Below are positions 1-38,288 of a stretch of DNA of 38,288 nucleotides, piece by piece. The position numbers and the translations under genes are program-made. The notes below the pieces were generated by a model. That model saw nothing but the letters and a program-made list of their open reading frames with translations, ran no database searches and had not been told where the DNA came from. The DNA is taken from contig PEXU01000057.1 of the NCBI GenBank assembly GCA_002774635.1, positions 1 through 38,288 of the forward strand, in the 5' to 3' direction. The stretch comes from Candidatus Kerfeldbacteria bacterium CG08_land_8_20_14_0_20_40_16 (GTDB lineage Bacteria; Patescibacteriota; Patescibacteriia; UM-FILTER-42-10). Every line of letters starts with the position of its first letter. Positions within the stretch are counted from its first letter, which is position 1.

Positions 1-111
1 AAAAGATTAAGGAAATAATTTAATTTTAATGCTGAATATCACCGTGGACTAAACAGAATTGACTTTCAGCCTATTTCCGCTTTAAGAATTATTTACTCAT
101 TTTTTAATTAA

Positions 112-669
112 ATGAAACACCGGACATTTGTGGCGATCACGCCCCCTCGTTCGATAAGGGAGAAACTAGCAGGAGTAACAGAGCAGCTGAAAAAATTAAA
201 TCTTCCGATTAAAACTACAACAACTAGTAATATCCATTTAACTCTAAGGTTCCTCGATTCGCTAAGCCAAGAAGAAATCAAATTAGTTGACTGTAAATTA
301 AAGGAATCGTTTGCCGAAGAGAAAAAATTCTATTTAGATCTTGATTCGGTTAAGCTGTTTCCGTCAGAGCAAAACGCCAAAGTGATATCAGCAAATCTAG
401 CTTATAATCTAAACTTGATTAAACTAGAAAACAAAGTAAGAAAAAGCTTGCGGCAATTTAGATTTTTGCCCGATGAAAACCGCCGCTTCCATTCTCATAT
501 GACTTTAGCAAGAATAACTAAGCCTCTTCAGAAGGAAGATATTAAAAAAATAAATAATATTTCAATTAAGGGAAGTTGGGAGGTGAAAACTATTGAGTTA
601 TTAAAGAGTGATTTATCAGGAAAGACCCCTCGTTATAACTTATTAGAAAGTTATCTACTTAAAGAATGA
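112..669 (+). CDS. thpR: RNA 2',3'-cyclic phosphodiesterase (2H phosphoesterase, ThpR/LigT family)
   Basis: Two HxTx motifs: HLTLRFL and HSHMTLARI; about 185 aa, typical length. Confidence 0.9.
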   Translation: MKHRTFVAITPPRSIREKLAGVTEQLKKLNLPIKTTTTSNIHLTLRFLDSLSQEEIKLVDCKLKESFAEEKKFYLDLDSVKLFPSEQNAKVISANLAYNLNLIKLENKVRKSLRQFRFLPDENRRFHSHMTLARITKPLQKEDIKKINNISIKGSWEVKTIELLKSDLSGKTPRYNLLESYLLKE

Positions 670-1406
670 AAATAGACATTCTGGGAGTGAAAATAGACAG
701 CGTGACCAAGGAGGAGGCCGTTGCCATCTTAAAAAAATATTTGGATTCCGATTTCGCCCATCAGGTAGTAACTCCTAACCCCGAATTTATCATGGCGGCC
801 CAACGGGATGAAGAGTTTAAAGAAATACTAAACAATTCTTCTTTAGCGATTGCCGATGGATTTGGTCTTAAGTTGGCCGCTTGGTATTTAAAGCAACCGT
901 TCAAAGAACGAATTGCCGGAGTTGATTTTATTAGGAGTCTTACCCAACTATTGCAGAATGAAAAAAAAAGTATTTACTTACTGGGAGCAGGAGCGGGGGT
1001 AGCAAAAGAGGCCGCCCAAAAACTAAAAAAGCAGTATTTCCATTTAAAAATTGTGGGGGCAGAAAGTTGTTTGAAGAATAATAAAATGATTTCTGATGAA
1101 GAAATAATTCGAAATATAAATTTGAAGTCCCCGCAAGTGCTTTTGGTCGCCTTTGGTGCTCCAAAGCAAGAGAAGTGGATTGCTCGAAATTTATCAAAGC
1201 TTAATACAATTAGGATAGCAATGGGCGTTGGCGGCGCATTCGATTTTATTTCTGGCCGGGTAAAACGAGCGCCAGTGCTAATTCGAAAATTAGGATTAGA
1301 ATGGCTTTTTAGATTTATAATTCAGCCTTGGCGAGTTAAAAGAATATTCACTGCGGCAATAAAATTTCCGTGGGCAGTTATTAAATCAAGGAAAAAAAAT
1401 GGCTAG
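666..1406 (+). CDS. WecG/TagA/CpsF family glycosyltransferase
   Basis: VVTPNPEFIMAAQ...ADGFGLKLAAWYL...LLGAGAGVAKEAA...VAFGAPKQEKWI...GVGGAFDFISGRVKRAP signature; ATGA overlap with upstream gene. Confidence 0.93.
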   Translation: MKIDILGVKIDSVTKEEAVAILKKYLDSDFAHQVVTPNPEFIMAAQRDEEFKEILNNSSLAIADGFGLKLAAWYLKQPFKERIAGVDFIRSLTQLLQNEKKSIYLLGAGAGVAKEAAQKLKKQYFHLKIVGAESCLKNNKMISDEEIIRNINLKSPQVLLVAFGAPKQEKWIARNLSKLNTIRIAMGVGGAFDFISGRVKRAPVLIRKLGLEWLFRFIIQPWRVKRIFTAAIKFPWAVIKSRKKNG

Positions 1407-2871
1407 TAAATCAAAAATAAGGGTGCGAATTGCTCCTTCCCCAACCGGTCCGTTGCACGTGGGAACGGCACGGTCGGCATTGTATAATTACCTTTTTGCC
1501 AGGCAAAACGGCGGCGCTTTTGTTCTGCGCATTGAAGATACCGATTTGGAGCGTTCTGACGAAAAATATACCAGGGAGGTTATAGAAGGGTTACATTGGC
1601 TGGGAATAGAATGGGATGAAGGACCTACCTTAGCTAATAAAGAAAAAGGGAAATACGGCCCCTATAAGCAGTCGGAGAGAACGGATATTTACCGGAAATA
1701 TATTAAAAAATTGATCGATGAAGACAAGGTATATCCTTGCTATTGCACACCCGAGAAATTGAAGCAAGAAAGGGTGGCCGCGGCCAAAAGGGGAGAGGCC
1801 CCAAAATATAGCGGCAAGTGCCGAAATTTATCTGGTGCCGATCGAAAAAAACTGGAATCAGAAGGAAAAGGCAGTATTTTACGGTTTAAGACCCCTGCTC
1901 AAGTGATAACCTTCACTGACGAAATTAGAGGCGAAGTATCCTTTGCAACGGATCTGATCGGAGATTTCTCGATCGCCCGTGACGAACAAACCCCCCTGTA
2001 TAATCTAGCGGTCGTAATCGATGATTATACAATGAAAATATCGCATGTAATCAGAGGGGAGGATCACCTCTCTAACACTCCCAAACAAATATTGCTTCAA
2101 GTAGCGCTTGGTTTTCCAAAACCGTATTACGCCCATCTTCCCTTAATTCTCAACGAGGACCGATCCAAGCTCTCGAAAAGAATGAATAAGGTATCAATTA
2201 TTGATTATCGGCAGGATGGTTATTTGCCCGAGGCGATGCTTAATTTTTTTGTGCTTTTAGGCTGGAATCCTAAAACGGAAAAAGAGATATTTACCAAAGA
2301 AGAATTAATTAAACAGTTTAGTCTCAAGAATATTCATCGAGGAGGGGCGGTTTTTACCAGAAAGCGACTGGATTGGATGAACGGATATTATATTAGAAAA
2401 TTAAATCCTGATGATTTATATAAATCAACGCTCTCATTTTTAGAAAAAGCTAAAATTCCTGTTGCCGACAAGGAATACACTAAGCAGGCGATTGCTCTGG
2501 AGCAGGAGAGAATTAAGAATCTTAAGGAACTTCCTGATGCGGTTAGCTTCTTTTTTCTAAAGGAACTGGAATACGATCCGAAGCTTTTGCTTTGGAAGAA
2601 AACCACAGGGGAGGAAATTCATAAAAATCTGGAAACAGTGGAACAATTTTTCCAGAAATTATCCGAAAAAAAATTTACCGCAGAAAAAATAGAGAAGGGG
2701 TTAAAAAACATCATTGCTACCAGAAAACTGGATACTGGTTCTATTCTCTGGCCACTCCGGGTGGCATTAACTGGCCGAGAAGCCTCGCCCGGACCGTTTG
2801 AGGTGGCAGCGGTGCTGGGAAAGGAAAAGGTATTGGTACGTCTTAAAAAGGCAATTTTGCTTATTAGTTGA
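1399..2871 (+). CDS. gltX: glutamyl-tRNA synthetase (class I)
   Basis: RIAPSPTGPLHVGTARSALYN, KLSKR motif, full length 490 aa. Confidence 0.97.
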   Translation: MASKSKIRVRIAPSPTGPLHVGTARSALYNYLFARQNGGAFVLRIEDTDLERSDEKYTREVIEGLHWLGIEWDEGPTLANKEKGKYGPYKQSERTDIYRKYIKKLIDEDKVYPCYCTPEKLKQERVAAAKRGEAPKYSGKCRNLSGADRKKLESEGKGSILRFKTPAQVITFTDEIRGEVSFATDLIGDFSIARDEQTPLYNLAVVIDDYTMKISHVIRGEDHLSNTPKQILLQVALGFPKPYYAHLPLILNEDRSKLSKRMNKVSIIDYRQDGYLPEAMLNFFVLLGWNPKTEKEIFTKEELIKQFSLKNIHRGGAVFTRKRLDWMNGYYIRKLNPDDLYKSTLSFLEKAKIPVADKEYTKQAIALEQERIKNLKELPDAVSFFFLKELEYDPKLLLWKKTTGEEIHKNLETVEQFFQKLSEKKFTAEKIEKGLKNIIATRKLDTGSILWPLRVALTGREASPGPFEVAAVLGKEKVLVRLKKAILLIS

Positions 2872-2879
2872 TTGATAAT

Positions 2880-2908
2880 TTGCTAAAAACTAAAATATGC
2901 GATATAAT
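2880..2908 (+). promoter_or_regulatory. sigma70-type promoter TTGCTA-17-TATAAT driving the M23 peptidase
   Basis: -35 at 2880-2885, -10 at 2903-2908, 17-nt spacer; lies between the gltX stop and the internal ATG at 2934. Confidence 0.75.
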
Positions 2909-2933
2909 TATTTTGGTTGAATGGGTTAAAAAT

Positions 2934-4238
2934 ATGTTATTTTTGTTCAAAATAAAAATAAATCCTAAAAAATTCCTTTACCTTATGGGATTGGTAGTTG
3001 TTGCCAATCTTTTATTTTTTCCTCGCCAGGCTTTGTTGGTCCAAAATTCGGAGGAGAGGAGTGATCAACAAATCAGCAATCAAGATGAACAGTTGACCAA
3101 CGATATTAAACAGCAGATTGATGAAAAGGGAAAAAAGATTGAAGAGTTGCAGCAACAGATTGACCAGTATAATCAAAATATTGCTACCAAGCAAAAAGAA
3201 CAGGCAAGCATTGAAAATGAAATATCGATGTTCGATGACCGAATTGCTAAAAAGAATCTGAATATTGAAGCGCAGGAGAACCTAATCGAAAAATTAACGT
3301 TGGAAATAACTGATTTAGAAACAAAAATATCCGATAAAGAAGATGAAATTCTGTCAGAAAAAGATGATCTTTCGGACATGATTAGAAAAATGTATGAATA
3401 TGATCAAAAGACCTATCTAGAAGTGACGATCGGAAATAATAATTTTTCGGAATACTTTACTCAGCTAAAATACATCGAGCAACTGGAAAAGAGCACTAAG
3501 GATGCCCTAGATCATCTCAAGACTCTCAAAAGCACTCTAGAAGGACAAAAAGAGAATCTAGATGGTAAGAAAAAGGAAGTTGAGGCGGAAAAAACAAAAT
3601 TAGAAGGGGAGCGTAGCGAATTAGAGGGAGAAAAAACATACAAGGATCAATTATTGTTTGATACTAAACTGGACGAAGCGAAATTTCAGCAATTGATTGA
3701 GCAAGTGAGGCAGGAAGAAGTCCTGACTAATACCGAGATTAGCAATCTAACGCAGGAGATGCAGCAGCGGCTTTCCAATGAAGATTTTGTTGGGCTAGGG
3801 GGCGATATTATTCAAGGAAACGCCACGCTTACTTGGCCGATCAATCCTAAATATGGAATCTCCTGTGGCTTTCACTGTGCTGATTATCCGTTTAAAAAAT
3901 GGTTTGAGCATTCTGGAATGGATACTAGGACTCCGCAGGGGACGCCGATAGGAGCAGCCGCTTCTGGCTACGTGGTGATTGCCAAAGACGGCGGAATGGG
4001 GTATAGCTACATATTAATTGAGCACGGGGATGGATTAGCATCAATATATGGTCATGTTAGCAGAATAGATGTTGCTCCTGAGCAGTACGTACGAACTGGT
4101 GAAATAATTGGCTTAAGTGGCGGGATGCCCGGTTTTCCGGGAACAGGAAAATTCAGTACCGGTCCGCATCTTCACTTTGAGGTGCGGGTAAATGGTATTC
4201 CGGATGATCCTTTAAAATATTTGCCGGCAATCCTTTAA
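2934..4238 (+). CDS. murein hydrolase activator, EnvC-like coiled coil + M23 (LytM) peptidase domain; start moved to 2934
   Basis: N-terminal TM/signal (KKFLYLMGLVVVANLLFF), long Q/E/K coiled coil, C-terminal HSGMDTRTPQGTPIGAAASG...GHVSR...GPHLHFEVRVNG. Track start at 2868 lies upstream of the promoter, so ATG 2934 (MLFLFKIK) is preferred. Confidence 0.88.
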   Translation: MLFLFKIKINPKKFLYLMGLVVVANLLFFPRQALLVQNSEERSDQQISNQDEQLTNDIKQQIDEKGKKIEELQQQIDQYNQNIATKQKEQASIENEISMFDDRIAKKNLNIEAQENLIEKLTLEITDLETKISDKEDEILSEKDDLSDMIRKMYEYDQKTYLEVTIGNNNFSEYFTQLKYIEQLEKSTKDALDHLKTLKSTLEGQKENLDGKKKEVEAEKTKLEGERSELEGEKTYKDQLLFDTKLDEAKFQQLIEQVRQEEVLTNTEISNLTQEMQQRLSNEDFVGLGGDIIQGNATLTWPINPKYGISCGFHCADYPFKKWFEHSGMDTRTPQGTPIGAAASGYVVIAKDGGMGYSYILIEHGDGLASIYGHVSRIDVAPEQYVRTGEIIGLSGGMPGFPGTGKFSTGPHLHFEVRVNGIPDDPLKYLPAIL

Positions 4239-4261
4239 AATAAAAAGCTAGAAATATAAAA

Positions 4262-4284
4262 TAGGGGATAATTAGCAGCCCCTA
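4262..4284. terminator. hairpin TAGGGG-N11-CCCCTA in convergent intergenic region; possible bidirectional terminator
   Basis: 6-bp perfect stem flanked by A/T-rich sequence (aaaa / aattt) between converging genes. Confidence 0.5.
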
Positions 4285-4339
4285 ATTTAATATGTATTAA
4301 AGTGTCGCACAAGGTTACTTTTGTGACGCCTAGGTCAGC

Positions 4340-5035
4340 CTACTTCAAATAGGGGTCTTTTAATGGTATGTATTTAAGTATTTCCTTCTCGAATTCACTT
4401 AATAAAACTAAATCTACATTTCTATTGCGATTTGTGGTTATAGATTTATCTGTCCTTTTAACATTAACTTGAGTTATTTCTGGATTAAAAATACAAAGGT
4501 ATATTTTGAACTGAAAATCCTTATATGTACGAAATTTTGCGCATACATTGTTAGTGAATCGCCCCTGTTCCTTATCTGGAAAAAAGACATCAACAGCATA
4601 TTTCCCCTTCGAATGATAAATTAGAAAATCAACTTTTAATGCATAATCATTTAGTACTACCCTAGCTTGATTATGAACAAAAGGTTCGTGGTAATAATTT
4701 GCTAATATCTTATATACATTTTGCTCTGCCTCAAAACCTTGTTTATGAAGAAGGATTGCTTTATTGCTTCTAGTTTCCCCTTTTGAGTAATTTGTTTCTG
4801 CTAGACCGATTTCACTTCGAATATTTGTTATTCCACCAAAATTTCTTTCCAAAGTCTTTACATTTGGCAAGTAATCACAATTTTTTAAATCTGCACCTAC
4901 CGGCCATCTTTCATTTTCCTTATAAAAGTGTCTGAATCCTGATAAGATATTATCCAATGTCCAAGAAACATGAAATTTACTTTTACTCTTTGGAATGACT
5001 AGTAGTCCTTTCGATTGTTTGTAGAATTTGGGCAT
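4340..5035 (-). CDS. putative endonuclease-like protein with N-terminal homing-endonuclease-associated-like repeat and C-terminal restriction-nuclease-like domain
   Basis: N-terminal ILSGFRHFYKENERWPVGADLKNCDYLPNVKTLERNFGGITNIRSEIGL resembles HNH-associated repeat; C-terminal HNQARVVLNDYALKVDFLIYHSKGKYAVDVFFPDKEQ...CAKFRTY. Confidence 0.55.
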   Translation of the reverse strand: MPKFYKQSKGLLVIPKSKSKFHVSWTLDNILSGFRHFYKENERWPVGADLKNCDYLPNVKTLERNFGGITNIRSEIGLAETNYSKGETRSNKAILLHKQGFEAEQNVYKILANYYHEPFVHNQARVVLNDYALKVDFLIYHSKGKYAVDVFFPDKEQGRFTNNVCAKFRTYKDFQFKIYLCIFNPEITQVNVKRTDKSITTNRNRNVDLVLLSEFEKEILKYIPLKDPYLK

Positions 5036-5057
5036 GCAAAGTTATGTATAGATCAAA

Positions 5058-6125
5058 TTAGATTAATTCTTTGAGGAATATCTTTTCTCCGAATCGCAAA
5101 TCTATGTAATCTATATTGCTATTTGATTCTTTGTTGACTGCTCGATTGAGCAAAAATATTTTTAGTCTTTCCAGTTGGGCGGAAAGATCACTGACGGTGG
5201 TGAAAAAGGCTTGCCAGTTTTCTTGCGTCTTAATGATTATGTCCTGGGTTAAAGGAACAATATCGCATTTCTCCTCCGCGGTAACCGAAGTATTAACATT
5301 CTGGTTTAAATTAGCATTCTTTGAGCTATTTACCGAAGAACTATTTTGATTAATATTGAGATTGGTATTTACTTTAGTGTTGCTGTTTGTCGGTGGAACA
5401 CCTATTTCTGATGATACTGGTTCTGTCTTTTTGGGACAGTTCACTTCGGGAATTAGAAACCGATCAATATTGGTATTAGTTTTTTTACTGAAGTTTTCAT
5501 TCAAATCAAAAATTGACTCAATGACCTTTTGGGGCAGAATCTTATCCTTTAATTTAACTTTTCTTTCGTTTAAATCTTCTACTATTGGAAAATTTGGTTT
5601 TGCTTCTTCAGGAGATATTATGTGAGTCACTATTCCCTCTAAATCTAAATAATAGTAATGACCATCATTAATAAAGGTTAAATTAGGGATTTTCTCCTTC
5701 AGGGTAACGACAATCTTATCGGGCAGTCTCTTTTTGATCTTGACCTGCTCTAGCGCAAAACTATCCCAAAGAGCTTGTTCGGAAGCTTTAGTGTTATAAA
5801 CAAACAAGTTGCTTTGTGGCAGGATAATAAGCCTTCTTGCAACGAAGACCTTATTTATTTCAGAGCTTATTTGGTCATAAGTCAGTTCCTGATTCCCCTG
5901 AATTTCAACTTCCTTGATTCTAAAAAAATTGGAATAAAAGAAAAAATAGATTACTCCGAGGATGATTAATCCAAGGATTAGTCGCCTTGGGTTTTTTATG
6001 TGTCGCAAAATAAAACCCAGCTGTTTCCTTTTGAAATAAGGATTTTCATAGACCGGTTTGTTTACTATTTTGATTTCGTGTTTCCGAAAACCCCTAATGT
6101 TTTTTGTTTTTTTTCTCCCAAACAT
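5058..6125 (-). CDS. ftsQ: FtsQ-like cell division protein (single TM + POTRA)
   Basis: TM LGLIILGVIYFFFYSNFF followed by POTRA RIKEVEIQGNQELTYDQISSEI and IKKRLPDKIVVTLKEKIP. Confidence 0.85.
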   Translation of the reverse strand: MFGRKKTKNIRGFRKHEIKIVNKPVYENPYFKRKQLGFILRHIKNPRRLILGLIILGVIYFFFYSNFFRIKEVEIQGNQELTYDQISSEINKVFVARRLIILPQSNLFVYNTKASEQALWDSFALEQVKIKKRLPDKIVVTLKEKIPNLTFINDGHYYYLDLEGIVTHIISPEEAKPNFPIVEDLNERKVKLKDKILPQKVIESIFDLNENFSKKTNTNIDRFLIPEVNCPKKTEPVSSEIGVPPTNSNTKVNTNLNINQNSSSVNSSKNANLNQNVNTSVTAEEKCDIVPLTQDIIIKTQENWQAFFTTVSDLSAQLERLKIFLLNRAVNKESNSNIDYIDLRFGEKIFLKELI

Positions 6126-7276
6126 ATTGCTCCCTTAGTTTTATACCAATCTTTCCTTAGTTGGTAAGACGTTAAGGATTGATTTTTAGCTCTTTTGCGT
6201 TCAATAGCTAATGCAATTAGCCGATCTAGTAATTCAGAATAGCTGATTCCCGTTGCTTCCCATAATTTAGGATACATACTAATAGAAGTAAATCCTGGGA
6301 TGGTGTTAATCTCGCTCAAATAGAGCTTTTTTTTATTTTGATCCAGTAAAAAATCTACTCTGGCCATTCCTGCGCAGTCAGTGGCCTTAAATGCTTGAAT
6401 GGCAATTAATTGAACCTGCCTAATAATTTTTTTAGAAAGTTTAGCCGGAATAATAATCTTGGATTTTCCATCAACATATTTAGCATCATAATCGTAGAAT
6501 TCATTGGAAGCAATCACCTCTCCGGGAAGAGATGCTTGGGGGTCATTATTCCCCAGTACGCTTACCTCAATCTCGCGAGCACTTTCTACCGCTTCTTCCA
6601 CAATGACGCGGTGATCATATTTTAACGCTTCTTTAATTGCGATTACTAATTGCTTTTCATTTTTTGCCTTGGAAATACCAACCGAAGAACCCAAATTGGA
6701 TGGTTTTACAAAAACAGGAAAATTCACTTTTTTTGTTATATCCTTAGTGATTCTGGTGGGATTTTTCTTCCAATCATTTCTTATAAAATTACAGAATTTT
6801 ACAATCGGCAGTTGTTCTTCCTTAAATATTTTTTTCATTATTACCTTATCCATTCCCACCGCGGAGCCCAAAACTCCCGCTCCTACATAAGGAATACCAG
6901 AAAGTTCCAATAACCCCTGAATCGTACCGTCTTCTCCGTATGGGCCGTGTAATACCGGAAACACCACATCCAGGGAGGTTTCTCTTAAACAAATTCTGGC
7001 ATTTTGAGTAGCGATCGGAACCAAGGATTTTTTGGTTGGATCAGGAATGATTATTTTTTCCATAATCGGAAATTTTTTTACACTCTGATCTCTTAAGATG
7101 TTAACAACATTTTTTCCGGTAATCCACTTTCCTGCTTTAGTGATACCGATGGGAAAAACATCATATTTCTTTCTACCCAATGCCGAAATAACACTTACGG
7201 CAGAAACAATAGAAACTTCGTGTTCTCCCGATTGTCCGCCAAAGATAACCCCTACTCTGATTTTTCTCTTAGCCAT
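6065..7276 (-). CDS. ddl: D-alanine--D-alanine ligase
   Basis: GGQSGEHEVSIVSA, HGPYGEDGTIQGLLEL, KPSNLGSSVGISKA, EINTIPGFTSISMYPKLWEATG. Confidence 0.95.
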   Translation of the reverse strand: MAKRKIRVGVIFGGQSGEHEVSIVSAVSVISALGRKKYDVFPIGITKAGKWITGKNVVNILRDQSVKKFPIMEKIIIPDPTKKSLVPIATQNARICLRETSLDVVFPVLHGPYGEDGTIQGLLELSGIPYVGAGVLGSAVGMDKVIMKKIFKEEQLPIVKFCNFIRNDWKKNPTRITKDITKKVNFPVFVKPSNLGSSVGISKAKNEKQLVIAIKEALKYDHRVIVEEAVESAREIEVSVLGNNDPQASLPGEVIASNEFYDYDAKYVDGKSKIIIPAKLSKKIIRQVQLIAIQAFKATDCAGMARVDFLLDQNKKKLYLSEINTIPGFTSISMYPKLWEATGISYSELLDRLIALAIERKRAKNQSLTSYQLRKDWYKTKGAICLGEKKQKTLGVFGNTKSK

Positions 7277-7332
7277 GTTTATGTGTCGTAAAATTTTACT
7301 ACAAACCTCTACCTAAGGAAATGATTTAGAGA

Positions 7333-8472
7333 TTAAAGATAGACTCGAGGAATTAAAGGATTAATTCTAGTAATTACTTCGTAATTAATTGTATTTGTTT
7401 TTTTAGCAATTTCTTCAGCGGTAATTTCTTGACCATTCTTTTTTCCGATTAAGATTACCTCCTCTCCTACTTTAATATCTCTTACTTTTGTTACATCAAT
7501 CATGGTCAGGTTCATACATACTCGTCCAATTACCGGCACTATTTTTCCATTGATCAACGCCTCTCCCTTATTGGATAAAAGTCGGCTATATCCCTCGTGA
7601 TATCCTACGGGAATGATTGCTAACCTGGTTTTTTTACTCGTTTTATAACTGCAGCCGTAACCGACCGGACTCCTCTTTTCTAATTCTTTAATCTGGACTA
7701 TTTTTGTTTTCCAGGTTAAGGCGGGCTTGAGTTCTAGCCAGGAATATTTACTACTCACCTTTTGTTTAGTTTCCTCAGACGGCCATAATCCATATAAAGA
7801 AATTCCGACCCGAACCAAATTAAAATGGGTATCGGCAGAAACTAGGGCAGCGGCGCTACAAGCAGCATGCATTAATGGGATGGTGATGTTTCTTTTTTGA
7901 AGATGAAAAAGAAGATTTTTGAATTCCAGTATTTGCTGATTAGTATAGGTCCAATCAGCATTTTCTGAGTCAGCGAAATGAGTGAAAATCCCCACCAGTT
8001 CGATTCCTTTAATATCCTTAATGTCATCAATAAATTCTGCCGCTTCTTTAGCTAAAATTCCCAATCTGGCCGTTCCAGTATCTATTTTAACATGCAGGCG
8101 CGCCCGCTTATTCAATTTTTTAGCCTCTTCTGATATTTTTCTGACCGTCTCCCGATCATAGACCGTCAATTCAATATTATTTTCAAGTGCTTCTTCAATA
8201 CTACCCAGATCAAAATAGCTTAGTACTAAAATAGGGGTCAGAATATGGTTTTTTCTTAACTCCAGGGCTTCTGCCAAGTTTACTACCCCTAGATAATCTA
8301 CCCCAAAATCACTAGCAATTTCGGCTATCCCTACCATTCCGTGGCCATAGGCATTGCTTTTAACAATAGGCATTAGTTTTACGTGGGGACCAACCACTTT
8401 TTGAAACACCGCCAAATTATGCTTTATCGCATCCTTTTCTATCTCCACCCAGGTTAAATATCCCTCTGGCAT
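7333..8472 (-). CDS. alr: alanine racemase
   Basis: PIVKSNAYGHG PLP lysine motif, HVKIDTGTARLG, GYGCSYKTSKKTRLAIIPVGYHEGYSR, GRVCMNLTMIDVT. Confidence 0.96.
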   Translation of the reverse strand: MPEGYLTWVEIEKDAIKHNLAVFQKVVGPHVKLMPIVKSNAYGHGMVGIAEIASDFGVDYLGVVNLAEALELRKNHILTPILVLSYFDLGSIEEALENNIELTVYDRETVRKISEEAKKLNKRARLHVKIDTGTARLGILAKEAAEFIDDIKDIKGIELVGIFTHFADSENADWTYTNQQILEFKNLLFHLQKRNITIPLMHAACSAAALVSADTHFNLVRVGISLYGLWPSEETKQKVSSKYSWLELKPALTWKTKIVQIKELEKRSPVGYGCSYKTSKKTRLAIIPVGYHEGYSRLLSNKGEALINGKIVPVIGRVCMNLTMIDVTKVRDIKVGEEVILIGKKNGQEITAEEIAKKTNTINYEVITRINPLIPRVYL

Positions 8473-8480
8473 AAAAAAAT

Positions 8481-9713
8481 CTATTTATTTTTTATTTCCT
8501 TAATTCCTCCCAGATAAGATTGCAAGACTCTGGGGATTTCAACCGAGCCGTCTTTTTGCTGATAATTTTCTAAAATAGCAATAATCGTTCTTCCGGCGGC
8601 AAAAACCGTTCCATTTAAAGTATGGACAAATTCTTTCTGGCCCGTTTTTTTGTTCTGGTACCGGATGTTTAACCGACGGGCCTGAAAATCAGTGCAGTCT
8701 GATACCGAATGAGTTTCACGGTATTTATTTTGGCTAGGTATCCAGGCTTCAAGATCAAATTTTCGAGCTGCGGGATTGCCTAAATCGCCGGTACACATCT
8801 TAACAACCCGGTAAGGAATTTCCAGCTGCTGCATTAGCTTTTCTTCTAATGACAGCAAGTATTCATGCTCTTGATCGGAATTTTCGGGTTTAGTAAAGCA
8901 GAACATTTCTACCTTATCAAATTGATGGGCCCTGAAAATTCCTTTGACGTCTTTGCCATAAGATCCCGCTTCTCTTCGAAAACAGGTGGAATAGCTGATA
9001 TAACGTAGGGGTAGATCTTCTTCTTTTAGAATCTCATGCTGATACATCGGTCCAATGGATTGCTCGGAGGTCCCCACAAAATAAAGCTTGTCCTTTTCAA
9101 AATGATAAGCCTCTTTTTCCCCCCCGTGTTCCAAATAACCCATGGCTTGCATGGCGTCGTCCTTGATCATTACCGGCGGCAAAATAGGCTTAAAACCTTC
9201 TTTTATTAAAAGATCTAGAACAAAGTTGATTAAGGAAAACTGCAATAAAACAGCCTCATTTTTTAAATAGGTAAAGCGAGAACCAGAAACCTTAGCGGCT
9301 CTTTTTAGATCAATAATATCCAGCCTCTCCCCTATTTCAAGGTGATCGCGGGGCGAGAAATTGAATCTAGTTTTTTCGCCAACCGTTTTTATTATTTCAT
9401 TTTCTGATTCATCCTCGCCCACCCTTACATCATCCGCTGGAAGGTTTGGTACTTTTGAAAATAAATCATTGAATTCCGCCTCAATTTCGGAAAGTGATTT
9501 TTTATAGGCACTAATCTCATTTTTAAACTGTTTTGCCTTTTCCCGATCCGATGTTTTCCTTTGTTCCGATCTTTTTTGTTCAATTTCAGTCAGAAGTCTG
9601 CGTCTTTCTTCGTCCCACTTCAATAACTGGTCAAAATCAATATTAATGCCCTTGTTCCTAACGGCACTTTCTACTTTTTCCCTATTTTGACGAATAAATT
9701 TAATATCGATCAT
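8481..9713 (-). CDS. serS: seryl-tRNA synthetase
   Basis: MIDIKFIRQNREKVESAVRNKG, coiled-coil arm, class II motifs CFRREAGSYGKDVKGIFRAHQFDKVEMF. Confidence 0.97.
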   Translation of the reverse strand: MIDIKFIRQNREKVESAVRNKGINIDFDQLLKWDEERRRLLTEIEQKRSEQRKTSDREKAKQFKNEISAYKKSLSEIEAEFNDLFSKVPNLPADDVRVGEDESENEIIKTVGEKTRFNFSPRDHLEIGERLDIIDLKRAAKVSGSRFTYLKNEAVLLQFSLINFVLDLLIKEGFKPILPPVMIKDDAMQAMGYLEHGGEKEAYHFEKDKLYFVGTSEQSIGPMYQHEILKEEDLPLRYISYSTCFRREAGSYGKDVKGIFRAHQFDKVEMFCFTKPENSDQEHEYLLSLEEKLMQQLEIPYRVVKMCTGDLGNPAARKFDLEAWIPSQNKYRETHSVSDCTDFQARRLNIRYQNKKTGQKEFVHTLNGTVFAAGRTIIAILENYQQKDGSVEIPRVLQSYLGGIKEIKNK

Positions 9714-9714
9714 T

Positions 9715-10266
9715 TTATAATCCTATTTCGTTGTTAATTGCTTGCATTGCTTCTAAACCAATTTTCGCAAATTCCTCTAAAGTCAAATCGAGCTCTTTAC
9801 AGGCGCTGATTACTTCGCGATTGGCTCCCCGAGCAAATGATTTTTCTTTATACCGATTTAATACATTTTCGGCTGTTAAACTGGCTATTTTTTTATCTGG
9901 CAATACTAAAGTAGCAGCAACAATTAAACCAGTTAAGGGATCAACGCAATAGAGCGACTGAGCCATTTTTGTTTCTCGAGGGATATTATGAATTTCATTA
10001 TGTGCCCTAACCGCCTTAACAACTTCTGAATCTAATCTCTTTTCTTCTAATAGAGCTGCTCCTTTAAGGCTGTGTTCTTGGGGATTATTCTTAGTCTCTT
10101 CATAATCAATATCATGCAGTAATCCCGCTAGCGCCCATTTGTCTTCGTCTTCTCCGAATTTTTGAGCCAATTTCTTCATTACCGCTTCAACGGCCAGCGA
10201 GTGTTTAATAAGATTCACATTTCTTAAGTTTTCTTTTAATAAGGATAACGCTTCAGCTCTATTCAT
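9715..10266 (-). CDS. HD-domain hydrolase
   Basis: HSLAVEAVM...LAGLLHDIDYEET...HSLKGAALL. Confidence 0.88.
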   Translation of the reverse strand: MNRAEALSLLKENLRNVNLIKHSLAVEAVMKKLAQKFGEDEDKWALAGLLHDIDYEETKNNPQEHSLKGAALLEEKRLDSEVVKAVRAHNEIHNIPRETKMAQSLYCVDPLTGLIVAATLVLPDKKIASLTAENVLNRYKEKSFARGANREVISACKELDLTLEEFAKIGLEAMQAINNEIGL

Positions 10267-11746
10267 TTTTCTCTGATCTTAAGGTTGGAAATAAGACAAC
10301 TTCTTTTAAGTTAGAAGCATTACAAAGCAAGGCAATTAAGCGATCAAGGCCCATTCCAAAGCCAGCGGTGGGAGGCATTCCGTGTTTTAACGCTTCAATA
10401 AAGTCTTGGTCAAATCGCTGAGCCTCTTCATCTCCACCTTTTCTCAATTTTTCCTGCTCTTTAAGTCTTTCTAGTTGATCATCAGGATCATTGAGCTCGC
10501 TGAAACAGTTGGCTAGCTCAAAACCAGTAGCAATTAACTGGAAGCGCTCAACATATTGTGGATTATTCTTGATCTTTTTAGCCAGGGGCGAAAGCTCAAG
10601 GGGGTAGTCGGTTAAAAAAGTGGGCTGGATTAACTTAGGACGAACAAAATCTTTATAAAGCTCATCTAATATTTTTCCAACTCCATAGCTTTTCTCTATT
10701 TTCAGACCTTTGGATTGAGCTGCTTTAGCTAATTCTCCCCTACTCCTTATCTGGTCGATATTAATCCTGGTTTCCTTAAGCATCACCTCTTTAAATTTTA
10801 AACGCGGATAAGGAGGAGTAAAATCTATTTTTTTGTCTTTATATTCAATAATAAATCCGTGTTCCGTTTTGTCCATAATTTCAACAAAAAGCCTCTCGGT
10901 AAACTCCATTAAGTCATGGTAATCCCAATAAGCCACATAAAACTCCAGCATGGTAAATTCTGGATTGTGTGACCAATCAATCCCTTCATTTCTAAAACAG
11001 CGGGCAATTTCAAATACTCGCTCAAAACCGCCCACAATTAATTTTTTTAAATACAGCTCAGGAGCCACTCTTAGGTAAAAATCCTCAGCTAAGGCATTGT
11101 GGTGGGTAATAAACGGTCGAGCTGTGGCGCCTCCAGGAACCGGTTGCAAAACAGGGGTTTCTACTTCTAGAAAATTATTTTGATTCAAAAAATCACGAAT
11201 AGTTTTTATGATTTTTGATCTTCTTTTAAAAGTATTGACTACTTGAGGATTAGCTAATAGATCAAGATAGCGCTGACGATATCTTATTTCTGGATCAACC
11301 AGCCCGTGCCATTTTTCAGGAAGCGGCAAAATCGCCTTGGCAATTAAACAATAGCTCTTTACCAAAACAGTTTTTTCTCCCTTGTGGGTAGTAAAGAGTG
11401 TACCGGTTACCTGCAGAAAATCAGCGGGATCGATCTCATCGATTAGCAGTTGATACGATTTTTCTCCTATTTCATCTTTTTTAAAATAAAGCTGGATCTG
11501 CCCACTGGCATCTTGGATGTGAGCAAAAGTAGATCCGCCGTGACGACGAATACTCCTAATTCTTCCGGCCAATATTACCACCCCGTCCTTTTTCGCTAGA
11601 ACGGAATATTTGCCTAAAATCACTTCGATACTTTTCGATTTTTTGATTTTAGCAGGGAAGGGGTCGATATTTAGCAATTTAAGTCTCTGAATCTTCTGTC
11701 TACGAACCTCCTCTTCCTTTAGAAATCTGGGCGTTTCATTTTCCAC
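10259..11746 (-). CDS. lysS: lysyl-tRNA synthetase (class II)
   Basis: OB-fold, RYRQRYLDLLANPQV, FLEVETPVLQPVPGGATARPFITHHNAL, GMPPTAGFGMGLDRL. Confidence 0.97.
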   Translation of the reverse strand: MENETPRFLKEEEVRRQKIQRLKLLNIDPFPAKIKKSKSIEVILGKYSVLAKKDGVVILAGRIRSIRRHGGSTFAHIQDASGQIQLYFKKDEIGEKSYQLLIDEIDPADFLQVTGTLFTTHKGEKTVLVKSYCLIAKAILPLPEKWHGLVDPEIRYRQRYLDLLANPQVVNTFKRRSKIIKTIRDFLNQNNFLEVETPVLQPVPGGATARPFITHHNALAEDFYLRVAPELYLKKLIVGGFERVFEIARCFRNEGIDWSHNPEFTMLEFYVAYWDYHDLMEFTERLFVEIMDKTEHGFIIEYKDKKIDFTPPYPRLKFKEVMLKETRINIDQIRSRGELAKAAQSKGLKIEKSYGVGKILDELYKDFVRPKLIQPTFLTDYPLELSPLAKKIKNNPQYVERFQLIATGFELANCFSELNDPDDQLERLKEQEKLRKGGDEEAQRFDQDFIEALKHGMPPTAGFGMGLDRLIALLCNASNLKEVVLFPTLRSEKNE

Positions 11747-11755
11747 TGTTTATTA

Positions 11756-11784
11756 ATTAATGTTTTACCTATTATAACATTAAT
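11756..11784. repeat. 9-bp perfect inverted repeat ATTAATGTT-N11-AACATTAAT in the lysS promoter region
   Basis: Arms 11756-11764 and 11776-11784 straddle the -10 and predicted start site. Confidence 0.6.
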
Positions 11785-11799
11785 CATAACTATTTTCAA
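11771..11799 (-). promoter_or_regulatory. sigma70-type promoter TTGAAA-17-TATAAT upstream of lysS
   Basis: Minus-strand -35 at 11799-11794, -10 at 11776-11771, 17-nt spacer. Confidence 0.8.
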
Positions 11800-11800
11800 A

Positions 11801-11824
11801 CAAAAAACTTGGATATGCTCCAAG
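11801..11824 (-). terminator. rho-independent terminator after greA
   Basis: Minus-strand CTTGGA-GCATA-TCCAAG followed by TTTTTTG. Confidence 0.8.
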
Positions 11825-11875
11825 ATTTAAGAAGGCAATTTTTTAGATTCAGTTTTAGGGATTAAAATAATCCGA

Positions 11876-12340
11876 TTAGTTGATTTCAACAATCTTAAAT
11901 TTTTTTACTCCCTGGGGCACTTCTACCGAAACCTCGTCTCCGATTTTCTTATTAAGGAAAGCTTTTCCGAGAGGAGATTCGTTAGAAATTTTTCCACTGC
12001 TTGGATCGGATTCGTTTGATCCAACAATAATGTATTCAAATTGTTCATTTCCCGATTCCAGTTTAATTTTGGATCCAACTCTAACAATATCTGATTTTTT
12101 ATCAGATTTTATTATTTGGGAGTTCTTAATTACGTATTCTAATTCAATTATCTTTCCCTCGAAGAATGCTTGTTCCTCTTTAGCTTCAGTGTATTCTGCG
12201 TTTTCAGAAAGATCACCGAGCTCTTTCGCTTCTCTTATTCTTTCAGCAACTTCTTTTCTTTTTTCCGTTTTCAGATAATCCAACTCCTTTTTTAGCTTTT
12301 CCAGACCTTCTTTAGTGATGAAGGTATTCTTATCTTCCAT
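11876..12340 (-). CDS. greA: transcription elongation factor GreA
   Basis: FITKEGLEKLKKELDYLKTEKRKEVAERIREAKELGDLSENAEYTEAKEEQAFFEGKI. Confidence 0.97.
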   Translation of the reverse strand: MEDKNTFITKEGLEKLKKELDYLKTEKRKEVAERIREAKELGDLSENAEYTEAKEEQAFFEGKIIELEYVIKNSQIIKSDKKSDIVRVGSKIKLESGNEQFEYIIVGSNESDPSSGKISNESPLGKAFLNKKIGDEVSVEVPQGVKKFKIVEIN

Positions 12341-12391
12341 TTTTTGGCTAAAATAAGCTAAATTTATAAATTCTAGGCAAATGTAATCTTA

Positions 12392-12419
12392 AGGATACGG
12401 GAAAATATTTTTTTGTCAA
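12392..12419 (-). promoter_or_regulatory. sigma70-type promoter TTGACA-16-TATCCT upstream of greA
   Basis: Perfect -35 (12419-12414), -10 TATCCT (12397-12392), 16-nt spacer. Confidence 0.65.
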
Positions 12420-12436
12420 GTAAATAAAATTACTTG
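12417..12436. repeat. 7-bp inverted repeat CAAGTAA-N6-TTACTTG overlapping the greA -35
   Basis: Arms 12417-12423 and 12430-12436. Confidence 0.55.
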
Positions 12437-12460
12437 CAAACATAACGATTAATAATGATT

Positions 12461-14389
12461 TTACCTTTGATTAAAATACCAGTTAAATCCTTCCCTTGCT
12501 ACCGGCAAAGCAGTTGCGTGCCCTTCGCCCCCCTTTTCTACAATAACGGTAATTACAATTTCAGGACTATCGTAAGGAGCAAAGCCGGTAAACCAAGCGT
12601 GAGTTTTATCCTCCTCTCCAATTTGAGCCGTTCCGGTTTTCCCAGCCGCCGGCACAACTAGACTTTGTAAAGCGCTGGCGCTACCAGCGGTAACAGCCTG
12701 TCTTAATCCTTCCCGGACAGTCTTGAGGTAAGAAGACTGAATAAAATCTTTTCTAATTACTACTGGGTCTTTTTTCAATGCTTGGTTTGATTCTGGATCT
12801 TGAGTCGATTGAACCAAATGGGGTTGGTAAAGTGTTCCGCCATTAGCAATTGCGGCGGTATAATCAGCCACTTGCAACGGAGTCACTAAGATATCTCCCT
12901 GACCGATTGCCAAATGATATGTGTCGCCTAAATACCAGCGTTCCCCTTTAGCATCTTCTTTCCATTGTTTAGTGGGTAAAAATCCGTTTGCTTCCGCAGT
13001 GAAATCAATGCCCAGCGTCTCTCCTAATCCAAAAAGACGGGCATATTGATTGATGCGATCGACTCCTAAGCCAGTAAAGTCTTCGTACCCTCCTCCAATA
13101 GTGTAAAAAAAGGTATTTACTGATTCGGCTAATGCTTTCTTGACGTCCGTTAGGCCATGCCCCCCTGCTTTCCAGTCCGGAAAAAAATTGGGACCCACCT
13201 GCAGACCACCCGTGCTCAAAACAGTAGTTTGGGGAGTAATAATCCCCTCTTGTAGAGCGGCGGAGGCGATTATTGGCTTAATTGTGGAGCCCGGAGGATA
13301 TTGGCCCGACACCGCTCTCATAAACAGGGGTCGATTTGGATCATTAATTAGATTCTGAAAATTTTCCAGAGAAATCCCCTTAATAAATTCATTACTGTCG
13401 AATCCCGGTACGCTTACTAAAGCCAGCACTTCTCCATTTCGGGGATCAAGCGCTACTGCCGCTGCACCCGGGGAATTGGTGTTGGATACCATTTTTTTTA
13501 AACTCTGGTCCAGAACTTTTTGTAGTCCCAAATCAATAGCTAAGGTAATGTTTTGGCCTGATCGGGGGTCCTTGCTGGCAATTAATTTCTTTTCCTTTCC
13601 CAATGAATCAACCTCTATTCTTTTTTTGCCATCTTCCCCTCTTAGTATTTTTTCGTATTGATATTCTAGCCCTGTTTTTCCAATCGTATCGGTTAATAGA
13701 TAGTCCTGGTTTTCCGAGAGCTCCAGTTCTTCCACGGTTATTTTCCCAGTATAGCCGATTAAATGAGCGGTGGAATCAGGTTCCAAGTATTCTCGGCTGT
13801 CTTTAATGCTGAAATTAATGCCGGGAAATAGCCTTGTTTCTACCCGTAGCAAGAGAGCCTGATCATATTCGATGTATTCCTGAATCTCAATTGGTTCATA
13901 AGAATAAGTTGGTACCCCCTCTAATTTCTGTTCTATCTCCTCGGCGGAGATTTTGATTATTCTGGCGACCGTCCCGATAATATTTTTTCTTTCTCCTGGT
14001 TCTTCAGGAAGATCAGCAGGAATTATCGAAAGAGTAAAATTTGGAACATTCCTGGTAAGAAGGGTTTCATTGCGATCGTAAATTACCCCCCGCCGAGCTT
14101 TGATAGTCTGAATTCGGATTCGATTCCCTTCGGAGATTTCTCGATATTCCTTACCTTCCACTAGCTGGAACCAAAAGGTTCGAAAAAAGATTACTATTAG
14201 TCCAATTCCAATAATTCCCAATACTACTCTTGTTTTTTTGTAGTTAATGGACGGTTTTAAGGTAGCGGGATTGTATGGGGAGTCCGGTAAGTCATCACCT
14301 AGCTTTGAATCGCGACTGTAATTCGCTAGATTATTGTCTCTAATTTCATCTGTGTTACCATAGATTTCAAAAGGATTGAAACGTTTCAT
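12461..14389 (-). CDS. mrdA: penicillin-binding protein 2 (elongasome transpeptidase)
   Basis: TM, PBP dimer domain (RRGVIYDRNETLLTRNVP), SxxK in GSTIKP, SVNTFF, GKTGTAQ. Confidence 0.95.
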   Translation of the reverse strand: MKRFNPFEIYGNTDEIRDNNLANYSRDSKLGDDLPDSPYNPATLKPSINYKKTRVVLGIIGIGLIVIFFRTFWFQLVEGKEYREISEGNRIRIQTIKARRGVIYDRNETLLTRNVPNFTLSIIPADLPEEPGERKNIIGTVARIIKISAEEIEQKLEGVPTYSYEPIEIQEYIEYDQALLLRVETRLFPGINFSIKDSREYLEPDSTAHLIGYTGKITVEELELSENQDYLLTDTIGKTGLEYQYEKILRGEDGKKRIEVDSLGKEKKLIASKDPRSGQNITLAIDLGLQKVLDQSLKKMVSNTNSPGAAAVALDPRNGEVLALVSVPGFDSNEFIKGISLENFQNLINDPNRPLFMRAVSGQYPPGSTIKPIIASAALQEGIITPQTTVLSTGGLQVGPNFFPDWKAGGHGLTDVKKALAESVNTFFYTIGGGYEDFTGLGVDRINQYARLFGLGETLGIDFTAEANGFLPTKQWKEDAKGERWYLGDTYHLAIGQGDILVTPLQVADYTAAIANGGTLYQPHLVQSTQDPESNQALKKDPVVIRKDFIQSSYLKTVREGLRQAVTAGSASALQSLVVPAAGKTGTAQIGEEDKTHAWFTGFAPYDSPEIVITVIVEKGGEGHATALPVAREGFNWYFNQR

Positions 14390-14390
14390 A

Positions 14391-14921
14391 TTATTTTCCT
14401 TTTAAATCTAAAAACAGCTTCTGAAACTTATTAGTTATGAGCCGAGTAGCAAAAAATATGATTAGTGCGGCAAATCCATTAATAATGGTTTGCCATAATA
14501 GTCCGATCCACAACTCCCTCCCGTCCAGAAGATGAAGATTTGAGGTATTAAATAAGTAGAAAAGATAAGAAACAATCAATAGTAAAAGATTATAGATTAC
14601 TGTACCCGCTATCGAAAGTAATAAAAAGGTGTAGAGAGAACGATTAGTTAAAAAATTATTAAACAAAAACATCAGAGCTATAGCCGTAACAATAATAATG
14701 ACGGTAATCATTCCGAAAGGATAAGGGGAGAACAACTCACCAACGGCGCCGGTTATTAATGACCACCAGAGCAGCGGAATTTCCTCAAAATAAAATACAA
14801 GAAAAACAAGAAAAAGAATAAGAATATTTAAACGTGCAACGCTATCAGTCAGATTGATAAAACTAATCTGAATAATATTCAGTAATAAAATAATCAAAAA
14901 AAATGCAATGTGTCTCAACAT
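14391..14921 (-). CDS. mreD: MreD-like rod shape-determining membrane protein
   Basis: Multi-TM 176 aa protein between mreC and PBP2; position and hydropathy. Confidence 0.75.
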   Translation of the reverse strand: MLRHIAFFLIILLLNIIQISFINLTDSVARLNILILFLVFLVFYFEEIPLLWWSLITGAVGELFSPYPFGMITVIIIVTAIALMFLFNNFLTNRSLYTFLLLSIAGTVIYNLLLLIVSYLFYLFNTSNLHLLDGRELWIGLLWQTIINGFAALIIFFATRLITNKFQKLFLDLKGK

Positions 14922-14927
14922 TTGGGC

Positions 14928-15734
14928 TCAAGGAATAATTATTGATAAAACATCCAGTCTTTCGAGAGAAATCGGAGATTCAATAGTGGCGGTTTGGAAA
15001 AGTTCTTCTGTTTTTTTATCAATCTCGTTTATTTGGCCGATTACTAGACCGGAGGGGATATTTTCTTCTAGGCCAGAGGTTACCACGATTTGTCCTTTTG
15101 TTATTTCTTCAGACTGTGGGATAAGTTGCATTTCTAAAGCTAAACCCAATTTTCCGATAACTACCCCTGGACTGTTATTCTCGTTCTGAACTTGAGCTCC
15201 GACGGCACTACGAGAATCGGAAATAACCAACATTTGAGCGGTTGAATCCTCAACCTCAATGATTTTTCCTACTAAAATTCCATTAAGATAGATAACGGGA
15301 TAACCAACCCGGATGTCGTCTTTTTTTCCTCTGTCTACTAAATAAACTTGAGTAGTAGTGTCAGAAGGCTTCCCAATAATTTGAGCAGCTACCGCCTGGT
15401 AGTTCTTTGATACTAAAAAATTCAATTCTTGTTGTAATATCTCACTTTTACTGATCAAAGAATGCAATCTTGCGTTTTCAATCAACGCGTCACCTAACTT
15501 ATCTTTCAATTCATTATTTTCTTTTTCCAACTCTTCCTTGGATAAATTACTTTGATTGGCAAAAATGTTCAATCCTAGCCGGTAAGTTACTTTTTCAATT
15601 GGTTTCACCAAATAAATTAAGACATTTTCTACTGGTTTAAGAATGCCAACCCAGTGCAAAAAAATCAGTAGCACTAAGGCTACAAGAATCGAAAGGTAGA
15701 TATTTATTTTTGGGCTAAATATTTTTTGCCGCAT
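14928..15734 (-). CDS. mreC: rod shape-determining protein MreC
   Basis: N-terminal TM, coiled coil, VYLVDRGKKDDIRVGYPVIYLNGILVGKI...QLIPQSEEITKGQIVVTSGLEENIPSGLVIG. Confidence 0.93.
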   Translation of the reverse strand: MRQKIFSPKINIYLSILVALVLLIFLHWVGILKPVENVLIYLVKPIEKVTYRLGLNIFANQSNLSKEELEKENNELKDKLGDALIENARLHSLISKSEILQQELNFLVSKNYQAVAAQIIGKPSDTTTQVYLVDRGKKDDIRVGYPVIYLNGILVGKIIEVEDSTAQMLVISDSRSAVGAQVQNENNSPGVVIGKLGLALEMQLIPQSEEITKGQIVVTSGLEENIPSGLVIGQINEIDKKTEELFQTATIESPISLERLDVLSIIIP

Positions 15735-15749
15735 TTACGTACCTGATTA

Positions 15750-16805
15750 CTATTTCAGTCCATTTTCCTCGTGTGTTGATAAAACAAAGAGCTCCTTTAC
15801 CGACTCAATATCTTCTAAAATAATCCCAGTTCCTCTTACTACGGCGGTAAGGGGGTCGTCGATAATATGGACTGGAATTTTAGTCTCTAAGGCAATTGCT
15901 TTATCAAGTCCTCTTAACAATGCTCCTCCGCCTGTTAAGACTACACCACGTTCAAAAATATCTGCCACTAGCTCTGGTGGTGTGACTTCAATGGTGGATT
16001 TGATATTCTCAATAAAAATTCGAAGGGTGCGAGAAATCGCCTCTTGAATTTGAGTAGAGGTAATTATCACTTCTTTCGGTAAGCCAGAAATAAGGTCGCG
16101 GCCTTTCATTTTAGTCTCTCTTATTTCTTTTTCCGGGAAGGCGGATCCTATCTCGATTTTAATTTGTTCAGCCGTTCTTTCTCCTAACAGAAGGTTAAAT
16201 TTGTCCCGAGCATATTGAATAATATTACTATCCAGCTCATTTCCCGCAATTCTCAGCGACTTCCAGGTGACGACGCCACCTAGGGAGATTACCGCAATCT
16301 CGGTTGTACCCCCTCCAATATCAACTACCAAGTTACCAATGGAGGTTTGAATGGGCAATCGTGCTCCAATGGCCGCCGCCATTGGTTCTTCGATTAAAAA
16401 CACCTGGCGAGCTCCTGCGTTCAGCGCCGCATCTTCTACCGCTTTTCTTTCCACTTCCGTTACTCCTATTGGGATTCCAATTACAATCCGTGGTCTTGGC
16501 AAGAGCGAGAAGGATTCCCGATGCACTTTTTCAATGAAATGCTTAAGCATTTTTTCAGTCACTTCGAAATCGGAAATCACGCCATCAGATAAGGGATGGC
16601 TTGCAGTAATGTGAGCTGGTGTTTTGCCAATCATATTTTTTGCATCATTACCAACGGCTAATATTTGATCAGTTCGGGTATTAATGGCAACAATCGATGG
16701 TTCGTTAATTACAATTCCTTTATCTTTAACATAAACCAGGGTATTGGAGGTACCCAGATCGATTCCTATATCTTGTGAAAATCGTCCGAATAAATTATCA
16801 AACAT
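15750..16805 (-). CDS. mreB: rod shape-determining protein MreB (copy 1); start moved to ATG 16805
   Basis: MFDNLFGRFSQDIGIDLGTSNTLVYVKDKGIVINEPS...; the track start at 16850 is inside proS. Confidence 0.95.
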   Translation of the reverse strand: MFDNLFGRFSQDIGIDLGTSNTLVYVKDKGIVINEPSIVAINTRTDQILAVGNDAKNMIGKTPAHITASHPLSDGVISDFEVTEKMLKHFIEKVHRESFSLLPRPRIVIGIPIGVTEVERKAVEDAALNAGARQVFLIEEPMAAAIGARLPIQTSIGNLVVDIGGGTTEIAVISLGGVVTWKSLRIAGNELDSNIIQYARDKFNLLLGERTAEQIKIEIGSAFPEKEIRETKMKGRDLISGLPKEVIITSTQIQEAISRTLRIFIENIKSTIEVTPPELVADIFERGVVLTGGGALLRGLDKAIALETKIPVHIIDDPLTAVVRGTGIILEDIESVKELFVLSTHEENGLK

Positions 16806-16809
16806 ATGT

Positions 16810-18057
16810 TTACAGTTGGTAATATTCAGTAACCGTTTTGAGGATTTCATTTAGAGAAAGCAGTTGGAGTTTTTCATTATTTCTAAATTTCAACTCGATT
16901 TTGTCCTTAGTTTTCTCGCTAATTATCAAACGAATAGGAATGCCGATTAAATCAGCGTCTTTTAGCTTTACTCCGGCTGATTCCAGACGGTCATCATATA
17001 ATACTTGAACTCCTTGTTTCTGTAAAGAATCATAGGTTTTTTCCGCTTCTTTCTTTACTTTAGGATGACTATCCAATAATAATAAATGAGCCTGATAAGG
17101 AGTTACCGTTTTAGGCCAAATAATACCGTTTTGATCGCTATTAATTTCTACTACGGTACCCATAACCCGGCCCAATCCGATGCCATAACAACCCATCACA
17201 ATTGGCTTTTTTTGACCAGACTGATCAATATATTTTAGATCGAAGGCATCAGAGAATTTGGTTTTTAACGGAAAAATATTACCAACCTCAATTGCCTTTT
17301 TTTCTTTTAAGTTCTTACTTTTACATTGCAAACAACTATATTTTGCTTCTTCGATCAATTCTTTGTTTATGGCGATCTTACATTTTTCACACAAATAAAT
17401 TTTGTCTTCTCCGGCCGGAGTAATAGTTTGAAATTCATGTGAATATTTTGAAAAAGTGCCACCAGAGGCAAAAGTTAAATAGGTTACTTCTCCGATTCCG
17501 ACTCTTCTAAAAATATTCCGATAGGCGTTCTGTATAGCCGTATAATATTTTTCAAAATCAGCTTCATCTTTATGAAAGGAATACAAATCTTTCATTATGA
17601 ACTCTCGACTCCTCAAAATTCCTGATTTGGCCCGTAATTCGTTTCTGAATTTAACTTGAATCTGATATAGGTAAAGGGGGAGGTCTTTATATGAACCAAT
17701 GTGTTTTTTTACCAAGGGGACAATTACTTCTTCGTGGCTTTGTCCTAGTACTAATTTCTTTCCCGAAGCAGATTTAAGATGAAACAGCACATCGATCTTA
17801 TCGCGCTTAGTTTTAATATAATTTTCCAAAGGATGAAGAGCAGGCATGTAAATTTCTTGACCGCCCACGGCGTTCATTTCTTCCCGGATAATTTGCTCAA
17901 TCTTTTTTAAAACCTTAAAACCGAGGGGAAGATAGGTATAGACCCCCGCCATCAATTTATCGATAAAACGTCCTTGTACTAAAAATTTAGCATTTCGGCT
18001 AATTTCTTCGCGGGGAGGTGTTTTGCTTATTTTACTGAATAATTGTGATTGACGCAT
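16810..18057 (-). CDS. proS: prolyl-tRNA synthetase, short form without the INS editing domain
   Basis: Class II motifs (EIYMPALHPLENY, QVKFRNELRAKSGILRSREFIMKDLYSFH, GCYGIGLGRVMGTVVE) and HGTP-like C-terminus; only 415 aa. Confidence 0.93.
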   Translation of the reverse strand: MRQSQLFSKISKTPPREEISRNAKFLVQGRFIDKLMAGVYTYLPLGFKVLKKIEQIIREEMNAVGGQEIYMPALHPLENYIKTKRDKIDVLFHLKSASGKKLVLGQSHEEVIVPLVKKHIGSYKDLPLYLYQIQVKFRNELRAKSGILRSREFIMKDLYSFHKDEADFEKYYTAIQNAYRNIFRRVGIGEVTYLTFASGGTFSKYSHEFQTITPAGEDKIYLCEKCKIAINKELIEEAKYSCLQCKSKNLKEKKAIEVGNIFPLKTKFSDAFDLKYIDQSGQKKPIVMGCYGIGLGRVMGTVVEINSDQNGIIWPKTVTPYQAHLLLLDSHPKVKKEAEKTYDSLQKQGVQVLYDDRLESAGVKLKDADLIGIPIRLIISEKTKDKIELKFRNNEKLQLLSLNEILKTVTEYYQL

Positions 18058-18060
18058 AGG

Positions 18061-19371
18061 TTAGCCAATTATATTTTTAAAAAATCCTAAAATACTTTCT
18101 TTGAATCGGGAAACATCCTTTACGCTCACCACAATCAAAAAGGCGATTATGATGAAAAATCCAGCGGTATGAATTAGCGACTCGATCCGCTGATTAAGCG
18201 CCTTACCTCTAATTTTTTCTACCAGCAGAAGTAATACCCTTCCCCCATCCAGTGCGGGAAAAGGAATAAAATTAAGAATTGCCAAATTAATTGATAAGAG
18301 CGCCGTAAATTGCAGAATATAAATAAATCCCAGTCGCGATATTTGCGAAGTTAATACAGCAATACCAATTGGACCGGCAATATCCGGCGGCACCGCCTGG
18401 GTAACAATCAAGTTTTTTATTAACTCATAGAAAGCAACTAAAATCTGCCAGGTTAGATAAAAAGCGGCTTTAATACCTTCCCAAATTGCCCGATACCAAG
18501 AGTAGGACACTAGTCCGGTTTCTACCAATCCTACCCCCATCTTCCCTACTCCTAATTCATCTACCTCGGCAAGGGTAATTTCTTTTTCGATTGTTTCCTT
18601 ACCTCGCTGAATAGTTACTGATACAGTTTGACCCAATCGCTCTTTATTGTAGTTCTGCACTTCTTCCGCCGTAGTAAATTGCTGACCGTTAATTGATTTG
18701 ATGGTGTCGCCTACTTTAATGTCAGCCGTCTCGGCTGGTGAACCGCTGGCTAGAGAAACTATCTGAATTTTGAGGTCGCGTATTCTATTTGTTTCAGAAT
18801 CCCCGGAAACTACCGAAGGAAGACCAATATAGAACCCAATGCTTATTAAGATTGTGGCCAAAACAATATTCATAAGAACACCACTAGAAAGAATTAGCGA
18901 TCTTTGCCAAATCTTTTTATGGGTAAAACTGTCTTTTTCTTCCTTTTGATCTCCTTGTTCACCCTTTATTTTAACAAAGCCACCAAGCGGCAACCAGTTG
19001 ATAGAATAGACCGTTCCGCCTTTTAGATTTTCTTGCTCGTTTGGTAAATGGTTGCCTAGAAAGAAATGCCACTTTTTCGTCATCTTTATCTCGTCTATTT
19101 CCTGGATTTTATCGCTCACCGTTTCTTTAATTACCTCTGTATCCCCATTTACTTTATAATCGGTTAGGGTTAATTCTATTTTCTCTTCCTCCGCTAATTT
19201 TTCTAATTTTTGGCCAGAAAAGCGTTGAAAACCAAAAAGCCGTGGCGGGAAACCAAAACCAAATTCTTCCACTTTTACCCCCAATCTTTTAGCCGCCACA
19301 AAATGGCCTAATTCATGTACAAAAATTACTAGTCCTAAGACAATTATTAATGTAATAATAGCCGAAATCAT
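18061..19371 (-). CDS. rseP: site-2 protease RseP/RasP (M50, PDZ)
   Basis: VHELGHFVAAKRLG, PDZ domain (IKSINGQQFTTAEEVQ), NFIPFPALDGGRVLLLLVE. Confidence 0.94.
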   Translation of the reverse strand: MISAIITLIIVLGLVIFVHELGHFVAAKRLGVKVEEFGFGFPPRLFGFQRFSGQKLEKLAEEEKIELTLTDYKVNGDTEVIKETVSDKIQEIDEIKMTKKWHFFLGNHLPNEQENLKGGTVYSINWLPLGGFVKIKGEQGDQKEEKDSFTHKKIWQRSLILSSGVLMNIVLATILISIGFYIGLPSVVSGDSETNRIRDLKIQIVSLASGSPAETADIKVGDTIKSINGQQFTTAEEVQNYNKERLGQTVSVTIQRGKETIEKEITLAEVDELGVGKMGVGLVETGLVSYSWYRAIWEGIKAAFYLTWQILVAFYELIKNLIVTQAVPPDIAGPIGIAVLTSQISRLGFIYILQFTALLSINLAILNFIPFPALDGGRVLLLLVEKIRGKALNQRIESLIHTAGFFIIIAFLIVVSVKDVSRFKESILGFFKNIIG

Positions 19372-19376
19372 TTATT

Positions 19377-19928
19377 TTAAACGGTTAGTATCTCTTTTTC
19401 TTTTTTTTCGAAGGTTTCTGCGATTTTATCCATCACAGCATCAACCTGTTTTTGAATGTCCTTTTGAAAAGCAAAAAATTCGTCTTCCGAAATCGAACCT
19501 TCTTTTTCTTGATTTTTCATTTCTTTTAAAACATTCTCTCTGATATTTCTTATCGCTATTTTTGTTTCCTCGACTCTCTCATTTACTATTTTGATCAGTT
19601 CTTTTCTTTTTTCTTCCGTAAGTGGTGGAATCTTTATTCGAATTTGCTGTCCCTCATTTACTGGCTGGATACCAAGATCTGATTTTTGAATTGCCTTTTC
19701 AACGTCTTTTAAGATTGATTTATCCCAGGGCTGAATTAATAAGCAAGTAGAATCAGGTGCTGTTATGGTAGCTAACTGAACTAAGGGCGATTCGGTGCCA
19801 TAGCACAGCACCTTTATGTTTTCTACTAAGGTTGGAGTAGCCCTTCCTGTTCTGATTTGAGATAAATTTGATTTAAGGTGTTCCAACGCCTTTTCTGATT
19901 TTAATTTGAAGTCCTCTAGGTTTATCAT
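19377..19928 (-). CDS. frr: ribosome recycling factor
   Basis: LSQIRTGRATPTLVENIKVLCYGTESPLVQLATITAPDSTCLLIQPWDKS. Confidence 0.97.
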   Translation of the reverse strand: MINLEDFKLKSEKALEHLKSNLSQIRTGRATPTLVENIKVLCYGTESPLVQLATITAPDSTCLLIQPWDKSILKDVEKAIQKSDLGIQPVNEGQQIRIKIPPLTEEKRKELIKIVNERVEETKIAIRNIRENVLKEMKNQEKEGSISEDEFFAFQKDIQKQVDAVMDKIAETFEKKEKEILTV

Positions 19929-19944
19929 GGGGATTAGTTAATTA

Positions 19945-21003
19945 TTATTTCTTCTTAGCAATGAAAGTACCGGCATATAAGATTTGCGGATTATCAGGAT
20001 TGATCTCTAAGACGGTGATTGTTCTGTTAGAAGGGAAAGTTTCAATCGTTTTCCAGGTAGCGCCATTGTCCGTTGTTTTATGAATTATTTTTCCGATCGT
20101 AAACCATAGTTCCGAATAGTTATCAGGATTAACCGCCACTGTTTTTATTGGTACCGAACCAAAAGGAAATAAGGTGGTGATTGGCTCCCAGCTGGAGCCG
20201 CCATCGTTACTTTTTAGAAGCCCATAATTAGTGGCCAGATAAATCACAGAAGGATCTTTTGAGGTAAAATAAAACCAATTGATATTTTTAGCTCCATTGT
20301 AATGCTCTAGGTCAGTATTTAGTGATTCCCAGTTTTTTCCTCCATTAGTTGAGCGATAGAGTCCTTGACCACTAGTGACGGCGTATACAATTCTAGTGTC
20401 AGTAGGATTAAAATAAAGTTTCTTAACTTCGTATTTGATTGTATTTAAAGCGGTCCAGGTTTCTCCATAATCTGTGCTTTGAATTATTTCACCAGCCGAA
20501 GTGGAAGCAAGAATCATTGAAGGATTATAGTAATCAATGTTTACCGATGTTATCTTTTTGTTTCTCGGCTCCAGGTAAATTGTTTCCCAATTTTGGCCGT
20601 CATTTTCCGTTTTTAAGATACTTGCACCCGTAGCGGTATAAACAGTATTGGGAGTTTGGGGATCAATACTGATTGTAGTAAAAGAACCAGAATTTAATCC
20701 GTAATTTTCCCATTGTTCCCCACTATTTAGAGATCGATAGATGCCATCTTCTAGCGTGCCAAGATAGATTATTTCTTTATTCTCAGGGTGAAAAACTATC
20801 GTACCAACGTTAACATTATTGATGGCGATTATTTTCTTTTTTTCTTTTCTAACAAATACTTTTTGAGCCCAAGTTTCACCATTATCATCTGAGCGGAACA
20901 CCCCACCATCCACCGATTTGGATGTTCCAATAGTAATGCATCCCGCTCCAACAAGCGAAAGGGAAATTACCAACGTGATCAGTAAAAGATAAGTTTTACG
21001 CAT
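19945..21003 (-). CDS. Ycf48-like / BNR-repeat beta-propeller lipoprotein
   Basis: Lipobox LVGAGC; repeated DNGETWAQK, NSGEQWENYG, DYGETWTALN, NGGKNWESLN, DGGSSWEPI, DNGATWKTIE blades. Confidence 0.88.
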   Translation of the reverse strand: MRKTYLLLITLVISLSLVGAGCITIGTSKSVDGGVFRSDDNGETWAQKVFVRKEKKKIIAINNVNVGTIVFHPENKEIIYLGTLEDGIYRSLNSGEQWENYGLNSGSFTTISIDPQTPNTVYTATGASILKTENDGQNWETIYLEPRNKKITSVNIDYYNPSMILASTSAGEIIQSTDYGETWTALNTIKYEVKKLYFNPTDTRIVYAVTSGQGLYRSTNGGKNWESLNTDLEHYNGAKNINWFYFTSKDPSVIYLATNYGLLKSNDGGSSWEPITTLFPFGSVPIKTVAVNPDNYSELWFTIGKIIHKTTDNGATWKTIETFPSNRTITVLEINPDNPQILYAGTFIAKKK

Positions 21004-21007
21004 AAAA

Positions 21008-22021
21008 TTATAAATTAATAAGATAATTTTCTAAGGCCAAACGGGGATTGACATTATTACTTAGCAAATTTTGCAAAGCAATTAATCCGTTAATTTTTTT
21101 TAAGAGCTCTGAATTAGTATGCGATCGTGCCAATTTTTTTAATTCGTCAGAATATTCCAAATGAATCACTTGATCCAGTTTATTTTCCTTATATAAGAGA
21201 ATATCCCTAATGATTGTAAGCCAGACGTCTGATATTTCAGTAACGTGACTGACCCGATCGAGATGACTATTTGTTCCTAAGTATTTTTGAATAAAGGAGA
21301 ATCGATAACAGAATTCTTCCTTAAATACTCTAAAAAAGTCATCCGTCTGTTCTTCATATTTTTCAAAAAGGATAGGATGTTCAAAATAATCAATTGCTCT
21401 TCCTGGTCGGCCAAGCGCGGTCGCAGTGATTTTAAGAGCGATTTTTCTTGAACAACTCCTTTGTTCAAGATATTCGAGAATTTTAGCTCGACTGACTGAC
21501 TGAAATTGCAATATTTGACAACGCGAAACAATCGTAGGAAGAAGAAGATTAGGGAATTGAGTAACTAATATTATTATTGATTTGCCAGCTGGCTCCTCCA
21601 GCATCTTAAGTAGGGCATTTGCTCCTCCCTCACTTAAATCAGCTGCGTCATCAATAATCCCAATCTTAATGCCGCCCAATAACGAAGTGGTGTTGAATTC
21701 ATGTTGAAAAGAACGGATTGCCTCTATGGAAATATTTTTCTTCCCTCTTTCTTTACTAAGTACTAAAAAATCCGGGTGAATTCTTTTTTCAAATTGCTGA
21801 CACATAGCACATCTTCCACAGGGTATAGAATTTGTTTTAGAATCTTGACAGAGAATAGTTTTTCCAAGGATCTCAGCGACAAGACGTTTTCCCACTTGAC
21901 GAGGACCACTAAATAAATAGGCATTGGCAAGTTTATTCAAAATAATATTTTTTTTTAAAAAATTTACTATTCTTTCATTACCAATTACTGGCCACTTATA
22001 TTTTGAGATGCTCTTGATCAT
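21008..22021 (-). CDS. holB: DNA polymerase III subunit delta'
   Basis: AYLFSGPRQVGKRLVAE (Walker A), CGRCAMCQQF zinc module, NALLKMLEEP, SRCQILQF. Confidence 0.92.
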   Translation of the reverse strand: MIKSISKYKWPVIGNERIVNFLKKNIILNKLANAYLFSGPRQVGKRLVAEILGKTILCQDSKTNSIPCGRCAMCQQFEKRIHPDFLVLSKERGKKNISIEAIRSFQHEFNTTSLLGGIKIGIIDDAADLSEGGANALLKMLEEPAGKSIIILVTQFPNLLLPTIVSRCQILQFQSVSRAKILEYLEQRSCSRKIALKITATALGRPGRAIDYFEHPILFEKYEEQTDDFFRVFKEEFCYRFSFIQKYLGTNSHLDRVSHVTEISDVWLTIIRDILLYKENKLDQVIHLEYSDELKKLARSHTNSELLKKINGLIALQNLLSNNVNPRLALENYLINL

Positions 22022-22098
22022 AGTAACTTCCTAACTCAAAATTATCTCCATTTGAGAATGTTTTAATGGTATCATATGTCTGTTTATCATTCAAGGCG

Positions 22099-22112
22099 AG
22101 TAGGTTTACTCA
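22099..22112. repeat. small hairpin GAGTA-GGTT-TACTC between holB and the GT4 gene
   Basis: 5-bp perfect stem, no T tract on the minus strand, so termination not established. Confidence 0.35.
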
Positions 22113-22132
22113 ATTTGCGCCCGCACTTTCGG

Positions 22133-23362
22133 CTACGGTCTTTTTAGTACCATCATGGTTTGCCGAGCAGTATTTTCCCAACTGTATTTTTTAATCCGTT
22201 CATAACCTAATGCGATCAGTTTTTTTCGTAATTCTTGATTTTCTAAGATACTATTTACTCCCGTGGCAATAGCTTGAGGATTATTGGGATTGATCAATAG
22301 AGCGGCGTTGCCTAATACCTCGGGAATAGAGGCAGAATTGGCAGCTACTACTGGCACTCCGCTGGCCATTGCCTCCAACGGTGGTATTCCAAATCCTTCA
22401 TAGAAAGAGGGAAAAACAAATACTGTTGCCGATTTCAATAATATAATTCTTTCTTCTTCACTAACCCAGCCGGGTCGGATTACTCTAGTTTCAAGATTAT
22501 ACCGTTCAATGGTTTTTAGTATTTGATTGAAATTGTATCCCGGTTTTCCCAGAAGCACTAATTGACCGGCAAAATGATATTTCTCTATTAAGATCTGGAA
22601 AGATTCGATAAGACCCAGAGTATTCTTTTTTTCTTCTAATCTCCCAATGGATAAAAAATATGGCTTAATGATATTATATTTACTTAAAGTATTGTTAATT
22701 GACTCGGCTGAAACCTTTGTTTTTAGGCGCTCCTGATTATAAGCGAGCGGGATGACTGTAATTTTGTCTCTCTTTACTCGATTGTAGATATTTAATATTT
22801 CTTGTTTTGTGAAATTTGAGATGGTCAACACTTTACGGGCATGTTTTAAAGCATAACGGGCAGAAAAACGATGGTAATCATACTCATTGCTACCGTATTT
22901 GCCAAGGGTTAAAATGCGTACCATTAGATTAATAATTTGCTTCAACTGACTGGTCTGACAACCAATTGTATCTTTTGAATAAAGCTCTTGGAATCTTTCG
23001 AATCCGACATCATGCAAGGTAGTCACGGTGTTTTTAGGATGAACAAAAGGAATAGTATGTGCAGGCACAAAAAGCAAATCGGGTTTCTTGAAAATCATTT
23101 CCCAGGAAAGTCTAATTTGGGTCCATAGATATTTAGGTGGCCAGCTTAAGACCTTGTTCTTAAAATTGGATGGTAAAATTGCAAGATCGTCTCGAAGTGG
23201 CTCTTTGGTATATAAAATTAACTGATCGTTAGGATCAGCTATCTTTTTAAATTCCTGGATCAGATAATAGGCATACCATTCTGTTCCTGTTTTTTTTACT
23301 TCATTCGCTCTTGAAGCGTCAATTCCTATAATCATGTTGATTGATGATTTGTAAGTTATCAA
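22133..23362 (-). CDS. GT4-family glycosyltransferase
   Basis: [20 protein letters not shown]...[44 protein letters not shown]. Confidence 0.94.
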
Positions 23363-24367
23363 TCATTTAGTTTCTAAAATACTCCGCTTGTAAGATTCCA
23401 AGTTTTCCAAAGCGATGCCAGTACCTTTTGCTACCGAAAGTAATGGATCATCGGCAACATAGGCCGGTACCCCCGTTGCTTTAGTTAGTAGCTTATCAAC
23501 ATTCCTTAAAAGTCCACTGCCGCCAGTAATTACCATTCCCTTGTCGATGATATCCGCCGACAATTCCGGCGGAGTATCCTGCAGAACGTCCTTTACGGCT
23601 AAGATAATACCCCTTAATTCTTCTTGGATAGCCTCAGTAACATCGTCACTACTGGCGGTTATGGTGCGGGGTAAACCAGATACCATGTCGCGTCCCCTGA
23701 TATCAAGGATCATCTTTTCTGCTAATGGCAAAGCAGAACCGATTGATATCTTTAAATCTTCCGCTGTCTTTTCGCCAATTGCTAAACTGTATTTTCTTCT
23801 TACATATTCTGATATGGCGAAATCAAAACGACTGCCGCCAATTCGAACGGAAGTATTAGTGACTATGCCCCCTAATGAGATTACCGCTACCTCAGTGGTA
23901 CCACCACCAATGTCAATGATCATATGCCCGGATGCCGATCCAATTGGGATATTGGCCCCAATGGCAGCGGCAATTGGCTCTTTAATAATATAGGCTGCTT
24001 TGGCTCCCGCTTGAAGCGTAGCATCGATTACCGCTCTTCTTTCGGTAGAAGTGATTCCAGCCGGTACCGCAATCATTACCTCGGGTCGGAAAAGACGAAC
24101 CCCACCTAAAGCCTTGTTAATAAAATAACGGAGCATACTTTCCGTGGTCTTGTAATCGGCAATTACGCCGTCTTTGAGCGGTCGCGAAGCGACAATTGTT
24201 TCTGGTGTGCGACCCAGCATTTCGTTAGCTTCATTCCCTACGGCCAGTACTTTTTTATCGGTAATAGAAACAGCGACTACCGAAGGTTCGTTTATCACAA
24301 TCCCCCGCTTTGGCACATAGACTAGAGTGTTAGCGGTTCCTAAATCGATTCCAATTTTATTGGTCAT
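23363..24367 (-). CDS. MreB-family actin-like protein, copy 2
   Basis: MTNKIGIDLGTANTLVYVPKRGIVINEPSVVAV...HMIIDIGGGTTEVAVISLGGIV...GMVITGGSGLLRNVDKLL. Confidence 0.95.
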   Translation of the reverse strand: MTNKIGIDLGTANTLVYVPKRGIVINEPSVVAVSITDKKVLAVGNEANEMLGRTPETIVASRPLKDGVIADYKTTESMLRYFINKALGGVRLFRPEVMIAVPAGITSTERRAVIDATLQAGAKAAYIIKEPIAAAIGANIPIGSASGHMIIDIGGGTTEVAVISLGGIVTNTSVRIGGSRFDFAISEYVRRKYSLAIGEKTAEDLKISIGSALPLAEKMILDIRGRDMVSGLPRTITASSDDVTEAIQEELRGIILAVKDVLQDTPPELSADIIDKGMVITGGSGLLRNVDKLLTKATGVPAYVADDPLLSVAKGTGIALENLESYKRSILETK

Positions 24368-24379
24368 TTTATAAACTAT

Positions 24380-26347
24380 CTATTTAAAGCTGAGGGAAAA
24401 TTCTCTATCTTCTAATAAATCTGTATTCAAGATTATTTTATTTTGCTCTTCTTGTGCGGCCTTGTCAATAGAGGAAAAGGAAGATATTTTGTCATTGAAT
24501 TCTAAAACAAGATTAAATTGATAAGCAGGAGTACCGGCTTGTTTTTGAGCATAAAGAGCATAGCTTTTATTCCTAACTTGTTCAGCAATGTACGTTGGAA
24601 GTTGGTAGGTAAAAGACAAGTCACCTTGGGTTTGGGGTTCAATGGAAATAAAGGCTCCGAAACAGGTTTTTCCATACTCGTCGATTACCTCTACTTCGCC
24701 CGGCCGTCCACCATGTAGTTTGTCGTTTTCCATAGCCCCTTGGGATTCGATTAATTTGCTTCCCTGGGGAACATAGACTCTAGTGTAGGTGCGGTAACGA
24801 GTAGATTTCCAATTAAATGTTCCTTGGTTATCATAATGAATGTTTAGTTTAGCAATCAGTTCGCCCGCCTCGTTTTGAGTCAGGGTATAGCTGATCGTTC
24901 TAATTACGCCCGGATCACTTTTTAAACTGGCCATATTGGCATCGAATACCGCAAAGTAATCACTGGTTGTTGTTTTGATTTCTCCTCCCCATCCTTCTTC
25001 TAAAATCAAATTTTCCAGATTCTCATCTTTGAGATAAATAAGAATCCGCTTGGCTTTAATGTCAGCTTGAAAAGTTTTCCACAAATCTGGCCATTTTTCT
25101 GAGGGTAAACTTAGAATTTCATCCAATAGCTTCGAGGCCAAAACGCCAATCACCTCTTTTCTTTCTGCATCGGAGATCCCTTGGCGGTAGAATCCTTGCT
25201 CCACTTGGTATTGAAGGGTGTCTACAAAATTATCTGAGTTAAACTTTATTCCATTTACTTCTATTTCACCGGTTAATCCCAAAAGCGATTGAATAAAAGT
25301 GGGAGTAACTGCAATTACCCCATTAAAATTTTCCTCCCCACCGCCCTCTTGATGGTAGAACCATTCGGCTTTTTGAGCGGCGATGGGAAAATCAGGAGAC
25401 CAGTTTGAATCCCTCATAAACCACTTGGTGGCATTGAGATATTTTTGAAGCGGCCAGGGAGGAGTTTCAATTAGCACGTCTTTTACCTTATTATCAAGAT
25501 TATAGATGTTGTCCGTGGTGAATAAAGTAATCGAGCCATCTTTTAGTTTTAGTATTCCATAAGTACCAATAAATCCGCCGGTGGGTCTCATTTCGGTGTT
25601 GTTTTGTAGTAGAAAAAGATAGGTTTTTTCCTGAGGGTAGCCAACGATTTGGGGCAGTGCTTCAGCGGCTGGAATGGCCAGTTCTAGGGAATCACTAATG
25701 GGAGGCAGCTGTTCTTTTAATTGTTCAACGGTGTTTTTAATCGGACCCAGTAGTCCTTTTTGGGAAATTTCGCTGATGGCCTGAACAGCTAAATCGATTT
25801 CCGCTTTTACCCCTTGAAGCTGGGGCGGTGACTCATATATTTTTTCTAAAATCAGCCTTGTTTCTTCCGGGGAAATTTCCGCTAAGCTGGCTGAACCGTC
25901 TTTTTTTAAGGGAGAAAAAATAGTTTCTCCTACGTCTGCTAACTCCTGAAACCCCGAGCTTAATTGAATGCCAGCAATTAAAATATTTTCGACCGCTGAT
26001 ACCTGATGACCAATTAAGGGAATAAACTTAAATATTCGAAACTTGCCAAATTCCGTCTTCGCTTTCGAAAATTTTTCATTTGCTGTTCCCAGCGCCTTTT
26101 TTGCTCCGCTAAAGTCTTGAGCGCCAATTGCTCCTTGGGCTTTTAGGAAGTCATCTTTTCCGGAAAGGGCGCTGCGATACACTTCTTTTCCGGAGGGATA
26201 ATAATAGATAAATAGTAAAAATAAAACGGCAAGGATTATTCCAAAAGCAATCAACCATTTTTTTAACTGATGTTTTCTAACGCTTTTTTCCTTTACGTTA
26301 TTAATAAAAACTCCGGTCCGTTTTTTTTCAGAAGTAACTGAGGTCAT
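24380..26347 (-). CDS. DUF4012 domain-containing membrane protein
   Basis: N-terminal TM then YLFLLQNNTEMRPTGGFIGTYGILKLKDGSI...; ARRLLIY-like IKAKRILIYLKDENLENLILEEGWGGEI. Confidence 0.88.
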   Translation of the reverse strand: MTSVTSEKKRTGVFINNVKEKSVRKHQLKKWLIAFGIILAVLFLLFIYYYPSGKEVYRSALSGKDDFLKAQGAIGAQDFSGAKKALGTANEKFSKAKTEFGKFRIFKFIPLIGHQVSAVENILIAGIQLSSGFQELADVGETIFSPLKKDGSASLAEISPEETRLILEKIYESPPQLQGVKAEIDLAVQAISEISQKGLLGPIKNTVEQLKEQLPPISDSLELAIPAAEALPQIVGYPQEKTYLFLLQNNTEMRPTGGFIGTYGILKLKDGSITLFTTDNIYNLDNKVKDVLIETPPWPLQKYLNATKWFMRDSNWSPDFPIAAQKAEWFYHQEGGGEENFNGVIAVTPTFIQSLLGLTGEIEVNGIKFNSDNFVDTLQYQVEQGFYRQGISDAERKEVIGVLASKLLDEILSLPSEKWPDLWKTFQADIKAKRILIYLKDENLENLILEEGWGGEIKTTTSDYFAVFDANMASLKSDPGVIRTISYTLTQNEAGELIAKLNIHYDNQGTFNWKSTRYRTYTRVYVPQGSKLIESQGAMENDKLHGGRPGEVEVIDEYGKTCFGAFISIEPQTQGDLSFTYQLPTYIAEQVRNKSYALYAQKQAGTPAYQFNLVLEFNDKISSFSSIDKAAQEEQNKIILNTDLLEDREFSLSFK

Positions 26348-27177
26348 TAGTGTTTAGACGTTAATTTTAATTTTTCAGGAAAAGGATTTGGCTTTCCTTT
26401 AAATTTTTTTTTGTAGTGATTAAAATCCCCGATATGAATGCGAGTAACATAACTGAATATTCCTCCAATTCCCGGATTATTTGCCGATTCTCGGTGATGG
26501 TAATGAACTAAAGAGACATCAGCAACATAATGTACTTCTAATCCTTTTTCCCAAAACCGCCGGCACCAGTCAGTATCCCCGATATATAAGAAATATTTTT
26601 CATCTAAAAGTCCCACAGTATGGATTGTTTCCTTCCGGAATATTAAACAGGCTCCAAATAGCCACTCTACCAGAGAATCGGTATTATGGTCAAAATCAAG
26701 CATCAAATAATGGGCCAAGTATTTTCGGCCCCAAGTTGTTTTTCCCAGAGGAGTCCTGCGGAAAAAAGGCATTTTCCAATCAGGGAATCGCAAGCAGGAA
26801 TTTTGAATGGTGCCGTTGGCATTTAGTAATTTCGGTCCAGCAATTCCTACCCGAGGATTATTTTCTAGGTAGGATACTAATTTCTCCAAAGATCCAGGCA
26901 CAATAACAACGTCAGGATTCATTAGTAATACATGTTTTCCTTGTGCTTCTTTAATTCCGGCGTTATTGCCCGCGCTAAAACCTCTATTCTTAGCTAATTC
27001 AATAAATTTAACGTTTTTAAACTCTTCTTTTAATTTTACTACTCCTCCGGTCGGAGAGGCGTTATCGACCACAATTATCTCGTATCCTATATTAGGATTA
27101 GATTGAATAATGTTTTTTAGGCAATAGCGCATAAGTCCTTCCGCCTTGTAGTTTAAAATAATGATTGAGAGAGTCAT
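26347..27177 (-). CDS. GT2-family glycosyltransferase
   Basis: LSIIILNYKAEGLMRYCL...VVDNASPTGG...NRGFSAGNNAGIKEAQGKHVLLMNPDVVI. Confidence 0.93.
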   Translation of the reverse strand: MTLSIIILNYKAEGLMRYCLKNIIQSNPNIGYEIIVVDNASPTGGVVKLKEEFKNVKFIELAKNRGFSAGNNAGIKEAQGKHVLLMNPDVVIVPGSLEKLVSYLENNPRVGIAGPKLLNANGTIQNSCLRFPDWKMPFFRRTPLGKTTWGRKYLAHYLMLDFDHNTDSLVEWLFGACLIFRKETIHTVGLLDEKYFLYIGDTDWCRRFWEKGLEVHYVADVSLVHYHHRESANNPGIGGIFSYVTRIHIGDFNHYKKKFKGKPNPFPEKLKLTSKH

Positions 27178-27184
27178 TTGATAA

Positions 27185-28201
27185 CTACTTAAACCACTTT
27201 TTTAAATCCTGATTTTTAATTGATTTAATTTGTTTTATTCTTTTTCGCTTCTGGGACATTTTAGGAATCTGCTTTACTATTTCCGGTAGCGCTTTTCGGG
27301 TATTCGGTTCTTTAAAAAGTAGATAAATTATTTTTTTTAACTCATACCACCAAATAACCGGGTGAAAAAAAATTCTTAGGTACCCCTCGTTTTTAATCAG
27401 CATCCAAAGGTGATTCCGATAAGAAAGATAGTTAGCAAGCGCTGTTTTTCCCCAACGGTTAGTTATTGTTCCTTTATCGGACAAATCTGTTTTTCGCGCC
27501 ACTGCCCGCCGGTGATAAGCTCTAGCGGAGGGGTTATAAACCGATTGATATCCCGCGAGCTTTAATCGCCAGGCGAGGTCGACATCTTCTTTGTAGGCAA
27601 AAAAGTCTTCGTCAAAATATTCACCATTTACCGCTACTCTTTCTAAGGCTGATTTACTGTATAAAACCAATGCTCCAGAAATCCCGAAAACTTCCTCACA
27701 ACGATCATATTGTCCCCGATCTTGCTCGTTTTCTCCGCGATCGATCGCTCTTCGGTTTTTGAAAATTACTATTCCGGTTGAGTCAATCGTATCAGAATCA
27801 GTCAGTGTCTTCAAGTTTTCAGGAAATCGAAGTAGTTTTCCTCCCGCCGACCCAATTTTATCATTAGATTGAGCCGTTTTTAAAATTTCTGATAAGAACT
27901 CCGGCTCTAGAATAATGTCGGGATTGCAAATTAGCAAATAAGGAGTACTGGCCAGTTTTATCGCCTGATTGTTAGCTTTGGCGAATCCGGTATTTTCCGC
28001 ATTTTGCCAGACCCTAAATTGGGGGTAGTTTTCCTTAATAAATTCAACTGTTCCATCAGAAGAATTATTATCAACAATAATTACCTGGTAATCCTTAAAA
28101 GACTGTTTTTGAAATGATTCAAAAAGCGCAGGCAAAAATCCTTTACTGTTCCAGGTAACAACGATAATAGTAATTTCTTTATTATGGTTTACTTGATTCA
28201 C
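27185..28201 (-). CDS. GT2-family glycosyltransferase (rhamnosyltransferase-like)
   Basis: ITIIVVTWNSKGFLPALFESF...IVDNNSSDGTVEFI...NTGFAKANNQAIKLASTPYLLICNPDIIL. Confidence 0.93.
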   Translation of the reverse strand: MNQVNHNKEITIIVVTWNSKGFLPALFESFQKQSFKDYQVIIVDNNSSDGTVEFIKENYPQFRVWQNAENTGFAKANNQAIKLASTPYLLICNPDIILEPEFLSEILKTAQSNDKIGSAGGKLLRFPENLKTLTDSDTIDSTGIVIFKNRRAIDRGENEQDRGQYDRCEEVFGISGALVLYSKSALERVAVNGEYFDEDFFAYKEDVDLAWRLKLAGYQSVYNPSARAYHRRAVARKTDLSDKGTITNRWGKTALANYLSYRNHLWMLIKNEGYLRIFFHPVIWWYELKKIIYLLFKEPNTRKALPEIVKQIPKMSQKRKRIKQIKSIKNQDLKKWFK

Positions 28202-29738
28202 TGTTATTAATAGATGAGGTTATTTCGTTACGATGATTAATTTCGGGAGGGTCCTTACCCAACATATTCAGTACCGCCGTAACCAGCAATATATATCCAA
28301 TTCCTAAGGGATGATTAAGATAAGGGGTGGTAAAATTAATAACCACTATAGTGAATAGACCAATTAATAGTCCTAAGATAATTGCTTGGATTGTGGAATT
28401 TTCCTTAAAACTAGCAAGGACCGTCCAGCCCCGACGGAAAATTTTAAAAATAAGAAATAAATAAGCGATCAAACCTAGTAATCCTAACTTAACCCAAATA
28501 TCGAGGTAGCCCCATTCAAAAGCATAGGTCGTGTACATTCCATCAGGATGAATTGATAAAAAACGAGGGTCGTCAGTTTTATAGGTGATGGTGGTGCCAA
28601 AGCCTGAACCAATAATGACATTTTCTTTTATTTTATTCGACAAGGGAGGTAAAAGCTTGAATCTGCTGGTAGCGCCGGCTTCTTCGGTGACGCCGGTGGT
28701 CCGTTCTTCAATCAGTCCTCCGGTAAACTGCGAAGGGCTTGGCCAAGGAAACTTGATGATTGCCAAAGTCAGCAGGTAGACCGCGGCAAAAGAAAACAAC
28801 AGACAGGTAGAAACGGCAAACACCCGCTTCATCGAAAGCTTCAGAATAAAGAAAGTAATGTGGTAAAGAGCCACTAAGCCGGCTAAGCCTCCTAACCACA
28901 AACTACGGGAGTAACTGACAAACACGACTAACGCTGATAATAGTCCCAAAAACCAGTAAAAATAATAATCCCTCTTAGAAAATTCTTTTCTTTTTACATT
29001 AATCATCAAAAATGCGATAAAGAAAAATATAATGATAGCGAAGATGTGACTTTGAAAAAATATCCGATAGAAATTATTGGGCATTTTAGTAATTTCCCCT
29101 ACCCCGGTGAGTCTTATCCATTGGTATAAACTGGTTAAAAGAAATTCAATCTGGTGGGAAAAAACAAAAAGGATAAATACGGTTTTTAAAATCATTGCCA
29201 AAGCGGAGGCCAGCATAACCTGAAAAGCTTTTTGCACTTTTTCCCACGAATTCAATGCTTCGATAAAGACAAAGATTAGTCCAAAGAATAACCATCCGTT
29301 AAAATCAAAAAAAGTATTATCAAAAGAATTATGGTTTATGATCCCCCTTAAAATTCCCCAGGCTAAAAAAATAAAAAGCAGTAGGTATCCTCCTAAAAGC
29401 GGAAACTTAACTTTTGTAATATTCTTATTTTTAATCAGTTTAAGAAGCCAAACGCCCAGCACAACCAAATACAGACCTAAACGAATAGAAATAGAAATTT
29501 CAGAAAATTCGTAGGAAAAAAGGTAACCTTTTGATCCGATAATCAACTCTGCTAGAATCAAAAATAGGCCATACTCCAGCTTCCAAAGGGAAAGAATTAA
29601 AGCAGAGAATAAAATGATAAAAAAACCAATTGTGTTGCAGCTGGGATAGAAATACGCTAAATAAGAAAAGGCCTCTACTACAGCAATGGCTAAAACTGTG
29701 TAAAAAAACAACTTACCAAATAATTTTAACTTAGTCAT
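28182..29738 (-). CDS. O-antigen ligase/polymerase-like multi-TM protein; start probably 29738 (MTKLKLFGKLFF)
   Basis: About 10 TM segments, Wzy_C-like periplasmic loop (NVIIGSGFGTTITY...HPDGMYTTYAFEWGYLDIWVKLGLLGLIAYL); ATG at 29738 follows the upstream stop with AGGAAT SD. Confidence 0.83.
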   Translation of the reverse strand: MTKLKLFGKLFFYTVLAIAVVEAFSYLAYFYPSCNTIGFFIILFSALILSLWKLEYGLFLILAELIIGSKGYLFSYEFSEISISIRLGLYLVVLGVWLLKLIKNKNITKVKFPLLGGYLLLFIFLAWGILRGIINHNSFDNTFFDFNGWLFFGLIFVFIEALNSWEKVQKAFQVMLASALAMILKTVFILFVFSHQIEFLLTSLYQWIRLTGVGEITKMPNNFYRIFFQSHIFAIIIFFFIAFLMINVKRKEFSKRDYYFYWFLGLLSALVVFVSYSRSLWLGGLAGLVALYHITFFILKLSMKRVFAVSTCLLFSFAAVYLLTLAIIKFPWPSPSQFTGGLIEERTTGVTEEAGATSRFKLLPPLSNKIKENVIIGSGFGTTITYKTDDPRFLSIHPDGMYTTYAFEWGYLDIWVKLGLLGLIAYLFLIFKIFRRGWTVLASFKENSTIQAIILGLLIGLFTIVVINFTTPYLNHPLGIGYILLVTAVLNMLGKDPPEINHRNEITSSINNSESSKP

Positions 29739-29739
29739 C

Positions 29740-30618
29740 TTATTCCTCGGAGCTTTTAATTGATTCAAGTAATTCCACTAAAAAGGCCGAGAACATGCTG
29801 AGCGGATAGAAAACTAAAAGTATCGCATATTCCCACTTGGAGCAATGCTTTCGGAAATAGTGAAAAAGACTTCGATTAAAAAGATATTGTTCTTTTGTGG
29901 CTTTCACTTTTTTGAAACTCTGGCCTTGTTTATGCATTATTTCACAGCTGGAATTATAAACGATCGGCCAATTTTTTTGTTGGGCGCGCTTACAAAAATC
30001 AACTTCCTCAAACCAGATCCAAAAATCTTCATCAAAAGGACCCACGCTTTCTAGACATTGTTTCCGAATCATAAAAAAAGCGCCCATTACCTGGTCGACA
30101 TTTTGAGTTTTTTGGTAGTTAAAATCTTTAGCAAAATAGCGCTTCAGCGAATCTAAATTAGGAAAAAAATGGTGCAGCTTAGTTAAAATGACAATTTGAG
30201 AAAAAAGATCAGGAAATCTTCTTACTGATTTTTGAGGTGACCCATCAGGATTAATAATCTTGCAGCCTAATACGCCTATTTTCTTATTCTGGTCCAGGTA
30301 GTTCAACGCTTCTGCTAAAGTGCGCCGCTTAACCTCGGTGTCGGGATTCAATAAAAGTAAATAGCGACCGCTCGCTTGCTCGATGGCCTGATTATTTGCT
30401 TTGGCAAACCCATTGTTCTGCTCATTGACGATTAGTTTAACATTTGGAAACTCTTTTTTTATCATTTGGGGAGTTCCGTCCCAGGAGGCATTGTCCACAA
30501 TAAAAACTTCAAATTTGAAGTTTTTTTCACTCTGGTCAATTGATTTTAAGCAGTTCCGCAGATCCTCCTTAGAGTTCCAACTGACAATGATAATAGATAG
30601 GTCAACTTTATCTTTCAT
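29740..30618 (-). CDS. GT2-family glycosyltransferase
   Basis: LSIIIVSWNSKEDLRNCLKSI...IVDNASWDGTPQMI...NNGFAKANNQAIEQASGRYLLLLNPDTEV. Confidence 0.94.
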   Translation of the reverse strand: MKDKVDLSIIIVSWNSKEDLRNCLKSIDQSEKNFKFEVFIVDNASWDGTPQMIKKEFPNVKLIVNEQNNGFAKANNQAIEQASGRYLLLLNPDTEVKRRTLAEALNYLDQNKKIGVLGCKIINPDGSPQKSVRRFPDLFSQIVILTKLHHFFPNLDSLKRYFAKDFNYQKTQNVDQVMGAFFMIRKQCLESVGPFDEDFWIWFEEVDFCKRAQQKNWPIVYNSSCEIMHKQGQSFKKVKATKEQYLFNRSLFHYFRKHCSKWEYAILLVFYPLSMFSAFLVELLESIKSSEE

Positions 30619-30625
30619 AGCCTGT

Positions 30626-30654
30626 ATTCTACTTCAAATTAGAGGTTTTGGCAA
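30626..30654 (-). promoter_or_regulatory. sigma70-type promoter TTGCCA-17-TAGAAT, predicted leaderless
   Basis: -35 30654-30649, -10 30631-30626, only 7 nt between the -10 and ATG 30618. Confidence 0.7.
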
Positions 30655-30683
30655 AGCTTTAAGTAGTTGATTTGAGCCAATTT

Positions 30684-30714
30684 AAAAAGCCATTTTGTCG
30701 AAAACAACATGGCT
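30684..30714 (-). terminator. rho-independent terminator after the ABC transporter operon
   Basis: Minus-strand AGCCAT-g-TTGT-tttcg-ACAA-a-ATGGCT followed by TTTT. Confidence 0.8.
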
Positions 30715-30723
30715 AATAAGAAT

Positions 30724-31701
30724 TTATTTGTTAGTTTGAAAAATATGACGGATTATCTCCTCTACTTTTATTTCATCAATCAAAATGTCATCGACCGGAA
30801 AAGCAGTTAATATTCTGACTGCATTTTCCTTCACATTTTGATCAGGTATTTTAAGCACCACCCTTCTTTTATCAAATTCCACAATTTCGCCAAGCAATGT
30901 CAATTGATCTACGGCGATATCATTTTTAAATGTTATTGTCACAATCTTGTGGGTGGCGTACTGGTCAATTAATCTTTGGATGTCTCCGTCATAGATAATT
31001 CCGCCTTTATTAATAATAATCACTCTTTGGCAGAGCTGCACGACATCCTCCATGTAATGTGAGGTCAAGAGAATTGTTGTTTTTCTTTCTTTGTTATATT
31101 TTTTAATGAATTCTCGGATTTTTTGTTGCGATACGACATCAAGGCCGATCGTTGGCTCATCTAAAAACAAAACTTTTGGGTTATGAAGCAGTGCCGCTAC
31201 CAATTCACATTTCATTCTTTGACCAAGAGATAGCTTTCGAACCTGAACGTTTAAAATATCACTAATATCCAGCAAATTAGAGAAGTAATCTATTGTCTTT
31301 TTAAACTGATCATTTGGTACCTCGTAAATCTCCTTGTTTAAGCTAAAACTTTCCATCGCAGGCAGATCCCACCAGAGCTGATTTTTTTGGCCCATGACAA
31401 TAGCAAACTGTTTTTGATATTCCTTCTGCCGTTGCCAAGGCGTGTAATCAAGCACCTTGGCGTCTCCTTCGCTAGGATACAGGATCCCAGAGAGCATTTT
31501 TAAGGTGGTAGTTTTCCCTGCTCCATTCGGTCCCAAAAATCCCACTAATTCCCCTTCTTCCACCGAGAAAGAAATTGATTTTACTGCTTCAGTAATTAAT
31601 TTTTCTCTCTGAAACAAACTTTTAAATGCACCAAAAAGTCCCGGTACTTTTTTATAATACTCAAAGTTTTTAGATAAATTTTTTACTGATATAGCAATCA
31701 T
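30724..31701 (-). CDS. ABC transporter ATP-binding protein
   Basis: GPNGAGKTTTLKML, LSLGQRMKCELVAALLHNPKVLFLDEPTIGLD. Confidence 0.95.
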   Translation of the reverse strand: MIAISVKNLSKNFEYYKKVPGLFGAFKSLFQREKLITEAVKSISFSVEEGELVGFLGPNGAGKTTTLKMLSGILYPSEGDAKVLDYTPWQRQKEYQKQFAIVMGQKNQLWWDLPAMESFSLNKEIYEVPNDQFKKTIDYFSNLLDISDILNVQVRKLSLGQRMKCELVAALLHNPKVLFLDEPTIGLDVVSQQKIREFIKKYNKERKTTILLTSHYMEDVVQLCQRVIIINKGGIIYDGDIQRLIDQYATHKIVTITFKNDIAVDQLTLLGEIVEFDKRRVVLKIPDQNVKENAVRILTAFPVDDILIDEIKVEEIIRHIFQTNK

Positions 31702-32492
31702 TAACTTGAAGCGGAGGAATAATGTTTTAACGCATAATTCCAGACCTTTTTACTAATTAAAGTCAGAATAAACGTGAAAACCACAAGATAAACATAATAG
31801 GGCCAATTAGTAGTTCCTAAAAACGCTTTACTGGGAACCGTGGCAATAGTTGCAATAGGAAATACGTAAAGGAATAAAAATGAAAATGCTCCTTTAAACA
31901 CATCGGTCGGAAAACGCCCTGTTCTAATTATATCCTCAAAAAATCGACCAAGGCCGGTAGCATTAATAGTCCAAAAAGCGCTGGAGGCAAAAATAACCAA
32001 GAGGCTAAATAGAAAAATTAATCCAAATCCAAGAAGTATAAGATATAATATAAAAGACAAAAACGAGAAAGCGCTCGCATAATGAGTGAAATAATAATAC
32101 CACAAAAATATTACCAAAGACGAACTAGTTAAGTCCATTAAGTCAATAATCCTAAAGCTGGAATAAAATAGTGGGTTCAAAGGCTTGGTTAATAAGAAAT
32201 CAAAATCACCTTTTTTAAGTAAATCGGGAAGGTAGTAGGACAAGTTACGATGAAAAGTGGTAAGAATGGTTGATTCAACGGTCAAATAAGTTATCGCCAG
32301 TAAAAAAACATCCTTGTATTCCCAGCCGGCTAAGAGCGGGGTATTAAAATAGATTACTCGAAATAACAGAATCAAAATTAACATCCGGGTGGCTTTTCCG
32401 AGCACGGCTAAAAAGAAACTGGGACGATAAGCCATTTGATTCTGTAAATTCACTTTTGAAAAAATCCAAATTATTTTAAGATATTTCTTCAT
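31701..32492 (-). CDS. ABC-2 family transporter permease
   Basis: 6-TM protein, 1-nt overlap with ATPase gene; KKGDFDFLLTKPLNPLFYS motif of the ABC-2 (PF06182-type) family. Confidence 0.85.
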   Translation of the reverse strand: MKKYLKIIWIFSKVNLQNQMAYRPSFFLAVLGKATRMLILILLFRVIYFNTPLLAGWEYKDVFLLAITYLTVESTILTTFHRNLSYYLPDLLKKGDFDFLLTKPLNPLFYSSFRIIDLMDLTSSSLVIFLWYYYFTHYASAFSFLSFILYLILLGFGLIFLFSLLVIFASSAFWTINATGLGRFFEDIIRTGRFPTDVFKGAFSFLFLYVFPIATIATVPSKAFLGTTNWPYYVYLVVFTFILTLISKKVWNYALKHYSSASS

Positions 32493-32495
32493 TGG

Positions 32496-33299
32496 TTAGT
32501 TGCCATAAGCTGAATATTTTTTTAATCCTTTTTCCCAAATCCAAACTGAAATCCCAATTAAGGCAGAAATCCAAACTAATAAAGCGCTAAAACCCAAAAT
32601 TATTTCCGACACTGACACTTTACCAAGATAAATCTGAAGTGGAAAGTAGGCCATGAACTTAAAGGGCAGTAGATTGAAAACAAGCTGCCAATTAGCTGGA
32701 AACAGTGATAGGGGGATTAAAGAGCCGGTGGCAATGCTCATAATGACTCTGATTACAAAGCGTGGTCCCCAGGTCTGGTCCATCCAAAATGCAATAATGC
32801 TAAAAATGTAAAAAAGAAAAAAATGCAAGATACCACCGAGCAAAACAGCCAAACAGAACATGAAAAAATTAGCTAGCGAAAAAGGAGGAATAAAATAATT
32901 TGAAAGAATCAAAATAATAACTAGATACTCGCCCATTCCCAAGATAAAAGTTAGAGCGCGGCGGCAAAGGTCACGACTTAGCCAGTAAAATGGAACACTG
33001 AGGGGTTTTACTAAAAAACCGGAAAGTTTTCCCCGATTTATGTCATCATTGATTTCGTCGCCCTGACTGGCGATTAAAATGAAGCTATTAATAATTCCGG
33101 CACCCAACAAATAAGTGATCATTTCTGGCAAGCTATAGCCGGCCACTATTTCGGTTTTTAAATCCCTAAAGATAGAGAACCAGACCGCAATTATTACCAG
33201 TTGGGCAACAAAACCGCCAATAACCTCTAAAAAAAGGTTGGTTCGGTAAGTTAAATATTCCTGCCAGGTTGCTTTTGCAACGGCTAAATATTTTTTCAT
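32496..33299 (-). CDS. ABC-2 family transporter permease; start moved to ATG 33299
   Basis: MKKYLAVAKATWQEYLTYRTNLFLEVIGGF...INRGKLSGFLVKPLSVPFYWLSRDLCRR; ATG overlaps the TGA of the 65-aa gene (TGATG). Confidence 0.85.
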   Translation of the reverse strand: MKKYLAVAKATWQEYLTYRTNLFLEVIGGFVAQLVIIAVWFSIFRDLKTEIVAGYSLPEMITYLLGAGIINSFILIASQGDEINDDINRGKLSGFLVKPLSVPFYWLSRDLCRRALTFILGMGEYLVIILILSNYFIPPFSLANFFMFCLAVLLGGILHFFLFYIFSIIAFWMDQTWGPRFVIRVIMSIATGSLIPLSLFPANWQLVFNLLPFKFMAYFPLQIYLGKVSVSEIILGFSALLVWISALIGISVWIWEKGLKKYSAYGN

Positions 33300-33496
33300 C
33301 AAATTCCTAAATAATTCGTATAGGTATTCAAAAACGAAGGCAAAAAAATAATAATAGCGATCAAGGGCAGAACGAAAAATGCCAAGCTTAAAATCAATGT
33401 CCATAAGAAATATTTTTTCATTCGCTCGACGGATCGGTAAATTGCGTCTATTTTTTGTTCTAGCTCTTCTATTTTTTGAAAAATATCCTGGGGCAT
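33299..33496 (-). CDS. small coiled-coil/TM protein (65 aa)
   Basis: MPQDIFQKIEELEQKIDAIYRSVERMKKYFLWTLILSLAFFVLPLIAIIIFLPSFL; TGATG coupling to the permease gene, 1-nt gap to the DUF1653 stop. Confidence 0.75.
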   Translation of the reverse strand: MPQDIFQKIEELEQKIDAIYRSVERMKKYFLWTLILSLAFFVLPLIAIIIFLPSFLNTYTNYLGI

Positions 33497-33497
33497 A

Positions 33498-33707
33498 TTA
33501 TTTTTTCATAATTTTAAATCTAGACACTAATCGCCCATCGACTTTGACTTTTCCGGTGAACATTTTTAACGGTCTTAACCATAATTTTTTACTACCGTGG
33601 AGAGATTGATAGGTCACAAATTTCTCTTTAGTTTCACTATGTAGGGCAATCCCAATGACCTTGTATTTTTTACCTTTGTAATGTTTATGGTTTCCAGTTT
33701 TTATCAG
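33498..33707 (-). CDS. DUF1653 domain-containing protein, non-canonical start (CTG or nearby), absent from the supplied ORF track
   Basis: Reverse-strand translation LIKTGNHKHYKGKKYKVIGIALHSETKEKFVTYQSLHGSKKLWLRPLKMFTGKVKVDGRLVSRFKIMKK*; matches the DUF1653 pattern (HYKGxxYxVIGxAxHSETxExxVxYQ...LWxRPLxMF). Confidence 0.78.
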   Translation of the reverse strand: MIKTGNHKHYKGKKYKVIGIALHSETKEKFVTYQSLHGSKKLWLRPLKMFTGKVKVDGRLVSRFKIMKK

Positions 33708-33765
33708 TCTTTCTAAATTAAGAAATTATACATTATCCATTTTAAATTATGCATTAGTCTATTCC

Positions 33766-35484
33766 CTACCAACTCCCCCCGCCACCACCACCAAAGCCTC
33801 CTCCCGAAGATCCTCCGCCGCCAAAGCCGCTTCCGCCTCCGGAAGCCGAGGAAGGTCGAGATGCTAAAGTTGTATTCGCTTGGTTCTGAAAGCCGTTGAG
33901 ACTATTGGCAAGGTATAAAGCAGTAAAATATCTTCCACTCGGGTCAGAATACCAACTGGGTGGCTCTTTATAAATTCCTTCAAACTGCTTAGCCCATTCC
34001 TTTTCTACCCCTAAAACCATGGCATAAGGCAGCAGTTTTTCAAAATGCTGGGGATCTTTTTGAGGCGCATTATGAAATTTCAATCGGTCTTTTTCAGCGA
34101 CCGTTAGGTAGTATTTTAAGCCCAGAATGTATTCTTTGGCTTCCACCCCTTTTTTCGTTTTAGCTGGCATAAAGAAACTATAAATAAAGACAATAATAGC
34201 GGACAATATAAAGCTGAATACGCCCAGGCCGCCAATTAAACCATAAGCGCAAAGTGAAACAAAAATGATGAGGATATTAATAGCGATATAAGCTGCTCTG
34301 ACATTCCTTGGATTTTTAGGAAAATACCGTTTATCTAGTATTGATTTATAAATCTTATTTTTGACATCCTCCAGATCCTTGTAGAACTTGTTTTTCAGAC
34401 TGGATAGCCGGACAACGCGCTCCTGATCGGAAAAAAAGCTATCCATCAATTTCTTTTCAAATTCATTAGCTAGATCACCGCTTTCCTTCAATTTTTCCAG
34501 TTCATAGTCTTCTTTAGCAAATACTCCCTTTCCGGATTTACGGATTATCTTTAGATAACCATTAACGGCTAAATAAATTATTTCTGCTGAAATATCTTTT
34601 TTATCCGTCTTTTCGTCCACGATCGTTCCGACTTCCGCCGGGGTCAGATTATCAGGCGGCTCAAATTGGGCTATAATTGTTCCTTTCCCTTCGGGATCCC
34701 TTCCTCTTTTATTCCAGAGATAAAACATTAATCCAAAAACTAGCAGGGGGAGAAAAAGTATTCCATTATCCTTCAATAAATCCCAAAACGATTGCCATTT
34801 AGAAGGAGGAGTCAAAATTCCTTTAGGAAGCCCCGTAACAACCGTCAAACCTTCTTGGGGGTACAAGGATTTCTCAGCGAACGATACTCCCTCAATTAAC
34901 CCCTGGCTGTTTTCTTGAAAATAATTAGATTGGCATTCGCTGGTACTGCCCAAAGCCCCGGCATAACAGATCGCTTGCAATTCCGCAACGGAAATAGACT
35001 GGGGGAATTTGACAATTGCTTGGGCATTATCAATAGCAACTTCCCATTCGTTGCCGGTCGCGTTCCAATAAAGTTCATCATGATCATCGAAAAAATTAAT
35101 TGCCCGGGCGATTGTATAGCTGATTAAATAGGTTTTTTGTCCGGTAACGTATTTGTCAGCGTCCCCTATCTTTATTTCCGCGTTTTTTCCCGGATAGGAT
35201 ACGGCAAAGGAATATTCTTTTCCATTTTCATCTACAACATTGATATTAGAAATTCTTAGTTGGTAATTACCACCCCGAGCCTTATATTTTATCGGGATGT
35301 CGCGATAAATACCGTGCCGCTGAAGTTCTTCAAAGTCGTAATCAATTTTTTCTTGGACATTAATAGTTGTATCAGAATTAATTTCAATTGTTACTTCAAA
35401 ATTGCTGATTTTTTCGGCAAAGGCAATCCGAGGAAAAATTATAAACCCAATCGCTAGCAGAATGAAGGTGAAAATTTTTCTCAT
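33766..35484 (-). CDS. DUF2207 domain-containing membrane protein
   Basis: Signal peptide, [27 protein letters not shown] segments, Gly-rich C-terminus [24 protein letters not shown]. Confidence 0.92.
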
Positions 35485-35487
35485 AAG

Positions 35488-35775
35488 TTAATTCAAATTG
35501 TTGTTTTTAAATTTACCATGACGGTGTTCAATATAAACAATTCGCCACCACCAACATCCCAGCAAATAACCGCCAACTATTCCTAAAATTGGCAATCCAA
35601 TTTGAAGCCAGATTGGCAAAGCGCAGGACCCTTTTCCTAAAACGGAGTGCCAGTTAACGGTGGCACTGTTAACGTTCTGAAGATAAATAATTTCAATTAG
35701 AGCATGAATTAAAAAACTTAAAATGAGTCCCAAAACAATTGAAAGAAATAAATAAATAATCTTTTTTAACCGCAT
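35488..35775 (-). CDS. small two-TM protein of unknown function; start moved to ATG 35775
   Basis: MRLKKIIYLFLSIVLGLILSFLIHALIEIIYLQ...GKGSCALPIWLQIGLPILGIVGGYLLGCWWWRIVYIEHRHGKF; the track's extension to 35904 overlaps the upstream gene. Confidence 0.72.
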   Translation of the reverse strand: MRLKKIIYLFLSIVLGLILSFLIHALIEIIYLQNVNSATVNWHSVLGKGSCALPIWLQIGLPILGIVGGYLLGCWWWRIVYIEHRHGKFKNNNLN

Positions 35776-35779
35776 AATT

Positions 35780-36529
35780 TTATAAGAATTCACTAAGCTG
35801 CTTTTCGCCGGGAACCAACTCCACTTTCGCGGGAAGCGTCCCCTTCCGGACCGCATAACCGTCATGGAATTCCAAAGTGTCAATGCTAAAGGCCTCGATT
35901 TCATTCATCTGATTATTCACTGCTTTTTCGGCTATTTCCTCAATCTTGGAGTAATATTTTTTCGGAACTGGAATCCTTCCCACTTTTACCTTATCCAGCT
36001 TGATATCAACTGATTTATTTGATGTTCGGGTAACATAAACTTTGGCATAAACTGGTGCCTTTATATACGTTTTTACAAAAGTAGACAGTTCTAGGCCACC
36101 CTCAATGTATTTTACCTGAAGATCTTTGATATGTGGTGCGTTTTGAAGAAAATGCTGTAAAAACGAAGTTACTTCTTCTGAAGTATAAGTGACATCAACA
36201 TTGACTTTACCGGTAAACTTTTTATTTCTCACACCTGAATACTCAGTGGGATCTCCGTTGATTGTCATCGGATTTCCCGCCATGGCACTAGCTAATGCTT
36301 CGGGACTTGCTTTAATTCCCAAATCAATGGGCTTATTTGTACCGAAAATCTGAGATATTACGGGAACATTATAGATCCCAGTTGCGCCTAAAAAAATAAA
36401 GGGTAATCCAAGAATGATTACCAAAATTATCAACCATTTTATCCACTTGCGCTTTCTTTTCTTTTCTTTTTTTTCTTCCTGCGGAACTGACGAGGGAACC
36501 TCGCCAGCAGTATTATTTTCCACTCTCAT
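35780..36529 (-). CDS. hypothetical single-TM exported protein
   Basis: Lys-rich N-terminus then TM WIKWLIILVIILGLPFIFLGATGIY, about 200 aa extracytoplasmic domain. Confidence 0.7.
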   Translation of the reverse strand: MRVENNTAGEVPSSVPQEEKKEKKRKRKWIKWLIILVIILGLPFIFLGATGIYNVPVISQIFGTNKPIDLGIKASPEALASAMAGNPMTINGDPTEYSGVRNKKFTGKVNVDVTYTSEEVTSFLQHFLQNAPHIKDLQVKYIEGGLELSTFVKTYIKAPVYAKVYVTRTSNKSVDIKLDKVKVGRIPVPKKYYSKIEEIAEKAVNNQMNEIEAFSIDTLEFHDGYAVRKGTLPAKVELVPGEKQLSEFL

Positions 36530-36547
36530 ATAATTAGCTGTTAATAT

Positions 36548-37354
36548 TTAGACGGCAATATCACGATTTTTATACCAAATAGCACCAATAAAAGTGCAGA
36601 ATATTATTACCGCTGCAAATACCCAGATCGCTTCGGAATTAATTGTATTATCAACTACCGCAGATTTGTAATCATAATAGTAGAAAAAGGACAAAAATTT
36701 TAAATCCTGAAAACTTTCCTTTAACACAGCAATGAGATTCAAAACATACATAGTGATTAACAGGCTACCGATAAACATGTAGACCCTACTTTTTTCTGAG
36801 AAAAATGCAGAGAACATCATTGCTAAACTAAAAATTGCCCATCCAAAAAGAAATCCTAGTATTGCAAAAGTAGTATAGTTCTCAAAAACGTAGTCTATTG
36901 CGTGAAGATTCGCTAAGGGAACTACAGCAAACACAGAAAAAATTGTAAAGATTAAAAGGATAAATAGACCTGCTAGGTACCTTCCAAAGAAAATTCCAAT
37001 TCGGGAAACTGGACGCGAAAGCGGAATCTCAACAGTCCCTTTCTCGATTTCTCCGGTAATTCCGGCACCTGCAAATGAAACTAACATAAAGATAACCATT
37101 ATTGGCCAAATAAGGCTGAAGTGTTCAATTGACACAAAATTTTCAAGACGATCAAAATTAAAACCCTCATCTATTCCAAAAGCTTCCAGAAAACCTTCGG
37201 GATAACTTTGCATCAATTCAGACAATGACTCAGCTTGGTCTCGGATTGATGGAAACATAGCAACATACATCCATAGTAAAAGAATTCCAGCAACACTGTA
37301 AACTATTATTGAAGTTTTTTTATCTCTAATTATTCTTAAAAAGATTCTAATCAT
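36548..37354 (-). CDS. ABC-2 type transporter permease
   Basis: 6 TM; GEIEKGTVEIPLSRPVSRIGIFFGRYLAGL. Confidence 0.9.
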   Translation of the reverse strand: MIRIFLRIIRDKKTSIIVYSVAGILLLWMYVAMFPSIRDQAESLSELMQSYPEGFLEAFGIDEGFNFDRLENFVSIEHFSLIWPIMVIFMLVSFAGAGITGEIEKGTVEIPLSRPVSRIGIFFGRYLAGLFILLIFTIFSVFAVVPLANLHAIDYVFENYTTFAILGFLFGWAIFSLAMMFSAFFSEKSRVYMFIGSLLITMYVLNLIAVLKESFQDLKFLSFFYYYDYKSAVVDNTINSEAIWVFAAVIIFCTFIGAIWYKNRDIAV

Positions 37355-37361
37355 AATATTT

Positions 37362-38228
37362 CTAGTAATACTCTAAAAAGATATCATCCAACGAAGCGTG
37401 CTCAATTTCTAAATCTTTCAAATTGAACTGGCCTAATTTTTTGATTAATGGGTCAAGATCTCCTTTAACATTTAGAACTAAACCTTTAGGGAGTTCTTTA
37501 GCAATTTCAGTTCCATCCATTTTAAATGCATTTTTATCAAAATCTTCAGAAAAATAAGCGGTCACAGTATACATTCGCATTTCTTTAAGGGCATGAATGC
37601 TTTCTACCGCTACCATTTTACCATTTTTAATAATACCCACTCTACTGCAAATTCTGTCTACCTCTGCAAGGTTATGCGATGACATAAATACTGTTGATCC
37701 ATTGTTAGTTGCCTCTCTCAGCAATTCGTATACTGTATTTTGCAGCAAAGGATCTAGACCAATCGTAGGTTCATCCAGAATCAAAACTTCGGGCCTGAGC
37801 ATAAAAGCCATTATTAATCCCAGTTTCTGTTTATTTCCGGAGGATAAATGTTTTGCTTTTCTTGTTGGATCAAAATCAAATTTCTCAATTAATTCCTTAG
37901 ATCTATCTTCACCACCATTCAAACTACAAACAAAATCGATATGGGTTTTTCCGGTCCACTTGTCATACAAACTTACGTATCCTGATAAGTACCCGATGTT
38001 CTTTTTAAGCTCCACAGTGTCTTTTTGAGCATCTTTGTCAAGAATTTTAATTGAACCATATTGAGGGCGGATAAAATCCATCATACATCTAATCGCAGTG
38101 GTTTTTCCGGCGCCATTTGGACCAAGAAAACCAAAAATCTCTCCTCGCTCTACAGTAAAGGATATATCATCTACTGCTTTTATTTTACCGAAATACTTTT
38201 TTAAATTTTGGACCTCTATTACACTCAT
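37362..38228 (-). CDS. ABC transporter ATP-binding protein
   Basis: GPNGAGKTTAIRCM, LSSGNKQKLGLIMAFMLRPEVLILDEPTIGLD. Confidence 0.95.
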   Translation of the reverse strand: MSVIEVQNLKKYFGKIKAVDDISFTVERGEIFGFLGPNGAGKTTAIRCMMDFIRPQYGSIKILDKDAQKDTVELKKNIGYLSGYVSLYDKWTGKTHIDFVCSLNGGEDRSKELIEKFDFDPTRKAKHLSSGNKQKLGLIMAFMLRPEVLILDEPTIGLDPLLQNTVYELLREATNNGSTVFMSSHNLAEVDRICSRVGIIKNGKMVAVESIHALKEMRMYTVTAYFSEDFDKNAFKMDGTEIAKELPKGLVLNVKGDLDPLIKKLGQFNLKDLEIEHASLDDIFLEYY

Positions 38229-38236
38229 ATTATCTT

Positions 38237-38245
38237 ATTTTAGCA
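38237..38245 (-). promoter_or_regulatory. extended -10 element TGcTAAAAT 8 nt upstream of ATG 38228
   Basis: Minus strand ...AAATATGCTAAAATAAGATAATATGAGTG; no convincing -35. Confidence 0.45.
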
Positions 38246-38288
38246 TATTTACGGAAGGGTCTTGCCTAGAAGATTTTAGCTTCTAAAG

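Follow-up and report, generated by a model that had tools for sequence, protein, structure and literature searches.

The locus raises two questions: what kind of protein is encoded by the solitary ORF between an M23 peptidase gene and ftsQ, and why does the ORF lie there? The window, i.e. the whole stretch of 38,288 nucleotides that was analysed (contig PEXU01000057.1 of Candidatus Kerfeldbacteria bacterium CG08_land_8_20_14_0_20_40_16), shows the following arrangement around the ORF.

2868..4238, plus strand: gene for an EnvC-like M23 peptidase with a coiled coil (Pfam PF01551, E 3e-24), conserved neighbour of dif on one side
4302..4329, minus strand: putative dif site, GCGTCACAAAA-GTAACC-TTGTGCGACAC, a 28-bp near-palindrome of 11-6-11 layout (from profile, class pattern and GC skew)
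4340..5035, minus strand: gene for a 231-aa protein with a homing-type repeat and a predicted PD-(D/E)XK-type nuclease domain (from ORF, relatives and alignment)
5058..6125, minus strand: ftsQ (Pfam POTRA_1 FtsQ-type, E 2.6e-7), conserved neighbour of dif on the other side

Genomic setting of the gene

The plus-strand side of the putative dif site carries thpR, a WecG-type glycosyltransferase gene, gltX and the M23 peptidase gene. The minus-strand side comprises ftsQ, ddl, alr, serS and all genes on to the end of the window (names of neighbours without a Pfam match were read off their sequences). The nuclease gene has ATG as its start codon and is present in a single copy in the 1.13-Mb host genome. 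With a GC content of 31% (GC3 24%) it is AT-rich relative to its neighbours (35-42%; GC3 32-41%), and this low GC content was counted in favour of a homing-type gene. Homologues in other Patescibacteria, with identities from 53-54% down to about 20%, keep the same landmark residues. The ORF is therefore no chance reading frame but a member of a real protein family. The solitary gene described by the original prediction is thus real and contains the residues quoted for it; the strand (minus), which had not been given, is added here.

Architecture of the encoded protein

Alignment of the family and structure prediction divide the protein into two parts, encoded as follows.

4805..4963, minus strand: DNA-binding region resembling a homing-endonuclease-associated repeat, residues 25-77, with W25, P45, LP56-57 and G67 conserved (from PF18780 match and conservation)
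4376..4765, minus strand: predicted PD-(D/E)XK-type nuclease domain, residues 91-220, with an alpha-beta-beta-beta-alpha-beta core (from AlphaFold2 and Foldseek)
4724..4726, minus strand: codon of E104, first helix of the nuclease domain, invariant (from alignment)
4628..4630, minus strand: codon of D136, strand 2, PD position, invariant (from alignment)
4589..4591, minus strand: codon of D149, strand 3, D/E position, with VF in place of the usual xK, invariant (from alignment)
4535..4537, minus strand: codon of K167, helix after strand 3, candidate migrated lysine, invariant (from predicted model and alignment)

The N-terminal repeat had been proposed before and was supported at the level of the family: the Pfam model HNH_repeat (PF18780) was matched by six of 15 members at E-values up to 0.1 (best 9e-5), though not by the window protein, which gave no Pfam match even at E 10. 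Sequence searches of solved structures (PDB) gave no match for the family. Of the alignment columns, only seven show no variation among the 15 unbroken members (E104, L111, H121, D136, D149, K167 and Y171), and W25, P45, L56, P57, G67, G86 and R89 are nearly so.

AlphaFold2 modelled residues 88-231 alone with a pLDDT of 78 and a pTM of 0.71, and the full-length protein with values of 65 and 0.47, respectively; these models rest on three sequences, the window protein and two relatives. Foldseek matches were mostly PD-(D/E)XK enzymes (BstEII, PspGI, Card1, Can2, Bax1, Ecl18kI and EndoMS) at query TM scores of 0.5-0.56, with modest best E-values of 7.7e-5 and 6.7e-4. A predicted PD-(D/E)XK-type nuclease fold with a displaced lysine, and an active site composed of E104, D136, D149 and K167, are strongly supported. 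Because of the modest E-values and the three-sequence model, the fold is not regarded as proven. The original prediction had left the choice between a PD-(D/E)XK-like and a Vsr-like nuclease. Both model and structural matches favour the former; the EDxHD motif of Vsr-like homing endonucleases is absent from the family alignment. The two aspartates and the lysine singled out at that time are D136, D149 and K167, all invariant.

Identification of dif next to the gene

Each chromosome has one dif, a short site that serves to separate joined sister chromosomes (dimer resolution). The near-palindrome in the window lies 10 bp from the 3' end of the nuclease gene, is the single dif match in its genome, and shares CGCATAA and TATATT with the dif of E. 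coli. Similar 11-6-11 near-palindromes adjoin other copies of the nuclease gene. A profile made from nine gene-adjoining sites found the same site downstream of the M23 gene in many relatives that lack the nuclease gene. When the class pattern GTCGYATAAGATAYATTGTGCGAC was searched with up to three mismatches, 71 of 144 genomes of the window's class gave one site each, and one of these 71 sites reads on both strands; the reversed control of the pattern had no match in the 144 genomes. The consensus is GTGTCGYATAAGATATATTGTGCGACRC in the window's class and ATGTCGCATAAGATACATTGTGCGACAT in family f113 (L072-L101 near 1501-1524; L142-L163). The usual neighbour of dif is ftsQ, and in family f113 it is nifS.

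In the window's class, related sites have ftsQ on one side and the gltX-M23 operon on the other, at the point where both coding strand and GC skew switch. GC skew was +0.086 to the left and -0.045 to the right of the site, the left value being higher at 26 of 30 loci (Wilcoxon p 2e-7). Across the window's own site it changes from +0.137 to -0.078, and the coding strand from plus (left) to minus (right). Coding bias in G139 is 1.0 plus before the site and 0.19 plus after it; in G689 it flips near the site, with the change in GC skew about 100 kb further on.

The host genome encodes a single Xer-type tyrosine recombinase. One such enzyme suits a near-palindromic site, as in the single-recombinase system of Legionella LME-1 with its nearly palindromic dif (PMC9765430). 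Judged by its single occurrence per genome, the flip of strand and skew, the E. coli-like sequence and the single Xer-type recombinase, the 28-bp near-palindrome at 4302-4329 is dif. A function as terminator was ruled out because the site occurs once per genome, lacks a T-run and has a sequence that is conserved between classes.

Nearly all copies of the gene adjoin dif

In total, 19 copies of the gene were found in about 1,300 Patescibacteria genomes. Two are cut off by contig ends; among the 17 with both flanks, 16 lie 1-223 bp from dif (median 105). Ten copies had served to discover this link, and six loci found later provided a fresh test with the profile built beforehand. All six contained dif, with scores of 28-37 compared to a 95% limit of 11.5 and a maximum of 22.7 for random sequence. 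By random placement, a copy would fall within 300 bp of dif with odds near 0.0014. No full-length copy was clearly located elsewhere than at dif among the 19. The exception is G471, where no recognisable dif is nearby and a tyrosine recombinase gene adjoins the nuclease gene (L034 3986-4933); this copy was counted against homing at dif.

Neighbours on the sides of dif vary by class (ftsQ/M23, nifS, or a gene for a conjugation-type ATPase), and dif rather than any one gene is therefore the common factor. The convergent end of a housekeeping operon had originally been seen as an easy place for DNA to enter. The convergent setting holds; mere ease of entry does not describe a gene tied to dif among different neighbours. 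For the same reason, the M23 gene with its conserved 3' end was dropped as a homing target: dif proved to be the shared feature, and the copies in f113 and in the class of G689 lie beside other genes.

Gene and dif are either 1-35 bp or 175-223 bp apart, the second group having members in several classes, and distance, side and orientation relative to dif differ between subgroups. A classical homing gene sits at its own cut site, and the variable placement was therefore counted against homing at dif. A rule by which the gene would turn its 3' end towards dif at all loci is broken by L173-L176; such a pattern would in any case be accounted for by co-orientation with replication.

Sites without the gene show the locus in its empty state. 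In G001, a member of the same genus, the order M23 gene, dif, ftsQ is unchanged, and dif and the ftsQ stop codon are 46 bp apart. The corresponding gap in the window is 728 bp and is made up of the ORF plus 32 bp, the insert being one ORF with hardly any further sequence. In one genus of family f113 the gene is present in three of eight genomes, and gene-less members keep the nifS-dif arrangement.

Other lone genes were seen at dif in gene-less relatives, i.e. a NUDIX hydrolase gene (L158 2529-2984) and a gene for an unknown 136-aa protein (L162 2400-2863); dif may thus receive other cargo. In G728 (L143 2664-3714) dif is strongly diverged and the start of a tyrosine recombinase gene lies about 35 bp away from it, an arrangement resembling dif-linked single-recombinase systems.

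Distribution and decay of the family

Whole-genome searches revealed relatives in some parts of the Patescibacteria only. The gene was detected in four of 381 genomes of the window's class, in five of 49 genomes of the class of G577, and in seven of 393 genomes of the class of G689, six further matches that cover the repeat alone being left out. A phylum-wide sample had it in nine of 380 genomes including the window, not counting weaker matches to other proteins. Presence is thus patchy, at 1-10% of genomes depending on class, and in most classes about 97-99% of the sampled genomes lack the gene though dif is widespread. Its occurrence at this locus in all relatives, which the original prediction had named as an argument against itself, was not observed. 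Two hosts are recorded as Candidatus Kerfeldbacteria and Candidatus Uhrbacteria.

A fifth match in the window's class (G231) was a different protein, and matches in L005, L021-L026 and L029 as well as repeat-only HNH matches in genus g384 were other proteins or too weak. Separate proteins of 160-370 aa with at least one homing-type repeat are encoded at L179-L183 (genus g384, same class as G689).

Searches of viral contigs and of plasmids yielded no relative of the family, and phages gave a single weak match (E 0.4). Peptide-pattern scans with the single protein yielded no match in genome and viral contigs, a small-alignment search recovered two relatives that were both known already, and the PHROGs search with the window protein hit an unannotated family (E 0.0012). 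Restriction to Patescibacteria, as had been proposed, fits the collections searched, which covered sequences outside this group to a limited extent.

Four copies have decayed in place, all at dif. The nuclease domain is lost in G100 and the segment from strand 3 to helix B in G736, a frameshift separates the two halves in G631, and the copy in G595 is shredded; as these come from metagenome assemblies, single frameshifts could be errors, deletions less likely so.

Divergence of dif and inheritance of the gene

Sites adjoining the gene differ from the shared consensus by a mean of 4.0 mismatches compared to 2.3 in gene-less sites that were located by their flanking genes (p 0.0014); the genomes compared are related and hence not independent data points, and classes with different consensus sequences confound the comparison. 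Within single classes the effect is weak (p 0.05 and 0.08), as it is in the six later loci alone (p 0.07), and this weakness was counted against homing. Such divergence is expected of a resident dif that escapes cutting, and equally of a modified junction left by an integrative element exploiting Xer (IMEX).

At position 9 of dif, 13 of the 16 gene-bearing sites have A, and T prevails in the gene-less sites of the two classes read, a difference noticed post hoc. An extra half-dif site is located 450 bp beyond dif in G631 (L036 5711-5723). The idea that the changed arm of dif is the one proximal to the gene was not consistent with the sites.

To its counterparts in G221 and G100, which belong to other families, the window's gene has 54-56% identity across the alignable region (94 aa in G100); the M23 peptidase has 39-41% and GltX 39-44%. 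The higher identity of the gene suggests transfer in that set. Within one f113 genus the gene is 51-60% identical versus 62-72% for its neighbours. We regard horizontal spread of the gene as likely, not more; the gene tree does not reject a single clade for the window's class (p 0.18) and so leaves room for long vertical persistence, a point counted against homing.

Possible functions of the gene at dif

A rare gene that lies almost always beside dif suggests a selfish gene that has settled at an essential site. Our favoured explanation, to which we give about an even chance, is that of a free-standing, selfish homing-type endonuclease gene with dif or its edge as target. The N-terminal repeat would recognise a sequence in or beside dif, and the C-terminal PD-(D/E)XK domain (E104, D136, D149, K167) would cut chromosomes that lack the gene. 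Repair of the break from a gene-bearing chromosome via the conserved ftsQ, M23 or nifS flanks would then copy the gene beside dif. Base changes in a resident dif would save it from being cut, and once no further targets are left the gene would decay in place and finally be lost. The gene, its family, its place at dif, the empty sites, the patchy presence and the decayed copies are directly observed, whereas cutting at dif, homing and immunity of the resident dif are inferred. The PF18780 repeat, the patchy presence, the four decayed copies at dif and the diverged dif were all counted in favour of a homing type. Being small, intergenic, unique to each chromosome, conserved and needed by the host for chromosome separation, dif would be a good target for such an element. 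That the active-site residues stay intact even in distant members may also point to a function for the host and was counted against homing. On balance, a homing function of the nuclease gene, as considered from the outset, is plausible. The wider proposal that a phylum-wide selfish nuclease family homes on dif, cuts the dif of gene-less relatives and drives dif change is more tentative and falls somewhat short of an even chance.

It is unlikely, yet worth weighing, that the gene is a cassette moved by the host Xer recombinase, i.e. a small circle with a dif mimic that integrates at dif in the manner of IMEX elements or the dif modules of Acinetobacter, the nuclease being cargo (e.g. for defence). 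Integration of IMEX leaves two dif sites, one of them modified. Location at dif in nearly every case and alteration of dif at gene-bearing loci would agree with this mode of movement, as would the single recombinase and near-palindromic dif reminiscent of Legionella LME-1 (PMC9765430). In addition, a second half-site, TATTGTGCGACAC, is present at the gene start in G100 (L007 98-110; score 22.3 versus a random maximum of 17.7). However, a half-site directly flanking the gene was seen in G100 only, no second full dif flanks any copy scanned, and apart from its single ORF the insert carries no genes of an element.

We regard it as improbable that the nuclease guards dif, cutting incoming phages or plasmids that have a dif-like attachment site while the host's own dif is diverged or otherwise protected. 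A protein encoded beside dif would be well placed for co-evolution with it, and position, dif divergence and the conserved nuclease domain could all be read in this way. Against it, the searches gave no phage or plasmid that infects or inhabits these hosts and uses dif, matches to defence families amounted to one weak methyltransferase-type match, and the gene is very sparse and often decayed.

Slightly less probable still is an ordinary accessory gene whose proximity to dif is accounted for by an insertion-tolerant convergent terminus. The lone NUDIX, hypothetical and tyrosine recombinase genes beside dif (L158, L162 and L143) are what such a terminus would collect; 19 copies of one family with none of full length clearly elsewhere, the low odds per copy given above, and the lack of an inserted gene at most gene-less f113 dif loci argue otherwise. 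Finally, a host protein that takes part in resolving dimers or in processing the terminus, e.g. one that cuts Xer Holliday junctions at dif, would fit the position, the long-term conservation of active-site residues and a fold family that includes junction resolvases, but is very improbable for a gene that is missing from most sampled genomes although dif is widespread, that decays in place and that carries a homing-type sequence-recognition repeat.

Comparison with known systems

Phages and islands use dif through Xer. In the open-access literature searched we found neither a homing endonuclease or other nuclease gene paired with dif, nor a description of dif or its single Xer-type recombinase in Patescibacteria. 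Both are now identified for much of this group, and dif can serve as a marker of the replication terminus in genomes of uncultured Patescibacteria.

Like free-standing homing endonucleases such as the Seg and Mob genes of phage T4 (PMC2988022, PMC6083498), the gene is a solitary, intergenic nuclease ORF with a homing-type repeat, associated with neither intron nor intein, patchy in occurrence and decaying in place. Known representatives are mostly from phages and mostly of the GIY-YIG or HNH type, and none was found described at dif. A restriction-type nuclease fold, here in a candidate homing enzyme, is shared with the PD-(D/E)XK homing endonucleases of the I-Ssp6803I type; unlike these and the EDxHD/Vsr-like family (both listed in PMC6083498), the window family has its lysine in the helix after strand 3, lacks EDxHD and is not intron-borne.

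IMEX elements and dif modules, e.g. CTX phage, the gonococcal island and Legionella LME-1 (PMC9765430), likewise have dif as their chromosomal home and alter it on integration, comparable to the diverged dif at gene-bearing loci, but the nuclease locus consists of one ORF with no second dif in the loci scanned and no phage or island genes. Insertion sequences of the IS1202 family take up positions only a few bp away from dif or pdif (PMC10132070); they are 1.5-kb transposons with terminal inverted repeats, whereas the element in the window is a lone nuclease-type gene. The homing endonucleases of CPR rRNA insertions (PMC11270868) come from the same bacterial group but reside inside rRNA gene insertions and not beside dif. 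Homing nucleases that are free-standing, homing nucleases of the PD-(D/E)XK type and mobile elements that use dif are thus each known singly; as far as checked, what is new is their combination at dif, together with this variant of the active site.
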